Origin: a virus | Virus record (IMG/VR): IMGVR_UViG_3300020401_000021 | Coordinates: 1 to 57,072 of that record | DNA length: 57,072 bases | Reading direction: 5' to 3' (one strand) | Shown: in pieces, positions 1-57,072 of the stretch | How the letters are laid out: each line of letters begins with the position of its first letter | Position numbering within the stretch: the first letter of the stretch is position 1 | Made by a program: the position numbers and the translations under genes | The notes under the pieces: model-generated | The model's database searches: none | What the model was told of the DNA's origin: nothing | Seen by the model: only the letters and a program-made list of their open reading frames with translations

Positions 1-287
1 CGTTGCCATGTTCATCATAGCTAAACGTATTGACGTTCGATCAATACCAGCTTCTGTTATTTGAAAATCTGAAAGTTTAGTCATTGTCTGTACTAGCAGA
101 TTATAATAATTCGGCGATGAAATATCTAACATCATTGCTTGAGCAATTTCTTCTGTTTCTGCTTGAATTTGCACTGCCATTTGAAGGGCTTTTGCTGAGT
201 TCTTGTCGTTTAAATCGTCGCCAAAGAAAGTTGTACCTACAATAGCTTGTAAGTTTTTTCTAAACTTATCAGGGTCTTTTACCGCAA
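1..287. repeat. Terminal direct repeat, left copy (circular closure)
   Basis: These bases recur at the right end (56786-57072) with four mismatches, at window positions 78, 149, 219 and 234, all transitions. Joining the ends restores one uninterrupted leftward reading frame across the junction. The simplest reading is an assembly overlap of a circular or circularly permuted genome. A physical terminal repeat inside a coding gene is less likely. Confidence 0.9.
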
Positions 288-1422
288 GTTCATTTGTGTT
301 CTTTTTTCGCTGGTTAGCTATAGCAGTTTTAACGTTTTGTTCTTCTTGTTGATTAACTTGATTAAGAGTTGTCCTTTTAATTTCATTAAACTTACGATTA
401 ATTTCAGCATCTAACTTACCGTCAATGTCTAACACTGAGTTAAGAGTAAGAAGATTTGGGTCTACACTTTTTCGTACTTCGTTTAAAATAAAATTTTCTA
501 ATTCTCTTACAGTTTTAAAATTTCTTAAATCTTCAACATTAAGATTGCCTATTAACGTGTTGGCAGCAGTAGCAGCTTTATTCTTGTCTGTGTTTATTGC
601 ACCGTCTCGTCTATTTAACCAAGATTTCCAACTTGGATCGTAGTATTTTTCTCTAAGCTGCTCTAACTCTGTAGGGTCTGTAACCCAAGGGGCTATCTCA
701 GATTTAATCTTATCCCAATTAACATCTTGCGCACTTATATCTGTGACTGATGCTTGGTCTGCTGCTAGCTTTGCAGAGTTTGGAATTTTATTAATTAACA
801 TTGTCTTCTTATTATCTGCCATATTAAGAAGCTGTTGCTGAAACGGGCCACGCAAATCTTTATTTGTTATTCTATTTAACACACTATCCATCTGCGAAGG
901 GTTTGCTGTTGAACCCCATTGTGAAATATATTGCTGTACTTCTGGCGTTATCTGGGTTTTAGCTAGTCTTGTTCCAAGACCCACAACGGCTTGATTAACT
1001 ACGCCATCTTTGCCGATAATATCTTCGCTAAATAGACCATTACCCATATCGCCAAAAGCTTTTCGGGCTGTTTCCATATCTTTAGACCCAATGGCAATGT
1101 CAGCAAATATGTTGCCAGCTTTTTCAAGCTCGTTTAATTTAGCATTTCGGTTTTGTATTTCTCGTGTCTGTGCAGCATTTGCAAGCTCAGTCTGTCTGCG
1201 CTTAACTCGTTCTCGCATTGCACTTTTAGATGGCAACATACCTCTAAAATATTCGCTGCCGCCAGATAATTGATTAGCGTAAGCGTCAGCTTGATCAGCA
1301 GTTATGTCAGGATTTAAACGAATATACTCGTTGTATAACGACGCATTTTCTGCACGTATCGCACGGTTTTCTTTTTCTCTATCAGCCCGACCTTTTGCGT
1401 AAGCACCTAAACCCCATACCAT
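1..1422 (-). CDS. Internal virion-type protein, N-terminal 474 codons (continues at 56785)
   Basis: The ATG at 1422 directly abuts the stop of the upstream gene (stop at 1423-1425). The frame is open to position 1 and continues in register at 56785 down to a TAG at 55706, giving about 833 residues in the circle. The protein is mostly polar and helical, with no signal peptide or enzyme motif I recognise. Its place between a 413-residue helical protein and a 3380-residue giant, after tail-tube genes, matches the gp14-gp15-gp16 ejection protein order of T7-like phages. A gp15-like role (inner-core protein ejected into the cell) is inferred from position and size only. The part in the terminal repeat differs from the right copy by four amino acids. 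Confidence 0.7.
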   Translation of the reverse strand, partial: MVWGLGAYAKGRADREKENRAIRAENASLYNEYIRLNPDITADQADAYANQLSGGSEYFRGMLPSKSAMRERVKRRQTELANAAQTREIQNRNAKLNELEKAGNIFADIAIGSKDMETARKAFGDMGNGLFSEDIIGKDGVVNQAVVGLGTRLAKTQITPEVQQYISQWGSTANPSQMDSVLNRITNKDLRGPFQQQLLNMADNKKTMLINKIPNSAKLAADQASVTDISAQDVNWDKIKSEIAPWVTDPTELEQLREKYYDPSWKSWLNRRDGAINTDKNKAATAANTLIGNLNVEDLRNFKTVRELENFILNEVRKSVDPNLLTLNSVLDIDGKLDAEINRKFNEIKRTTLNQVNQQEEQNVKTAIANQRKKNTNELAVKDPDKFRKNLQAIVGTTFFGDDLNDKNSAKALQMAVQIQAETEEIAQAMMLDISSPNYYNLLVQTMTKLSDFQITEAGIDRTSIRLAMMNMAT

Positions 1423-2664
1423 TTATTTCTTCCCACTTTCGTAGCCTGATCCGTAAAACAATCCACCAGCTTGCTCGCCATACAAGCCAGCAAGATTGGC
1501 CGCGTTGGTAGCGGCGTTGTTTAATGTTGTTGTAGCGTTAGCTGCTCCTGTTGCAGAAAACTTATATGGCGCTGTAACCATGTTGCCTACAGTGTTTATA
1601 TATCCTGTTGCTAAATCAGCCTGTGTACCCATTAAGGACGTTGCTGTTGTGTAATCTTCAAGCGCTTCACCAGTTGTCATAGCATCAAGATTTTTTAACC
1701 AAGTAAATGGTGAGTTTTCTAATATGTTTTGGTAATCAAGATTAATACCGCGCATATTTAGATAATTCTTCACATAATCTTGTCCGTAAGCACCAGCAGC
1801 CATTTGGTTACCTAGCTCACCTGTTGCATAATTTAATCCGCTTGTTGTTAAATCAGCGTCCATTTTGCGTTCAGTGTTTGTCATGTTCTGTTCATTGCTA
1901 ACCATTGTTTGGTTTGCGCCAATGTAATTTTTAGCGTCGTTAACACCGTCAAGAATAGCTTGGTTCATTTTTTCTGTAGCAAAATCAGCCATTGCTTTTT
2001 CTGTTTCAATGCTGATTGTTGAGTTTTCAAAGCCTTCTGGAATAGATGCAAGAGCATTACCAGCAGCTATATCAATAGCTCTTCTAGCGTTGTTCATTCT
2101 AATGTTAGTAAAACGTGCTGCAATTTTGTCGAATTGCTTAGCCATATCAAAAGTTGACGGAGCGTTAGCTGCTGCTTCTGCATCACGTTCGCGGTACAAA
2201 CTATCTGCTGTACTTAAAATGTAATCTGCAAAATCTCTAAATGTACCTTCTGTGTCGGCCATTAGAGCTTGGTCTTCTTTAGTTCTTTGATCTACTGAAG
2301 AAGATAAATCGCTAAGTTTTGCATCATAATCAGCTTTGTCTGATGCTTCTTCTTCTACTCTAGCGTCACCTACAAATTTTAAAAATGACTGCAAGTTCTC
2401 TGGTGTAATCTGACCGTAGTTGCCGTAAGCATCTAACAAAGCTTGCATGTTAGACGACATTACTTTGCCGCCTTCTTTATAGTAATCGCGTACTTCGTTA
2501 GCTGCTGCTACGGCTTGCGCTATTTGCGCCTCGCTCATATTAGCAATTTTTTCAGCTTGATTACCTTGATTGAAACCTTCAATCAGTTGGTATACTTTTA
2601 TGAAAGGATTGATATTATCAAGTCCTGCGGTGACTAGGTCGCCTAAATCATCTAAAACACTCAT
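1423..2664 (-). CDS. Internal virion-type structural protein, 413 aa
   Basis: It begins MSVLDDLGDLVTAGLDNIN and is almost wholly helical, rich in Ala, Asn and Met, with no membrane segment or catalytic motif. It sits directly upstream, with no gap, of the 833-residue protein that spans the contig ends, and just after the 782-residue Ser/Gly-rich protein. In T7-like genomes this slot is held by the smallest ejection protein (gp14), so a gp14-like role is plausible, but I see no direct family signature. Confidence 0.6.
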   Translation of the reverse strand: MSVLDDLGDLVTAGLDNINPFIKVYQLIEGFNQGNQAEKIANMSEAQIAQAVAAANEVRDYYKEGGKVMSSNMQALLDAYGNYGQITPENLQSFLKFVGDARVEEEASDKADYDAKLSDLSSSVDQRTKEDQALMADTEGTFRDFADYILSTADSLYRERDAEAAANAPSTFDMAKQFDKIAARFTNIRMNNARRAIDIAAGNALASIPEGFENSTISIETEKAMADFATEKMNQAILDGVNDAKNYIGANQTMVSNEQNMTNTERKMDADLTTSGLNYATGELGNQMAAGAYGQDYVKNYLNMRGINLDYQNILENSPFTWLKNLDAMTTGEALEDYTTATSLMGTQADLATGYINTVGNMVTAPYKFSATGAANATTTLNNAATNAANLAGLYGEQAGGLFYGSGYESGKK

Positions 2665-2676
2665 AACTTATGTTCC

Positions 2677-5025
2677 CTAAACGTTAATCGCTGACCCAAA
2701 CCCCGTTCGCCGTTCCGCTCTAAAGGGAGAAATGCTACCACCCACACCAACGCCAGCCGCATTAATCGGCACATTAATGTATCTAATCTCACCTGTGTCT
2801 CTGTCTTTAACAGCTTTACGATAATACATTCCTGTGTCTGAGCCAGTTGATATAAGTGTTCCGTCTGCATTTGGCATCATCGCAAACCCAAAAGCATTAA
2901 GGTAAGCTGCTGGATCATAACCGTCTTGGTTGTAATTGCTAAACATTTCTTGAATTTTTGCTAACAAGTCCTGATAGCTCATATCATCTACTTCACCTTC
3001 TGCCGTCAATGATGCAATTGTTGCTTTGAGAGCGTCAATTTGGTCTTGCAAACTACCAACTAAACCATCTTGAGAAATGTTGCTAGCAGTAGTATCAGCA
3101 CCAGCATCTGCACCACCGCCGTCTTTTATGTCGTCTAGCATAGACGCAATTAAAGCATTAAGAGTATCAACATCCATTTCTAAGTATGGTGTAACATCAA
3201 AGTCTGCGCCAAAGATAGCTTTTAACAACGCAGTTTTTTGTTCAGTTGTCATGCTTTCTGCAATTTTTGTTTCTATAGTTGTGCTAGTTAAAGTTATTGT
3301 ACCATCTGCTGCAACAGTGTAAATTTCTGTTGTTGTTTCACCCGTGACAGGGTCAATACTCATAACGGTTATTTGACCGTTTTCATCAATAACGTAATCA
3401 ACGCCATTAAAAGTAATGGTATCCCCTGCTTCAAAAACATCTTCTCCAACTTTAACTAGGTTGCCGTTTTCGTCGTACTCATAGCGACCTTCTGCTATAG
3501 CGTCAGCAATAGCTTGATTGTATTCTTCTTCGTTAGTGTAAGTAACACCATCAAACTCTTGACTGAAACCAGCGGTTACCGCCACACCGTTTTCGTAAGT
3601 AACGCCTTCGTATTCGCCAGTAAATAGCTCGCCGTTAAACAGTAATGTCTCGCCGTCAAAAACATAACCTGTGTTTGCTGTGGTTGAAGGCCCATCATCA
3701 TTGTCGTCTGCTGGGACATAAGCTATGCCATTCCAAACTAGCCTACCAGCATCTACGTCTGCTTTTTGAGCCGCATTTAAATTATTATATGCTTGTTGTT
3801 GAGCAGATAAAGCATCGTCATTAGTTGGCGTTTCGCCTTCGCCTTCGTCTTCGGGAGTTTCGCCTTCGCCAGTTTCGCCTTCGGGTGGTATATAATCTGA
3901 ACCATCGTTAATGTATACTTGTCCAAAGCCACCTGTTTCATTGCCTTGTGATAAGTCACCTACTGGTGTCTCTCCAAAAGCAGTGCCACCACCAGTTTCG
4001 TCGTAAGGATCATCCCCACTTACTCCGCTTGGAGTACCACTAGCAGCCGCTACTCCTTCTGCTGTCGAGGTGTCTACACCACTACCCCCTGCTGGTACAG
4101 CTTGGGTGTTATTACCGCCGCCTGTTTCTTCATAAGGATCGTCGCCGCTTACGCCGCTTGGCGTTCCACTGTAATCCGAACCATCGTTAATGTATTGCTG
4201 GTTTACTACTACGGGGTCGTTTACGAGTTCTCTACTGCGTTCGTTAATTTTTACGTTCTGAGGATTAATTGCTTTACCGTCAGGCCCAAGTGTCCAGCCG
4301 TAGTCTTCTACTAATATTCTTTGTACGCCATCTGAGTATTGAGCATCGTCAGCAGACGTTATGTTCATAGTATTTTCTTGACTTCCACTTCCAAAGTTTT
4401 GGTTTGGTATAACGTCGCCTTGCTCTGCGCCTGTTAAGTCACTTACTATCGCACCCTCTGCACCACCAGGAACGCCAACATATTGTGTGCCGCCCGACAT
4501 GTCGTCACCAGCGCCGTCTATCCCTGCGGCTATTGCATAGTTACGACCTGTAGATGTCATACCATAGTTAACGTTAGAAGTATCAGACCTTGCATCGCTT
4601 TGGTTGTTCGCTGCCATTTGGGAAGATAGCTGAGAACTGGTAGGCGTGTAGTCGTCGTCGCCAAAGTCCATCTTCTCTGCTGATGATGTTGATTTAGTTC
4701 CAGACCCACCGTAATTAGCAGTCATTGCACCACTTGCTGCTAAGTAATCCATTTCGGTATTGCTACCGCCACTGTCGCTTGATGTAGTGCCACCGCCACC
4801 AGTTTCGCCAGCATAGTTTGTTGTGTACTCCGCACCATTATAAGTAAATGTACCACCAGCGCCTTGCTGTGCGCGAGCTTCAGCAAAAGCTTCATCAAAT
4901 GATTGATTGCTAGATGAAGAACTACTGCTGCTAGAACTACTGCTGCTGCCGCCTCCTCCGCTATCATCGTCCGTTTTTCTAAGAATTTGTGTATAACGCT
5001 CAACTATAGAGAACATAGGGATCAT
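2677..5025 (-). CDS. Modular Gly/Ser-rich virion protein, 782 aa
   Basis: The start overlaps the stop of the HlyC-like gene by four bases (ATGA). After a short N-terminus come a Gly tract and a run of about 13 Ser (residues 27-39). Next is a module at about 41-75 (SFDEAFAEAR, QGAGGTF, YTTNYA) also found in the 543-residue protein at 5736-7367. Residues about 270-420 hold two near-identical repeats built on SGTPSGVSGDDPY plus two YINDGSDY motifs, followed by Glu/Thr-rich sequence. Low complexity and position between tail and ejection proteins suggest a structural protein with flexible linkers. No enzyme motif was seen. Confidence 0.7.
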   Translation of the reverse strand: MIPMFSIVERYTQILRKTDDDSGGGGSSSSSSSSSSSSSNQSFDEAFAEARAQQGAGGTFTYNGAEYTTNYAGETGGGGTTSSDSGGSNTEMDYLAASGAMTANYGGSGTKSTSSAEKMDFGDDDYTPTSSQLSSQMAANNQSDARSDTSNVNYGMTSTGRNYAIAAGIDGAGDDMSGGTQYVGVPGGAEGAIVSDLTGAEQGDVIPNQNFGSGSQENTMNITSADDAQYSDGVQRILVEDYGWTLGPDGKAINPQNVKINERSRELVNDPVVVNQQYINDGSDYSGTPSGVSGDDPYEETGGGNNTQAVPAGGSGVDTSTAEGVAAASGTPSGVSGDDPYDETGGGTAFGETPVGDLSQGNETGGFGQVYINDGSDYIPPEGETGEGETPEDEGEGETPTNDDALSAQQQAYNNLNAAQKADVDAGRLVWNGIAYVPADDNDDGPSTTANTGYVFDGETLLFNGELFTGEYEGVTYENGVAVTAGFSQEFDGVTYTNEEEYNQAIADAIAEGRYEYDENGNLVKVGEDVFEAGDTITFNGVDYVIDENGQITVMSIDPVTGETTTEIYTVAADGTITLTSTTIETKIAESMTTEQKTALLKAIFGADFDVTPYLEMDVDTLNALIASMLDDIKDGGGADAGADTTASNISQDGLVGSLQDQIDALKATIASLTAEGEVDDMSYQDLLAKIQEMFSNYNQDGYDPAAYLNAFGFAMMPNADGTLISTGSDTGMYYRKAVKDRDTGEIRYINVPINAAGVGVGGSISPFRAERRTGFGSAINV
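3986..4042 (-). repeat. Internal coding repeat, copy B of two
   Basis: It encodes SGTPSGVSGDDPYDETGGG within the 782-residue virion protein. It is a diverged copy of 4115-4169 with mainly synonymous differences, so the repeat appears kept at protein level. Confidence 0.75.
4115..4169 (-). repeat. Internal coding repeat, copy A of two
   Basis: It encodes SGTPSGVSGDDPYEETGGG, preceded by YINDGSDY. The second copy lies about 130 bases further along the gene. See 3986-4042. Confidence 0.75.
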
Positions 5026-5447
5026 AGCGCGTCCTTTCTAAACCATATTGATGGGCGTTGTGACCCGTTTGCGTGTTTTCTTATTGCTGTTGCAGTTTTT
5101 GCTTCTGGGTATTTCTTAGATAAAGTTTTAGTAATATGACGAACAAAATCTAAAACGTCTTGTCTACCTGATCGGCAAAGAAATTGGCAAAAATGTAATT
5201 GACCACCTTCGTTTCTTTGAAAGACTTTTACTGCATCTATACGATTTTCTTTTAACTCTTTCTCAGTAAGAAAAGCATACGTTACCAAACCGCGAAGTTT
5301 ATTATCCCTAATAAAAGAGATAGACTTGCCGTACTCGATTGGCAGAAAAACATTCCGCGCTATCCAGCTAGGGCTATTGTCGCTGTAAAAAGGATCATTA
5401 CGAAACAGATCAGCAGCTTGATATTTCTTTTGCGATACAGATAGCAT
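5022..5447 (-). CDS. HlyC/RTX toxin acyltransferase-like protein, catalytic residues apparently lost
   Basis: This 141-residue protein follows the HlyC (toxin-activating lysine acyltransferase, GNAT-like fold) pattern from memory of that family. It has ARNVFLPIEYGKSISFIRDN at 30-49 (HlyC has an INVLPAI..NQYALLTRDN segment), GLVTYAFLTEKE at 53-64, then GGQLHFCQFLCRSG at 81-94 where HlyC has a WFIDWIAPFG-type strand. The family's catalytic His near the N-terminus has no visible counterpart (FYSDNSPS), and the catalytic Asp position is Gln88. The fold may be kept while acyl transfer is lost or changed. It lies in a virion operon, overlapping both neighbours by one to four bases, with no RTX toxin nearby. 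Fold assignment is moderate; function is open. Confidence 0.55.
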   Translation of the reverse strand: MLSVSQKKYQAADLFRNDPFYSDNSPSWIARNVFLPIEYGKSISFIRDNKLRGLVTYAFLTEKELKENRIDAVKVFQRNEGGQLHFCQFLCRSGRQDVLDFVRHITKTLSKKYPEAKTATAIRKHANGSQRPSIWFRKDAL

Positions 5448-5677
5448 TACATTTTTATCTTTTCAAACTTAGGGTAAAACTCTATCAACCCTGTTTTTGG
5501 GTTAGTAGTACCAGCACCACCAATTGCTTTTAAAAGTTCTTTTGTAAATGGCGTAGCATGAAGTAATCTGTTGTCACCACGACGTCCTTGGATTGCAACT
5601 TTCTTAGCCATTCCACTTGCTCGCTGAGCCATGGACATGCCTGTATTTGGGCCATAAAGGTAATCGGAAAATGCCAT
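5447..5677 (-). CDS. Small virion-module protein sharing the GRxGD...HxTP domain, 76 aa
   Basis: A strong ribosome site (AGGAGATAGAACCA) precedes the ATG. Residues 31-68 (GRRGDNRLLHATP ... NPKTGLIEFY) match residues 15-51 of the adjacent 543-residue protein (GRKGDSELVHVTP ... NPSTGLYEFY), so the two are partial paralogues. The rest is short and has no recognisable motif. It overlaps the HlyC-like gene by one base and is probably translationally coupled to it. The shared domain may dock these proteins in the virion; this is inference. Confidence 0.65.
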   Translation of the reverse strand: MAFSDYLYGPNTGMSMAQRASGMAKKVAIQGRRGDNRLLHATPFTKELLKAIGGAGTTNPKTGLIEFYPKFEKIKM

Positions 5678-5727
5678 TGGTTCTATCTCCTGTACTTGTT
5701 CTTACTTTAACTGCATTTTTTAAACAC

Positions 5728-5739
5728 AGTCGTCCCTAT
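5728..5739 (-). promoter_or_regulatory. Late-block motif ATAGGGACGACT (copy 1)
   Basis: The leftward strand reads ATAGGGACGACT. The TAG is the stop codon of the 543-residue gene, and the next start (5677) lies about 50 bases downstream. It is one of seven close copies in the late block. Confidence 0.5.
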
Positions 5740-7367
5740 GCGTATTGCACATTATTTACACTAGAAACAGTAGAAGCTACTTGGTCAGTCACACCGCTTA
5801 CACTTTCTTGAATACCCAAAGCTTCGCCATTGCGTCGTCTAAGTTCTGTTTCAATGTTAGCCATTTTTCTTTCAACAATTTCTATTTGTCTAGCAGTTGT
5901 TGCTGTCAATAATTCCAAACGTAAGTTGTTAAGCTCTTCTTGCAGTAATGCAGAAGTATATTCGGAATATGTTTTGTGTGATGTCAAGCGACCAAGGTAG
6001 CCACTATTGATTTGTGTATCACCAGTATCGTTAGTGTACTGCACCATTGCCTTAACGTCAGAGATTAAATTGTCGTAGCCTTCGTTGTTGCCGCCGTAAG
6101 TTGCTTCAACAAATCCACTTTTCTTATCGCCAACGTATAAATTAATGTTTCCGTCTGCTCCCATTCTAACAGAAATGTCGCCTTTAAGTTCGTCTTGCAT
6201 GGAAGACGGTAAGGTAGCAACCATTTGCATAATAGCGTTTCTAGCTTTCTCTGTGTTAACGTAAGCCTCATTTTGAAACTTATCACCAAAATACAATCTA
6301 AAAGGTTTGTGCTGGCCATCGTAAGTTACGTCTACTTTTTTACCATCTGGTGTGTAAACGTAATCAGAAAATGGTAAAGTTCCGTCGCCGTTAATCGTAA
6401 ACTTTAAGTCAGATAAATCTGTGTCTGCTGTAGCGTTGTCACTAGCTGCGACTTCTTCATCTGTTACTAGGTCTTCTACTTCTGACAAATGGCGATTGTC
6501 TTCTTTATTTTTACTTCTTCTATCTTTGTTTGACTGCACAAATTCTTGATGCCGTTTCATGTTTTCAGCTTTTTGCTCGTCAGTTAAGTCGTCATTGTTA
6601 AAAAAATCAGCAATGTTGTTAAACGGATTACCGTCGTTGTCTGTGTCAACGGTTGCCATAGCTGCTGCTCCCATTAAAGTTGGAATAGGTGCAAGCATTA
6701 ACCCAGCTACGTTAAGAACAGATCGGAATGGGCTGTTGGATGATGGCATTAAGTTGCCAGCAAATCGTTCGCCCCATGTGCTGTCATTTGTTTTGCTGCT
6801 TCTGTCGTTAGGTCTGTCATTTCTATTTCGATTATTCGCAGTTAAAAAACTACCGTCACCGTCAACGTCTAATGCTCCACCCAAGTAGCCATCGTTGACG
6901 CCTTCAACAATGTTCATTTCTTGTCCAAGAAAGTTACGTGTTACACCATCATTATCTGTGGTTGTCCACATTGAACCATCGCCATCACGGTCAAGTCCAA
7001 GAAAAGAACTATTACGGTTTGCTTCTCTTTCAGCGTCCGTTAGCGTTCCGCGACCTTGTGGGCTGTAGCTGCTGCTGCTTCCTTTGTTAGTTTCTTCTGC
7101 GTAGTCTGTAGTATAGCTTTTCCCTTTGTAGCTAAACGTACCGCCAGCCCCTTGTTCTTTTCTAGCTTCTGCAAAAGCTTCCCCAAACGTTTGTTCGTTG
7201 GGATTGTTTTCAGTGTAAAATTCATACAAACCAGTTGATGGGTTAATTGTTCCTGACCCTATTTCTTTTAAGAAACGCAATTCGTCGGGGGTGACGTGTA
7301 CTAATTCACTGTCACCTTTCCGACCTAGTTTGCTAAGCTCAAAGGCTTGTCGTTTTAAATTAGACAT
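5736..7367 (-). CDS. Modular virion protein with Ca-binding-like loops, 543 aa
   Basis: Residues 15-51 form the GRKGD...HVTP domain shared with the 76-residue neighbour. Residues 60-92 (TFGEAFAEAR, QGAGGTF, YTTDYAEET) form the module shared with the 782-residue protein. Three acidic loops of EF-hand or dockerin type follow: DRDGDGS (126-132), DVDGDGS (167-173) and DTDNDGN (241-247). A hydrophobic stretch at about 217-240 could insert in a membrane. The C-terminus is helical. The start overlaps the preceding fibre gene by 8 bases. It is likely structural; calcium binding is inferred from the loop pattern alone. Confidence 0.65.
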   Translation of the reverse strand: MSNLKRQAFELSKLGRKGDSELVHVTPDELRFLKEIGSGTINPSTGLYEFYTENNPNEQTFGEAFAEARKEQGAGGTFSYKGKSYTTDYAEETNKGSSSSYSPQGRGTLTDAEREANRNSSFLGLDRDGDGSMWTTTDNDGVTRNFLGQEMNIVEGVNDGYLGGALDVDGDGSFLTANNRNRNDRPNDRSSKTNDSTWGERFAGNLMPSSNSPFRSVLNVAGLMLAPIPTLMGAAAMATVDTDNDGNPFNNIADFFNNDDLTDEQKAENMKRHQEFVQSNKDRRSKNKEDNRHLSEVEDLVTDEEVAASDNATADTDLSDLKFTINGDGTLPFSDYVYTPDGKKVDVTYDGQHKPFRLYFGDKFQNEAYVNTEKARNAIMQMVATLPSSMQDELKGDISVRMGADGNINLYVGDKKSGFVEATYGGNNEGYDNLISDVKAMVQYTNDTGDTQINSGYLGRLTSHKTYSEYTSALLQEELNNLRLELLTATTARQIEIVERKMANIETELRRRNGEALGIQESVSGVTDQVASTVSSVNNVQYA

Positions 7368-8898
7368 TTAAGATCGCCGCCGCTATTGTTACTTCCAAAT
7401 CTGTTGCACTGTTAGAAGACGAAACTTCCACAGCAATTTCTTTTGACGTTGTCGTTGCATCTACTTGTACTGATGCACTTAGGTTTTGTTCTGTAAGTGT
7501 ACTTGATACAGACACCAAGTTACTTGCAGACAAAGTAATGCCGTTAACTTTAAGCTGAATGTTGCAAGTACCCGAAGATGTTTTGGCAGCAATAGCATCA
7601 AGCCTAATAGTTTGTTTAAATCCGCGAGTAATAACTATTGGCCCGTTGCTTATTGAGCCTGTAGTAAAACTATAAAAAGACCTTGTAGCAAAAATATTTG
7701 GTAGCTGCGCAACTGGTATTTGAGCATCTTGGTTTAATTGAGCAACACCGTTTGCTGCACCCATAAATGTTTTAGGAACTAATGCAGTTTGGTCTACGTC
7801 AGAAAACTCTAAACCACCGCCTGTTGAGTTAACTCTCAAGAATTGCAGAGCGTTACTTACAGTAAAAGCTGGGATGCCTGTGTCGGGTGATGTGAGCAGC
7901 CAACCTGTACCGTTGTAAAACTTAAGTACGTTAGGCGAAGATGCAGTATCAACCCAAAGGTCGCCAGCATTTGGTGAAGAAGGAGCAGTTGCACTAACGT
8001 ACACACGTCCTCTGTTTTGAGTTAACGCTGTGAGGTTGTTAATTTTTTGCTGTGGTATTTCATCGTTAGCTATTGATAGTTTGCCGAAAGGAATAAGACC
8101 GCCAGACGTATAGGTGTCTTCTGTCATTAACCCACTAACTTTAACCTGTGTTGTGTCTTCAACACGCAAAAATGTAATTAAGTCTCCAAGAGACAATGAT
8201 TGTGTAAACGTAACTGTCGATTGCGCTGGGCTAGTTGTATAGTCGTTCGATGATCCTTCACGCTGCAACACACCGTTTCTATAAATCATAATAGACTGAT
8301 CTGCTGTATGAACGTATGGAAACACCGCTTGGTTTGCGTTAGCTGTAACTTCTGTTCTTGCAAACCCAGAAGCGTTAGCGCCTTGTACTTTAAAAATAGT
8401 AACAATGTCGCCAGCACTTGCACCGCTACTTAGTGTTACTGTGTTTGCTGTGCTACTATTTGTTATTGCAGTAGATGCTTGAAGCGCTCCGTTAATATAA
8501 ACTAATATTGCGTCAGAGCTATCGTGAGCATAGGAAAATTCTGTTTGCGCAGCCGTAGCAGTAAAATCTTCTCTACCGTTAAAAATAGGAGCGCCGATTG
8601 TTCCAACGTCACTACCTGATGCACCTCTTATTTCAGTAGCTGTTGATAAAGTTTGCCAACCCTCGTTAGCGTCAGTGTATGTACCTACTCGATATTGCAA
8701 ACCCAAAGAGCTATCGTTACGAAGTTCTACAACGCCAGTAACTGTGCCTGATGAATTAAACAATTTTAACAACAATTCGGAAATTGTGTTATCGCCTAGC
8801 TCTGATGCGTTTATGTATCGAACTATGTTTTCGATGTCAGCGCCAATGTTTCCGCTGCTGGTATGATTTCCTGGGTATAATACTTTTAGCCGTGCCAT
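7360..8898 (-). CDS. T7-type tail fibre protein, 512 aa
   Basis: Residues about 115-260 hold two repeats of a tail-fibre fold: FTATAAQTEFSYAH ... ILVYINGALQ ... GDIVTIFKV, then VFPYVHTADQSIMIYRNGVL ... GDLITFLRV. These are like those in T7 gp17-related fibres. A later segment (RVYVSATAPSSPNAGDLWVD) is common in phage fibre proteins, and the C-terminal beta-rich part probably contacts the receptor. The N-terminus (ELLLKLFNSSGTVTG ... LRNDS) resembles that of the 179-residue protein at 19961-20500, so both may attach to the same virion site. It follows the tail tube genes by one base. Confidence 0.8.
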   Translation of the reverse strand: MARLKVLYPGNHTSSGNIGADIENIVRYINASELGDNTISELLLKLFNSSGTVTGVVELRNDSSLGLQYRVGTYTDANEGWQTLSTATEIRGASGSDVGTIGAPIFNGREDFTATAAQTEFSYAHDSSDAILVYINGALQASTAITNSSTANTVTLSSGASAGDIVTIFKVQGANASGFARTEVTANANQAVFPYVHTADQSIMIYRNGVLQREGSSNDYTTSPAQSTVTFTQSLSLGDLITFLRVEDTTQVKVSGLMTEDTYTSGGLIPFGKLSIANDEIPQQKINNLTALTQNRGRVYVSATAPSSPNAGDLWVDTASSPNVLKFYNGTGWLLTSPDTGIPAFTVSNALQFLRVNSTGGGLEFSDVDQTALVPKTFMGAANGVAQLNQDAQIPVAQLPNIFATRSFYSFTTGSISNGPIVITRGFKQTIRLDAIAAKTSSGTCNIQLKVNGITLSASNLVSVSSTLTEQNLSASVQVDATTTSKEIAVEVSSSNSATDLEVTIAAAILNV

Positions 8899-8899
8899 T

Positions 8900-10417
8900 T
8901 TATTTGTCCTTATGAGTTAGAAATGCAAAAGAGATAATCGTGATGTTGCTCTCTTGATCTGTTTCCTCAGTTCTAAATCGGAGCATCACTCCCCGAAAAA
9001 CGTGGTTAAACGGAAAGGTGTAGTCTGCTTTTAGAGGCTGATCGCCCCAAAGCTTGTCACCTTCAAGCCTGTCTAAGTTTACTTCTAGCGAAGCCATGTC
9101 TGTTCCGTTTTCATCAAACGCATCAACAAAAAATCGACCTTTACCAGAAGCTTGAACTATAAATGTGTGGCAACGCTTTGTTGCCATAAAGTCTCCCAAC
9201 CATAGCACTGGTGTTTCGGCCACCATTTGGGAGCGCCGCAAATCAGCAGTCCCTGTTTCTATATTGAAAGACCTATCAAGCGTTTCATAAACGCCATCAC
9301 TTGTTCCCATCATTAAACGGCCACCAAGAAAGTCGCCGCATCTAGGGAAAAGTGTATCTCCTAGCTGAAAATTAACAGCTTCATAACCTTGTCTGAAATT
9401 CATAGAAAGACGCTTGGTTAACTGATTACCTTTGCGTGGAAAAAATACGTGATACGTTTGGGTGTCACTGTCGTAAACTGCTTTAATTGCAGATTGATCT
9501 GGCGTTGTTTTGACAAGTTCCTGATAAAGCGGCTCTATCTCTTCAGACAAAGACGCTTCCGCAATAGTCACACCATTTTGCTCTGAACGCATAATAGAGT
9601 GAATACCCCGACGTGAGCAGAACAAAAGGTCAGAACCAGCGTTAGCAATTGTACCGTGTGCTATACAGCCAATGCGAAGATTAGCACGGCTGTCCAATGA
9701 CCATTGAGTGTAGTCTGGGTCTAAAATGTAAACAAGCGTCTGGTCATTAGTAAACACAGCCAAACGGTTTGCTTCAAATGTACCAAGACCCGTAATGACA
9801 TCGGCCGTACCAATAAGATCGCTAATGTCTATAAAGAAAGCTTTGGCTGTTGAGGTGTCGCTTTCTTCATCAGTAAAAATGTTAGGATCATCAACCCTGC
9901 TAAACTTAATTACATTTGGCTCATTTTTAAATCCAGCAATAGCTAATCGTCTTTGAATAGCAACGCCAAATGATGGTCTTGCATTAGCTGTTGAAACCCC
10001 AAAGTTTGTACCGTTAAAGTCTTTAATAGGATTGTCAGCACTAAAAATTCTTACACGACCTTTAAAGTTTGTCATGTGTATGACTGAGCCTTTTTCGTAA
10101 GCATCGTTTAATCTTACGCCAGTATCAGAAACTAAATTAACTCTAGCACTATCTTCTTCTGCAAAGACTAAATTTTCTCTACTCCAAAAACGTAATGCTG
10201 TAATTGGAAAGCGAGAAGCTCCGACATATAAATAGCTAGCTGGATCGCGTGATAGTTGCCCACGGTAATCAACGCTACAGTTTTCCAAATTCCAAAAGTG
10301 CTGGTTTTCTTTTGTCTCCATAGCAGTGATGTCATGCGAACGGTCAATACCCCTAAAACCGTAGTAGGTATTCTCGTTTGATTTGACAGCTATTGGAGCA
10401 TAAGAAAGCCTAGACAT
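8900..10417 (-). CDS. Tail tubular protein B (nozzle), 505 aa
   Basis: Its length, order and features match the T7 gp12 nozzle family. It has an N-terminal section with fixed hydrophobic spacing (NTYYGFRGIDRS, SVDYRGQLSRDP), a central beta-rich part with repeated short blades (RRLAIAGFKNEPN, FEANRLAVFTNDQTLVYI, DLLFCSRRGIHSI), and a C-terminal beta domain. It overlaps the tube A gene by one base and precedes the fibre gene. In T7-like virions this protein forms the distal tube that the fibres grip. Confidence 0.8.
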   Translation of the reverse strand: MSRLSYAPIAVKSNENTYYGFRGIDRSHDITAMETKENQHFWNLENCSVDYRGQLSRDPASYLYVGASRFPITALRFWSRENLVFAEEDSARVNLVSDTGVRLNDAYEKGSVIHMTNFKGRVRIFSADNPIKDFNGTNFGVSTANARPSFGVAIQRRLAIAGFKNEPNVIKFSRVDDPNIFTDEESDTSTAKAFFIDISDLIGTADVITGLGTFEANRLAVFTNDQTLVYILDPDYTQWSLDSRANLRIGCIAHGTIANAGSDLLFCSRRGIHSIMRSEQNGVTIAEASLSEEIEPLYQELVKTTPDQSAIKAVYDSDTQTYHVFFPRKGNQLTKRLSMNFRQGYEAVNFQLGDTLFPRCGDFLGGRLMMGTSDGVYETLDRSFNIETGTADLRRSQMVAETPVLWLGDFMATKRCHTFIVQASGKGRFFVDAFDENGTDMASLEVNLDRLEGDKLWGDQPLKADYTFPFNHVFRGVMLRFRTEETDQESNITIISFAFLTHKDK

Positions 10418-10971
10418 TAGTAGCCACTAGACGAAACCGTAGTTACGTTCCCTGATGTTGTCGTTGTAATTGTAGTTGTGTTTCCATTTGTAGTGGTTGT
10501 GCCTGTTGCAGCGCTGGTTGTAGTTGTCTTTTCATCTTTTGACGACTTGTAAGACTTGTTGCTGCCACCGTCTGTAATATCTACGCAAAGTTTTTGGTTG
10601 CCATATTTTCTTTCGTAAAGAATGTCAGACATATTTGATTGATACAGACGCATTGCCAGCACTGCTTTCTCACTAGCTTGCTGGATCATGTAGTGTGCTG
10701 TCAGCCCATCAATCATAATAATATCAGGCACAGCGCGAGTTTGTGTTTGGTCTATATAATAATCAATGTCGCCGCCTTCCCAATATGGGTGGCGGCGTAT
10801 GTCTTCAATAACCCTGTTAGCAAGCTCAATCATTAGCATCATAACTTCGCCATCTACCCTTGCTGGTGAAAAGTTACCTGATCTAACAAGTGCGCTGCGT
10901 ACTAAGCTCTCTAATGGTGAGTGAGAGTTTCTTCCAGCAGCAAAAGGTTTTTGTACGGAATACTCTGCCAT
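10417..10971 (-). CDS. Tail tubular protein A / head-tail adaptor, 184 aa
   Basis: It is placed directly before tube B, as gp11 and gp12 are in T7-like phages. The helical N-terminal 130 residues (SPLESLVRSALVRSGNFSP, MLMIELANRVIEDIRRHPYW, KAVLAMRLYQSNMSDI) follow the usual gp11/gp4-type adaptor pattern. The C-terminal 45 residues are a Thr/Ser-rich tail (TTTSAATGTTTTNGNTTT), probably disordered. It is slightly shorter than T7 gp11. Start and stop overlap both neighbours by one base. Confidence 0.75.
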   Translation of the reverse strand: MAEYSVQKPFAAGRNSHSPLESLVRSALVRSGNFSPARVDGEVMMLMIELANRVIEDIRRHPYWEGGDIDYYIDQTQTRAVPDIIMIDGLTAHYMIQQASEKAVLAMRLYQSNMSDILYERKYGNQKLCVDITDGGSNKSYKSSKDEKTTTTSAATGTTTTNGNTTTITTTTSGNVTTVSSSGY

Positions 10972-11306
10972 TAGTCATCCTCAACTGGTATAATCCGACC
11001 TGACCAAACATGATGGTGCATCTTCATTGCTTCAAATAATCGGGATGGAACTTTCCAAGTAACGTATTGCCTATCAGCATCCCAGATACCTCTAACTCGA
11101 ACATCATCTCCGATACGCACATCATAAGCTGCGTTCTCTGGGTCTGCGCTCACAAACCATGAAAATTCTGGGGCATCAGTCTTTTTAGCTTTTGCCTGTT
11201 TTGCTTTCTTTGATGGTTCTTGTTCATACGCTTCATTAACGTCAGGTGTAGATGGATCATCCTTTAGGTAATGACCTTTTGAATTTCTTGCTCGTTTTGC
11301 AGCCAT
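10971..11306 (-). CDS. Uncharacterised late protein, 111 aa
   Basis: I do not recognise it. A Lys-rich, charged first half (KKAKQAKAKKTDAPE) leads into a compact second half with FSWFVSADPENAAYDVRIGD and RQYVTWKVPSRLF. It lies between the zinc-ribbon gene and the tail adaptor, overlaps the adaptor by one base, and is about 55 bases downstream of a TAGGGACGAC motif copy. Conserved position suggests a head-completion or tail-joining accessory protein, but nothing shows this directly. Confidence 0.6.
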   Translation of the reverse strand: MAAKRARNSKGHYLKDDPSTPDVNEAYEQEPSKKAKQAKAKKTDAPEFSWFVSADPENAAYDVRIGDDVRVRGIWDADRQYVTWKVPSRLFEAMKMHHHVWSGRIIPVEDD

Positions 11307-11355
11307 AATAATTACACTCCTTTATTGGGTCATAATTATTTATGGTCTGAATTTT

Positions 11356-11535
11356 CTAAGTAGTCGTCCCTACCCTTGGCTGCATCTGATCTTTAAGTGT
11401 GTAAACATAAACGTGAGCGTTACATTCTGGGCAGCTAAGATTTGTTACCATTGAATAACAGTCTTCTTCTTCATCAATGTCGTGATCTCCACCCCAAATT
11501 AACGGTGTTGCGCAGTGCCAACATTTCATGTGCAT
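11356..11535 (-). CDS. Small zinc-ribbon-like protein, 59 aa
   Basis: The start is set at the ATG at 11535 because a strong AGGAGAAGGACT ribosome site precedes it; an upstream in-frame ATG would read through that site. Two Cys pairs (CWHC near the N-terminus and CPEC about 35 residues later) fit a zinc ribbon. It lies just after the capsid terminator, so it may need read-through or another promoter. Its last codons overlap copy 2 of the TAGGGACGAC motif. Function unknown. Confidence 0.65.
   Translation of the reverse strand: MHMKCWHCATPLIWGGDHDIDEEEDCYSMVTNLSCPECNAHVYVYTLKDQMQPRVGTTT
11362..11373 (-). promoter_or_regulatory. Late-block motif GTAGGGACGACT (copy 2)
   Basis: The leftward strand reads GTAGGGACGACT over the last codons of the zinc-ribbon gene, about 55 bases before the start at 11306. 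Confidence 0.5.
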
Positions 11536-11547
11536 AGTCCTTCTCCT

Positions 11548-11579
11548 AAAAAAAAGAGGGCGCAAAAAGCGCCCCCTTT
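11548..11579 (-). terminator. Rho-independent terminator after the capsid gene
   Basis: On the leftward strand a GGGCGC/GCGCCC stem with a five-T loop is followed by eight T. It lies 25 bases beyond the capsid stop, as expected for making abundant capsid message with reduced read-through. Confidence 0.85.
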
Positions 11580-11603
11580 CGTTTCATTTTTTTGACCCAC
11601 TCA

Positions 11604-12770
11604 TTAGGTCAAGTTTGTCCAGTTCTTGATGAAAGTATGAACTTTATCCTGAGTAAGCTCTAGGCCACACTCAGTTAAATATTCATGCTTCTTAGCATCA
11701 AGGTCTGGTGCTTGACGATCCCTTAACAACTGAGTGTCACGACCATCTAGGAAGCGATACTTTAAGTAAGGGAAGTCTAGGATAATCATGGCATTGTCCA
11801 TTCCTGGGACTTGACGGAACTGCGGATGCAGATGAACCATTAAATCTCCAGCGAACGTAGAATACTGAGTAAAATTAATGCCATAACTGTCGTCGATTTG
11901 TGTCGGTGACCAACGGTTTTTACCGATCTTCTGAAGGTGTCCAGCAATTTTAGCGCCACAGAAAGCAAGCTTCTGTTTTGATCCAAATGCAAAGATGTCT
12001 TCAATCAAGAAACGATCAAACTGATCTTCTGACATAGCGTTTGAAGCTGTTGATCTGTCGATAACGTTAGATAGTGTTGTCGTTAGACCGCCAGTAAAGC
12101 GTCTTGGCTGCGAAGTGCTGCCGTTGCTTTCATGCTTCTTGCCAAAGAACATCGCTCTTTCGATGTCTGACATGTGCATCTTCAGTGCTTTGGTAGCCAT
12201 CTCGTCTTCTTTGTCGCCAGTTCTTAAATTTGTGGCGTTCAAAGTTTCTGTGACTTGAAAGCTGGTACGGAAGATTTGCGTGAAGTTCGTAGCAACGCTA
12301 GCATCAAAGCTGACGCCAGTTGGACTTGACGCGCCTTCTTCGTATGCTGACCCTGCGATGAACAACATAGCGCCATCCGCAATAGTATGCGATGTGCCGC
12401 CAATGTTACGCTCAACGGTAAGACCTGTTGCTGTACTGTCAGCAGTACAACGCATAACCTCACCTGTTTCACTGTTCACAATAATTGTGCCAGCTACCGC
12501 AAATAGGTTGTCGTTACCAGCATCAACGGTAATTGCCGTTGTGCTTGCAGATGCAACAGCACCATTTACTGACAACTTCCGATCTGGTAATTCGTCTCTG
12601 AAGTTTTTGTACTCTGGATCATCAGTTCCTTCCGAAGAAGTCATTGATAACAATGCGTTAAGGGGAGCCGACCCGTTAGGTTCCAACAGAGTGAACATCT
12701 CCCGATAGTTCTTAGGGCGAAAGTCGTTAGTAAACTGACCTGTACCCCGTAAGCCTTGAATAGCCGCCAT
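11604..12770 (-). CDS. Major capsid protein, 388 aa
   Basis: A strong site (AGGAGAATTAGTC) precedes the ATG. The N-terminus (GTGQFTNDFRPKNYREMFTLLEPNGSAPL, split across residues 10-38) and later segments (QIFRTSFQVTETLNATN, DIERAMFFGKK, LTECGLELTQDKVH at the C-terminus) match the SU10/DUF5309 class of HK97-fold capsid proteins. An inserted beta-rich portion at about 70-150 is typical. It sits between the scaffold and a strong terminator, with a promoter-like upstream gap that contains motif copy 3. Confidence 0.88.
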   Translation of the reverse strand: MAAIQGLRGTGQFTNDFRPKNYREMFTLLEPNGSAPLNALLSMTSSEGTDDPEYKNFRDELPDRKLSVNGAVASASTTAITVDAGNDNLFAVAGTIIVNSETGEVMRCTADSTATGLTVERNIGGTSHTIADGAMLFIAGSAYEEGASSPTGVSFDASVATNFTQIFRTSFQVTETLNATNLRTGDKEDEMATKALKMHMSDIERAMFFGKKHESNGSTSQPRRFTGGLTTTLSNVIDRSTASNAMSEDQFDRFLIEDIFAFGSKQKLAFCGAKIAGHLQKIGKNRWSPTQIDDSYGINFTQYSTFAGDLMVHLHPQFRQVPGMDNAMIILDFPYLKYRFLDGRDTQLLRDRQAPDLDAKKHEYLTECGLELTQDKVHTFIKNWTNLT

Positions 12771-12938
12771 GACTAATTCTCCTGTCTATAGGTTACAAAA
12801 TTTATATTTTTGGTCACTTACGTTTTTTTCGGATCAATCACGCCAAAAAACACAGCCTTCCAGTACCCGATTAATGGAGCCGTAGCGCCTCGGTTACTTA
12901 GAGTAATACATATAGGAAAAAAACTGTCGTCCCTGTTT
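12771..12938 (-). other. Leader region between scaffold and capsid genes
   Basis: About 168 bases without a gene I can support. It holds motif copy 3 (CAGGGACGACAG), an A+T-rich stretch with TATATGTATTA, and the capsid ribosome site. It is probably the capsid messenger leader. A 30-odd codon frame ending VFFGVIDPKKT is open here but has no start codon or ribosome site. Confidence 0.5.
12925..12936 (-). promoter_or_regulatory. Late-block motif CAGGGACGACAG (copy 3, diverged)
   Basis: The leftward strand reads CAGGGACGACAG just past the scaffold stop, about 155 bases before the capsid start. The flanks differ from other copies; the GGGACGAC core is intact. Confidence 0.45.
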
Positions 12939-13979
12939 TTAACCTATTCTGTTTTTCATTGCTTTATCTGCTAGCCTGTCAAACTGTGCTTCAGAAGCTG
13001 ACTTACGAGTGGATTTAGGAGCATTAGCTCCACCACCTGATGGTGAGTTTGACCTTAGATATGATTGTCTACGCTTAGCCATTTCTTGCAAACGGTCAAA
13101 CTCTGGGCTGTTGCGATTGTTTTTAAAATCAGCAACAACTTTTTCAGTCAAACCTTTATCAGCAAAGTCTTCTGCCGTATAACCGCGTTCGCCAGCATAA
13201 GCCATAAATGCTTTTGCATCGTTATCCGCTAACCCATTTGCCTGTTGTGCAGCATTAAGGTTGTTTGCAATTGTCTGGCGTATAGAAGCTGCTCTGTCTG
13301 TTTGAGCATTGCTTGCTGCCCTTTGACCCATTTCAGCAGCGCCTTGTGCGCCTTGCATCATGCTCTGCATAGCTACAGTTTGCGCTTGGATTTGTTGCTC
13401 CATTCTATTCATGCGCTCTGCTGCTTCTCTATATCCTGGGGGTAAGGTAATTGCGTTTTCATCTTCATACTTAGCAAATTCATCTTGCATGTTACGCTGC
13501 ATAGAAGATGGCTGCGATGGCGGTCTTCCTGATGCAACGCCAGCTTCTGGGTCACGTCGCTCACGACCCATTTGAGTATTCTTGGTCATAGCTTTTGCAC
13601 CAGCTTCTAAAAACTTAGCTACCTGTTCGGGTGAATACTTCTTACCGTTAGAAGGGTTCATTAAACCTTCAACCAATTTATTGATGGGAGACATCACTTG
13701 GTTTTTATAGTTAAGGTCTTTGTAGCGCTCAAAAGTTCCAGCTATTTGTGCTGGCGTAAGCTGACGTGTTTGATCGCCCATCTTAACGGAATACATAATA
13801 GCTTCTTCTTGCTGCTTATCGCCTTCGGTTTTTGGTGAAGCTTCCTTTGCAGCTTGCTCTTGTACCGTTGGTTCTTTGCTAGGTTCGGGTTTTTTCTTTG
13901 GTGCGGCTTGTGCTGCTGCTGCTGGTTGGTCGCCCAACTGTTTCGCAACAATGCGTTCAAGCATAGGGTCTTCTGCCAT
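12939..13979 (-). CDS. Capsid scaffolding protein, 346 aa
   Basis: It is directly upstream of the capsid gene. The N-terminal third is acidic and low-complexity (AAAAQAAPKKKPEPSKEP), the middle is coiled-coil-prone and Gln/Met-rich (RMEQQIQAQTVAMQSMMQGA), and the C-terminus is short, basic and helical (FDRLADKAMKNRIG), as in scaffold proteins that bind capsid through a basic end. It resembles T7 gp9-type scaffolds in length and composition. A protease is not evident. Confidence 0.78.
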   Translation of the reverse strand: MAEDPMLERIVAKQLGDQPAAAAQAAPKKKPEPSKEPTVQEQAAKEASPKTEGDKQQEEAIMYSVKMGDQTRQLTPAQIAGTFERYKDLNYKNQVMSPINKLVEGLMNPSNGKKYSPEQVAKFLEAGAKAMTKNTQMGRERRDPEAGVASGRPPSQPSSMQRNMQDEFAKYEDENAITLPPGYREAAERMNRMEQQIQAQTVAMQSMMQGAQGAAEMGQRAASNAQTDRAASIRQTIANNLNAAQQANGLADNDAKAFMAYAGERGYTAEDFADKGLTEKVVADFKNNRNSPEFDRLQEMAKRRQSYLRSNSPSGGGANAPKSTRKSASEAQFDRLADKAMKNRIG

Positions 13980-13982
13980 TTT

Positions 13983-14258
13983 TTAATCTCCTTCATCTGA
14001 TGGGCCTTGGCGCATCGTGTTTTCTAGGGTTAGATCACCTTCTAGCTTCACAATTAACTTTGACGGTAAGTTTAATAGTTGCTCTGCTGCCCATATCGCA
14101 CCGCGTTGGAAGTCCATTTGCTGCTGCGTCATGTCAGGCTTACGAGCCATTAAAAGAGCAAGTTGTAATATCTCACTCTCCATAACTTTGTTAATTTCTG
14201 CCCAGCCTTTGCTGCTGGCTAGTGATTTTAAATGTTTAATTTCAGCTTCAGTTGTCAT
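13983..14258 (-). CDS. Uncharacterised small head-module protein, 91 aa
   Basis: A helical 91-residue protein (ETEAEIKH-type start; DMTQQQMDFQRGAIWAAEQL in the middle) with an acidic tail ending PSDEGD. The start overlaps the 35-residue gene by four bases (ATGA), and the scaffold follows 3 bases after its stop. Many podoviruses have a short helical protein here, but I cannot name its role. Confidence 0.6.
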   Translation of the reverse strand: MTTEAEIKHLKSLASSKGWAEINKVMESEILQLALLMARKPDMTQQQMDFQRGAIWAAEQLLNLPSKLIVKLEGDLTLENTMRQGPSDEGD

Positions 14259-14362
14259 TTAGATTTTTTAGTTACTAATCCTTTTGGTTTGCTTTTCTTA
14301 ATAGGCTTTCCAGCGTGTATTGTCTTGAAAGCTTTGGTCTTTCCTTCATTCTTTTTTGCCAC
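14255..14362 (-). CDS. Tiny basic protein with GTG start, 35 aa
   Basis: A GTG at 14362 is preceded by AAAGGAGATTTAGTC, a strong ribosome site, and opens a 35-codon frame (VAKKNEGKTKAFKTIHAGKP ... KSK) ending in a TGA that overlaps the next start. It is Lys-rich and probably nucleic-acid- or virion-associated. Motif copy 4 lies about 45 bases upstream. Confidence 0.6.
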   Translation of the reverse strand: MAKKNEGKTKAFKTIHAGKPIKKSKPKGLVTKKSK

Positions 14363-14376
14363 GACTAAATCTCCTT

Positions 14377-15099
14377 TTAAGCAATATCTTTGTATTCGAT
14401 TAAAGTGTCGTCCCTATGGTCAGCACCTTTACCATCCTCGCTAAATCTTTCCATGTAACTTACTTCAGTCTTTAAACGGGCATTGCATGAAAAAATAATG
14501 CGCTCTTTATCGTCTTCATGGGCGTTAGTGTAATGAGGAACAAAAGAAGGAAATACAATCATCATTCCTTTACACGGGCCAACGTATACACTTTCAGAAT
14601 ACAAACCAAACCCAGCTTCGTGGTTCATAGCAAACAAAGGGTACATTGGGTTTTTAAAAATTATTTCGCCAGTACCTTCACTTGCATCACCATAAAAAAC
14701 ACAACTGAGATTTGCGTTTGGATGGATGTGTTCGGGAACATAATGCCCACGACCATAAATAGTACACCAAGAATTACCTATGTCGAAAGTAACAGGGTTG
14801 CGAGCAAACATATTTAAATATTTGCCAATCTGCTTTACAGCAGCGTCGTGCATAAAATTAAAACGTTCGTCAGATACTAAGTTTTGTTTCGCAAAAGAAG
14901 TGTACCCATACTTTTCGTATTCACTTTTATCTTTTGCTAACTTCGATCTTGACCAAGCTTCTGAAACTAAACCGCCATGATCGTCAGCATCACGAAGCTC
15001 TCTGGAAAGACTAGAAAACTTATCAGCAATCTCTTCCCCGTTTTCTATTTCTTCTGCAAGAATAGGTACTCCAAAAGAGTTTATTACAGGATCAAACAT
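14377..15099 (-). CDS. Putative 2OG-Fe(II) oxygenase, about 240 aa
   Basis: The C-terminal half follows the 2OG-FeII_Oxy_5 pattern: WCTIYGRGHYVPEHIHPNA with the HIH metal site, LSCVFYGDAS, GEIIFKNP, then GMMIVFPSFVPHYTN supplying the distal His, and ERIIFSCN supplying the Arg that would hold 2-oxoglutarate. Such enzymes use iron, oxygen and 2-oxoglutarate to hydroxylate a substrate, often protein or nucleic acid. I favour the ATG at 15099, close behind GGAG with only an 8-base overlap; an ATG at 15153 would add 18 residues. It lies among structural genes, so a virion or host protein could be the substrate; that is inference. Confidence 0.7.
   Translation of the reverse strand: MFDPVINSFGVPILAEEIENGEEIADKFSSLSRELRDADDHGGLVSEAWSRSKLAKDKSEYEKYGYTSFAKQNLVSDERFNFMHDAAVKQIGKYLNMFARNPVTFDIGNSWCTIYGRGHYVPEHIHPNANLSCVFYGDASEGTGEIIFKNPMYPLFAMNHEAGFGLYSESVYVGPCKGMMIVFPSFVPHYTNAHEDDKERIIFSCNARLKTEVSYMERFSEDGKGADHRDDTLIEYKDIA
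14405..14417 (-). promoter_or_regulatory. Late-block motif CATAGGGACGACA (copy 4)
   Basis: It lies inside the last codons of the oxygenase gene (encoding HRDD), 45 bases before the GTG start at 14362. Confidence 0.45.
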
Positions 15100-15331
15100 T
15101 GCTCCAATCAACCCCCAACGCTTTTTGGATTTTATCGTTGATTGTATCAACATCTTCCAATGCTAGCGTATATCCACCTGCTGGATTTAACATTATCTTT
15201 GTTATCCACTCAGGTTGAGTTTTCGGTGCGTCGGGTGGCATGGGTGTTCTGTCTGTCATTGTGCAAACAAAATTTTCAACGTTTGCGTAACCTTTTTTTC
15301 CGTTAGGGTCAGTGTAACTAATTACTTTCAT
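15092..15331 (-). CDS. Uncharacterised late protein, 79 aa
   Basis: A short acidic protein, beginning MKVISYTDPNGKKGYANVEN, with a Pro-rich middle (TPMPPDAPKTQPEW). It overlaps the oxygenase start by 8 bases and follows the tail-assembly-chaperone-like gene by 8 bases, so it is in the same transcript. No family recognised. Confidence 0.55.
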   Translation of the reverse strand: MKVISYTDPNGKKGYANVENFVCTMTDRTPMPPDAPKTQPEWITKIMLNPAGGYTLALEDVDTINDKIQKALGVDWSNV

Positions 15332-15339
15332 TTTTAAGT

Positions 15340-15591
15340 TTATTCCTCTGCTGCATCCAATGCGGATTGTTGTGAAGGTGATAAAGGCATGTCTGGCATT
15401 GTTTCTGCATCCATGTCTTCGGTGAAATTGGTAGGCAAGTCTCGCAACGCTTGACGGTACGTTACTAAAGCTGACCTTTTTGAATTAAAGTCTGACCATG
15501 AAGTTGCTGTTTCCAGCATCCTTATAACCTCTACGTCAGAGGCTTTTAACTTTTCATCTCTTGTTGCGCGAATTATATCCTCAAGAGCCAT
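15340..15591 (-). CDS. Phage tail assembly chaperone-like protein, 83 aa
   Basis: The segment WSDFNSKRSALVTYRQALRDLP is the hallmark of Phage_tail_APC-type small proteins that accompany fibre or adhesin genes. An acidic C-terminus follows. It lies 9 bases after the 711-residue glycine-rich fibre gene, the expected partner. The likely role is to help fold or trimerise that fibre. Confidence 0.7.
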   Translation of the reverse strand: MALEDIIRATRDEKLKASDVEVIRMLETATSWSDFNSKRSALVTYRQALRDLPTNFTEDMDAETMPDMPLSPSQQSALDAAEE

Positions 15592-15600
15592 ATTAGCCTC

Positions 15601-17736
15601 CTACGATTGATTATTAATTTCAACACGTTCTGTGGTGTAAGTGTTCGGGAACTGACGTTGCGTACCATTCACTGCACCCCAAATAATGCGTACACATCCT
15701 GGGCCACCTCGACCACCTCCTGGTGATCCATTAGAACCTGATCCACCACCGCCACCGCCATGACAGCCGCCCGAAGCAGCGTAGCTAGTGTTTTCAAAGT
15801 GTCCTCGGCCTGTGTACGGATTTTCACCCCAATCGCCGCGTGTACCGCCGCATCCACCACCACCGCCATAACGGTAGCCGTGAGAGCCTACACTAGAGTA
15901 GCTGTTGGTATCACTTTGTGGGTCGGCTGTGCCGTAAGCATAACCGAAGTCTGACACACCACGACCATTTCCATCTGCGCCAGTACCACCGCCGCCAGAG
16001 CCACCCCAAGTAGATGAATAGTTACGCCCGTTTCTAGAAGCACCAGAATTGCTATTACCGCTACCGTCACTGCCGTTACCACCAGTACCACGATAGCCAG
16101 CAGCCCCACCGCCATAGCCATAACTGCTTGATGATCCACCGTAGTATGCACCAGATGTTCCGTAACCAGTAGATGCTGAAGCTGATCCACTGTCGCCTTG
16201 GTTGTTAAACTGAGCTTGAGCAGAGTGGGTCAAAGCTGAAGAACCACCGTTTGGTTTATTCGCGTTACTTGGAGTGCTGTTACTGTTTGATCTACTACTA
16301 CCAATCCATCCGTAGTTATTGGTTCTACTAGAGTAGTGACCGCCGCCCCATCCAATAACAATATATTCGTTATTACTGTCTCTTAGAACAAAACTATCAC
16401 CAGCACTATATGATGATTGGCTTGGCGTTCGCTGTCTTGCAACGCCAATAGAAATAGTAAAAGTTTCCCCAGGAGTACAAGTAACCTCGTTACAGTAAGC
16501 TAAACCGCCAGCACCGCCACCGTTTCCTGACCACTGATATGTTCCACCACACCCAGCGCCAATAGCAACAACACTAAACTTAGTTACGCCATTAGGTACA
16601 GTCCACCTATATATTTGCTGCACTCCATCATTACTCATAAAGTTGTTTTTATAGTTGGTTGCCATATTAGTTGTCGTTACATTTGCACTGCCTGTAGGAA
16701 GGTTATCAGCGCTAGTATAATTGACAACCCCGTTGTAGGTGGAAGTATATGGCGTTGAGCTACGCCCTGTGTTTGTAATATAATTTAGCGCACCTTGGTT
16801 AATGTTTTGATTATGCCAGTAACTTCCATCTACTTGAGTAGGGTCACTAGCACTTCTATAGTCGCCACCTGAGTAGTTTCGGTATGCGTTAACTGGCCCC
16901 CAATACCTAGAACCATAAGGGTCGCCGTAACCAACACTGCCAGAAAAGCTTTGTGTATAAGTCCCATATTGACCTAAATCTACCTCTATATCGAAACTTA
17001 AGGTAGCAGTTGCGTGTTCTGTATTTGGTGTGTTTTCAAAATAAGCTCGTCCAGCGTTTGCACCAGCAGTTTCAACTTTTAATTCGTAGCCAGTTGGTGC
17101 GCCAGATATATTTGCAATAGAATACCCAACGGCCTGTGCAGCAGTAGGCGCTAAAGTTATGTACTGTTTTGCCGTTGTATTTCTAATAACTCTACTTTCA
17201 GTAAGGTTAGTGTTAGCCCAAGCTGGCGTTGTACCAGTAGGCCAAACATCTACCTCGTAGTCTATATAGTCGTTTGTCCAACCACCCTGATCTACAACAT
17301 AACGCCACCTATATATACCAGCCGTTGCGCCGCTGTTAATTGTGTTTGTCTGAAACTGAACGTAACCAATAGTTCCATCACCGCTATCGTTTTGAAGGTT
17401 TACTTGAAGACCTTGCGGTAATGTAGTGCCGTATCCATTTGGTAATTCGCTAGCATCAGTTACTTGTATAATTGTAGGAGTAGGAGCTTCAAAGGCGTGT
17501 TCAAAATAAACAGTACTATCTCCTTGATTAGCTGATGTAACTTGTAAGCCAGCTTCAAGGTTTATCTTAATAGGGCTAGCAACTGTTTTAGTCCCAGGAG
17601 TATATTCAACACCGCCATTTGTTTTTCTGTACTCTTTCCGCGTGTACCTAGCGTTGGCGCTTGCTGCACCACCACCACCACCAGCTACGTTATAATCACC
17701 GCTGTTTATCTGGTATGAACGTCTTTTCTTAGCCAT
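15601..17736 (-). CDS. Glycine-rich adhesin / tail fibre, 711 aa
   Basis: The N-terminal part (to about 280) is beta-rich with immunoglobulin-like spacing (FQTNTINSGATAGIYRWRYV, ATLSFDIEVDLGQYG). From about 395 the protein is a glycine-rich receptor-binding domain: FSVVAIGAGCGG, repeated GGGG blocks, many Tyr and Ser, closing with GGPGCVRIIWG. This end motif recurs in adhesins of marine and enteric phages. The paired chaperone-like gene lies immediately downstream. Composition is strongly skewed to GGT/GGC codons in this part. Confidence 0.78.
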   Translation of the reverse strand: MAKKRRSYQINSGDYNVAGGGGGAASANARYTRKEYRKTNGGVEYTPGTKTVASPIKINLEAGLQVTSANQGDSTVYFEHAFEAPTPTIIQVTDASELPNGYGTTLPQGLQVNLQNDSGDGTIGYVQFQTNTINSGATAGIYRWRYVVDQGGWTNDYIDYEVDVWPTGTTPAWANTNLTESRVIRNTTAKQYITLAPTAAQAVGYSIANISGAPTGYELKVETAGANAGRAYFENTPNTEHATATLSFDIEVDLGQYGTYTQSFSGSVGYGDPYGSRYWGPVNAYRNYSGGDYRSASDPTQVDGSYWHNQNINQGALNYITNTGRSSTPYTSTYNGVVNYTSADNLPTGSANVTTTNMATNYKNNFMSNDGVQQIYRWTVPNGVTKFSVVAIGAGCGGTYQWSGNGGGAGGLAYCNEVTCTPGETFTISIGVARQRTPSQSSYSAGDSFVLRDSNNEYIVIGWGGGHYSSRTNNYGWIGSSRSNSNSTPSNANKPNGGSSALTHSAQAQFNNQGDSGSASASTGYGTSGAYYGGSSSSYGYGGGAAGYRGTGGNGSDGSGNSNSGASRNGRNYSSTWGGSGGGGTGADGNGRGVSDFGYAYGTADPQSDTNSYSSVGSHGYRYGGGGGCGGTRGDWGENPYTGRGHFENTSYAASGGCHGGGGGGSGSNGSPGGGRGGPGCVRIIWGAVNGTQRQFPNTYTTERVEINNQS

Positions 17737-17739
17737 GTT

Positions 17740-19590
17740 TTATTCCTCTATGCCGTACACTCGCACGATAATGTTATCTTGATCTGTGGTCACTACAAGC
17801 TGCTCACCAGCAGATGCCATGATGCCTGTACGCTCTAAAATTTCATTTGAAGCTATCTGTGCCTTGTCAAACTTGTCTTGTTGAGGCAATTCAAAAAAAC
17901 GTTTTTCGCGCATGTAATCTTCGCCGTTAAAGAAAAGATCGTACTTACGATTTGCGTCACCGTTAGTTTCAGTCCAAACGGTTGTTGTTGCCAAGCAAGT
18001 CTGATCGTCATGTGGATCAGTTGTTGGTTCGTCAACGATTGATACAGCTTGACCCATGCCTGAGTGTGAATGGCAGTAGGTGTAGAGTGTGTCTGGTGCG
18101 TTTGATGGTACTGTCCATTCTATCACTCTTGCTTCACCGTTATAAGTTGCGTGGTTGCTGTTCCAATCTGCTACCGTTGTTGTAACTGATGTATAGTCAC
18201 TTGTAGATGATGGGTTACCCATTTGCCAAGTCATACCGTCTGTGTAAGCCGTACCACCGCCATGTGTACCGTCGGCAGTAGTTGAGAAGTTTAGTGGATG
18301 TCCGTTGTTACCAGTTAGTATTTGGTAAATACGATAGGTTCTACCTCGAACAAAAGTTAACTCTGCCACCGCCGTGTTAAATGTAGCTTCATGGAATTTA
18401 TTAGAACCACCAATTGATGCAACGTTCATGCCTACTGGAAACTTAGCGTAGTGTTTAGATTGTGTCCATGTTACCCCAAGGTCAGACGAACTATACTTCT
18501 GACCACCAGATACTACGAGTACAAGGTTTGTGCCTTCAGATCGAACATCTACAACCATAGAGTTTGTAACACCTGTCGGGAAGTCAAACACTGTGTAGCC
18601 CGTTGTTGGGAATGGTGAAGCTGTTGTGTAGTCTGCGTATGCTATCTTGCCGCCTGAGTAAGCAATGTAAAGTTTACCGTCTGTTGCGTCTGACGCTATC
18701 GCGGCTGCACCAATCATGTGACCGCTTACACCAGTTGGAGGCGACATAGAGTTAGATGTAAACTCAGCCTGTGCTTCTGGGGTATCGTCGTTAGATATAT
18801 AGTTAAAGCCTGTTGACGTTCCAACTATAAATCTTTCCTCGTTTGTCTTAACACCAGCAATCTTTGTAATTGCACCCAAGCCCCAAGTAAACGCAGTGTT
18901 GTAGGCGGCTGCATTTGCTCGCCAATCTGCGATTGTGTTTATAACAGAACCAGAGCTTCCTGGGACACCTTGAACGTATGCCATTGCAAATGGGCCATCT
19001 TGGTTGGTAGCCCAAAGAATGTTATCGTTTGCTGTCATACCGTAGCTGGTAGCAGACGTTGTTGCTGTCCCACTATCAGAAACATAGTTAGCGTGGGTAT
19101 ATACAGAACCGTCGTCTGGTGATCGAAGGTACATATCTGACCCATTATGAAACCAGATAGGATTACCTTTACGGTTACTGTTTTGCACAAAGTAATGGTA
19201 GTCTGTGCCACCTACGTTTGTAAGGGTGTTATAAGTAAAAATTTCTTTTGCAACAATTGGATCAGACGCAGTGTTTGCCGTAGCTGGCTCTACTGGCGTT
19301 GTCTTCATATCTGTAACAAGACTGTTAGAAACAGTCCCAATCAAATCCAGAGTATTCGATGTATCTGCTGCTGTATAAACCACTGACGCATTTGACGGTG
19401 TTGCATCGTAATTTACGAAGTCACCTGTCTGATATGTCTTGTTTGAAATATACAGATTTACGTTGGCTGCTACTGCGCCATCGTTTAAGACGTTTACGTT
19501 ATAAGTAGCCACTTTTGCAGAAGGTACAGTATATACAACTTCTGTGTCGCGGCTTCCGACTAATTTCTTTCCTAATAATCCGTTTGCCAT
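17740..19590 (-). CDS. Tail-associated protein with Asp-box and cupredoxin-like domain, 616 aa
   Basis: The N-terminus is beta-rich. A middle section has sialidase-like blades including an Asp-box type SSDLGVTWT. Residues about 410-520 have a cupredoxin-like pattern: GHPLNFSTTADGTHGGGTAY with His431, and TLYTYCHSHSGMG with Cys506, His509 and Met512, i.e. H...C-x2-H-x2-M, which fits a type I or CuA-like copper site. The C-terminal 90 residues (YDLFFNGEDYMREKRFFELP) are probably a separate anchor. Placed next to the glycine-rich adhesin, it is likely part of the receptor-binding apparatus. Metal binding is inferred from motif only. Confidence 0.65.
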   Translation of the reverse strand: MANGLLGKKLVGSRDTEVVYTVPSAKVATYNVNVLNDGAVAANVNLYISNKTYQTGDFVNYDATPSNASVVYTAADTSNTLDLIGTVSNSLVTDMKTTPVEPATANTASDPIVAKEIFTYNTLTNVGGTDYHYFVQNSNRKGNPIWFHNGSDMYLRSPDDGSVYTHANYVSDSGTATTSATSYGMTANDNILWATNQDGPFAMAYVQGVPGSSGSVINTIADWRANAAAYNTAFTWGLGAITKIAGVKTNEERFIVGTSTGFNYISNDDTPEAQAEFTSNSMSPPTGVSGHMIGAAAIASDATDGKLYIAYSGGKIAYADYTTASPFPTTGYTVFDFPTGVTNSMVVDVRSEGTNLVLVVSGGQKYSSSDLGVTWTQSKHYAKFPVGMNVASIGGSNKFHEATFNTAVAELTFVRGRTYRIYQILTGNNGHPLNFSTTADGTHGGGTAYTDGMTWQMGNPSSTSDYTSVTTTVADWNSNHATYNGEARVIEWTVPSNAPDTLYTYCHSHSGMGQAVSIVDEPTTDPHDDQTCLATTTVWTETNGDANRKYDLFFNGEDYMREKRFFELPQQDKFDKAQIASNEILERTGIMASAGEQLVVTTDQDNIIVRVYGIEE

Positions 19591-19599
19591 AATATCCTC

Positions 19600-19968
19600 T
19601 TAACTTTGTGATAGGAAAAAGACTTTGGACGGAGACATCTGAAAGGCGTTTAAGGCCGATGTGATGCTTGTCTGAAGTCCACCGAGAGCCGCTTGCTCTG
19701 TTGCACTAGCTGCTTGGACAGCAGCGATTTGGGCTGAACCTTCTGTCTGAAGCTCGCTGACTTCAGTATTACCTTGGGCAACAACAGCGTTAATCTGTGT
19801 TGTACCTTCGGCACTAACGGAACTAAGGTTCGCGTTACCGTTAAAAATTTCTATCATTCTGGCCAAGTAAACCAAATCAGCGTTTGGTGTGTTACTTGTT
19901 AACCCGTTAAGACGTGTACCAAGCTCTGTTGCTAACGCCTGTTGATCTGCTACGCTTATATTAGGCAC
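19600..19968 (-). CDS. Coiled-coil tail-associated protein, 122 aa
   Basis: Beyond an N-terminal helix (QQALATELGTRLNGL) the sequence is an Ala/Gln/Thr heptad-like array (TQINAVVAQGNTEVSELQTE, then SAQIAAVQAASATEQAALGG) typical of fibre shafts. It overlaps the 179-residue gene by 8 bases. It is probably a trimeric structural element; no family recognised. Confidence 0.6.
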   Translation of the reverse strand: MPNISVADQQALATELGTRLNGLTSNTPNADLVYLARMIEIFNGNANLSSVSAEGTTQINAVVAQGNTEVSELQTEGSAQIAAVQAASATEQAALGGLQTSITSALNAFQMSPSKVFFLSQS

Positions 19969-20500
19969 TTAATGTACTCCCATCGAATAAACTACCGTGT
20001 AACTGCGCAAGTAAAATGCCTTCAGCAATCACAGTAGGCGTTGTTTGAAATGCTTGAGCAGCAAATGTACCAGCTTGTGTCGCGGATGCTGCGGCTTGTT
20101 GCTCACTAGAAAGAGCGTTTTGCTCTGACGTTGCAGCGTTTGTTGCAGATGTTGCTGCGTTGTCTTCTGATGCAGCAGCCGCAACACGCTTAACTTCCAT
20201 TTCAGCAAGAGCGTTTGCTTTTGCTGTGGCTATATCTGTAAATAGTTGGGTAAAAGATGCAATTTCGTTTGCAGTACCGCCACCAATAGACAGCTTAATT
20301 GTCTGTCCGTTGCTGTCGTTAGAGTATGTAAACTGAAATGCGTCAATCTCACCCGTAGTAGAGTTAAATAGTTTGGCCATAAGTTGATCTAGGCGCTGCC
20401 CAGCAATTTCAGCGTCTTCCAAGTATGTATCTAGCAGATGTGTTCCAGTATTCGCAGAGCGAAACTGTAGCTGCTCGGAAGGTACTTTAGTTAAAGCCAT
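19961..20500 (-). CDS. Fibre/stalk protein with shared anchor domain, 179 aa
   Basis: Residues about 30-75 (LDQLMAKLFNSTTGEID ... NDSNGQTIKLSIG) resemble the N-terminus of the T7-type fibre (ISELLLKLFNSSGTVTG ... NDSSLGLQYRVG). An Ala/Ser-rich shaft at about 105-150 (EDNAATSATNAATSEQNALS) and a short globular end follow. The shared start suggests the same attachment site on the tail as the 512-residue fibre. Confidence 0.62.
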   Translation of the reverse strand: MALTKVPSEQLQFRSANTGTHLLDTYLEDAEIAGQRLDQLMAKLFNSTTGEIDAFQFTYSNDSNGQTIKLSIGGGTANEIASFTQLFTDIATAKANALAEMEVKRVAAAASEDNAATSATNAATSEQNALSSEQQAAASATQAGTFAAQAFQTTPTVIAEGILLAQLHGSLFDGSTLSA

Positions 20501-20760
20501 TACTCTTCATCTCCTAATAATTGGGCAATCCGTTCTACCCGACCTTTGGAAAGCTTAATTATCTCATGCACTGTAGTTACTCTTGCACTTAAAGTATCGC
20601 AGCGTTGTTGATCTGCTTCCCTTACTGCCGATATTGCAGCAGAAAGTTGCTCTAAGTCGTCCCTAATTGGCAAAAATTCTTCACGTAGCTTTGCGTCAAG
20701 GTAATCACGCACTTTCGGGTCGATGGCGCTGGCCAAGTTTTTTGAGTTAGTTAAAGTCAT
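20500..20760 (-). CDS. Coiled-coil protein, 86 aa
   Basis: The start at 20760 overlaps the upstream stop as ATGA. The sequence is helical throughout (REEFLPIRDDLEQLSAAISA, ARVTTVHEIIKLSKGRVERI) with no membrane segment. Its reading frame contains motif copy 5. Possibly a short structural or chaperone protein of the tail module; not recognised. Confidence 0.55.
   Translation of the reverse strand: MTLTNSKNLASAIDPKVRDYLDAKLREEFLPIRDDLEQLSAAISAVREADQQRCDTLSARVTTVHEIIKLSKGRVERIAQLLGDEE
20655..20665 (-). promoter_or_regulatory. Late-block motif TAGGGACGACT (copy 5)
   Basis: The leftward strand reads ATTAGGGACGACTTAG within the coiled-coil gene, about 155 bases before the start at 20500. Being inside a gene, it could be chance. 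Confidence 0.35.
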
Positions 20761-20963
20761 TTCTTCTTTCCCTTTTTCCAAGACACCCGTTTGGCACTTG
20801 TCTTTTTCTTAGCAGCACTGTTGCATTGCGCCTTTGTGGGTCGGCAAGCTGGATAAGGACGTTTGCTTTTTGTCCTACTCTTTCGTCCACAAGGCTTTCC
20901 AGTTTTGCAGTCGATCCAGCCCTTGCCGTTGTTTTTAGAAAACCACTCACGCAATCCACTCAT
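20757..20963 (-). CDS. Small Lys/Cys-rich protein, 68 aa
   Basis: It contains GWIDCKTGKPCGRKSRTKSK and YPACRPTKAQC, a Cys-spaced basic pattern I associate with marine phage and viral genomes, then ends in a Lys tail. ATG overlaps the stop of the 39-residue gene upstream (ATGA). The four Cys could bind zinc. Probable nucleic-acid-binding or virion accessory protein; function unknown. Confidence 0.65.
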   Translation of the reverse strand: MSGLREWFSKNNGKGWIDCKTGKPCGRKSRTKSKRPYPACRPTKAQCNSAAKKKTSAKRVSWKKGKKK

Positions 20964-21079
20964 TTTTTCTTTTTTGCTTTCTTCTTTTTAGCGGCTGCAA
21001 TAACATCACCACGAGTGATTTTGTTTTTGTTGCCGTACTGCCCTGCAAGTTTCTTTTGCGCTGGTGTCATCCGTTTCAT
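20960..21079 (-). CDS. Tiny Lys-rich protein, 39 aa
   Basis: It starts at 21079 (MKRMTPAQKKLAGQYGNKNK) and ends in a poly-Lys tail. Start and stop overlap neighbours by four bases (ATGA on both sides), which supports real translation. Function unknown. Confidence 0.55.
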   Translation of the reverse strand: MKRMTPAQKKLAGQYGNKNKITRGDVIAAAKKKKAKKKK

Positions 21080-21261
21080 TTTTTCTTTCCTTTGCTTTTA
21101 TTACCCCAATTTTTAGCGCCAACCTTCCTACAACGTGTTAAGGCCCCTGACCCATAAGCTGAAGGCCACGTTCCACCATTTCTAGTGTAACGGGCTTTAA
21201 CTTTGTGGTAACAAGCGTCTTTCTTCGCTGTTTTCTTTTTGGCAGCTTTCTTCTTGGGCAT
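21076..21261 (-). CDS. DUF5872-like small basic protein, 61 aa
   Basis: The core ACYHKVKARY ... WPSAYGSGALTRCRKVGA ... NWG matches a family I recall as DUF5872, common in marine phages and giant viruses, flanked here by Lys-rich ends. Two Cys are kept. Its role is not established; association with packaged DNA is a guess from charge and position. Confidence 0.65.
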   Translation of the reverse strand: MPKKKAAKKKTAKKDACYHKVKARYTRNGGTWPSAYGSGALTRCRKVGAKNWGNKSKGKKK

Positions 21262-21262
21262 A

Positions 21263-21358
21263 TTACTTTCCTTGTGTGCAGGGGCAGTCTTTATGCTGCA
21301 TATTCCCTGTTTGGGTTTTTGCGCCTATCTTTTTGACTTCTTTAGATGTCTTAGCCAT
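21263..21358 (-). CDS. Tiny protein ending in a Cys pair, 31 aa
   Basis: Starts at 21358 (MAKTSKEVKKIGAKTQTGN) and ends HKDCPCTQGK. The start overlaps the upstream stop as ATGA. Tight packing in the cluster and good codon use support it; function unknown. Confidence 0.5.
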   Translation of the reverse strand: MAKTSKEVKKIGAKTQTGNMQHKDCPCTQGK

Positions 21359-21477
21359 CAGTAAGACTTCTTCTTCTTTGCTTTTTTGACAGGCATATTC
21401 TTTTTAGCTGCTGCTTTTTTCGCGGCTGCTTTGCCAGCTTTAGTGTACGGGTATGTTTTGTTTCCAACTCTTGGCAT
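21358..21477 (-). CDS. Tiny Lys/Ala-rich protein, 39 aa
   Basis: Starts MPRVGNKTYPYTKAGKAAAK and continues as Ala/Lys repeats, resembling histone-H1-like tails. An AGAAGT ribosome site precedes it. One of six tiny basic genes in a row; it may help condense DNA or bind the virion interior. Confidence 0.55.
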   Translation of the reverse strand: MPRVGNKTYPYTKAGKAAAKKAAAKKNMPVKKAKKKKSY

Positions 21478-21478
21478 T

Positions 21479-21751
21479 TTACTTCTCCTCTGGTGGTGGT
21501 TTATTTCCAAACAGACGTTGGTACGTCATGTCGTTGCTGTATGCCTCTGCCCATTTATTTTCGGTATAAGTAGCAAAGGTTATTAAATCTGCGGTGTCAT
21601 TCCAAAGCGTATCAACGTCTTGGTTGAGCTTGGCTATCTGGTCTTCAAGGTGTCCGATCTTGTGGGCTTGTTCGCTTATCCACCAAACACCACCCACTAG
21701 CTGAACAGCCATTGCGAGAACGAGAGCTAAAGGTACTTTAAGATCGCCCAT
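21479..21751 (-). CDS. Small membrane protein with coiled coil, 90 aa
   Basis: I chose the ATG at 21751 because it overlaps the upstream stop as TAATG; an ATG at 21763 would add four residues. One N-terminal membrane helix (VPLALVLAMAVQLVGGVWW) is followed by a coiled-coil (IGHLEDQIAKLNQDVDTLW) and a polar C-terminus. It could be holin-like or spanin-like, but it lies in the head/tail operon away from the lysis genes, so the role is open. Confidence 0.6.
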   Translation of the reverse strand: MGDLKVPLALVLAMAVQLVGGVWWISEQAHKIGHLEDQIAKLNQDVDTLWNDTADLITFATYTENKWAEAYSNDMTYQRLFGNKPPPEEK

Positions 21752-22023
21752 TAGCAGTCCCACGCTCTTCTTGACCAGTAGTTAGCTGATAACTTGTTGC
21801 TCTTTCCTTTGATGCCACCCGATCTAGCACAGTAAGATTTCTTACGGGATGGCGTACCTTTTTTGATGCTCATATTAGCATCCCCGAAACGAATTATTTT
21901 TTCCTTACCGTTAGCGCATGCTTTTACAACAAACTTCTTCTTGCCCTTAACTTCACGTTTGGGCTTATTGCATGGCATACTTGCCTTTTTGCTTTTACTC
22001 TTAGGCTTTGCTTTAGCTGGCAT
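21751..22023 (-). CDS. Small Lys/Cys-rich protein, 90 aa
   Basis: Basic start (KAKPKSKSKKASMPCNKPKR), then IIRFGDANMSIKKGTPSRKK, YCARSGGI and YWSRRAWDC. This C-terminal pattern is familiar from marine phage small proteins. It overlaps the portal gene end by 11 bases. Cys and basic content suggest nucleic-acid contact; not demonstrated. Confidence 0.65.
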   Translation of the reverse strand: MPAKAKPKSKSKKASMPCNKPKREVKGKKKFVVKACANGKEKIIRFGDANMSIKKGTPSRKKSYCARSGGIKGKSNKLSANYWSRRAWDC

Positions 22024-23932
22024 TTGATTTCCTCATGGGTATTAAGTTGCCCTTTTGGACTTCGTTATCTATCTGGCCTTGTGGCTTGACGCTTGCGCCT
22101 CTAGCTTTTTCCATCATGGCCATTTGTTGTGATGGTGTTAATCCTTCCGCACGTTGTTCTTCGCTAATCTTAAATTGATCTAAGTCAGATACACCCATTG
22201 CTCTGATGGCTTCCTCTGCAATCTTGCCTTGACTGTACTCCATATTTAACCCCGTATTGTTCATAATCTGAAGCATGTTCATCCACGTCTCAGCATTACG
22301 TGTGGGTTCTAATGGCAACGTTCCATCTGTTACTAAGTAATCTATCTCACCCTGTATGTCGGATATGTCGAAATCAATGTAGCCATCGTCAACCATATTG
22401 CGGAGTGCGCCAGCGTTGTCGCTTTCACCAATACGAATAGCACCCTTACTGCCAAAGAAGTCTTGGATATTAGATACCATCATTCGTACCATTGGTCGAA
22501 CAGAGGTTGCAGATATAACTCTAGCAAGAACGCCAAGACGCTGACTGCCTAGCTGGGTAAGGCGCTGGATTTCCGTTGCCGTCCTAACGCCACCTTCTGC
22601 CGTTGGGACACCTTGCTGAGCGTCAGATGCAGCACTTACACGTTGTTTCAACGCGCTCATGGCTTCGATGTCATTCCAATGTCCCTTGGTAACGTCAGGG
22701 ACTTGTGCAATAAACACTCCCTTTCCTGGCTCATTACCAGGCAATGTACGGACTAGGCCGTGTGGATTGCGGTCAATTAAATCCTGTATTGCAACTTGCG
22801 TTGGATCAACGAAGATAAGGTTCGATAATGCAGCCTGTACGTTGTCGATGCGTGAACGAAGTAGCCAAGTTGCAATGTCATGTAACGGTAGAAGTAAGTC
22901 GTATAGTGACTGACCGTAAGTTTTGTGAGCGTCTTGATATAAGCCGCCTATCGCTACAGGGAACTGACGTCCGTATGGATTAAGCTGACAACGTATGATT
23001 ACGTTTTCATCCAGTACGGTGCATAGCATCCATAGCTGATCTATCTGTGGTAAGTTAACCTCATATCCAGAAAGCCGTACCCATACTTCGTCTACTACTC
23101 GGCTGTCTCCAAGAGTGAAATAAGTGCCGCCACTTTCTCTTCTATTTCGCTCAGAGGGGTCGATTGACAATCCTCTTCCAGCTTCTTTTGACCATTGGTG
23201 ACCTTCCCATCCACCTGATGGGGGAGTGATACGATTTCGCAAAGCAGGGAACTGTTCGAGCTTGGGGTATAAGCCTGTCTGCCGAAGCGCGTCGTAGGAA
23301 CAGTAGTCGGAAAATATAATATATTGCATCCGCTCCCAATCGCCCCACTGGACACGGGGGTCGTGGAAAACGCGGCGCGGATCGTAGTTTTGGATTTCAT
23401 TGGTTCTCGCCTCGCTATTCCAAGTGATCTTAGTAGGGGCATAACCATACCTAATTGCGTCAAGAAGGTGTTGCGCTATTCTAGCTTCCCCTGCGGTTCT
23501 GCGCATTTGTTGATGAAGTAAACGTTCTATAATCTGTGACGACTTGCGGCTTTCTCTATTTAGACCCTCAAGTTGAAACATTGGGTTTCGACCAGTAAGT
23601 GCAGCCATAAGATAAGTAAGCACTGTGTCACTGATTGCGCGAGTGTCGGCTATAACTGCCTTCTCTCTAAATGCTGTTGTATCTGGCCTTACATAGACAT
23701 CATGTGCGCGATCCGCTTGTTTCCAATGCTCATGGCGACGTGAGATCTTATCGTAAGACATTAACATTGCTGACTTGACATAATCGACAAGTCGGCTCTC
23801 TTGCGCTTGAGTTAGATCAGACGCGATGTCTTCATACTGCATAAACTTGTTCGCGTGTTCCGACAAGTCTACAACAATTCCATCGCCTTCTGTGGCAAAC
23901 TCAGTGCGGTAATTCGTAGTAACTACTGACAT
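22013..23932 (-). CDS. Portal protein (head-tail connector), 639 aa
   Basis: Gene order (terminase, then this) and length fit a podoviral portal. Features include an N-terminal helical region, a WERMQYIIFSDYCSYDALRQ segment, a long stem helix region (LPLHDIATWLLRSRIDNVQAALSN), the typical crown-like Gln-rich stretch (TEIQRLTQLGSQRLGVLARV), and a polar tail with QMAMMEKARG. It forms the dodecameric ring through which DNA is packaged and ejected. Motif copy 6 lies about 30 bases upstream. Confidence 0.8.
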   Translation of the reverse strand: MSVVTTNYRTEFATEGDGIVVDLSEHANKFMQYEDIASDLTQAQESRLVDYVKSAMLMSYDKISRRHEHWKQADRAHDVYVRPDTTAFREKAVIADTRAISDTVLTYLMAALTGRNPMFQLEGLNRESRKSSQIIERLLHQQMRRTAGEARIAQHLLDAIRYGYAPTKITWNSEARTNEIQNYDPRRVFHDPRVQWGDWERMQYIIFSDYCSYDALRQTGLYPKLEQFPALRNRITPPSGGWEGHQWSKEAGRGLSIDPSERNRRESGGTYFTLGDSRVVDEVWVRLSGYEVNLPQIDQLWMLCTVLDENVIIRCQLNPYGRQFPVAIGGLYQDAHKTYGQSLYDLLLPLHDIATWLLRSRIDNVQAALSNLIFVDPTQVAIQDLIDRNPHGLVRTLPGNEPGKGVFIAQVPDVTKGHWNDIEAMSALKQRVSAASDAQQGVPTAEGGVRTATEIQRLTQLGSQRLGVLARVISATSVRPMVRMMVSNIQDFFGSKGAIRIGESDNAGALRNMVDDGYIDFDISDIQGEIDYLVTDGTLPLEPTRNAETWMNMLQIMNNTGLNMEYSQGKIAEEAIRAMGVSDLDQFKISEEQRAEGLTPSQQMAMMEKARGASVKPQGQIDNEVQKGNLIPMRKSNAS

Positions 23933-23961
23933 AAATCCATTTAGGACACATTCTATAAGTT

Positions 23962-23973
23962 AGTCGTCCCTAT
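23962..23973 (-). promoter_or_regulatory. Late-block motif ATAGGGACGACT (copy 6)
   Basis: Its TAG is the terminase stop codon; the portal start lies about 30 bases downstream. Confidence 0.55.
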
Positions 23974-25616
23974 TCACCCCAACCTGACCAAGTAGATCCT
24001 TGGTTTAATTCAGACTTCATATCCCAAAACGTTTCCTTGTGTCGATCAAAGGTCGGCGGTCTGTAATAGTCACCCCCTGCTGGCGTACGAGCAAGCACAT
24101 CTAACGCTATAGCAAGAGCGTCTACTTGATCGTCAAATGTACCAGATGGAAAGCTTTGACACTCTTCGTGAAACTGATCTATCCATGATGCACTCTCAGG
24201 TATTAAAACTCTACCTCCTTCAATCAGAGGAAGCACAGCATTTAGTCTTGCGACTTTATCAGTGTTTATCTTGTACGGAATTACAGAAACACCGCTCTCT
24301 CTTTGAAGCTCTTGAATTAAACTTTGTCCTGATGCTTTGTCTTCAATATAAATACCACGCAAGCCACGGCCACGCCATTGATTGTTAAGCTGGATCATTC
24401 GACGTTTTAGTTCTGGAAACTCGTATCTATCCCTAATTAAGTCAACAAGATAAATGTCACCAGTTGCATCAAGACCAGCAACAATCATTACAGAGTAATC
24501 AGAGTTATCACTTTTCTTAAATGCTGTGTCGGCTGCAATGATTAGCGACGTAAACTTTTCTGGCTTTAGATCGTCAGGGTAATGACGCCACCAATTCATC
24601 TTAATAAGATTACCGCCTTCAATGTATGGAGTTTGTTGGTACAGTGAGGCAAACTCTCTAGGGTTTAACCTTTGGCGACGGTGCAAGTCTTCCAAGTTAA
24701 ACCGTTCTGGCCACAGCGCTTCTTCCTTAGTCCCTTTAACCAAACGTTTAGAGTTTGAAAGTTTATTATTTTCTGCCGTTGGCAAGTAACGAGGATCATC
24801 TTCTGGTAATTGATTGCGCATTATTGATAGACCAGTTTCAACTTCTGAAATCGCTGGGTAGTTGATGTGCAGCCAACGGCCTTCCTTCCAATCGTCTGTT
24901 TCCATCAGGCGACCAGCCAAGTCGTCAGGATGCCAGCGTGTTAATATTATAATTTGCGCTGGGGGTATGTTATCAATGTCAGGCTGTAGACGTGTAGTCA
25001 GTGCAGATGTGTAATAATTCCAAACCTTGTTGCGCTGGGTTGCGCTTTCGGCTTCTTCCCTAGACTTGAGGGGATCATCGAACAGGAGTAAGTTAGCGGC
25101 TCGCCCTGATGTAGTACCGCCAACGCCAATGAAGTAGCTTGCGCCACCGACTGTGGTACGCCACGCCTCAACTGAACGGCTGTCTTGCGCCATTTTGAAA
25201 TCGGGAAAGGCTTGTTCATTTAATTGATCGTTAACAATAGTGCGAACTTGACGCCCAAAGTCTGTGGCAAGCTGGGTGTTATAAGATGTCACCATCATAA
25301 AGCGGCTAGGCTTTCGGGACATAAAGTATGCAGGGAAATACACAGACCCATAAGTGGATTTGCCGTGACGTGGTGGCATTGTTATCAAAATATTCCGAAT
25401 AGGCTGCTCTTCTGGAAGATTGCCAAACCTTTTGTCTTTACCGTACAGATTTGTTAGCTCATTCTTCTCTAATAAGTCTAATGCACCAATAAGATGCTTG
25501 TGAAATTCTGGTAGCTTCCACGTTGGATGCAAAAGTTTTACAAAACCTTCAAAGCTTTCTTCTGCTCGGCGTAAATGTAGTAAGTATTTTGCGGCTTCTT
25601 GTTGGTTAATTGTCAT
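23970..25616 (-). CDS. terL: Terminase large subunit, 548 aa
   Basis: ATPase: Walker A PPRHGKST at 81-88, preceded by NILITM; Walker B LLLFDD at 176-181; a coupling-type motif IIILTRWHPDDLAGRL near 225. The C-terminal nuclease (from about 350) starts IIAADTAFKKSDNSDYSV with the first catalytic Asp, has IYIEDKASGQ and ends DDQVDALAIAL with a later Asp pair, the RNase H-like pattern. It packages DNA into proheads and cuts the concatemer. It overlaps the small subunit by 11 bases. Walker A and nuclease motifs are intact. Confidence 0.93.
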   Translation of the reverse strand: MTINQQEAAKYLLHLRRAEESFEGFVKLLHPTWKLPEFHKHLIGALDLLEKNELTNLYGKDKRFGNLPEEQPIRNILITMPPRHGKSTYGSVYFPAYFMSRKPSRFMMVTSYNTQLATDFGRQVRTIVNDQLNEQAFPDFKMAQDSRSVEAWRTTVGGASYFIGVGGTTSGRAANLLLFDDPLKSREEAESATQRNKVWNYYTSALTTRLQPDIDNIPPAQIIILTRWHPDDLAGRLMETDDWKEGRWLHINYPAISEVETGLSIMRNQLPEDDPRYLPTAENNKLSNSKRLVKGTKEEALWPERFNLEDLHRRQRLNPREFASLYQQTPYIEGGNLIKMNWWRHYPDDLKPEKFTSLIIAADTAFKKSDNSDYSVMIVAGLDATGDIYLVDLIRDRYEFPELKRRMIQLNNQWRGRGLRGIYIEDKASGQSLIQELQRESGVSVIPYKINTDKVARLNAVLPLIEGGRVLIPESASWIDQFHEECQSFPSGTFDDQVDALAIALDVLARTPAGGDYYRPPTFDRHKETFWDMKSELNQGSTWSGWGE

Positions 25617-25938
25617 TTTCTGTCTCTATCTCTACGTCTATTATCTGATTAACGCCAGCAGCTATCTGTTCTAGCTCAGATCGGCTTAGCTCGTTGACGT
25701 TTTCTGTTAATCTGTGTTCGTGATGTTGGAATTGGGCAGTAAGATCAGGCATTACCTTACCCAAAAGTGTAGCAAACACACGGGCTTGGGTAGGCGTCCA
25801 AGCAATATCGCCCATAACTGCCTTGTGTGCGTCTTCGACTTGAACATTTACCTTCTCAAACACTTTCGCTCGTAGTCGGGCGACCTGTGAAGGGTTTAAA
25901 ACTGTGGGGTCTTTTACTGCATCTTTTTTATAAGCCAT
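25606..25938 (-). CDS. Terminase small subunit-like protein, 110 aa
   Basis: It is directly upstream of the large subunit with an 11-base overlap. The N-terminal half is helical and probably DNA-binding (LNPSQVARLRAKVFEKVNVQ), and the middle (PTQARVFATLLGKVMPDL) resembles phage TerS oligomerisation segments. I chose the ATG at 25938; a GTG at 25950 would add four residues. It would recognise the packaging site, and the G+C-rich hairpin at 26014-26042 is close by. Confidence 0.72.
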   Translation of the reverse strand: MAYKKDAVKDPTVLNPSQVARLRAKVFEKVNVQVEDAHKAVMGDIAWTPTQARVFATLLGKVMPDLTAQFQHHEHRLTENVNELSRSELEQIAAGVNQIIDVEIETENDN

Positions 25939-26013
25939 GTTTTTTCTCACATTTTCATTTTTTTTGTCGGTGCGCGGATAGGGTAGAGAGGTGGCAATGC
26001 AAAAAGTGACCTC

Positions 26014-26048
26014 GGGGATAGGGGGTTAGCCCCCCTATCCCCTTTTTT
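26014..26048 (+). terminator. Very strong hairpin with T run, upstream of terS
   Basis: GGGGATAGGGGG pairs perfectly with CCCCCTATCCCC (12 bp, five-base loop) and is followed by six T on the + strand. In form it is a rightward terminator, yet nothing rightward is encoded before it. It may stop antisense transcription or be part of the packaging signal. Confidence 0.7.
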
Positions 26049-26066
26049 GGCCAAGTAATTGGCCAA
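26047..26066. repeat. Two TTGGCCAA palindromes, 4 bases apart
   Basis: TTGGCCAA at 26047-26054 and 26059-26066, each self-complementary. A paired dyad upstream of terS could be a protein-binding site. Confidence 0.5.
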
Positions 26067-26107
26067 CTCTGCAAAAAAGTGTTTTTTATCAACAACCTAA
26101 ACTCCCC

Positions 26108-26136
26108 TTGACAGGGATTAAACCCTCTACTAACCT
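26108..26136 (+). promoter_or_regulatory. Candidate rightward promoter for the 26301 gene
   Basis: Perfect TTGACA (26108-26113), 17-base spacer, weak TAACCT (26131-26136). The spacer holds AGGG-ATTAAA-CCCT, an inverted repeat that could be an operator. It faces the leftward promoter at 26182-26209. Confidence 0.4.
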
Positions 26137-26181
26137 ACTGAAACGTTTATGTTTTATCCTTACGCGCGGCAAATTACTACT

Positions 26182-26209
26182 ATTATAACTATATCAGTAA
26201 GTTAGTAAA
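26182..26209 (-). promoter_or_regulatory. Candidate leftward late promoter overlapping the shared operator element
   Basis: Leftward strand: TTTACT, 16 bases, perfect TATAAT (at 26182-26187). The -35 region is part of TTTACTAACTT, the complement of AAGTTAGTAAA, shared with two other regulatory regions. Likely drives terS and the late operon. Confidence 0.5.
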
Positions 26210-26300
26210 CCGCGCGGCTTCCCTAAAGGGAAAAGGGATCATTTGTCGTCGGAAAATGATTTCCAAAACGAAACTCAAAGACAAGTGAAAGGGGATAGTT

Positions 26301-26777
26301 ATGTCCTATAGAAACATTAAGATCAACGAAGTAAACGACGTAGTCGCAGCAACACCAGAGGCTTTGCCTCAGATCATCACCGCTCTGAAGGAGCGGCTCC
26401 AAGCTAACGAGGCGAAGGGTGGCCTAAAGGCCAAGGCGAAGAACGCTACGCTTCGCAGAGCATTGGCCGAACTCAACGCCAACGGCGTTCTTGCAGTCGA
26501 CCCGAAGGGTCGCTTGGATGGCAGCGGTCTTCCGAAGATGGCTTGCTGGTTCAACCCAGCGAAGCTGGCCGAGGAGATGGCAGCTACCGCTGCTCCAACG
26601 CCACCGAAGGTCGAAGTTGCCGAAGCAGCCTTCGCCACCGAAGCTTCGTCCCAAGCAAAGCTTCTCCAAGCCCAACTCGAGCTTAGAAAGCTCGACCTAG
26701 CAGGGAAAACCTCGAAGAAGGCGAAGGCAGAGCTTGAAAAGCTTGCCGACATCGAAGCGCTTATATCTTCGATATAA
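26301..26777 (+). CDS. G+C-rich moron-like gene, 158 aa
   Basis: Strong site (GAAAGGGGATAGTT) before the ATG. The protein (MSYRNIKINEVNDVVAATPE at the start) has an N-terminal helical domain with NATLRRALAELNANGVLAVD and WFNPAKLAEEM, then an Ala/Lys/Glu-rich coiled tail. Codons end in C or G far more than in neighbours, and the gene carries its own promoter-like region and its own terminator. These are features of a recently acquired, independently expressed moron. I do not recognise the family, so function is unknown. Confidence 0.7.
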   Translation: MSYRNIKINEVNDVVAATPEALPQIITALKERLQANEAKGGLKAKAKNATLRRALAELNANGVLAVDPKGRLDGSGLPKMACWFNPAKLAEEMAATAAPTPPKVEVAEAAFATEASSQAKLLQAQLELRKLDLAGKTSKKAKAELEKLADIEALISSI

Positions 26778-26801
26778 CCCCAACAACCTCCCAACGTTAA
26801 G

Positions 26802-26832
26802 CCGCTGCCCTTCGGGGTGGCGGTTTTTTTTT
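26802..26832 (+). terminator. Rho-independent terminator with UUCG loop
   Basis: A 9-bp stem CCGCTGCCC/GGGTGGCGG with TTCG loop followed by nine T, 25 bases after the 26301 gene. It separates that gene from the downstream operon and must be leaky or bypassed unless another promoter lies beyond it. Confidence 0.88.
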
Positions 26833-26841
26833 GGCTTCTCC

Positions 26842-26880
26842 GAGCGGCTTTTGGCCGTTCCGACGAGCCAATTCGGTTCG
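26842..26880 (+). promoter_or_regulatory. Two tandem hairpins in the leader of the next operon
   Basis: GAGCGGC/GCCGTTC (26842-26860) and CGAGCC/GGTTCG (26864-26880), each with five-base loops, lie right after the terminator and 33 bases before the next start. They could be an antitermination or attenuation element. No consensus match known to me. Confidence 0.35.
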
Positions 26881-26912
26881 ACAACCCAGAGCAACCAGAA
26901 AAGGAGACAACC

Positions 26913-27104
26913 ATGTCATATCGCTCTTTCGTCAAAGCATTGGAAACATACCAGTGCAACAACCAGAAGTTCATGCCTCACATCACCGACGAGCAGATTG
27001 CCAACGTGTTCAAGCCAGAGGATCAGCTATCGAAGGAAGATTTACGCCTTCAAAACGACCTCTTTGGATTGCCACCAGAGGCCATCCTCAATCGTGGTCA
27101 GTAA
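26913..27104 (+). CDS. Uncharacterised early protein, 63 aa
   Basis: ATG at 26913 follows AAGGAGACAACC, so an earlier in-frame start is unlikely. MSYRSFVKALETYQCNNQKF opens a helical protein with DLRLQNDLFGLPPEAIL near the end. Its stop overlaps the next start as TAATG. Function unknown. Confidence 0.6.
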   Translation: MSYRSFVKALETYQCNNQKFMPHITDEQIANVFKPEDQLSKEDLRLQNDLFGLPPEAILNRGQ

Positions 27105-27328
27105 TGTCAGACCAACGTCCAACAACAGCCAACGTCATAGCGAGTGTATCCTATGGCGTTGCTATCGTTTGTGTCGCTGGCATAATTGGATTTGTTTTCA
27201 CCGTTGTCGCAGTCAACAGCTTTATGAACTGCAACCAGATCGAAAACATTTTCAACCCAGAAACCAACCAATGGGTTCAACGTCAAGGTGACTGTTGGAT
27301 CATACCTTCAAAACCAATCAGCCAGTAA
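27104..27328 (+). CDS. Small membrane protein, 74 aa
   Basis: Start at 27104 coupled by TAATG. One hydrophobic helix (YGVAIVCVAGIIGFVFTVVA, about 17-36) and a Cys-containing C-terminal region (MNCNQIENIF ... QGDCWII) that would lie outside the cytoplasm, with two Cys that might pair. Role unknown; superinfection exclusion or membrane anchoring are possibilities only. Confidence 0.6.
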   Translation: MSDQRPTTANVIASVSYGVAIVCVAGIIGFVFTVVAVNSFMNCNQIENIFNPETNQWVQRQGDCWIIPSKPISQ

Positions 27329-27341
27329 AGGAGAAAACCAC

Positions 27342-28142
27342 ATGGCTAATACATTCAAACATCGTAGGCTTAGCTACGACAAGCGCCAAGATATTGCATC
27401 TGCTTTAGCAAATGAGATACTTGGGCCACAACCAGACCAATCCCCTGTTATAGCGGAAATCCAGAAAATCCTCGACCAAGTTCATACAATGATTATGGCA
27501 GACCCTTCCAGAGAAGCTTGGTTTAAGTTACCAAAAGCATATCGGGAAACAATGGAGGACGAATACCATTCACCGTGGAAAAACCAACCACCACCTTTTC
27601 GAGATCTATTGTCTGGCGTAGAGAGTGATCGCCGCATATCAGGTAGCTTAGATGATTACCAACTTGGCCGTGCTTTGGATCGAATGGACGTTGAGATAGC
27701 TGATATTGATTTCTGGTACTTCCATACTGGTAACAGTTGTAGTCAAGCTACATTGCAAGACTGGATGCAAGATACTGGCCATATAAGGTACATCACACCA
27801 TTTATTGACCAAGCTAGACTTGGCAGCCACATTCCATCAAGAGCCTTTGACGGTAACACGATAGTCAAAAATCACATCGGCAGAGACGCCTTGCTATACA
27901 ACGCCATAGCAGAGTTGGTAACCAAGTATATGTCTCACGATGTTAACCTTCGTAAGTTATCTATTAAGCTTGCAAGTGAGATGGAAGATTGCACAACCAA
28001 GCAAATAATCGAAGCATGGCCGCAAGCTGAACAAATCATTTACGATGCTTACGATTTCAACCCTAACGTCAGCAAACCAACCGCACCATTGAGCCAAGTC
28101 ATAGCTGACGCTGGCATACTACAAATCACGGCTCAATCTTAA
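27342..28142 (+). CDS. Uncharacterised protein of the ATPase-VWA operon, 266 aa
   Basis: ATG at 27342 after AAAGGAGAAAACCAC. Largely helical and soluble; segments include YDKRQDIASALANEILG, MADPSREAWFKLPKAYRE and IGRDALLYNAIAELVTKYM. No catalytic motif I can name. Co-transcribed upstream of the CobS-like ATPase, so it may be a partner or substrate adaptor; this is inference from context. Confidence 0.62.
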   Translation: MANTFKHRRLSYDKRQDIASALANEILGPQPDQSPVIAEIQKILDQVHTMIMADPSREAWFKLPKAYRETMEDEYHSPWKNQPPPFRDLLSGVESDRRISGSLDDYQLGRALDRMDVEIADIDFWYFHTGNSCSQATLQDWMQDTGHIRYITPFIDQARLGSHIPSRAFDGNTIVKNHIGRDALLYNAIAELVTKYMSHDVNLRKLSIKLASEMEDCTTKQIIEAWPQAEQIIYDAYDFNPNVSKPTAPLSQVIADAGILQITAQS

Positions 28143-28159
28143 AAATGAAAGGAAACAAC

Positions 28160-28453
28160 ATGGCAGAAGCTATGAATTATGAAAACGTGATTACATGGAT
28201 TTCCAATAATCACAGTGTCGAGAAGCTAAATGACATTGCTCAATTAGCATTTGATCGGTCAAAGGTTCTTGCTCGACGCAGCAAGGATCAATGGCAACCA
28301 AACATGCCAGTGCATTTTGTGCAGAATGACGGTGAGGTTATGAATGGCCACGTCAGGGTGGTCAACAGAACCAAAGTCAGGGTGTCTGTCGGCCATTTGC
28401 AATGGACTGTTCCAATGCACATGCTTCGGCACGGTCATAAAGGTGCAGCATAA
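28160..28453 (+). CDS. Uncharacterised protein, 97 aa
   Basis: ATG at 28160 behind AAAGGAAACAAC. N-terminal helical part, then a small beta-barrel-like end (MPVHFVQNDGEVMNGHVRVV, RTKVRVSVGHLQWTVPMHML) that looks like an SH3- or KOW-type fold. Overlaps the next start as TAATG. Function unknown. Confidence 0.58.
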   Translation: MAEAMNYENVITWISNNHSVEKLNDIAQLAFDRSKVLARRSKDQWQPNMPVHFVQNDGEVMNGHVRVVNRTKVRVSVGHLQWTVPMHMLRHGHKGAA

Positions 28454-28905
28454 TGACGTTGCACACACCAAACCATTGGGAAGGCGTTGCACAAGCAGCG
28501 CTGACCCAAAGAAAGCACAACGCAGCTACTGGTCGTAGTGCTTTGGTTCGACTAACCCAAACCAGTATCAACAACAACTGTTTCAACTGCCGTGCAGACT
28601 TGCGGCTGTTGCTTCGTGAATTTGGTATTGACGTTGACGTGCTAAAGCGTGGTGAGAAGATCAACAAACCAGCCAAGCTGCTGAACGCAATCAACATGAC
28701 CAAAGACATTGAGGTTCGTTTCTACCGTACAGCCAAGCGTGGTGAGAAACGTATGTCAATCGGCAACATCAAAACGATTGGCCTTAAAGATGGTGACTTG
28801 CTGTTCTTTTTCGAGACAACGAACGGCAAGAACCAAACGCTTTGCATCCAAAACTTAACCCAATTGGGCAAGGTAATGGAAGCAACCAAACAGTTCATAA
28901 GTTAG
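28453..28905 (+). CDS. Uncharacterised protein, 150 aa
   Basis: Starts as TAATG overlap. It has a CFNCRAD pair of Cys, then LLLREFGIDVDVLKRGEKIN, VRFYRTAKRGEKRMSIGNI and a beta-rich C-terminus (GDLLFFFETTNGKNQTLCI). It is basic in the middle. No family recognised; context links it to the ATPase-VWA operon. Confidence 0.58.
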   Translation: MTLHTPNHWEGVAQAALTQRKHNAATGRSALVRLTQTSINNNCFNCRADLRLLLREFGIDVDVLKRGEKINKPAKLLNAINMTKDIEVRFYRTAKRGEKRMSIGNIKTIGLKDGDLLFFFETTNGKNQTLCIQNLTQLGKVMEATKQFIS

Positions 28906-28920
28906 CTGTTTACAACCAAC

Positions 28921-28942
28921 GTTGTATTATATACAATACAAC
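28921..28942. repeat. Perfect 8-bp inverted repeat before the CobS-like gene
   Basis: GTTGTATT-ATATAC-AATACAAC, in the only sizeable gap of this operon, 25 bases before the ATPase start. Its centre is A+T-rich and -10-like. An operator or internal promoter is plausible. Confidence 0.55.
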
Positions 28943-28967
28943 AACTTTTCCAAAGAGAGGACAAATA

Positions 28968-30779
28968 ATGGAAAACTTGAAACTAGGAACTGTGCTGCAA
29001 GCGGCACGAAACAAGACCGAGAAGATGAAAGACTTGAAAGACCTTCTCGTAAGCAGTGCAACCCACCAGTTTACCCAAGCTGGTATCTACACTGACCCAA
29101 TGTTGACGGACGAACAGGTTAGTTCGTCACTCATGGTACACCTTGAGAATAATAAATCAAACGCTGTTCATGGTGTAAGCAGTTCTAGGAAGATGGACAA
29201 TACCAAGCCATCACAAATCTTTCGAGCAATGTCGTTGTACTCGTTGGCTATCTTGCTGACTGACATCAAAGAGCATGGCTTTAACTCAGCCATAACGATA
29301 TTGAAGGAAGCACTATGTACTGCTGTTAGCGGTCTGCCTCTTGAGTTTCACGGTGAGACTGTAGAGTTCGGCAAACAGGTAACAACATGGCCGTACACTA
29401 AGGGTCGCATAGCACAAATGACTAACACTTGGTCGTTTCTTGTGAACGACAAAGACTTGGACGGACTGTGCAAGTCGATGGATCATGTCGAGATTGACGA
29501 CGTGCCACCATTGTTGGATGGTCAACAGCAGAAATTGCATCCATCGTTCAACAAAACGCCAGCATCAAACAGCATGACTGCTTTGAACTATCTACTAGCT
29601 GACGTTAGCCAAGGCGTGTTCAAGGACTACAACGATATGCTTGGCAAGATTGAAGAAGCCGAGGACGTTGCAAGTAAAGCGTTGGACAAGATCGGTGAGC
29701 TTAACAAAGAGCTAAAGATTGCAAAGGCTGCACCAAAGGCTGCTCCATCTGTCATTAAATCGGATGGTGAAATACCCAATGGGACGCCGTACACTGCTAA
29801 CGCTCAAGATGTTTTCGGTATCCAAGACACAAGGCTAGACCGTGAAATCACCTGTTGGAAATGGGATGCTGCTAATCCAAAAGTTCCAGAGGTGTTGCAT
29901 CACTATCATTTTGACATTGATACATTGTCTGACTTCTTATGGTCGATGGAAAACTGCAAGAACAGTTGGTTCAAAGGTCACACTGGTACAGGCAAGACAA
30001 CCTTTGTTCAGCAAGTCTGTGCAAGGATTGGCAAGATGTGCTTTCGTCTAAGCTGTGACGTTAACATAGAAAGCTATCATGTTATCGGCAGCAAGGACAT
30101 CCGTGTTGAGGACGGCAAATCAATCTCAACGTTTACTGAGGGTGTGCTTCCGCAAGCTATGCAACTCCCTGCGCAATTTATCATTGACGAAGCTGACGCT
30201 CTCCGAGGTGATGTATCTTACCTCTTTCAGCCAGTGTTGGAACGTCAGCCGTTGCGTATCAACGAGGATGGTGGCCGTCTAGTTTACCCTGATCCACACT
30301 TCAACGTTGCCGCAACTGCAAACTCTGGTGGTCAAGGCGACGACACTGGCTTGTATGCAGCAGCAGTCAAGATGGCTTCAGCAGCGCAGATCAACCGTTA
30401 CCACGCCTTCTTTGAGATTGATTACATGGATGCTGACGTAGAGGTTAACATGATCCGTCAGATAGTGCCAACGCTATCCGAGACATCAGCGCAAAACCTT
30501 GAGACGTTTCTTCGTGATTACCGTAAAGGTTTTCTCGAAGGCACTATCGCATTGCCTATCTCTCCACGTAATTCACAAACCCTAGCTGAATACTGTGCTG
30601 AGTTTGCGCCAAAGGTTGGTGAAGGTACTGCGTTCAGAAGGGCTGTGTTGATTAACATTACCAAACGTGCTGCTGACATGGACGCAGCTAAGATCAACGA
30701 ATTGGTGGAGCGTATTACAAAAGGCGAAACCAGTGACAATGAAGTTACCCAAGACCTTAACGAAGAGCAGCCGTTCTAA
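28968..30779 (+). CDS. CobS/MoxR-type AAA+ ATPase, 603 aa
   Basis: ATG at 28968 behind AGAGAGGACAAATA. Residues 1 to about 250 form a helical domain with no match known to me, then a coiled coil (DVASKALDKIGELNKELKIA). The AAA+ core starts at about 300: Walker A GHTGTGKT near 336-343, Walker B FIIDEAD near 405, VAATANS sensor region and NRYHAFFEIDYMD, the CobS/MoxR order. CobS is the ATPase partner of CobT in aerobic cobaltochelatase; MoxR relatives work with VWA proteins as metal-insertion or remodelling chaperones. The CobT-like gene follows after one small gene, so the two likely act together. The long N-terminal extension is unlike bacterial CobS. Confidence 0.82.
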   Translation: MENLKLGTVLQAARNKTEKMKDLKDLLVSSATHQFTQAGIYTDPMLTDEQVSSSLMVHLENNKSNAVHGVSSSRKMDNTKPSQIFRAMSLYSLAILLTDIKEHGFNSAITILKEALCTAVSGLPLEFHGETVEFGKQVTTWPYTKGRIAQMTNTWSFLVNDKDLDGLCKSMDHVEIDDVPPLLDGQQQKLHPSFNKTPASNSMTALNYLLADVSQGVFKDYNDMLGKIEEAEDVASKALDKIGELNKELKIAKAAPKAAPSVIKSDGEIPNGTPYTANAQDVFGIQDTRLDREITCWKWDAANPKVPEVLHHYHFDIDTLSDFLWSMENCKNSWFKGHTGTGKTTFVQQVCARIGKMCFRLSCDVNIESYHVIGSKDIRVEDGKSISTFTEGVLPQAMQLPAQFIIDEADALRGDVSYLFQPVLERQPLRINEDGGRLVYPDPHFNVAATANSGGQGDDTGLYAAAVKMASAAQINRYHAFFEIDYMDADVEVNMIRQIVPTLSETSAQNLETFLRDYRKGFLEGTIALPISPRNSQTLAEYCAEFAPKVGEGTAFRRAVLINITKRAADMDAAKINELVERITKGETSDNEVTQDLNEEQPF

Positions 30780-31060
30780 TGGGTAATCGTAAACAGAAGC
30801 TAGCTCAGATAAGGTTGCGTATTAAGGAGTTGAACACAGCGTATCAACTTCTTTCGCTGCCTATCAAACAGTCGTTGGAGATTAACCGCTACAGCGACAA
30901 CCCAGACGGTACGGCTAAACTTAATCCAAAACCGTACCGCCTGACTAACACCGTAAGTGGAGAAGATTTTGGGCCGTTAACCCCGAATGAGTGTTGGCTC
31001 ATTCTAACGGCTCAACTTCGCCTATTAATCAAACTTAAACAACACAAGGAGAACATATAA
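30779..31060 (+). CDS. Small protein between the ATPase and VWA genes, 93 aa
   Basis: Start overlaps the ATPase stop (TAATG), and its stop overlaps the VWA start, so all three are coupled. Helical N-terminus (QKLAQIRLRIKELNTAYQLL), Pro-rich middle, helical end (LTPNECWLILTAQLRLLIKL). It may be an adaptor of the complex. No family recognised. Confidence 0.6.
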   Translation: MGNRKQKLAQIRLRIKELNTAYQLLSLPIKQSLEINRYSDNPDGTAKLNPKPYRLTNTVSGEDFGPLTPNECWLILTAQLRLLIKLKQHKENI

Positions 31061-33210
31061 TGTTCAAGCTTAATTCGCCTCTGGCACTAAAGACAGGTTT
31101 GGAAGCACTGACAAAAGTTCATGGTGCTAAGCAAATCACTACGTCGTTCGACGGTGATGGTGCAAGTACAAACTACAAGCACATTACCTTGCCACGACTA
31201 CCGTTGTTAGCAGAGCTAACGAAGAAAGACATGATGGTCTTTCGTGGCTATCATGGTCACGAGGTTGGCCACATCTTGTTCACTAACAAGAAGTATTACA
31301 ACCAGTTTGTCGATGATAACTTTAGGGTTGAGAAAGGCCCACACTTTGGTACTCGAACAAGTACTCTCACTACCCCTATCATAGCGACAGATGAAGATTG
31401 CCAACGTGCTGTCCGAAAGCTTAACACCTTTCATCGCATTTGGAATTTTCTGGAAGATCCGTTGATAGAGCGGAAGCTATGCGATAAGTTTGCTGGCCTA
31501 CCGTTGGCGTTGAACGCAGTGTGTGAAGCTGTTGTTGCTGAGAGCAATAAGGCAAGACGTGATGGATTGCGTGATCTGCCTGACTATGACCCAAGAGAGA
31601 CAGCGATGTTCGCTATCAATCTGAACTGCCGTATGTCGTTTGGCGTTGGCGCTGATGAAGTCCAAGAGTACCTCGACAATATTCCCGAGGAAGCAATGCC
31701 GTTGTTCAACAAGTACCACAAACGGTTGCTCAAGCTGAAGCATACAAGCGCTGCTTGCAAACTGGCGTTGTCCATCTTCTACGATTTCTGGGTTGAAGAA
31801 GATTTCGATGCGCCACCACGAAACGAAACACCCGATGAAGGGGAAGGAGATGAAAATGAAACTGAACAGACGTCAAATCAGGATGGAGATGGAGATGACG
31901 GAGCAAGCGTTGGATCAGACGGAGAAGATGAAGAACAGCAATCGCCTGACAGCGGAGGTGGCGACACCAGAGATGACGACGGAGATAAAGAGCGTGATAG
32001 CCAAGAAGAAGAAGCGTCTACGTCGCAAGAAGAAAAGCCAGAAGAACAACAGGGCGTTGGCAAGCCGAATACAGGTGAGCAAGGTAACGACAATGAGGAA
32101 AAGCTAAACCTCAAACCGTTCAAATCTGTTGAAGCTGGTGATGCTGCTGACGTTGTCAACAAGATCGCTGACTTGCACCAAGAGTACACAAACGAGCCAG
32201 AGATTACTGACGACGAAGGGTGGAAGCAGACACTTAGATACAACCCACACCCTGTCTATGACCACAACAACTCTGACTTTCAGTACGGCAATCTTACTAA
32301 GGCGATGGTTCTTTCAAGGAACGGTAGCACAGGTGATGTCAAAAAGATGGACGAAAATAATCAGCCTATCTACAACAATGTTACGAACGACCATGAAAGA
32401 GAGCCGTATGAAGAAGCTCATAGCCGCCTTGAAAATACTTGGTTGAAAAATCTTAATCAAGCTGACCGACAAGCAATCACTTCACTAGCAAGACGGTTGC
32501 AAGCTAGAGAAAAGATACTAACGGAACGTGGCAAGAAGCGTGGTCGCTTGGATAGCTCACGTTTGTATGGCGTTGTCGCTGGCGATCACAACGTTTTCTA
32601 CACTCGAAGTCATACCCAGGCATACAGTACTGCTGTTGCTGTCTATGCTGACGCTAGTGGTTCGGTGCGGAATGTTCGGATGTCGAACGCTTTGGCTGCA
32701 CTGAACGAGGCGTTGGGCATGGGCAATATCCCAACAGAGATTGCTACATGGAAATGTGGTTATCCTGTTCACTTCCATGGCCACAGCACAGGTAGCAGGG
32801 ATGGCTGTCAAATCTTGCGGATCAAACAGTTCAACGACAACTACAAGCATGTTCGTGGTGACTTGTTGATGCAGCGTCAATTGATCTTTGGTGGCACGTT
32901 TGCCGTCGAAGCTTATTGGCGTGGTGTTCAGTCACTGTTGGAACGCAACGAGGAACGCAAGGTTATGTTTTTCTTGATGGACGGTTCTGCTGCTGGTGAT
33001 CTTGACGGTAACTTCCCCGAACCAGCAATGCGGTTTAGTCAACAGATGGCTGCGCATCTTGGTGTTGAGACTATTGGTATTGGCGTTGGCTTCGAGATGA
33101 ATAGGTACATCAAAGGGTCAATCTTCACCAACTTCAACGACCTTGCGGCTGATATGTTGCAAGCTGTTAGCAAATACTTTGACGAACAAGGTAGCTATGA
33201 AGCTGCCTAA
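31060..33210 (+). CDS. CobT-like VWA protein with HEXXH zincin motif, 716 aa
   Basis: Residues 67-71 are HEVGH within GYHGHEVGHILFTN, followed by FLEDPLIERK at 130-139. An HEXXH plus a downstream Glu is the gluzincin metallopeptidase pattern. Residues about 245-350 are an extremely acidic linker (GEGDENETEQ, GSDGEDEEQQ), as in CobT. The C-terminus is a VWA domain with a MIDAS motif DASGS near 530 and FFLMDGSAAGDLD near 645. The CobS-like ATPase lies two genes upstream. CobT is the VWA subunit of cobaltochelatase, but the peptidase-like motif points equally to a protein-remodelling or cleaving complex. Motifs are clear; activity is unproven. Confidence 0.78.
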   Translation: MFKLNSPLALKTGLEALTKVHGAKQITTSFDGDGASTNYKHITLPRLPLLAELTKKDMMVFRGYHGHEVGHILFTNKKYYNQFVDDNFRVEKGPHFGTRTSTLTTPIIATDEDCQRAVRKLNTFHRIWNFLEDPLIERKLCDKFAGLPLALNAVCEAVVAESNKARRDGLRDLPDYDPRETAMFAINLNCRMSFGVGADEVQEYLDNIPEEAMPLFNKYHKRLLKLKHTSAACKLALSIFYDFWVEEDFDAPPRNETPDEGEGDENETEQTSNQDGDGDDGASVGSDGEDEEQQSPDSGGGDTRDDDGDKERDSQEEEASTSQEEKPEEQQGVGKPNTGEQGNDNEEKLNLKPFKSVEAGDAADVVNKIADLHQEYTNEPEITDDEGWKQTLRYNPHPVYDHNNSDFQYGNLTKAMVLSRNGSTGDVKKMDENNQPIYNNVTNDHEREPYEEAHSRLENTWLKNLNQADRQAITSLARRLQAREKILTERGKKRGRLDSSRLYGVVAGDHNVFYTRSHTQAYSTAVAVYADASGSVRNVRMSNALAALNEALGMGNIPTEIATWKCGYPVHFHGHSTGSRDGCQILRIKQFNDNYKHVRGDLLMQRQLIFGGTFAVEAYWRGVQSLLERNEERKVMFFLMDGSAAGDLDGNFPEPAMRFSQQMAAHLGVETIGIGVGFEMNRYIKGSIFTNFNDLAADMLQAVSKYFDEQGSYEAA

Positions 33211-33418
33211 CTGGACGACAGCTAAGAAAAAGCCACCTACAGTGAAAGCAGAATGGTTGCTGATGTACGATCAGCGACCACCACTTTTCTGGTGGCGCGT
33301 TGCTTGTGTGGTTAGGCACAATCGCATCCGACACAAGGATAGAGAAAAGATCAGGGCAGCCTGTGCCTTGGTCGATCACCATTACCCTCTGAAATCAGAA
33401 TATATAGGAGCAGTTTAA
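33197..33418 (+). CDS. Small basic protein, 73 aa
   Basis: ATG at 33197, within the end of the VWA gene behind AAGG. Basic, Trp-rich protein (MKLPNWTTAKKKPPTVKAEW, PPLFWWRVACVVRHNRIRHK). Its stop overlaps the SleB-like start as TAATG. Function unknown. Confidence 0.55.
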   Translation: MKLPNWTTAKKKPPTVKAEWLLMYDQRPPLFWWRVACVVRHNRIRHKDREKIRAACALVDHHYPLKSEYIGAV

Positions 33419-33807
33419 TGATAGAAGCAGTACTATGCTTGGCGTTGAACGTGTATTTTGAAGCACGATCAGAGCCAATCAACTCTCAGTTCGCAGTTGC
33501 AGAAGTAACTATGAACCGAGTTAAGTCTGACGCTTACCCAGATACAGTTTGTGAAGTTGTCTGGCAACGTAAGCAATTTTCATGGACGCATGACGGTAAG
33601 AGCGACAAACCCAAAGTTGGACACGCTTGGCGTGTAGCGTTGGCGGTAGCCAAGTCTACGCTTAGCGACACTAAGGGGTACACTAGCCAGTTGCCGCCTA
33701 ACACATTCCACTATCATGCCGATTATGTTAGCCCATATTGGGTTAGCCAATACAAAAAGGTTGGCACGATTGGTAGGCATATTTTCTACAGGAAGGAGAC
33801 AAGCTGA
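33418..33807 (+). CDS. SleB-like cell wall hydrolase, 129 aa
   Basis: The segment ALNVYFEARSEPINSQFAVA with the catalytic-type Glu, then VAEVTMNRV, PDTVCEVVW, QFSWT and the C-terminal TFHYHADYVSPYW follow the Hydrolase_2 (SleB) lytic-transglycosylase pattern. No signal peptide is seen, so export would need a holin or virion packaging. It lies in the rightward operon rather than with the amidase, so it might act at entry or be a virion enzyme. Family assignment is good; role is inferred. Confidence 0.8.
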   Translation: MIEAVLCLALNVYFEARSEPINSQFAVAEVTMNRVKSDAYPDTVCEVVWQRKQFSWTHDGKSDKPKVGHAWRVALAVAKSTLSDTKGYTSQLPPNTFHYHADYVSPYWVSQYKKVGTIGRHIFYRKETS

Positions 33808-33989
33808 TGTCCGAAGCGATACGAAAAGACGAACGCAAAGAGTGCGCTATGAAGCTGCGCAAAATTCTAGCGACTTACAGTGACGTCAATAACCGATCAG
33901 AAATTGACAATGCAATTCAACTTTTAATCGAAAGCTTAAACAATGAACCTGACATACAAAAGAAAGTTACTTTACATCAACGACACTGA
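33807..33989 (+). CDS. Uncharacterised small protein, 60 aa
   Basis: Start overlaps the hydrolase stop by one base (TGATG). Charged and helical (MSEAIRKDERKECAMKLRKI). It overlaps the next frame by 47 bases, more than elsewhere, so one of the two starts may be misjudged. Confidence 0.45.
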   Translation: MSEAIRKDERKECAMKLRKILATYSDVNNRSEIDNAIQLLIESLNNEPDIQKKVTLHQRH

Positions 33990-34206
33990 GCCTGTGCTTG
34001 GCGTTGCTGATGACATGCACATTGGCGTTAGCTGTCGTGCCGAACTAAAAGATGCTGACTTGTTGGTGTTGGGGCTGCGCTTTTGTTGCGCCGACCCAGC
34101 ATGGCGTAAGGCATTAATAGAAAAAACTCGCTCCAAAATTGGGGCGAGTTTGACAGACGACCCATTTAAGAAGGTCGAAAAAATTATGACTGCAATTCAA
34201 AAATGA
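33943..34206 (+). CDS. Uncharacterised protein, 87 aa
   Basis: MNLTYKRKLLYINDTEPVLG at the start and CCADPAWRKALIEKTRSKIG in the middle. Nothing recognised. Its coding sequence contains the hairpin that serves as a leftward terminator (34121-34151). Confidence 0.5.
   Translation: MNLTYKRKLLYINDTEPVLGVADDMHIGVSCRAELKDADLLVLGLRFCCADPAWRKALIEKTRSKIGASLTDDPFKKVEKIMTAIQK
34121..34151 (-). terminator. Leftward rho-independent terminator inside a convergent gene
   Basis: On the leftward strand an 11-bp stem (AAACTCGCCCC with GGAGCGAGTTT, one G-T pair) is followed by a run of T. It lies about 260 bases past the end of the leftward integrase block, so it probably ends that transcript. Confidence 0.7.
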
Positions 34207-34219
34207 AAGGATCGGACTA

Positions 34220-34411
34220 ATGAAAATAGTACGGTGCAAAAATGGTGTTGGTGAGTGGGAAATTGAACCCACTCACGAAACCTTTGATACTTATGCAGAA
34301 GCAGAAGAGCATTTGCGTAAGCTAAACGAAAAACTCTTTGACTTAACCGAAGAAGATATTGACCGCATTGTAGCCCAAGCGTTCAAAGCAGTGGTTAATC
34401 CAGAAGATTAA
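34220..34411 (+). CDS. Uncharacterised acidic protein, 63 aa
   Basis: AAAGGA precedes the ATG. Acidic and helical (TYAEAEEHLRKLNEKLFDLT). Last gene of the rightward block; its end overlaps a convergent gene by four bases. Function unknown. Confidence 0.55.
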   Translation: MKIVRCKNGVGEWEIEPTHETFDTYAEAEEHLRKLNEKLFDLTEEDIDRIVAQAFKAVVNPED

Positions 34412-35163
34412 TCCTTAACAAGCGCAACGTTGCCGTAAGCTGCAAGCTGTTCGTGCTTCTTTCTGTTGTCGTAGTTTGGATCAAGCACTTGAAATGCGTC
34501 GTCCAAATTACGACCCCAAAATACATGAGATGCTTTGGATTGATTACCGTCACGGAAACAAGCAATCCTAGCAAGCTCCCCCATTTTATGAAGCTGACCC
34601 AATGCGGTGCTGACCGCTTGGTACTGCTCTTTTTCCCCTTCAGTAAGATCAGAAAAATGCTTACGACAACCCGTAACCTTAAAAATTATATCATCGGTTC
34701 GCAAGCAACGTACCGTTTTCAATACGTTCATTACTTCGACTTGCCAATCACGTTCTATTCGTGGTGCTGGTGGTTTTGTAATGAACGACGGTAGTTTGCT
34801 GTTCTCATTAGCGGCTGGTTTGGTAGGGCCGTCCAGATCAGGTTGCGTCATGTCGCCAAATGCTAACGACTTACCAGACAATGGTGTAGTGTGTATGTCG
34901 GTAGTGATATGCGCTAGCACAGTTGAGACGGTGCGACCTTCACATGGCCCATCACGTTGGTAATCTTTGATGCAAATGATAACGTCGTACCATTCACCAG
35001 CTTTCATTTCGTGACGCATTGTATCAAATGCGTTGCAGTAAATCATGTTGCCTAGCAAGTCGTTCATAAAAGAAGAGTAACTACCGTTCTTCTTCTTAGC
35101 GTTTATTTTTATTGTTCTTGCTCGGCATATGTAAGTGTCGTGAACTTTATGCTTCTTAACCAT
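34408..35163 (-). CDS. Uncharacterised protein downstream of the integrase, 251 aa
   Basis: A basic N-terminal beta-rich half (DTYICRARTIKINAKKKNGS, YDVIICIKDYQRDG), a Pro-rich linker, and a C-terminal half that looks like a winged helix (WQVEVMNVLKTVRCLRTDDI, TALGQLHKMGELARIACF). It may bind DNA. It is in the leftward block with the integrase, so a lysogeny or excision role is possible. No family recognised. Confidence 0.55.
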   Translation of the reverse strand: MVKKHKVHDTYICRARTIKINAKKKNGSYSSFMNDLLGNMIYCNAFDTMRHEMKAGEWYDVIICIKDYQRDGPCEGRTVSTVLAHITTDIHTTPLSGKSLAFGDMTQPDLDGPTKPAANENSKLPSFITKPPAPRIERDWQVEVMNVLKTVRCLRTDDIIFKVTGCRKHFSDLTEGEKEQYQAVSTALGQLHKMGELARIACFRDGNQSKASHVFWGRNLDDAFQVLDPNYDNRKKHEQLAAYGNVALVKD

Positions 35164-35167
35164 ATTG

Positions 35168-35461
35168 TTAATGTACCTTTGTTTTAAATTCCTCTTTCAA
35201 AGACACGGTAATGTCTTCCCCTTCATCGTCGTAAATGTTGCCGCCATTATTCTTGACGATCAACTCTATAGCATCAGCCAAACTTCGGTGTCGCTTTGCC
35301 TCTTCAAGAAGCTGCGCAATGAAGTCTGTTTGAAATTCCTCTGCTGACGTACCTTCCACAACTAGAGAAGAGGCGGCTGCTGCTGCCACTTCAAGCGTTG
35401 TTGCGAAAACGTTGTGTGCTTGGCGTCGTTCTGAACGACTTAACCAAATTTTTTTATCCAT
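35168..35461 (-). CDS. Uncharacterised protein, 97 aa
   Basis: Helical with a basic start (MDKKIWLSRSERRQAHNVFA), an Ala-rich middle (EVAAAAASSLVVEG) and an acidic end (NIYDDEGEDITV). It is 4 bases upstream of the 251-residue gene and 29 bases after the integrase. Size and place suit an excisionase or regulator, without sequence proof. Confidence 0.5.
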   Translation of the reverse strand: MDKKIWLSRSERRQAHNVFATTLEVAAAAASSLVVEGTSAEEFQTDFIAQLLEEAKRHRSLADAIELIVKNNGGNIYDDEGEDITVSLKEEFKTKVH

Positions 35462-35490
35462 AATATCCCTACCTTTCCAATAGCACTACT

Positions 35491-36495
35491 TCATGCTACC
35501 ATATACTGCCGTTGATCGTCTACAGTCGTGTTCATATATCTCATTATCATTTTAAGATCAGAATGACCCATCATGTCGGCAATTAGTTTCGGTGGTACGT
35601 TGTTTAAACAGTGACGTGTGGCAAAGGTGTGCCGTAAAGTGTACGGTGTTTTGCCAGTGACCCCTGCTTTTTTACAAGCGGTGTTCCACTTATCGTTAAT
35701 CAACGTCCTGTTATTAATCAACGCTTGACCGTCAACAAAAAACACCATGCTTTCGGGTGATGGCATTGGCTTTGATGTCGGAATAGCAGCCAGTGCTTCT
35801 GGATGTAATACGATTTTGCGAAGTCGCATCCTACCGTTAGCACCTTTATATGTTCCGACAGTTATGTACTGCTCCTCAAAGTTAACTTGGCCATACGTTA
35901 GCGTTCGTGCTTCTATGGGGCGACAACCAGTACGCAACAAGAAAGTACATACTCGCAAAGTGTCGGGATCAAGATTAGAAAAGATGCGTGACTGTTCATC
36001 CATTGAGAGAACAGTTATTTCAACGTCGTCCTCTGCTGGTTTCTTTATTGTTATTGGTTTACGCAGACCAAGTTCCGCACCGTAGTTTAAGATGGCTTGC
36101 AGTTGCGTTAGTTCCCGACGTACCGTCGAGTTTGCATTGCCTTTAAGTGTGTGGTGTTTATCGACATAATCTTCAATCATTTCAAAATCAATTTGCTTGA
36201 CAGGAGTTGAATTGAATACCTCAATAAACTTACCGACATAACCCAACGTGGTACGTGATTGTCCTGTATTCTGTGAGCGTAGATACTTTCGAGCAACATA
36301 TTTAAAGCCAGCGTTAGAAACTGGATCAGTGTTTGATTTGTATTCACCCTTTGCTATAGCGAGTTCAATCTCTGCTTTCTTTTGTAGGGCGGTGGCATAA
36401 TCATCAGTCTTAGTAGATGTTCGTACTCGTTGACCGAGTGCGTAACCGTCTATTTGATAGATGCCTTTGTCATTTGTTTTAAGAGCCAGTGGCAT
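35491..36495 (-). CDS. int: Tyrosine site-specific integrase, 334 aa
   Basis: The N-terminal arm-binding and SAM-like core-binding domain (about 60-145) precedes a catalytic domain with Arg192 (TGCRPIEART), Lys217, Arg288 in YTLRHTFATRH, His311 in MMGHSDLK and nucleophile Tyr320 in MRYMN. The first His of the usual HxxR is Tyr285, a tolerated variant. The enzyme would integrate and excise the phage chromosome. Length is normal. It has a promoter with a perfect -35 (36524-36552). It shows the phage is temperate; the attachment core was not identified but should be nearby. Confidence 0.9.
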   Translation of the reverse strand: MPLALKTNDKGIYQIDGYALGQRVRTSTKTDDYATALQKKAEIELAIAKGEYKSNTDPVSNAGFKYVARKYLRSQNTGQSRTTLGYVGKFIEVFNSTPVKQIDFEMIEDYVDKHHTLKGNANSTVRRELTQLQAILNYGAELGLRKPITIKKPAEDDVEITVLSMDEQSRIFSNLDPDTLRVCTFLLRTGCRPIEARTLTYGQVNFEEQYITVGTYKGANGRMRLRKIVLHPEALAAIPTSKPMPSPESMVFFVDGQALINNRTLINDKWNTACKKAGVTGKTPYTLRHTFATRHCLNNVPPKLIADMMGHSDLKMIMRYMNTTVDDQRQYMVA

Positions 36496-36523
36496 TTGTA
36501 CTCCTTTCCTTTGAGTATATCAA

Positions 36524-36552
36524 TATGTAATCTTTTCATTACAATTTGTCAA
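36524..36552 (-). promoter_or_regulatory. Candidate integrase promoter
   Basis: Leftward strand: TTGACA (36547-36552), 17 bases, TACATA (36524-36529). A TAAGT-GTTT-ACTTA dyad lies just upstream, and AAAGGAAAGGAG precedes the integrase start. Confidence 0.5.
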
Positions 36553-36654
36553 GAGGGGTGTAGTAAGTGTTTACTTATACAGTCTGTTGTGTTAAAAAAA
36601 GTAAGAAGTATCAACAGGTTAATCACTCAAACAAATAAGTCAAGGGAATATTAA

Positions 36655-36891
36655 ATGAGTATATCAGAAGAACAAGACGAAATTATTGACAAAATAAAAG
36701 ACCGCATGATGCGCGGTGTATCAACCGAACGCCTTATATATAATAAAGAAGTAAAAGATATAGGCAGAGCAGTAGTGCAGTTGCGCGATCAAAACGTTGA
36801 GCTAGCGAGAGCTTTACTACAGTTGTCTAAAAGGTATGATGAAGCGATTGCTCTTACGCAAGGTAAGATACTTAATCACACAACTCCTTAA
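36655..36891 (+). CDS. Uncharacterised small helical protein, 78 aa
   Basis: A lone rightward gene divergent from the integrase. Helical throughout (MSISEEQDEIIDKIKDRMMR, VVQLRDQNVELARALLQLSK), with no obvious HTH. AAGGGA precedes the ATG. Position opposite int suits a regulator or recombination directionality factor, but this is a guess. It overlaps the o-spanin end by 20 bases. Confidence 0.55.
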   Translation: MSISEEQDEIIDKIKDRMMRGVSTERLIYNKEVKDIGRAVVQLRDQNVELARALLQLSKRYDEAIALTQGKILNHTTP

Positions 36892-37126
36892 TCTTTTCGT
36901 TGTGTGACGTTACGCCAACAACTAGCTTACGATCATGCTCCATAAGGTGGTCTACTACTTCACGGTCTGCAAACTTAATTGCTTGCGCAATGTCACAAAA
37001 GCTATTTGCTTTTATCTTCGCGCACCCATTCAGAAGCACGATCAGCAAGGCTAGTATCGTCAAGGTCTGATATTTCACGTTCAATCTCCACGCTCTTGCG
37101 AAAATCTTGCTCGCGTTTAGCGGCAA
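36872..37126 (-). CDS. Outer-membrane spanin lipoprotein (Rz1-like), 84 aa
   Basis: A hydrophobic signal sequence ends in a lipobox, LNGC, with Cys35 the acylation site; the mature part is short and polar. Its first 125 bases overlap the i-spanin gene in another frame, the embedded Rz/Rz1 arrangement. With the i-spanin it would fuse inner and outer membranes at the last step of lysis, which implies a Gram-negative host. Confidence 0.8.
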   Translation of the reverse strand: MPLNASKIFARAWRLNVKYQTLTILALLIVLLNGCAKIKANSFCDIAQAIKFADREVVDHLMEHDRKLVVGVTSHNEKIKELCD

Positions 37127-37256
37127 TCTTTTCTTTTAATTTTGAATTACCTCTGGCAATGCCCATCATATATATAGAGAACACTCCAATTAAAAATGTA
37201 GCAGCGGCCACAGCATATACTTGTAGTTTAGAAGTCCAACCAAACAATTTAAACAT
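37002..37256 (-). CDS. Inner-membrane spanin (Rz-like), 84 aa
   Basis: An N-terminal membrane helix (LQVYAVAAATFLIGVFSIYM, about 11-30) is followed by a charged coiled coil (KEKIAAKREQDFRKSVEIER). It overlaps the preceding gene by one base and the o-spanin by 125 bases. Shorter than lambda Rz but with the same plan. Confidence 0.8.
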   Translation of the reverse strand: MFKLFGWTSKLQVYAVAAATFLIGVFSIYMMGIARGNSKLKEKIAAKREQDFRKSVEIEREISDLDDTSLADRASEWVREDKSK

Positions 37257-37468
37257 TATGTACCTTTCGGAAGGTCAGGGGCTTTAACGCACTCCATTGA
37301 CACTTTATAGTATTCGTTAGTTTCCCATTTTATCCATGACGTATCACGAACAATATTCTCACACTGCGCTTGGGTCATAGGTATTTGATAAACATACTGA
37401 TTGCCAATGTACTCCCATGTTACACCGTTGTTGCCCCATAGGGAAATGACAATCAGATAAAGCATCAA
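37256..37468 (-). CDS. Small exported protein of the lysis block, 70 aa
   Basis: MMLYLIVISLWGNNGVTWEY starts with a short hydrophobic stretch (weak signal peptide) and contains two Cys (QCENIV, MECVKAP) that could form a disulphide in the periplasm. It overlaps the amidase end by four bases. Function unknown. Confidence 0.55.
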   Translation of the reverse strand: MMLYLIVISLWGNNGVTWEYIGNQYVYQIPMTQAQCENIVRDTSWIKWETNEYYKVSMECVKAPDLPKGT

Positions 37469-38139
37469 TGCCAGCCTTCAGTCCATGCTTTGATGCGTTC
37501 TCTCATAATATATATACAAAGCAATATCGACACGCCAACAAAGCCAAGTATTATGTATTGTGCGAATTGATCCATGCCCGACATTGCCGTTGCTGCCGTA
37601 CCAACGGAGGCGGCGGCGGTGGCTGCGGAGGCTTTCACTGTTTTCGATTGGGTTGGCTTGGTTCGCTCTGGTTTCTTTGCCGTTGCTTCACTCAACGACA
37701 TGCCTGATAGCCACTTCTGTACTCGAAACCCAGGACAAGCTTTAGTTGATATGCGGTTGTGTCCTATAACGTTAGCGTTGGGTACGTTATAGTTCTGCTG
37801 TAGGTTTTTGATTAAATCATACATCGCTGCTAGTTGTACTGGCGTGAAGTGATCTGACGCTAAGTCGTCTGCATCAGAACCAAATCCCCCTACAAGTGCT
37901 ACCCCAATTGACGATTTATTATGACCCTTGGCGTGAGCGCCAACCTTTGATATTGGTCTTGCTTCAGCTACTTGTCCATTCCTACCGACAACATAGTGAT
38001 ATCCGATGGATGACCAGTTTCTTGGCGGTGTAGTATGCCATTTTTCAATTTCTTTAACTTGCTCGTTGATGCTGTTTTTCTCCATCCACTCTGGGCGAGT
38101 AGCGGTGCAGTGAACTATTATTGTGTCTATCATTCTCAT
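37465..38139 (-). CDS. N-acetylmuramoyl-L-alanine amidase, T7 lysozyme type, with C-terminal membrane anchor, 224 aa
   Basis: The Amidase_2 domain covers 1-145: His10, His127 and Cys135 as zinc ligands and Lys133 placed as in T7 lysozyme (H, six later K, two later C). Tyr47 matches the T7 catalytic Tyr. An Ala/Ser/Thr linker leads to a membrane helix at about 194-212 (YIILGFVGVSILLCIYIM) and a short basic tail. Such a C-terminal anchor is unlike the soluble T7 enzyme and may hold the enzyme at the inner membrane until holin action. It overlaps the upstream nuclease-like gene by four bases. Confidence 0.85.
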   Translation of the reverse strand: MRMIDTIIVHCTATRPEWMEKNSINEQVKEIEKWHTTPPRNWSSIGYHYVVGRNGQVAEARPISKVGAHAKGHNKSSIGVALVGGFGSDADDLASDHFTPVQLAAMYDLIKNLQQNYNVPNANVIGHNRISTKACPGFRVQKWLSGMSLSEATAKKPERTKPTQSKTVKASAATAAASVGTAATAMSGMDQFAQYIILGFVGVSILLCIYIMRERIKAWTEGWH

Positions 38140-38528
38140 AACTTGAAAGCCTCTTTGATGGTTTGCGTCTGAGCATGCTCAGTAAACATATTAGGTTTGA
38201 TTTTAAGAGTTCTTCCGATTTTGTCGTCCCTTCTAAATGCAAGGCAAAGTTTTTTATCAAGTGCAACTAATATGTAAACGCCATCGTAGATGTTTCGGTT
38301 TGCTCCAAACTGAAAAGAATATCGGGCTGGCCTAGCTTTAACGCCATGTACCATTGCTTTTGAACAAGCCTTAACCTGTACCCTAACCAAGTCACCGTTA
38401 GGAGTACGACACCATAGATCATCGTGTGGTAAGTCAACGTGAGTAGTGCGTATTCCGAAACGTTCTAATATAAAAGCAGCGAAAAATTCACCAGCGCGAC
38501 CAATAAAAATTTGGTCTGTTCTTTTCAT
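38136..38528 (-). CDS. PD-(D/E)XK nuclease-like protein, 130 aa
   Basis: GRAGEFFAAFILERFG supplies the first helix, and DDLWCRTPNGDLVRVQVKA supplies the D...QxK core, as in the small endonuclease group often labelled group I intron endonuclease-like. No intron is near. It may process DNA or degrade host DNA. It contains a weak copy of the TAGGGACGAC motif near 38221. Confidence 0.65.
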   Translation of the reverse strand: MKRTDQIFIGRAGEFFAAFILERFGIRTTHVDLPHDDLWCRTPNGDLVRVQVKACSKAMVHGVKARPARYSFQFGANRNIYDGVYILVALDKKLCLAFRRDDKIGRTLKIKPNMFTEHAQTQTIKEAFKL

Positions 38529-38529
38529 T

Positions 38530-38754
38530 TTACTTACGCAAATACTGTTCCAAGTTATCCAGCTTAGCGTAAATGCCCTTTACGGTTTCTCGCATTTCTT
38601 TGATCTCCCTGTCGTTGGCGGTTTGATAATGCTGTAACTGCGCCTTTAGCACAGCAATATCGGTAGTATTTTTTTGTTGGCGCATATAAATAAACCAGAC
38701 GAACGCTGCGACGGGAGCGATTATCCATCGCATAATTTCGTTTATGTATTCCAT
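38530..38754 (-). CDS. Small membrane protein with coiled coil, 74 aa
   Basis: N-terminal membrane helix (MRWIIAPVAAFVWFIYM) then a coiled coil (TDIAVLKAQLQHYQTANDRE). Two bases separate it from each neighbour. A holin or holin-accessory role is plausible given the amidase next door. Confidence 0.6.
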   Translation of the reverse strand: MEYINEIMRWIIAPVAAFVWFIYMRQQKNTTDIAVLKAQLQHYQTANDREIKEMRETVKGIYAKLDNLEQYLRK

Positions 38755-38755
38755 A

Positions 38756-39223
38756 TTACCAGCGTCCCATGTATCGGCCTAAGAACCAAAAGCCAGCAGC
38801 GACAACGACACACGCAATTCCTATCCCTACCGTTAGCTGTATTGCTTCAATTATTTCTGCTCTTCTTTGTTCGGCTGCTTTTCGTGCGGCTTGACGTTGT
38901 TTACGTGCGTCGATTTCCCACTGCTTGAAGCGTTCGGCAGTTCCAGCACGGCAGTAGAGCCGCATATAACTGATAAGCTCCTCGCGCTGTTCCTTCATTC
39001 TTTCCATCGCTTGAAATTCTTGCCACTGTTCTTCGGTGCTACCAGTTAACGATAGTATTGGATTAGCTTTCTTTTTTCGCACCGCTTCCTTGGCGTCTTC
39101 TTCTGCGCCAATGAACTTTCCAACAGCCGCTATAACCCCTGCTCCCTCACGGCCGTTGGCGCAAGCTTGTTTTATTACGGAATACGCAGCGTTCGCTGCT
39201 GCGATGCTTTCGAGAATGGCGAT
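38756..39223 (-). CDS. Putative holin-associated membrane protein with non-canonical start, about 155 aa
   Basis: A GTG at 39082 would give 108 residues, but the frame continues 47 codons upstream (AILESIAAANAAYSVIKQAC) in a way that resembles related marine phage proteins I recall. An in-frame TAA at 39236 leaves no ATG, GTG or TTG. AGAGGG lies 7 bases before ATC at 39223, the best-spaced start. The C-terminus has a membrane helix (LTVGIGIACVVVAAGFWFLG). Either an ATC/ATT start is used or one base is wrong. Confidence 0.55.
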   Translation of the reverse strand: MAILESIAAANAAYSVIKQACANGREGAGVIAAVGKFIGAEEDAKEAVRKKKANPILSLTGSTEEQWQEFQAMERMKEQREELISYMRLYCRAGTAERFKQWEIDARKQRQAARKAAEQRRAEIIEAIQLTVGIGIACVVVAAGFWFLGRYMGRW

Positions 39224-39315
39224 GGTTATACCCTCTTATAAAAAGTTGAGTGAGGGTGAACGTAAAATTAAATGTAACTCATGCTTATACCCAAAGGGAT
39301 AGCATGTCGTCCTTA

Positions 39316-39492
39316 TCAAAGTTCAATTTGAATACAAACAATTTTTGATTTGTCGTTTGTTACAAGAACTTTAGCGTCAGCTTTGGCCATCTCGCAAAGT
39401 TCTTTCTTTGTGTAGCTGCCAATGTGATAGTGTTCAAATTCACCACCGCTAGCTGCGCTCATTGTTAACTGCATCCAAAGCAAAACCCACAT
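39316..39492 (-). CDS. Small secreted protein, 58 aa
   Basis: Found at 39492: GGAAGGACGGTAGGTA precedes ATG, and TAATG overlaps the upstream 23-residue gene. MWVLLWMQLTMSAASG looks like a short signal peptide; the rest is polar (HYHIGSYTKKELCEMAKADA) with two Cys. Unknown function in the lysis block. Confidence 0.6.
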   Translation of the reverse strand: MWVLLWMQLTMSAASGGEFEHYHIGSYTKKELCEMAKADAKVLVTNDKSKIVCIQIEL

Positions 39493-39563
39493 TACCTACC
39501 GTCCTTCCAAACTGTCCAAAGTAAAAGTAAAACAAGTCCGACTATCAGTATATCAACTAACAT
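39492..39563 (-). CDS. Tiny membrane peptide, 23 aa
   Basis: MLVDILIVGLVLLLLWTVWK then DGR: a single membrane helix with a basic end. TAATG overlaps link it to the resolvase before it and the secreted protein after it, strong support for a real gene. A pinholin-like or regulatory lysis peptide is possible. Confidence 0.55.
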   Translation of the reverse strand: MLVDILIVGLVLLLLWTVWKDGR

Positions 39564-40003
39564 TAACGCAACCTGTCCTCTGGCTCGAAAGCGTCTGCCA
39601 TTGCCTGATCCCCTTCCAAGGGGATCATTCGGTAACCTTCGCTTTTTAACCAAGCTGTATATAATTTGTTGAAGTCGTCTAAGCGTAGGAACACAACGCT
39701 ATCGCCTGTCGTTTCTCTTGACTTGCGAGTAATAACAACAGGGATATCTGTCGTCTTTGTTGTGTTAGCGTTAGTCTCAGCTTGCTTCAAAGCGTCACGC
39801 CAAGCTAGTTTCTCTACACGTTTTGCTTCAACGAACAACCCAGAAGTACCAGTAAGATCTGCACCGCCACTGCCAAACCCAATAAAGCCGCCGCCTGATA
39901 AGGGCGCACGGCTGCATTGCTTGGCGTTGTAAACTTTTTCGTTTAAGTATGTGGCAAGCTCTCGTTCGTAAGCATCGCCTTTTTGTTTTTGTCTGTTAGC
40001 CAT
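39563..40003 (-). CDS. Holliday-junction-resolvase-like PD-(D/E)XK nuclease, 146 aa
   Basis: RQKQKGDAYERELATYLNEK (helix with first Glu), SGGGFIGFGSGGADLTGT (Asp), LFVEAKRVEKLAW (ExK) match the archaeal-type resolvase and phage VRR-like layout. It would resolve branched DNA before packaging. It overlaps the upstream HTH/zinc gene by 8 bases. Confidence 0.75.
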   Translation of the reverse strand: MANRQKQKGDAYERELATYLNEKVYNAKQCSRAPLSGGGFIGFGSGGADLTGTSGLFVEAKRVEKLAWRDALKQAETNANTTKTTDIPVVITRKSRETTGDSVVFLRLDDFNKLYTAWLKSEGYRMIPLEGDQAMADAFEPEDRLR

Positions 40004-40391
40004 TTTGAAACTTACCGTTTGATGGTGCTAGTGAAATTTTTATTTGGTGACTTACTAAGTTGCCGTTGGCGTAGTTAGTTTGGACAATGTTTTCATCTTC
40101 AAAAATGCCAATGTCTTCGCCTGTCTTGCAGCCGTCACAGATGTATTGATTGATTGGTCGTTTCTTTGTGCTTCGACATTTCAAACATGGACGTTTCCAC
40201 GTTTTAGGTCGTTGCCTATGGTGATACTTTGCACCATTAAATTCTTGTAATTCTAACCGAACAAGCATCCTTTTTAGTGTGTCTACACAAACGCCTATAT
40301 GCCTAGACATCGTAGCGTAGCTTAATCTCAAATGGTTATCCTCTAAATACTTTTTTTGCTCGGCCGTTAATTGGATCGAATGTCCCATCAC
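39996..40391 (-). CDS. HTH and zinc-ribbon protein, 131 aa
   Basis: Residues about 7-52 (LTAEQKKYLEDNHLRLSYAT, MSRHIGVCVDTLKRMLVRL) form an HTH. Residues about 70-95 contain CLKC and CDGC, a zinc ribbon. It is first in the lysis/nuclease block, right after the operator-like sites at 40431-40449, so it could be a transcription factor that acts on this or the late operon. Inference only. Confidence 0.6.
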   Translation of the reverse strand: MMGHSIQLTAEQKKYLEDNHLRLSYATMSRHIGVCVDTLKRMLVRLELQEFNGAKYHHRQRPKTWKRPCLKCRSTKKRPINQYICDGCKTGEDIGIFEDENIVQTNYANGNLVSHQIKISLAPSNGKFQNG

Positions 40392-40430
40392 TGCCTCAAT
40401 TATTATTTACTGTGGCATAATGGTAACATT

Positions 40431-40449
40431 AGTTAGTAAAGTTAGTCAA
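40431..40449 (-). promoter_or_regulatory. Tandem operator-like GTTAGT(A/C)AA sites
   Basis: AGTTAGTAAAGTTAGTCAA on the + strand; the complement gives TTGACTAACTT, the same -35-like string as the repressor promoter. It lies about 40 bases before the HTH/zinc gene. A good -10 was not found at standard spacing. Confidence 0.45.
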
Positions 40450-40495
40450 ATAGATAACTTATGAAGCAAACACAGTTGACAAAATTGAAAAGTTT

Positions 40496-40584
40496 GGTAC
40501 GCTCTGGCGAACGAAGCAAGCGAAGAAGAGCATTACGCTTCGCGTTGCTCTTCTGGCAGCGTAGATGAGAGAGTAGAGCGTACC
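40496..40584. ncRNA. Candidate structured RNA or replication-origin element
   Basis: A perfect 10-bp outer stem (GGTACGCTCT 40496-40505 with AGAGCGTACC 40575-40584) encloses a 9-bp stem (AGAAGAGCA 40524-40532 with TGCTCTTCT 40546-40554), itself capped by ACGC-TTC-GCGT. It is G+C-richer than its surroundings. TTGACA at 40476 could drive it rightward, but the strand is uncertain. Confidence 0.5.
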
Positions 40585-40640
40585 ACTTTCTCAACGCTAT
40601 ATCAAAAAGTTGTATAAAAGTTTCCAAAAGATACTAGATA

Positions 40641-40668
40641 TTGACATTTATTCACAAATGAATACAAA
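40641..40668 (+). promoter_or_regulatory. Candidate promoter of the small RNA
   Basis: Perfect TTGACA (40641-40646), 16-base spacer, TACAAA (40663-40668), about 50 bases ahead of the terminator stem. Confidence 0.5.
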
Positions 40669-40674
40669 TGGAGT

Positions 40675-40764
40675 TGCAAAGACGTCCTCCATAGTTTTTG
40701 CGTCCTCCCTTTCTCAACGGGGCGTTCGGGTTAGGCTAAGACTGCAATGAACGCCCCATTTTTT
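40675..40764 (+). ncRNA. Candidate anti-Shine-Dalgarno small RNA with terminator
   Basis: Promoter-like sequence upstream and a terminator at the end (GGGGCGTTC 40719-40727 with GAACGCCCC 40749-40757, then six T) bound about 90 bases with no frame. It carries CGTCCTCC twice (40683-40690, 40701-40708), which can pair with GGAGG ribosome sites. Alphaproteobacterial CcsR-type small RNAs use similar CCUCC loops. The terminator extends two bases into the convergent primase gene. Confidence 0.5.
40719..40764 (+). terminator. Rightward terminator of the small RNA
   Basis: 9-bp perfect stem GGGGCGTTC/GAACGCCCC with a 21-base loop, followed by ATTTTTT. No T run on the other strand, so it acts rightward. 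Confidence 0.72.
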
Positions 40765-42685
40765 ATGCCTGTAAGTTAGTAACTTTAGTTGCTACGTTGG
40801 TTTGCCTTAGATCTCTAGTCCATTCTCGTACAACTTCTATTGGTCTGTCCACTTCTCTACTGATTTCAATATCATCTTTAGCTGATCGAAGTTGCCCATC
40901 GTGTCCTTCATGCGGCTGAGCTAGGTAACGTGCAAGTTTCTTAACACCCATCTTACCAAACACACGGCTCGTTACAGTTGCTGGATTACTAGCAAAGCCA
41001 ACGTAGTGATGTGTTTGGTGAGCGTCACTCCAATCACGAACCTTACCGTAACGTGCTTCGATTATAACATCACACCTTTCACCACCCTTCAGCCCAGCTT
41101 CATACATATTCCATATAGAATGTGGCAGTTCGTTATCATCAATACCACCACGCATTTCAGCAGTGTCAGGATCACGAAAGACCTGTGTAATTTTAATCTG
41201 TGTTTCAAGTACAGTAAGTTGGTTTGATGAACCAGCGAATGACCCAAACTTTTTACTCTCGCTTGGCTTGTTACTATGGTGTACCAGTATAACGGTAATA
41301 CCAGCGTTTCTTAAATCCAACGCCATCTGATTAATCCTACCCCATTCTGATGCAGAGTTTTCTTCTAACCCAACCCATGCGGATCGAACGGTATCAACGC
41401 AAACAATGTCAGGGTCAGTTGTTTTAATCCACTCAGTCAGTAGAAACAAACCCTTATCACTTTTTAAATTCATCTGTTCTTCATTATCAAACGGAGCGTA
41501 AACCATAAAGTTATCACCAGCGTCACCAACGCTACGCTTGGATCGGTCAAGAAAGTTTGTGATATTAGATCGACTGTTTTCTAAATCTAAATACAACACC
41601 CTTGCTTTCTCACCAATCTCCCAAGGCCCAAATTCTTTTGCACCAGCAGCAACATGATACAAAGCATTGCGGATAAACATAGACTTACCATGCCCAGAAT
41701 AACCGTGTACCTGTATGACAGTTCCATCTAACGGTAACCACGGATCAATACAGTACTTTCTTGTACCTATCTGCGCTTCTAATCGTTCAATGTCAGCAGT
41801 TGTAATCGGACTGATTGTTGGCTTTGGCTTGTCAAGAACAACCTTTTTATAATCTGGATTTTTTCTTTCTTCTTCACGCTCAACACGCTGTATCATCTGA
41901 TCTATTTTTGTATCATCCAATCGCTCAACAAAAAACTTATCCATGAAATCATGTATGTTAGCGTAAAGCGCATCGCCGTGTAGACCTTGCCCAGCAGCCA
42001 TGCCCAGCGCTGTATATACACGGTGATCCCTAGCGTTGCCGTCACCAGTTTGTAGCTTGCCAATCCTATCTACTAAAAGCTTGGTGCTTTCCCATATATT
42101 AAGCTCAACTTTTAGCTGCGTTAAATCAACACCTTTAAACTGAAACTCTTTAATGTTTACAATATTACTACTGCCCAAATCCAACGAGTGACCATATGGA
42201 TATTCTGGCAATTCGTCAAAGTCACAACCTTTATGCCAAGTATAATTTGGCGTTGGTGGACAAACGATAACGCCACGGTCAGCGCGTAAATCTAAACCAG
42301 CAACCGCTGGCCAATCAATACCACTGCCGTCTGCCTTTCCTACTCTGCTTCCTATAACTCCCCTACCCTTTGGGTATGCGAAGTAAAAGTGCTTACCTTT
42401 TCTACTGGTAACACTAATAGGTGTCCTTGTAAGACCAAGCTTTTCCGCTTCTTCAATCGCTTTTTCGTTGTCACAATCGACAACAATTATTCCAGAGTGT
42501 TCGCCTGTTATAATACAAACGTTATCCTGTGTATCTGTAAACCAAGCATCTACCTGTGCTTCGGTTGGTAGTTTAGTTTGGTACTGTGTCCAACTAACGC
42601 TAGGATGTTTCTTCTTTGGATGTATAGGTACAACACAAAGACCCTGCTCCAATAGTTCAAGCGCTGCTTCTCTTTTCTCTAGCAC
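40763..42685 (-). CDS. Primase-polymerase / RepA-type helicase fusion, 640 aa
   Basis: The N-terminal Prim-Pol domain (about 1-170) has IIVVDCDNEKA with the DxD metal site and GKHFYFAYPKG. Then comes a PriCT-like link (DARDHRVYTALGMAAGQGLH region) and an AAA_25/RepA-type ATPase from about 300: Walker A GYSGHGKS near 328, VLYLDLENS, IVCVDTVRS Walker B and ITVILVHHSNK. A helical C-terminus may bind DNA. It would start and drive replication; with no phage polymerase seen, elongation is presumably by the host. Its start overlaps the repressor gene end by 29 bases. Confidence 0.85.
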   Translation of the reverse strand: MLEKREAALELLEQGLCVVPIHPKKKHPSVSWTQYQTKLPTEAQVDAWFTDTQDNVCIITGEHSGIIVVDCDNEKAIEEAEKLGLTRTPISVTSRKGKHFYFAYPKGRGVIGSRVGKADGSGIDWPAVAGLDLRADRGVIVCPPTPNYTWHKGCDFDELPEYPYGHSLDLGSSNIVNIKEFQFKGVDLTQLKVELNIWESTKLLVDRIGKLQTGDGNARDHRVYTALGMAAGQGLHGDALYANIHDFMDKFFVERLDDTKIDQMIQRVEREEERKNPDYKKVVLDKPKPTISPITTADIERLEAQIGTRKYCIDPWLPLDGTVIQVHGYSGHGKSMFIRNALYHVAAGAKEFGPWEIGEKARVLYLDLENSRSNITNFLDRSKRSVGDAGDNFMVYAPFDNEEQMNLKSDKGLFLLTEWIKTTDPDIVCVDTVRSAWVGLEENSASEWGRINQMALDLRNAGITVILVHHSNKPSESKKFGSFAGSSNQLTVLETQIKITQVFRDPDTAEMRGGIDDNELPHSIWNMYEAGLKGGERCDVIIEARYGKVRDWSDAHQTHHYVGFASNPATVTSRVFGKMGVKKLARYLAQPHEGHDGQLRSAKDDIEISREVDRPIEVVREWTRDLRQTNVATKVTNLQA

Positions 42686-42878
42686 GTCGTTCCCCTTCTG
42701 TTATATACTCATCTAAATCGAGCGCTGGATGCGCTTCTTTTATCTTCGCTAGATAAGTCGATGAAATGTAATCCCGATCCATCCACTGGTATGGAATAGT
42801 TCTGGTTATCCCTAGCTTCTGCGCCACACTAGACGCACCGCCGAGGTCACTTACAAGCCGTCGTATGTCGAACTTCAT
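42657..42878 (-). CDS. Cro/CI-like HTH repressor, 73 aa
   Basis: The ATG at 42878 has a strong AAAAGGAGAGGCTT site. Residues about 5-45 form an HTH (LVSDLGGASSVAQKLGITRT, IPYQWMDRDYIS) of the YdaS/Cro kind, with a basic C-terminus. It is divergent from the recombination operon across a 93-base gap holding operators and face-to-face promoters. This is the lysis-lysogeny switch position. It lacks a cleavage or oligomerisation domain, so it is Cro-like rather than full CI. Confidence 0.75.
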   Translation of the reverse strand: MKFDIRRLVSDLGGASSVAQKLGITRTIPYQWMDRDYISSTYLAKIKEAHPALDLDEYITEGERRAREKRSSA

Positions 42879-42898
42879 AAGCCTCTCCTTTTTTTTAA

Positions 42899-42927
42899 TT
42901 GACAAGGTGTATTAGATACATTAAAAC
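42899..42927 (+). promoter_or_regulatory. Rightward promoter of the recombination operon
   Basis: TTGACA (42899-42904), 17 bases, TAAAAC (42922-42927). It overlaps the leftward repressor promoter, and a TGTAT-TAG-ATACA dyad (42908-42920) lies in the spacer. Confidence 0.6.
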
Positions 42928-42943
42928 ACAAGTTAGTCAACTT
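42908..42943. promoter_or_regulatory. Operator pair in the switch region
   Basis: TGTAT-TAG-ATACA (42908-42920) and AAGTT-AGTC-AACTT (42930-42943) are dyads suitable for a small HTH repressor. The second includes the AAGTTAGTCAA element found at two other regulatory regions. Confidence 0.55.
42913..42940 (-). promoter_or_regulatory. Leftward promoter of the repressor-primase operon
   Basis: Leftward strand: TTGACT (42935-42940), 16 bases, TATCTA (42913-42918). The -35 is part of the operator-like AAGTTAGTCAACTT. Confidence 0.55.
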
Positions 42944-42971
42944 AAAAAATAAAATTGAAAGAGAGGACAAA

Positions 42972-43754
42972 TTGAAAATCCAAAGGTTTAAGACCAACGA
43001 CATGTCTGTCGCTGGTGTGACCAATACCTTAGTCGTAGGAGAATGGGGTACTGGTAAGACGACACAAGCACTTAATTATCAGAACACTTTTGGTAAGGGT
43101 TTGATATTAAGTGGTGAAAGTGGACTGCAATCACTTATGAAAAGCGATATAGATTACATTCCTTTTGACGGTTTTGCAAAAGGGGATAGCCCATTTCGTG
43201 ATATATGTAAGTGGATAGATGGCAGTGATGAATATAAAAAAGAGAACTACCAATGGATTATGGTAGACAGTATGACTGAGTTGTCTCAGTTGTGCATAAG
43301 AGAAGAGCAACAGCATTTTGAAGCTGAGAGCGGAAACCCACAGGACATGAGGGCTTGGGGGCAATACAATAGAAAGATGCTAGCGGCAGCTAAGATGTTG
43401 CGCGATCTTCCAATCCATACTTGTTTAACGTCGCTTCAAAAAAGCGACAAAGACGACAACGGTGTAACTCGTTACATACCGTTGGTAGAAGGAAGTACAA
43501 TCAGAGAGAACCTTCCTGGTTTGTACGACAATGTATTCTTTCTTGTTCGCAAAGATGTGCAGCAAGGCGAGAAGACTAGCGTTAAGTGGTACACTGTTAC
43601 AGGTAAGTACGGTGGTTACGCTGGTAAAAGTCGTGATGCTTTTCGACGCTTATCTCCTGTTGAGGAAGAGCATGACATTACGAAAATCTTAATGAAGCTT
43701 ACAATGAGTGAAGCTGACTACAAATCTAAAATGAAGAAAGGGGCAAGCCAATGA
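42972..43754 (+). CDS. Sak4-like RecA-fold ATPase (recombinase), 260 aa
   Basis: Starts at TTG 42972, supported by AGAGAGGACAAA, the same site used by the CobS-like gene. Walker A is GEWGTGKT (23-30); Walker B-like YQWIMVDSMTELSQL at about 94-108; HTCLTSLQKSDKDD near 150. It matches the AAA_24/Sak4 phage recombinases that promote annealing with an SSB partner, and the next gene encodes such a partner. Confidence 0.8.
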   Translation: MKIQRFKTNDMSVAGVTNTLVVGEWGTGKTTQALNYQNTFGKGLILSGESGLQSLMKSDIDYIPFDGFAKGDSPFRDICKWIDGSDEYKKENYQWIMVDSMTELSQLCIREEQQHFEAESGNPQDMRAWGQYNRKMLAAAKMLRDLPIHTCLTSLQKSDKDDNGVTRYIPLVEGSTIRENLPGLYDNVFFLVRKDVQQGEKTSVKWYTVTGKYGGYAGKSRDAFRRLSPVEEEHDITKILMKLTMSEADYKSKMKKGASQ

Positions 43755-44212
43755 GTTTTCAAGGCTTTAGTAACGTTGACCTAAGTTCAATCGCAATTGA
43801 CGACGGGCCAATGAGAGAGACGTTGCAGACAGGACGTCACGAAGTAACCATCACAGAAGCTACTATTGACGATGGTAAAGAAGGTAAGAAGGATTTAGTT
43901 CTTTCTTATAATAACGACAATGGTTCTATTCGCCAATGGCTTACTATTTATGATCCAAAGATGGTAAAGAATGATAAGGGTGAAGAACAGCAGCCTGAGT
44001 ATGTCAATATTAATTGGATACAAATTAAAAAGCTGTTGAAGTTTATCGGACATGAAGCTGATGAAACACCTGATCCATCTTACTTTGTAGGAAAAAAAGT
44101 TGGTATTAACATCAAGCAATCTGAATGGAATGGAAAGAAACAATTGCGCGTCAATTATCATTGGATGCCAGAGGCTTCTTCAGATGGGTTAGACGATAAA
44201 ATTCCATTCTAA
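43751..44212 (+). CDS. DUF669-like ssDNA-binding protein, 153 aa
   Basis: Four-base overlap with the ATPase gene. The OB-like pattern (GRHEVTITEATIDDGKEGKK, LVLSYNNDNGSIRQWLTIYD, KKVGINIKQSEWNGKKQLRV) and acidic end DGLDDKIPF match the single-strand-binding proteins that go with Sak4. The acidic tail probably contacts partners, as in bacterial SSB. Confidence 0.72.
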   Translation: MSFQGFSNVDLSSIAIDDGPMRETLQTGRHEVTITEATIDDGKEGKKDLVLSYNNDNGSIRQWLTIYDPKMVKNDKGEEQQPEYVNINWIQIKKLLKFIGHEADETPDPSYFVGKKVGINIKQSEWNGKKQLRVNYHWMPEASSDGLDDKIPF

Positions 44213-45057
44213 TGACTGTCGATTGGGATAAAGTTGCGAGTGATGTGGTCGCAGCAATTGATGAAGGCTTCGCCTCTGAAAAGAGGGGCGAGGCCCGATC
44301 TTATATTGGGGCGTCGATGGCTGGCACTGAATGTATTGCTCAGCTAGCGTTAAGTCTTCGAGGTTTTCCTGACGATGAACCTGATCCTAGATTGAAAAGA
44401 ATATTTAGGGATGGACACCGTATAGAAAATGAGGTGGTTAAAGATTTAAAACAACGTGCCGATCTATTGGTTCACGAAAAAGATGCTTGGTCTGGCAAGC
44501 AACATAGACGTGAATGGTTAAATGGGCATGTGGTATGTAACGCTGACGGCATGGTTACATTTGAAGACGACGACATACCCGAAGAAGACAGGACAGCTAT
44601 ATTAGAAATAAAGTCTATGAAGAATACACTTTACAATGCTTTTAAAAAGCATGGCGTAAAGAAATCACACCCAAAATATTACAGCCAATGTCAAATGATG
44701 ATGGCAATGTTTGAGATACCAAGAACTTTTTTTATTGCTTATTGTAAAAATTCTAGTGAATACCACGCACAAATTATTTCGTTCGATCAGGAAGAATGGG
44801 ACTTGATGTATGTTCGCATACAAACTGCACTGTCGGGTGGTCGCACTCGCATATCTGGTAAGAGGGACGACTTTCGTTGCCGCTTCTGCTTTAAAAATAG
44901 TAGTTGTTGGGACATCCCCGACGTTAAACCAGAGTGTCGCTTCTGCGAACATTCATTTGCTAATGAGGATGGGGGCTTTACTTGTCGCCTTGACTACAAA
45001 GAAGCTGGTGAAGTTTGCGAAAGTTATACTCTATTTAGACCAGAGGCCAAGGCATGA
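44212..45057 (+). CDS. Cas4-like PD-(D/E)XK exonuclease, 281 aa
   Basis: Core: GHVVCNADGMV (Asp), TAILEIKSMK (ExK) and YYSQCQMMMAMF (the QxxxY-like helix), as in RecB/Cas4 phage nucleases. The C-terminal third has CRFCFKNSSCW, CRFCEHSF, CRLDY and VCESY, a Cys cluster for zinc or Fe-S. It probably provides 5' or 3' resection for the Sak4 pathway. It starts within the previous stop. Confidence 0.78.
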   Translation: MTVDWDKVASDVVAAIDEGFASEKRGEARSYIGASMAGTECIAQLALSLRGFPDDEPDPRLKRIFRDGHRIENEVVKDLKQRADLLVHEKDAWSGKQHRREWLNGHVVCNADGMVTFEDDDIPEEDRTAILEIKSMKNTLYNAFKKHGVKKSHPKYYSQCQMMMAMFEIPRTFFIAYCKNSSEYHAQIISFDQEEWDLMYVRIQTALSGGRTRISGKRDDFRCRFCFKNSSCWDIPDVKPECRFCEHSFANEDGGFTCRLDYKEAGEVCESYTLFRPEAKA

Positions 45058-45308
45058 GCGATGAAGATAAGGCTGATTATTATAGCGACCTGACTGACGT
45101 TCAGAAAAAGATTTTAGAAAAAGAATTGGAAGTCGAAAGCATAGCAGATCGCGTCACAATACTTACTAAAACAGAATGGGGCAGCGACAACTTACACAAA
45201 GCTAACGTCAAGCACCGCTTTGAAAAGTCTCGGTTAGTTGAGTTGCGATGCAAAGAAGTTGAAATTAAAAATAAGATAGCACTCAGCAAATGGACAAAGA
45301 AGACATAA
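45054..45308 (+). CDS. Uncharacterised helical protein, 84 aa
   Basis: Four-base overlap with the nuclease (ATGA). Coiled-coil-rich and charged (LTDVQKKILEKELEVESIAD, VKHRFEKSRLVELRCKEVE). It may be an accessory to the nuclease. No family recognised. Confidence 0.58.
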   Translation: MSDEDKADYYSDLTDVQKKILEKELEVESIADRVTILTKTEWGSDNLHKANVKHRFEKSRLVELRCKEVEIKNKIALSKWTKKT

Positions 45309-45520
45309 TTAATAACCCTTCGCATTATACTCAAGGCAAGGTTGAATGTACGGAAGCTATACGCTCGGCAGTAGGAGACGAAGGTTACGAAGCATTTTTG
45401 CGTGGTAACATTATCAAATACATATGGCGCTACCCTCACAAGAATGGACTTGAGGATTTAAAGAAAGCGCAAACATACATAAATATGCTGATTGATCTAA
45501 AGTCTAATAATCAATCTTAG
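45290..45520 (+). CDS. DUF3310 protein, 76 aa
   Basis: NNPSHYTQGKVECTEAIRSA, FLRGNIIKYIWRYPHKNGLE and LKKAQTYINML are the standard DUF3310 sequence, common in phage replication or nucleotide modules and sometimes called nucleotide kinase-like. Biochemical role not settled. It overlaps the previous gene by 19 bases and the convergent giant gene by 17. Confidence 0.85.
   Translation: MDKEDIINNPSHYTQGKVECTEAIRSAVGDEGYEAFLRGNIIKYIWRYPHKNGLEDLKKAQTYINMLIDLKSNNQS
45490..45516. repeat. Inverted repeat at the convergent gene ends
   Basis: GATTGAT and ATCAATC, 13 bases apart, at the shared 3' ends of DUF3310 and the giant gene. Possible weak bidirectional terminator; no T run. Confidence 0.35.
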
Positions 45521-48500
45521 AGTTTATCCTTGAGCTAATACCGCTACCACTTTTCTTTTTTCTTCCAGACGGCTCACCAGCAACAGCATCAACAAAGTCT
45601 TCTCGTAGTGCTGGCATAGACCCAATAGGTGGAGCAAACCTGTGGAATAACGTATCGACCATTTCTCGTTCTTTGTAGTTGGATGATGTTCCACCAAGAC
45701 TGTCGCTAATAATATCACTAATGCCAGAACCAACGGTAAGGCCATCGTTAAACAATCCCATTGACGGCCCAAGTATTACTTCACCAATTCTTACCTGACC
45801 AAATGCGCCGTTGTCTACGTTTGATCCAATGTCATATAACATTTCACCGATCAAACCCATGCCACCCATGACGACAAAGCCATCCCAATACCAACCTAGG
45901 TACTTAGCAGTGTCTTCATCCATGTCTTCAGCCCACGCAAACTGTTCGGCAAGTGAACGCTCTCTAAATTTAAACTCTCGGTTGTCTTCACCGCCACGGC
46001 CTTGAACAATATCTTTGATATTTGCAGCAGCAAAACCCATAGCTGGCGCTGCGGTATACATATACATTAACGGTGCAATGTCAGCATCCCTTGGGTTATC
46101 AAGAAACCTATTCCACGCTCTTCGATGTAAACGCCACATCATCATTGGGAATGATTTAAGTTGATACACAATCTTACCAACTGGCGTTTGACCCCAAACA
46201 GGATTATCAGAAGGGTTGGGCGTAAAGATTGCTTCGTTTGTAAACCTGTTTAACGCTGTAGCAACTTGGAAATACTCTTCGCTATGGTTGTCCATTACGC
46301 TTTCTAATTCTGGCGCATTGTTTTGATAGAAGTCTTGCAATCCGTAAGCATCCATCTGTCGTTTACCTATACGACCTTTGCGAGTGTTAGGCTCGTTAAT
46401 CGCCTGACGCTGCATCATCCGTAAATGTTCATAACCAATAGCTGACGCTAGGTTGCGCCACATTTCTGTCCAAGGTGTAAGAAGTGTTGCATTAAAGTAA
46501 CCATTGGTAAACTTGGTACTGTCAACACCAAAGGCTTGGGTCATGTATTTGTAAGTTATGTTCTCGGTAGCAGCCCCAATATTGCGCACCATTTCACGAT
46601 AATCTTCGTCAGTAGCATAATTTTTAATGCCCCTAACCCAAGCTTGGAAGTTGCCAGATTGTACTAACGGCAACATACTATCGCCCATTGACGTTAGTGT
46701 AGTAAACGGTAGCAATGTTACAGCGTTAAATCCTGTCAGCCACTTCTGAGTTGTCTCGGCCATTGAAGAGTATGCTGTTTCATCATTGATTGGTCTGCGC
46801 CTAACAGCGTTCAAGAAACCTCTGGCATGTAACTGGTTTTTTCTATGGACAGGCGACAACCCACCATTAGCCGTATGAAGACCATCAGCAATTGCTTCTG
46901 CTCTTAGCTTGAAGTTTCTTTGCTTTAGAAGCTCCATACGTCTTTCTTCTGGTGATAGTTCCGCAAGTTCGTTTTCTGAGCGTCGGTATATGCGGTTCAT
47001 ATACTCTGCCATCTCATGTTTCATCATTCCGCTTTGAGCCATCCTTACAAGCTCTCTAGCGTGATACTCTGCTCTGCCCTCTGCCAATAAGCTTGGTGGT
47101 GCTTCCATGTATGTAAAGTCAAACTTGTTTTCAACTATATCTTGGTCGGCTGGGTTGCGTACAAAACGTAGTTTAGATGAAACCTTTTTACCTTTTAGCA
47201 ACGAAGCAAGCGCATCAATACTTGATGGATTACTGTTCAACGCTATGAAGTAATCGTCAATAGCGTGATGTCCAGCGCCAAAGTTCTTAAACAAATCTAT
47301 ATCACGTTCCGCTGCATCAGCGTACTTACTAACTACAACCATAACGTCGTTTTCTAAATAATCAGAAAGATTGTTTGGGTTGCTTGGATCTATAAACTCT
47401 TGAAACAAATCAAGACGGATCATTCTTTGAAACGCATGATCTGAGTTGTTGTTGTCAGAAGGTGTACGCCTGATATTATTATCTGGCATACGTTGTACCC
47501 CATCATCAGCAACTAACTGATCTGCCATAGCTTTGGCTTTAAACTCAGCTTGTGCTTGTGTCATTGGGTTTTGTCGTCTTGGCCCTCTTGGTCTAACGCT
47601 ATCTTCTTTTAGAAAGTATAATGCTAAACGGCGCTCGAACTCTGCACGATCAGCTTCGATAATGTCTTTTCGGTAAACTTGTGGCACATAGTTGTTTTCG
47701 ATTTTACCAACGTTCATACCTTCACGACGCATACGTTGCATTGTCTGATCGAAGTAACCACGCACCATATCGTATATTTCTTTTTCAGCATCGCTAGTTA
47801 AGATATTACGATCTCCACGCCGCAAAGCTCCAATGATACGAAGGTGTGATGGTGGTTGAGAGGATCTATTAGACGGCACAAACCCAAGTGCATCCCCTGC
47901 TGCTTCGTACATTTGCACTGCACCATCTTTAAACCAGCGTGATACTAGGTTGCCGCCATCAGGTAGTGCGTTTAGCTTTTTAAGAAGTGGCGTACAAATT
48001 TTTGACACTGCTACCGCATGACGTTCATAGTGACCACCACCACCTTTAAGTGGGTTGAACACTTTAGATAAGAAAGTCATTCCTGAGTTTGCTAAAATTT
48101 CTGGGTTGTTGCGTGTTGTCCAGAATGTTGCGGCTTGTCGCATATTCTGTGCATCTGCTTCTGTTGCGTTTCTTCCTCGACGCAATCTATCTAACGTATC
48201 AACAAACGCTGGTGACACACCAACGCTTTCTAATGCGCTAAAGATAGAGCGACGCATGTTTTCACCGCCCTGATCGCCTAACGTTGCAGCTTCAATCCAA
48301 GTTGTGTTTGCGCTGGATGCGTTTGCATCTATGCCAACAGTGTGGTTTAAATCTGTTTCTGCAAAAGCATAGTCTCTAATGTAACGCATGTCAGACGAAT
48401 TAATTAAAGTCTTAACGCCGTTTACTTCGTAGCTAGTAAACTCAAGCTGCTTCATAATTCTGTTTAGCTTTTGTTGTGATCCAGCCATAGCAACAAGAGC

Positions 48501-51500
48501 GTTATAAACGTTGTTACCTCTGGGCAAATCTAAACTTTCAAGTTCACTTATTATATTACCGATAGCTTCTGCGTTTTGTCCTTCACTATCTCTCAATATT
48601 GCTGACGTTAGCTCTGTAAATACAGGATGGTTTGTTGTCACTTTGTTGTCGAACGTCGCTGGTTTTGTATCACGAACAAATACTGGCGTTGTTTCGATGT
48701 CAGCGTCTACACCGTAGAGAGTTTTAAGTTCGTCTCGCAAAGTTTTTTCATACTCAAACAAAAAGTTAGCATGACTTTTTACTGCTGGACTATCATCTGG
48801 CGAAAATTGAACGCGAGCTATTTCATCTGATGTTAAAGATATTTCATCTAATAAATCACTGACTTGCTCGCGCACCATTGGGTCGCTGTAGTTTTCTAAT
48901 AATCTATCTTTGTAGTTAGTAATAGTATTTGACGGCAATCTTCTAAGTTTAACACCAGAAGACAAGCCACCTAACTTACTGACGGCAGCATAATAAACTG
49001 TTGGATTGTCAGATTGTGTAAAGCGACGGGCTGCTGCTAGCTGTGTGTTTGACATATTTTCTATTACATCATCAACGTAAGCAGTAGCGTGTTCGGATGG
49101 GACTACCTCAGTAAAATGAACAGTGGGCGACCCCTTTTGTACTGTCACATCGGGAGCAATATATTCGCCTTGCGTCGGTATCAAAGGAAAGCGTTTTCTT
49201 GCAGATGGCTGTGCAATCAAACCTTTTGTTACTACACCAATTGCAGGGATTAAGTTTTGACGTACATCATTGATAGCATCTTCTAAATGAAAACGATCTT
49301 CACCAGACAGTTGTTCCATTAAATTCTTAACTGTAGTTGGTTTAGTTTGCATGTCTGTATCTTCAACGACAATGCGAGCCACCAAGTCTTTTGGTTCTAA
49401 ATCAAATTTAACTGCTAGCTTTTCAAGTAACTCTACACTTGTTGGGTCAATAATATTATCGTTAAACAAATACCCAGATAGTGTTGAGACGGGGCTAGTT
49501 ATGTCGTCAGACTTTTCTAACGTTGCTGCTTCTCTACGCATTATCTTTCTGAAGTCGTCATACTCTGGACTACGTGGATTGTATGGCAAGTCAGCGCCCA
49601 TATAAGCAAGCATACTTGACATTGTACGCAACACATATTCTGTTCGAGCTTTACGGTGAGACAGTGGTTCAAGCCATGACCTTAACGAGTACGGCGCTTT
49701 CGGAGGAACGCCATTACTTGTTGCTTCACCTTGGTTAAAATATTCTTTAGCTTCTTGAGCTTTAATAATAGCGTTATTAACTTCTGGGGGCGCATATTTC
49801 TTTCCTGTCTTTTTGTTTTTTCGTTTTTGCAGTTCATAGATAACCAAGTTTACATGGTCGTCGTTACCTTCGGCTTTCGCTTTCCAAGCAATGTCCATTA
49901 GTTCCATATAACTTGCGCCGTCTTTAAATATTCTAGCAGCAGTCGTTACTTCTACAGGCATTTCTTGGTGGCTTAAATCGACAGCGTGTTGAGCAACCTG
50001 TGTTCGCAATCTGGTTTGACCAAAGCGATGCCAGTTTGCTAGCAGTGTGTCTAAATCCATCTTGTTAAAATCAGGCAACGGTTCGTTTGCTTTAAGGGCG
50101 TTGTCTGCTGACTTGCGCATAGCTTCGTTTGCTACTGCTTTAATGTCTTTTGTAACTTTTACATGCTTGACTTGTCTTGCGTTGTTGATTGCTCTCATGC
50201 GGCTAACGCTATGTGCTTTACGTCCAGAAGACCCAACAGGCATATTTCGTCTGAAGCGTAACTCGGCTGGCATGTACTCAGGAATGTCACCGCCTGTTAC
50301 ATTTTTATATGCCATGTTAAGTGACGACAATATATTTTTATTAAAGCTTTCTAAAGTTGGGTCAGTGGGAGAAACATCTGATCCTTCTACAAGTGCAACC
50401 TTTTTGCCTGTCCATATATTTAAAGCGTTTTCAATTGCGCCCTCTTCTAAAGAACCAAGCACCATATTGTCGGCTGTTCTGGTATCTTCTACTCGAAGAG
50501 CATCACTAATGTTTTTTGCGTATCGCTTCATAACAATAGCGTAGCTTTTGATTGGGCTAAACACTCCTGGGTATGTATCATCAAACGGTACGCCTTTAAC
50601 AACTTTGCCATCTGATCTTCGTACTGAAGTTTTTTGTGCTGCTATCTTGGCGTCTTTTGTGTTGAACGCCATGCTTCGGTACAACGTTGCTAATTTGTGC
50701 AAAGAAAGTGCAGCCTCTTCTACATTGCCGCTAGCCATGTGAGCGTTTATTTCGTCTGCCGTTACCTTAACGTCATTGTACCTTACCCGTATTGATTTAC
50801 TAAAATCATTGGTTGGCTCAACAGGGTTTAGATGCGCAACCATAACTGCGTTGTCTTTGTCTGCAATTAGTCTTTCAAACAACGGTGTTAAATTGCTGTC
50901 TTCGTAAGCAGGGTTAGTAAGCTTTGTCCACAATGCTTTTGCATAGTTTTGGATTTTATCCCAAAGCGTCCAATTTTTTGGAGTAACCAAAGCATCATGG
51001 TGGTTCATCATGTACGCTACAAACTGATTAGCAAAGTATTCTTGTGGGCTAGTCTTGCTTACAATACCAGCTTCACCCACGTTAGGCAGTCTTATACCGT
51101 CTGAGTTCCTTAAAAAATTACCATCAGCATCGTACTCTGGCTTGCCGATAACAGGAAAAGCTTTTGGGTTTATTTTGCCGTTTTCATAATACTTAGATAG
51201 CTCTTGCCAAAACGCTAGCCTGTCATCCATTGTCATCATGTTTTTGTAAACCCAATGACCAACTTCGTGTAAGACTAGGTGTGTTGGTGTTACGCCTGTA
51301 TTTTTTACAGCGCCAGTATTTATTCGTATTGTATTTTGACCACTACGCCTACTTGGGCTAGCGCTTTGGAAGCCACTATTATTAACATTGTCTTCAACAA
51401 AACGTGGAGCAACGCCAGTGGGCAACACTATTTTAAGGACACGGGCTATTTCAGTTCGTGTTGCTGGTGATGCTTTTGTAAAAATACCTGTTGCTTGCTT

Positions 51501-54500
51501 AATACTTTCGTTAAGCGTAGTTGTATTTTGTCTAATTCCTTTATTAGCAACGCCCGTCAAAACTTTATAAGCATGACGCAAGTGTTCGACCCGTCGTTCA
51601 TAAGGAATGTTTACTGTTTGCACACCGCTTGATGTAGTAAACGAAACAGTTGCGTCCCAATCTCCATTCTCGCTTCGGTCAACCATACTATCTAATTCTT
51701 GTATGGAAATGTTAGCTTTGGAAAATTCTTTTAAACTTTTAAAGCGTGGGTTCTTTTCCATGCTTTGCAAAGTAAATAAAGAACGCACAATCTCTTCGCC
51801 GTCTGGTTCTGTTTGTAAGATGCTAGCCATGCTAACGCCAGTGTTTGCCGCTTGGCTTTGTGGCATTGGCATTGGTGGCGGTGTGTATGCTTCCTTAACA
51901 GGTTCGCCTGTAACTTCTGCCGTCTTTTGTTGTACTGGTGTTGGCTCTTTTTTATCAACCGCAACCATAGCTTGTTTAACTTTATATGGGTTAGACATAT
52001 CTCTGCGTCTAAAGTTTGCTGGTAGATAAGCTAAGTCCCAATCATCTGGTGAAGTCTTTGACCCAATAACGTCGTAAATTGTGTCTCCGTTTGCAATTTG
52101 ATTATCGCTTATCATCCTTGCGCTGTAAGTTGCTTGCTCTCCATTAACGGTAAACTTAAAGTTCGGGTCTTTCGGTATGGCTGCTAAGTTTAGTTTGTTA
52201 CCGTTGGCATCTGTAATTGTTGGCGGCATATCTTCTGCAACCGTGCCAACTGGATCGTCAAATAGTTGCTCACCCTTAATATTAACAACAGTCTTTTCGG
52301 GTTTTGGTGCTTCGACAGGTTTGTTTGCTGCATCAAGCTCAGCAATCTTTTGCAGATATTCGTTTTGCAAGTTGTCAAACTGATCCATGTCAGCCAAAGC
52401 TTTCGTTGCAAACTCTTCTTTTAGGCGTCTCTTTTCGCGCTCAAGGTCGGAAATGCTTAACGGTTGCTTTGACTGTTTCGGTACAGGTGCAACTGCAACT
52501 TGGCCTTGCACCATGTCTAAGGCATCTTCCTCAGTTATAAGGTGCAACTTAACTAAGCTTTCTACATTCCTGTAAACTAGATTTGTTCTCGGTGCGTAAT
52601 AAGCAACTTTATCTCTTCTTGTTAGGCGTGGGCCATCTGCAACAGGTTCATTACCTTGTGGTTTAAATTCATAAAATGTTGGTGGTGTGTCGCTTGCGTT
52701 AATAGACAAAGGATCGAAGTTACCTTTTTCGTCACTTGCCCGACGCATATACATTCTTTGGTCGCGCTCTGCTTCTAACTTAACAGCTTCTAAATTTAGA
52801 TTGCGCGTTTTTACTTTTGCTTTACGCAAGAACGCTTGTGTTTTTGCTTCTATTCTGCGTTCGCCACTAGATGTCACAACTTCTCGCGCAGATTTACCAG
52901 CGTATATATCCACGTTTTCCGTCGCTCGACCCATAGTTCCAGCAAGGCGTCTGCTTCTTTTAGCCAAAGCCTCTTTAGTAACAGTGTCTTGTATTTTTTC
53001 TTTTGCTTGATCTAAAAGCTTTTGTCGTTGTGCGCTAGTCAAGTCCTTTAAGTTTACGCCTTTAAGAGTAATATCTCGGCTTAACTTATCACTTGCGCTT
53101 TTAACACGTCTGTTTGTTTCACGCATTACAGCAAGCACTTCGTCTTGCGTAAGGTCTTCTATTTCGGGTAAATTTTTAAAAGCTTCTTTTTCAGCTTGTT
53201 TTTTGCGCCAGTTAATTACTTGCTGCTCTAAATTGTCAGCCATTTTTGTTTGCATATCTGGCGTAATTATTTCGCCTTTTACTCTGTCTGGTTTATTAAA
53301 CCTGTCTGGCGTAAATTCTTTTAGAATATCTTGTTGTTCTGATATGCGGTCTTGAATTTCTTTTGTTGCTCTAGCATCAAAGCTAGTCATGCCAGTTGCA
53401 ACACTAGCTTTTGTTTTTTCTATTTCTTTTTTAAGACGGTTCTTTTCATTTTGTTTTTCTGTTTTTTTGATTTGCGCTCGCAAAGATTTTATTTGATTGT
53501 CAGATGCAGCTTTAAGTTCTTTCTCGTAAGCAGTACGGTTTTTACCCATATCAGCTTGAAGGCTATCTATTTCTTTTTGCAGTGCATCATGGCGAGCAAA
53601 CAGTTCGTCAGCTTTATCGCCTGTGTAAACTTTTCTAGCGTCTTCAATAGATGTCACGCCTTTTTGCTGCTTTGGCGCTTCTACTTGTGAGCGAACGCCA
53701 CCCATTTTTTCTAACTGTTTGTCAGTTGGGCGACCTGTTCTTGCTTCAGCAGAGTAATCAGCAACATCAAAGTTAAATTCTTCAACGGCAAGGTCGTGTA
53801 CTTCTTGACTAATCTCTCCATTTTCAAGGGCCGCTTTTGCTTTGCGTATTCTAAGCATTTTTATCTGGTCGGGCGTAAGCTCTAAGTTAGAAAGAGTTTC
53901 TGGGTCAACAAGTTCATTAACTTCGTCAATAAAGTCCATAAGTTGTTTATCAACGTTAGGGTCAAACGCTAAATCAGTTACTGCTTCTACGGCAAGAGCG
54001 TCCTCTTCTGGAACGGCTGCTGCTGTAGCTGGGCCTGGGGTTTCTGACGTTGCTTCTGGCGTTGGTTTTTCATCGCTCTTAGTTACCGTTGGATTTTTCT
54101 CAACGTAATCAGTTAACGCATCAACGGATCTTTTTGTAAAATTACCTTTGCTAGTCACAGGAATTGTGCCGTCTTCAACTAACGACTTGATGTCAACGCG
54201 AGTAATTAAATTTTGATTTATTAAGTTCTCAACTGCTTCACGAAACTTTTTACCATTAGCCGCTACAGGTATTTCGTAATCAATATCAGTAACAAGCGGT
54301 TCAACATCTGCTGGCTCTTCGGGTGCTTTAATTCCGCTTAACTCTTGATTAAGGTTTCTAATTTGTTGCTGTTTAGCTTCGATGTCTGCAATGCTAGCTT
54401 TGCTTGGATCGCTAGCTTCTGCCATAAGATTTTCTAATTCTTCTTCAGCTTTTAATATCTCAGAAAACTTTGCATCTGCTGCTGCAACTTGTTTGTTAAT

Positions 54501-55646
54501 TTCTGCAAGCTCTGCGTCTATTGCTTCTAAGTCGTCTTTAATTCTTTGAAGCTCATAACGCTTTGCGCCAGACATACCTTCTGCCGAACCTTCTTCAAAG
54601 ATAGCTCTATATTCTTTTAGTATTTGCTCACGTTCGGCTTGTAAGTTTCTTTTCTCTAAATCTAAATCAGTAAGCTCTCTGCTTTTAGCGGCCCAAGGAC
54701 GTACACCAGCTTCGCCAGTAATACCGATAGCACTTGGCCCAGCCACACTTCTGTTTGGTGGTGGTGTAACTGATGGGTCGCTTTCGTTTTCACCACCGCG
54801 TTCAGCACGTTTACGAGCAGCACGGGCCTCTGGTGTGTTATCTGCCAGCAGTAATCTTTCATCGCTTTCAAGCTGTAGTTGATCTGGCGTTACATCAGGC
54901 ATTTCTGTTGGAGTAACTAATGCTTGTTCTTCTGGCGTTAAATCTTTGCTAGTTGTGTAACGTGCAGCAGCACCACCCAGCAATCGTCCAGCACCATAAC
55001 CAGCAGTACCACCTAATGCAGTAGCTGCCGCTGTTCTTACAGGATTAAAGTCGTCAGTAATACCTTGTTGGATTTCGGTAGCCTGTGCGCCAATGTCAAA
55101 GCCGCCTTCGATAGCAGCGTTTATCTTAGCTTCAGAAATAGCACCACGTTTTGTACCTTCACGAACACCCAAAGCAGCAGCTTCTGTAGGGTTAACGCCT
55201 TTAGAAAGCGCCGCAAGTCTTGTTGCTTGTGCAACTTTCCCTGCTGATACTGTGGGTATAATGTTAACTGGATCAAGTATAGCACCAGTACCGTAGTCAA
55301 TTGCTTTATCTAAAAATCCACCACGCGATGGAGCATTTCGCCATGCGTGACTTAAACGTGCCATACGCTCTCTGTCGCTGCCGCCCATAGCGTACTCGGC
55401 TGCACCGCCTAATAAGCTGACAGAGTTTACGTCTCGCCACCTTCGATCAGAATAAAACGTGTCCAGCATTTCTTTGTTATTGCTAAACATTTCTCCTTGA
55501 TCGCGGTAGTAAGTGCGAACATCATTTAAGAAATTTCGGTTGTTTAAAAGTTCTGCACCCGAAAACCCAGAGTAGTCTGTGTTTGAGGTTGCGGATTGGC
55601 GTTGCGCTCTAAGCGCCTCGCGGCGACGTTGTAATTCAGATGCCAT
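45504..55646 (-). CDS. Giant internal virion-type protein with zincin motif, 3380 aa
   Basis: This single gene is 18% of the genome. N-terminal 300 residues: globular with hydrophobic Ala/Gly stretch (AAATALGGTAGYGAGRLLGG). About 310-470 and 680-960: long coiled coils. About 1460-1464: HEVGH within THLVLHEVGHWVYKN, a zinc metallopeptidase signature. The C-terminal 700 residues include hydrophobic-helical TGFNAVTLLPFTTLTSMGDS and YTAAPAMGFAAANIKDIVQG segments that could insert in membranes. Order after gp14- and gp15-like genes suggests a gp16-type ejection protein, but it is far longer than T7 gp16 (about 1318) and shows no lysozyme-like motif. It resembles phage polyvalent proteins in building several domains into one chain. 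Confidence 0.8.
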   Translation of the reverse strand: MASELQRRREALRAQRQSATSNTDYSGFSGAELLNNRNFLNDVRTYYRDQGEMFSNNKEMLDTFYSDRRWRDVNSVSLLGGAAEYAMGGSDRERMARLSHAWRNAPSRGGFLDKAIDYGTGAILDPVNIIPTVSAGKVAQATRLAALSKGVNPTEAAALGVREGTKRGAISEAKINAAIEGGFDIGAQATEIQQGITDDFNPVRTAAATALGGTAGYGAGRLLGGAAARYTTSKDLTPEEQALVTPTEMPDVTPDQLQLESDERLLLADNTPEARAARKRAERGGENESDPSVTPPPNRSVAGPSAIGITGEAGVRPWAAKSRELTDLDLEKRNLQAEREQILKEYRAIFEEGSAEGMSGAKRYELQRIKDDLEAIDAELAEINKQVAAADAKFSEILKAEEELENLMAEASDPSKASIADIEAKQQQIRNLNQELSGIKAPEEPADVEPLVTDIDYEIPVAANGKKFREAVENLINQNLITRVDIKSLVEDGTIPVTSKGNFTKRSVDALTDYVEKNPTVTKSDEKPTPEATSETPGPATAAAVPEEDALAVEAVTDLAFDPNVDKQLMDFIDEVNELVDPETLSNLELTPDQIKMLRIRKAKAALENGEISQEVHDLAVEEFNFDVADYSAEARTGRPTDKQLEKMGGVRSQVEAPKQQKGVTSIEDARKVYTGDKADELFARHDALQKEIDSLQADMGKNRTAYEKELKAASDNQIKSLRAQIKKTEKQNEKNRLKKEIEKTKASVATGMTSFDARATKEIQDRISEQQDILKEFTPDRFNKPDRVKGEIITPDMQTKMADNLEQQVINWRKKQAEKEAFKNLPEIEDLTQDEVLAVMRETNRRVKSASDKLSRDITLKGVNLKDLTSAQRQKLLDQAKEKIQDTVTKEALAKRSRRLAGTMGRATENVDIYAGKSAREVVTSSGERRIEAKTQAFLRKAKVKTRNLNLEAVKLEAERDQRMYMRRASDEKGNFDPLSINASDTPPTFYEFKPQGNEPVADGPRLTRRDKVAYYAPRTNLVYRNVESLVKLHLITEEDALDMVQGQVAVAPVPKQSKQPLSISDLEREKRRLKEEFATKALADMDQFDNLQNEYLQKIAELDAANKPVEAPKPEKTVVNIKGEQLFDDPVGTVAEDMPPTITDANGNKLNLAAIPKDPNFKFTVNGEQATYSARMISDNQIANGDTIYDVIGSKTSPDDWDLAYLPANFRRRDMSNPYKVKQAMVAVDKKEPTPVQQKTAEVTGEPVKEAYTPPPMPMPQSQAANTGVSMASILQTEPDGEEIVRSLFTLQSMEKNPRFKSLKEFSKANISIQELDSMVDRSENGDWDATVSFTTSSGVQTVNIPYERRVEHLRHAYKVLTGVANKGIRQNTTTLNESIKQATGIFTKASPATRTEIARVLKIVLPTGVAPRFVEDNVNNSGFQSASPSRRSGQNTIRINTGAVKNTGVTPTHLVLHEVGHWVYKNMMTMDDRLAFWQELSKYYENGKINPKAFPVIGKPEYDADGNFLRNSDGIRLPNVGEAGIVSKTSPQEYFANQFVAYMMNHHDALVTPKNWTLWDKIQNYAKALWTKLTNPAYEDSNLTPLFERLIADKDNAVMVAHLNPVEPTNDFSKSIRVRYNDVKVTADEINAHMASGNVEEAALSLHKLATLYRSMAFNTKDAKIAAQKTSVRRSDGKVVKGVPFDDTYPGVFSPIKSYAIVMKRYAKNISDALRVEDTRTADNMVLGSLEEGAIENALNIWTGKKVALVEGSDVSPTDPTLESFNKNILSSLNMAYKNVTGGDIPEYMPAELRFRRNMPVGSSGRKAHSVSRMRAINNARQVKHVKVTKDIKAVANEAMRKSADNALKANEPLPDFNKMDLDTLLANWHRFGQTRLRTQVAQHAVDLSHQEMPVEVTTAARIFKDGASYMELMDIAWKAKAEGNDDHVNLVIYELQKRKNKKTGKKYAPPEVNNAIIKAQEAKEYFNQGEATSNGVPPKAPYSLRSWLEPLSHRKARTEYVLRTMSSMLAYMGADLPYNPRSPEYDDFRKIMRREAATLEKSDDITSPVSTLSGYLFNDNIIDPTSVELLEKLAVKFDLEPKDLVARIVVEDTDMQTKPTTVKNLMEQLSGEDRFHLEDAINDVRQNLIPAIGVVTKGLIAQPSARKRFPLIPTQGEYIAPDVTVQKGSPTVHFTEVVPSEHATAYVDDVIENMSNTQLAAARRFTQSDNPTVYYAAVSKLGGLSSGVKLRRLPSNTITNYKDRLLENYSDPMVREQVSDLLDEISLTSDEIARVQFSPDDSPAVKSHANFLFEYEKTLRDELKTLYGVDADIETTPVFVRDTKPATFDNKVTTNHPVFTELTSAILRDSEGQNAEAIGNIISELESLDLPRGNNVYNALVAMAGSQQKLNRIMKQLEFTSYEVNGVKTLINSSDMRYIRDYAFAETDLNHTVGIDANASSANTTWIEAATLGDQGGENMRRSIFSALESVGVSPAFVDTLDRLRRGRNATEADAQNMRQAATFWTTRNNPEILANSGMTFLSKVFNPLKGGGGHYERHAVAVSKICTPLLKKLNALPDGGNLVSRWFKDGAVQMYEAAGDALGFVPSNRSSQPPSHLRIIGALRRGDRNILTSDAEKEIYDMVRGYFDQTMQRMRREGMNVGKIENNYVPQVYRKDIIEADRAEFERRLALYFLKEDSVRPRGPRRQNPMTQAQAEFKAKAMADQLVADDGVQRMPDNNIRRTPSDNNNSDHAFQRMIRLDLFQEFIDPSNPNNLSDYLENDVMVVVSKYADAAERDIDLFKNFGAGHHAIDDYFIALNSNPSSIDALASLLKGKKVSSKLRFVRNPADQDIVENKFDFTYMEAPPSLLAEGRAEYHARELVRMAQSGMMKHEMAEYMNRIYRRSENELAELSPEERRMELLKQRNFKLRAEAIADGLHTANGGLSPVHRKNQLHARGFLNAVRRRPINDETAYSSMAETTQKWLTGFNAVTLLPFTTLTSMGDSMLPLVQSGNFQAWVRGIKNYATDEDYREMVRNIGAATENITYKYMTQAFGVDSTKFTNGYFNATLLTPWTEMWRNLASAIGYEHLRMMQRQAINEPNTRKGRIGKRQMDAYGLQDFYQNNAPELESVMDNHSEEYFQVATALNRFTNEAIFTPNPSDNPVWGQTPVGKIVYQLKSFPMMMWRLHRRAWNRFLDNPRDADIAPLMYMYTAAPAMGFAAANIKDIVQGRGGEDNREFKFRERSLAEQFAWAEDMDEDTAKYLGWYWDGFVVMGGMGLIGEMLYDIGSNVDNGAFGQVRIGEVILGPSMGLFNDGLTVGSGISDIISDSLGGTSSNYKEREMVDTLFHRFAPPIGSMPALREDFVDAVAGEPSGRKKKSGSGISSRINSKIDY

Positions 55647-55697
55647 AAAAGGTACTCCATTTAACCTTAATTAAAAAGTAAAAGAGTAACCTTACTT

Positions 55698-55709
55698 AGT
55701 CGTCCCTAT
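55698..55709 (-). promoter_or_regulatory. Late-block motif ATAGGGACGACT (copy 7)
   Basis: Its TAG is the stop of the 833-residue gene; the giant gene starts about 50 bases downstream. Confidence 0.55.
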
Positions 55710-57072
55710 TGTTGGGGTGCTGTAAAAAAACCAGTAACCGCATCGCTCACTGGTCTGAAAACGTTTTGCCCAAGCTCTTCAACAAGATTTGACAAAGTTA
55801 AGCCGCTATATTTATCGGTGTCTAAATAATCTCTACCAGACACAGGCGGCAATCCAAGTTCGTTTCTTGCTATATCTAAAAGAGCTATTTTTAATTCGGT
55901 TTCTCCACCCCTTAATCCACCACCACTAACTAAATCTCCTACGTCGGTGGCAACTGGAATGTTTCTAACTATGTCACGGAAAAGATTAAAAGCTGGTGAT
56001 CTTTGATCTGCTGGTTTGCTACGCAACAATTCATTTAAATCAAATGTTGCAATCATTTCATTTACTAATTGTTCTGCTTCAACGCTTAACTCTGTTGTAG
56101 TTTTACCACTTGTTTTAAGCTCACCTAGTTTTGCAACAAGAAAATCAGCAGAGTTTGCAGTTTTATCTGCTGGGTCTTTTGCGCTCACAGCGTTAAACTT
56201 CATTGCTCTATAGTTGTTTAACTCACTATTAATTAAGTCACTAGCTTTTAATAAGTCACTTCTAAGCTGAGAAAAGTCAGACAAAACATCTTGAATAACA
56301 AGCCGCTCTTCGCTGGTAAAGTTTGTTAAATCTGGGTTAGCAAGCATTTGATTATAGTTTGTAATAGTGCGGTCAATCGAAGCAATTTCATCTCTAATAA
56401 TAATTCTATCATCATTAGCGTCTTCTAGTATTTGATCTTCACCAACAAACTTGTTCTCGGCAATAGCTTTTCGTAAGTCTCTAATGGTGTCGTTTAACCC
56501 ACCTTGACCACCAAGCATTTGTCGTATTTCACTAGCTTGTCCTCTTAAATTATTTTCTACAACGTTAGGCGTTAATTGACTTACATCGTCAGGCACTATG
56601 TTGAATTGATTATTTATTGCTTCTTCTGTTAGTCTTTCGTATTCAATCATAAATTGTTGAAACAAAGTATCGTCAGCAACTATTTCTGGTAGACCGCCAC
56701 CAGTATAATTTTCTGAGCTTCCAGCACCTGCAATAATTTCTGTTGCTTTAATTATTCTAGCAGCTTCAGACGGGTCGTTGCCTCTCGTTGCCATGTTCAT
56801 CATAGCTAAACGTATTGACGTTCGATCAATACCAGCTTCTGTTATTTGAAAATCTGAAAGTTCAGTCATTGTCTGTACTAGCAGATTATAATAATTCGGC
56901 GATGAAATATCTAACATCATTGCTTGAGCAATTCCTTCTGTTTCTGCTTGAATTTGCACTGCCATTTGAAGGGCTTTTGCTGAGTTCTTGTCGTTTAAAT
57001 CGTTGCCAAAGAAAGTTGCACCTACAATAGCTTGTAAGTTTTTTCTAAACTTATCAGGGTCTTTTACCGCAA
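55706..57072 (-). CDS. Internal virion-type protein, C-terminal part (5' end continues at position 1 side)
   Basis: This is the continuation of the 1-1422 gene; 55706-56785 is the unique C-terminal portion (359 residues) and 56786-57072 repeats the left end. Polar and helical (FTSEERLVIQDVLSDFSQLR, SEIRQMLGGQGGLNDTI), with a Gln-rich end FFTAPQQ. An internal ATG at 56965 is not the true start, since the frame is open beyond it. Probable gp15-like ejection protein. Confidence 0.7.
   Translation of the reverse strand, partial: AVKDPDKFRKNLQAIVGATFFGNDLNDKNSAKALQMAVQIQAETEGIAQAMMLDISSPNYYNLLVQTMTELSDFQITEAGIDRTSIRLAMMNMATRGNDPSEAARIIKATEIIAGAGSSENYTGGGLPEIVADDTLFQQFMIEYERLTEEAINNQFNIVPDDVSQLTPNVVENNLRGQASEIRQMLGGQGGLNDTIRDLRKAIAENKFVGEDQILEDANDDRIIIRDEIASIDRTITNYNQMLANPDLTNFTSEERLVIQDVLSDFSQLRSDLLKASDLINSELNNYRAMKFNAVSAKDPADKTANSADFLVAKLGELKTSGKTTTELSVEAEQLVNEMIATFDLNELLRSKPADQRSPAFNLFRDIVRNIPVATDVGDLVSGGGLRGGETELKIALLDIARNELGLPPVSGRDYLDTDKYSGLTLSNLVEELGQNVFRPVSDAVTGFFTAPQQ
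56786..57072. repeat. Terminal direct repeat, right copy
   Basis: Repeats 1-287 with four transitions that change K to E, E to G, D to N and T to A (left to right copy) in the protein. Confidence 0.9.

Follow-up and report, generated by a model that had tools for sequence, protein, structure and literature searches.

The window analysed here is the whole of a 57,072-base viral record from IMG/VR, in which the genes for an AAA+ ATPase, a 93-residue protein and a VWA protein follow one another as an operon on the plus strand (Table 1). According to the ORF coordinates, one base is shared at each of the two junctions, ATPase/93-residue ORF and 93-residue ORF/VWA ORF, so that the gene trio, the overlaps and the HEVGH and DASGS motifs reported in an initial sequence-only reading of this DNA were all confirmed. 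The structural block lies on the opposite strand: the minus strand of the record holds terminase, portal and head genes. Further along the record are genes for a tyrosine integrase, for a prim-pol/helicase and for an exonuclease of the Cas4-like type. Defence-system models gave zero matches in the record, as did an Rfam search that included the cobalamin riboswitch, and a promoter-like sequence at 28909-28937, ahead of the ATPase gene, was no better than expected by chance for the region.

Table 1. Positions of the genes, domains and motifs discussed in the text (coordinates are those of the window).
Feature	Coordinates	Strand	Remarks
Record IMGVR_UViG_3300020401_000021 (IMG/VR, virus)	57,072 bases		Window under analysis
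CobS-like / MoxR-class AAA+ ATPase, 603 aa	28968..30779	+	AAA_5, E 4.3e-11
Walker A GHTGTGKT, ATPase residues 337-344	29976..29999	+	
Walker B FIIDE, ATPase residues 404-408	30177..30191	+	
93-residue linker gene	30779..31060	+	ORF between ATPase and VWA genes
CobT-like VWA protein, 716 aa	31060..33210	+	C-terminal half matches CobT
N-terminal peptidase-like domain (predicted), residues 1-257	31060..31830	+	CobT N-domain homologue with HExxH
HEVGH, residues 67-71	31258..31272	+	Within helix 55-74; predicted to bind metal and to supply the general base
NFLEDPLIE, residues 129-137	31444..31470	+	Within helix 112-143; third metal ligand may be E132 or D133
Acidic low-complexity linker, approximately residues 250-350	31807..32109	+	
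MIDAS DASGS, residues 531-535	32650..32664	+	Of the VWA domain

The start of the ATPase was placed at the ATG at 28968, after GAGAGGAC, and its TAA stop at 30777-30779; the longer ORF listed for this gene begins at a TTG upstream of that ATG. The protein comprises an N-terminal extension of about 260 residues and an AAA+ core at approximately residues 268-562, and its best relative in the PDB is CobS (9ujv, E 2.3e-34), with NorQ and CbbQ next. The ATPase carries both Walker motifs and adjoins a VWA protein with a MIDAS, whose residues are invariant in alignment A2, which supports the proposal that the two form a pair of the MoxR AAA+/VWA type. Neither protein reaches the profile of its chelatase namesake: the ATPase scores 131.3 bits against a cut-off of 558.55 for the CobS equivalog (TIGR01650), and the VWA protein 20.5 bits against 759 for the CobT equivalog (TIGR01651). 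The 93-residue protein was rejected as a conserved third component, since its gene is lineage-specific: it was found elsewhere in a single contig only, where it is 82% identical, and is absent from the next relative.

AlphaFold (AF2) models of the N-terminal domain of the VWA protein, with a pLDDT of 93.2 for the window protein and 95.3 for the domain of a compact relative, show two strands, a helix bearing HEVGH and a long helix bearing the NxxED segment. H67 and H71 lie on the same predicted helix (residues 55-74), and the conserved acidic residues E132 and D133 lie on a second one (residues 112-143), the arrangement expected of a zincin. Foldseek searches of the PDB with the N-domain models returned no match at E 0.001. 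The top hit of the first search was weak (Wss1, a zinc protease, at E 0.82 and probability 0.72), and the second gave weak matches to the aminopeptidases IRAP and ERAP2, with M1 aminopeptidases at E above 1. In the BFVD structure database, the significant matches were other phage CobT/VWA proteins, among them one of halovirus HVTV-1, and a protein of halovirus HHTV-2 fell just beyond the significance threshold. Taken together, the modelled fold is compatible with a zincin but no proof of one. The metallopeptidase-like family DUF2201_N (PF13203) also carries an N-terminal HExxH motif (HEALHC), but it was rejected as a homologue of this domain: the two share no profile homology beyond the motif, with just 17-21 columns around it aligning at E 0.005-0.05, and a PF13203 scan of the record found none.

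Relatives of the VWA protein were gathered from named phages, plasmids, viral contigs and bacterial genomes; alignments were needed for this, as searching viral contigs with only the window protein as query recovered zero relatives. For the conservation statistics we dropped the motif-based scan, one pattern of which selects for HExxH, and relied on a scan anchored on the ATPase, which imposes no selection for the motif. Here, 67 of 69 distinct CobT-like partners adjoining the ATPase have HExxH. Among non-redundant N-domains (<85% identity), the motif occupies the aligned position in 88/90, a set that mixes both kinds of scan and is therefore partly selected for HExxH, though not for E132 or D133; H67, E68, H71, E132 and D133 are invariant in all 88 motif-bearing domains of this set. 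Even distant actinophage members (from Gordonia and Tsukamurella phages) keep the motif as HEIGH, and a plasmid VWA protein adjoining a DUF3150 gene has HELGH. These alignments indicate that the HExxH of the VWA protein is a real conserved site and not a chance occurrence, and poor conservation, one way in which the initial proposal could have failed, is ruled out. By its invariance and its position on a helix, the motif looks like a genuine metal-peptidase site, as had been suggested. In two named phage groups and in two contigs, the motif is gone but a VWA protein still sits beside an ATPase, suggesting that catalysis would be dispensable in some lineages.

These losses also bear on the identity of the third metal ligand. 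The HExxH pair is missing from five lineages, namely chelatase CobT, Nican01, L160, L175 and Stenotrophomonas phage ANB28, and D133 has disappeared from all of them except ANB28; most motif-less proteins, on the other hand, retain E132. In ICP2, D133 is retained and E132 is replaced by Val. Because D133 thus tracks HExxH in evolution better than E132 does, we prefer the aspartate, and this co-loss suggests that D133 rather than E132 may be the metal ligand. On the same ground, and given that no significant PDB fold match emerged, the description of the motif as gluzincin-like could not be upheld as it was worded.

We then compared the phage N-domain with that of the cobaltochelatase, using 28 chelatase CobT proteins that all score above the TIGR01651 cut-off. 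The two domains are homologous (HHalign probability 97.3, E 2.6e-11, 204 columns), and the CobT family profile PF06213 matches 74 of 78 aligned phage N-domains, although the window member alone yields no Pfam hit there. Both histidines, the glutamate of HExxH and the aspartate D133 are nevertheless absent in every one of the 28 chelatase proteins: the H67 position is Ala or Ser in 26, the H71 position Arg or Lys in 27, the E68 position mostly a hydrophobic residue and the D133 position mostly Gln, whereas E132 is retained in 28/28 and E137 in 27/28. This disposes of the possibility that the window protein is simply an ortholog of functional CobT proteins whose N-termini hold the motif as well. 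In a full-length tree, rooted on two actinophage proteins and built with the motif columns kept, chelatase CobT forms one clade (support 100) inside the motif-bearing proteins, with five changes of motif state in all; the polarity of motif loss depends on that root. A tree of the VWA domain alone again groups the chelatases in one clade (support 100), and their nesting is weakly supported there. The simplest reading of these trees, though not a proof, is that the chelatase lineage lost the motif, and chelatase CobT is best read as a related lineage whose N-domain has lost it and was probably retained as a non-catalytic part. It is tempting to speculate further that the CobT-like proteins of phages and plasmids are, as an entire family, ATP-dependent metalloproteases of mobile elements, with HExxH plus Asp, and that cobaltochelatase CobT arose by loss of the protease site, a tentative idea to which we give somewhat less than even odds; if true, cobaltochelatase CobT would have originated in evolution as a protease-like domain that degenerated. 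The homology of the N-domain to that of chelatase CobT and the loss of the motif in the latter are what the present analysis adds; we did not find them as a published point in the literature examined.

It is routine to count the cobS/cobT genes of phages among the auxiliary metabolic genes for B12. Members of the same family in Cobavirinae, CRP-810 and haloviruses have been annotated in this way, with B12 synthesis as the published reading (PMC8651126, PMC11288001), and Liu et al. 2021, who assign phage CobST to B12 synthesis, regarded it as an error that cyanophage cobT had been annotated as a peptidase (PMC8651126). Applied to the window, this would mean that the pair joins the CobN of the host and raises its B12 output, for instance for a B12-dependent ribonucleotide reductase. 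Such a role has precedent, having been proposed for archaeal tailed viruses (PMC8651126), and both proteins are truly homologous to CobS and CobT, with which they share the AAA+ and VWA subunits, the N-domain, the acidic linker, the MIDAS and the adjacency of the genes. Unlike CobNST, however, the phage pair has a long N-terminal extension on its ATPase, misses both equivalog cut-offs widely and comes without CobN, which was found neither in the record nor in 48 related records. Phage B12 genes are usually explained by ribonucleotide reductase, which is present over the cut-off in 20 of the 48 related records; none over the cut-off was found in the other 28, nor was one found in the window, where the search for cobalamin genes covered CobN and the Rfam cobalamin riboswitch. 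CobN is also missing from 12 of 21 bacterial genomes that carry the motif-bearing type (Xenorhabdus, Morganella, Buttiauxella, Kluyvera, Photobacterium and Nitratidesulfovibrio among them), leaving the chelatase reading without a partner in those, and it was not detected in an E. coli control genome even though SSU5-like E. coli phages such as Cyrano have the pair. In a Phyllobacterium genome, the mobile type coexists with a true CobT. CobN could exist in the host of this phage. Finally, an invariant HExxH would have no role in a chelatase, an enzyme that lacks it. Overall, a chelatase role appears unlikely, in line with the initial suspicion, and we regard an auxiliary B12 function of the pair as improbable.

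Our preferred interpretation, to which we assign a probability of roughly 0.6, is that the pair is a phage MoxR/VWA machine, not a cobaltochelatase, whose VWA subunit carries a zinc-metallopeptidase-like N-domain of predicted activity. Because the metal-peptidase motif is fully conserved across related phages and phage-plasmids and lost in the true B12 enzymes, an ATP-driven machine for protein processing is a likelier identity for the pair than a B12 enzyme, and for the phage family as a whole the evidence favours a peptidase-like reading over the B12 reading of PMC8651126. The pairing of MoxR with a metallopeptidase-vWA protein is itself already proposed: for group 2.2 jumbo phages, Iyer et al. 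2021 described a MoxR ATPase whose vWA neighbour has a metallopeptidase domain at its N-terminus (PMC7824862). That pair (ASV44728/ASV44729), compared here by description only, has the same architecture and was described for jumbo phages only. As for how the machine might work, the CobS-like ATPase would assemble into a ring, on which the VWA subunit would dock through its MIDAS-bearing domain. In NorQD, the MoxR ring turns its VWA partner and stretches the partner's linker (PMC13036017); by analogy with these mechanics, the ATPase may drive a VWA subunit to which the metal-peptidase domain is tethered, ATP-driven motion through the flexible acidic linker presenting or remodelling a protein substrate for the HExxH domain. 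There, a metal held by H67 and H71 together with D133 (or E132) would allow E68 to act as general base and to clip the substrate. NorQ/NorD and RavA/ViaA resemble the phage pair in that a MoxR ATPase acts with a VWA partner, but they are distant in sequence, and the literature examined describes neither pair as having an HExxH N-domain.

The same conserved site could instead serve to deliver its metal (Zn, Fe or Co) to a phage or host metalloprotein, with the pair acting as a NorQD-like insertion chaperone without proteolysis. MoxR/VWA pairs of known role do often act in metalloenzyme maturation (PMC13036017, PMC9976466), and the HExxH site is conserved and metal-like. E68, however, shows the same invariance as H67 and H71 (88/88), which is expected for hydrolysis rather than for simple carriage, and chelatase CobT, the sole relative known to insert a metal, has lost the site, so that we consider this alternative unlikely, if somewhat less so than the B12 function. 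Peptidolysis might also belong to virion assembly and processing, the role published for the MoxR and metallopeptidase-vWA pair of the group 2.2 jumbo phages (PMC7824862). The neighbourhood does not suggest this: the structural block of this record is on the opposite strand, related pairs on plasmids adjoin DUF3150 genes, and in named relatives the pair adjoins dnaE, sigma factor, primase, helicase or integrase genes rather than structural ones. These last neighbours speak for an early role rather than for virion processing, to which we give little credence. The conserved acidic site makes the peptidase reading directly testable, and if the family is indeed an ATP-driven peptidase, the B12 annotations of these phage and plasmid genes, and the ecological claims built on them, would be wrong. 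The plasmid genes are numerous, 1013 plasmid records matching a Rhizobium-phage member of the family, and many are annotated as CobT or porphyrin biosynthesis.

The histidines of the HExxH motif in the N-domain of the VWA protein have been lost in several natural relatives. In the CobT-like proteins of Pseudomonas phages Nican01 and nickie (L006 and L007) and of Stenotrophomonas phage ANB28 (L011), the histidines are gone while the ATPase partner is kept, and these proteins represent motif-less natural versions that can be of use as controls. A further variant, with an altered spacing, is found on an Azospirillum plasmid (see table). The architecture of the protein also varies, with split versions at two related loci, and the cobT of halovirus HHTV-2 is likewise reported to be split (PMC8651126).

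Coordinates of features in the window and at related loci (L-numbers)
Location	Strand	Feature	Remarks
14377-15153		2OG-Fe(II) oxygenase gene	inside structural block
26014-26042		strong terminator-like hairpin, then T run	divergent junction of structural block and operon region
33418-33807	+ (strand of VWA gene)	cell-wall hydrolase (Hydrolase_2) gene	a short way 3' of VWA gene
45504-55646		one ORF of 3380 residues
L018:1534-3678		Azospirillum plasmid VWA protein	HEAGGH (HExxH plus one residue); NIIEDVRIE segment intact
L086:5986-8457		N-domain and VWA domain	encoded separately by two adjacent ORFs
L112:2014-4553		N-domain and VWA domain	in separate adjoining ORFs

Three pieces of the 3380-residue ORF, each of 1000 residues, were searched against Pfam and returned no matches.

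A relative of the CobT-like protein of a Rhizobium phage is present in 1013 plasmid records, among them records from Klebsiella, Escherichia and Acinetobacter, and many of these relatives carry the annotation porphyrin or cobalamin biosynthesis. In the plasmid records that were opened (L010, L012, L013, L016 and L017), a DNA polymerase III alpha gene lies shortly downstream of the ATPase-VWA pair. At two other related loci, L035 and L036, the pair is followed by an ORF similar to the Hydrolase_2 gene of the window.
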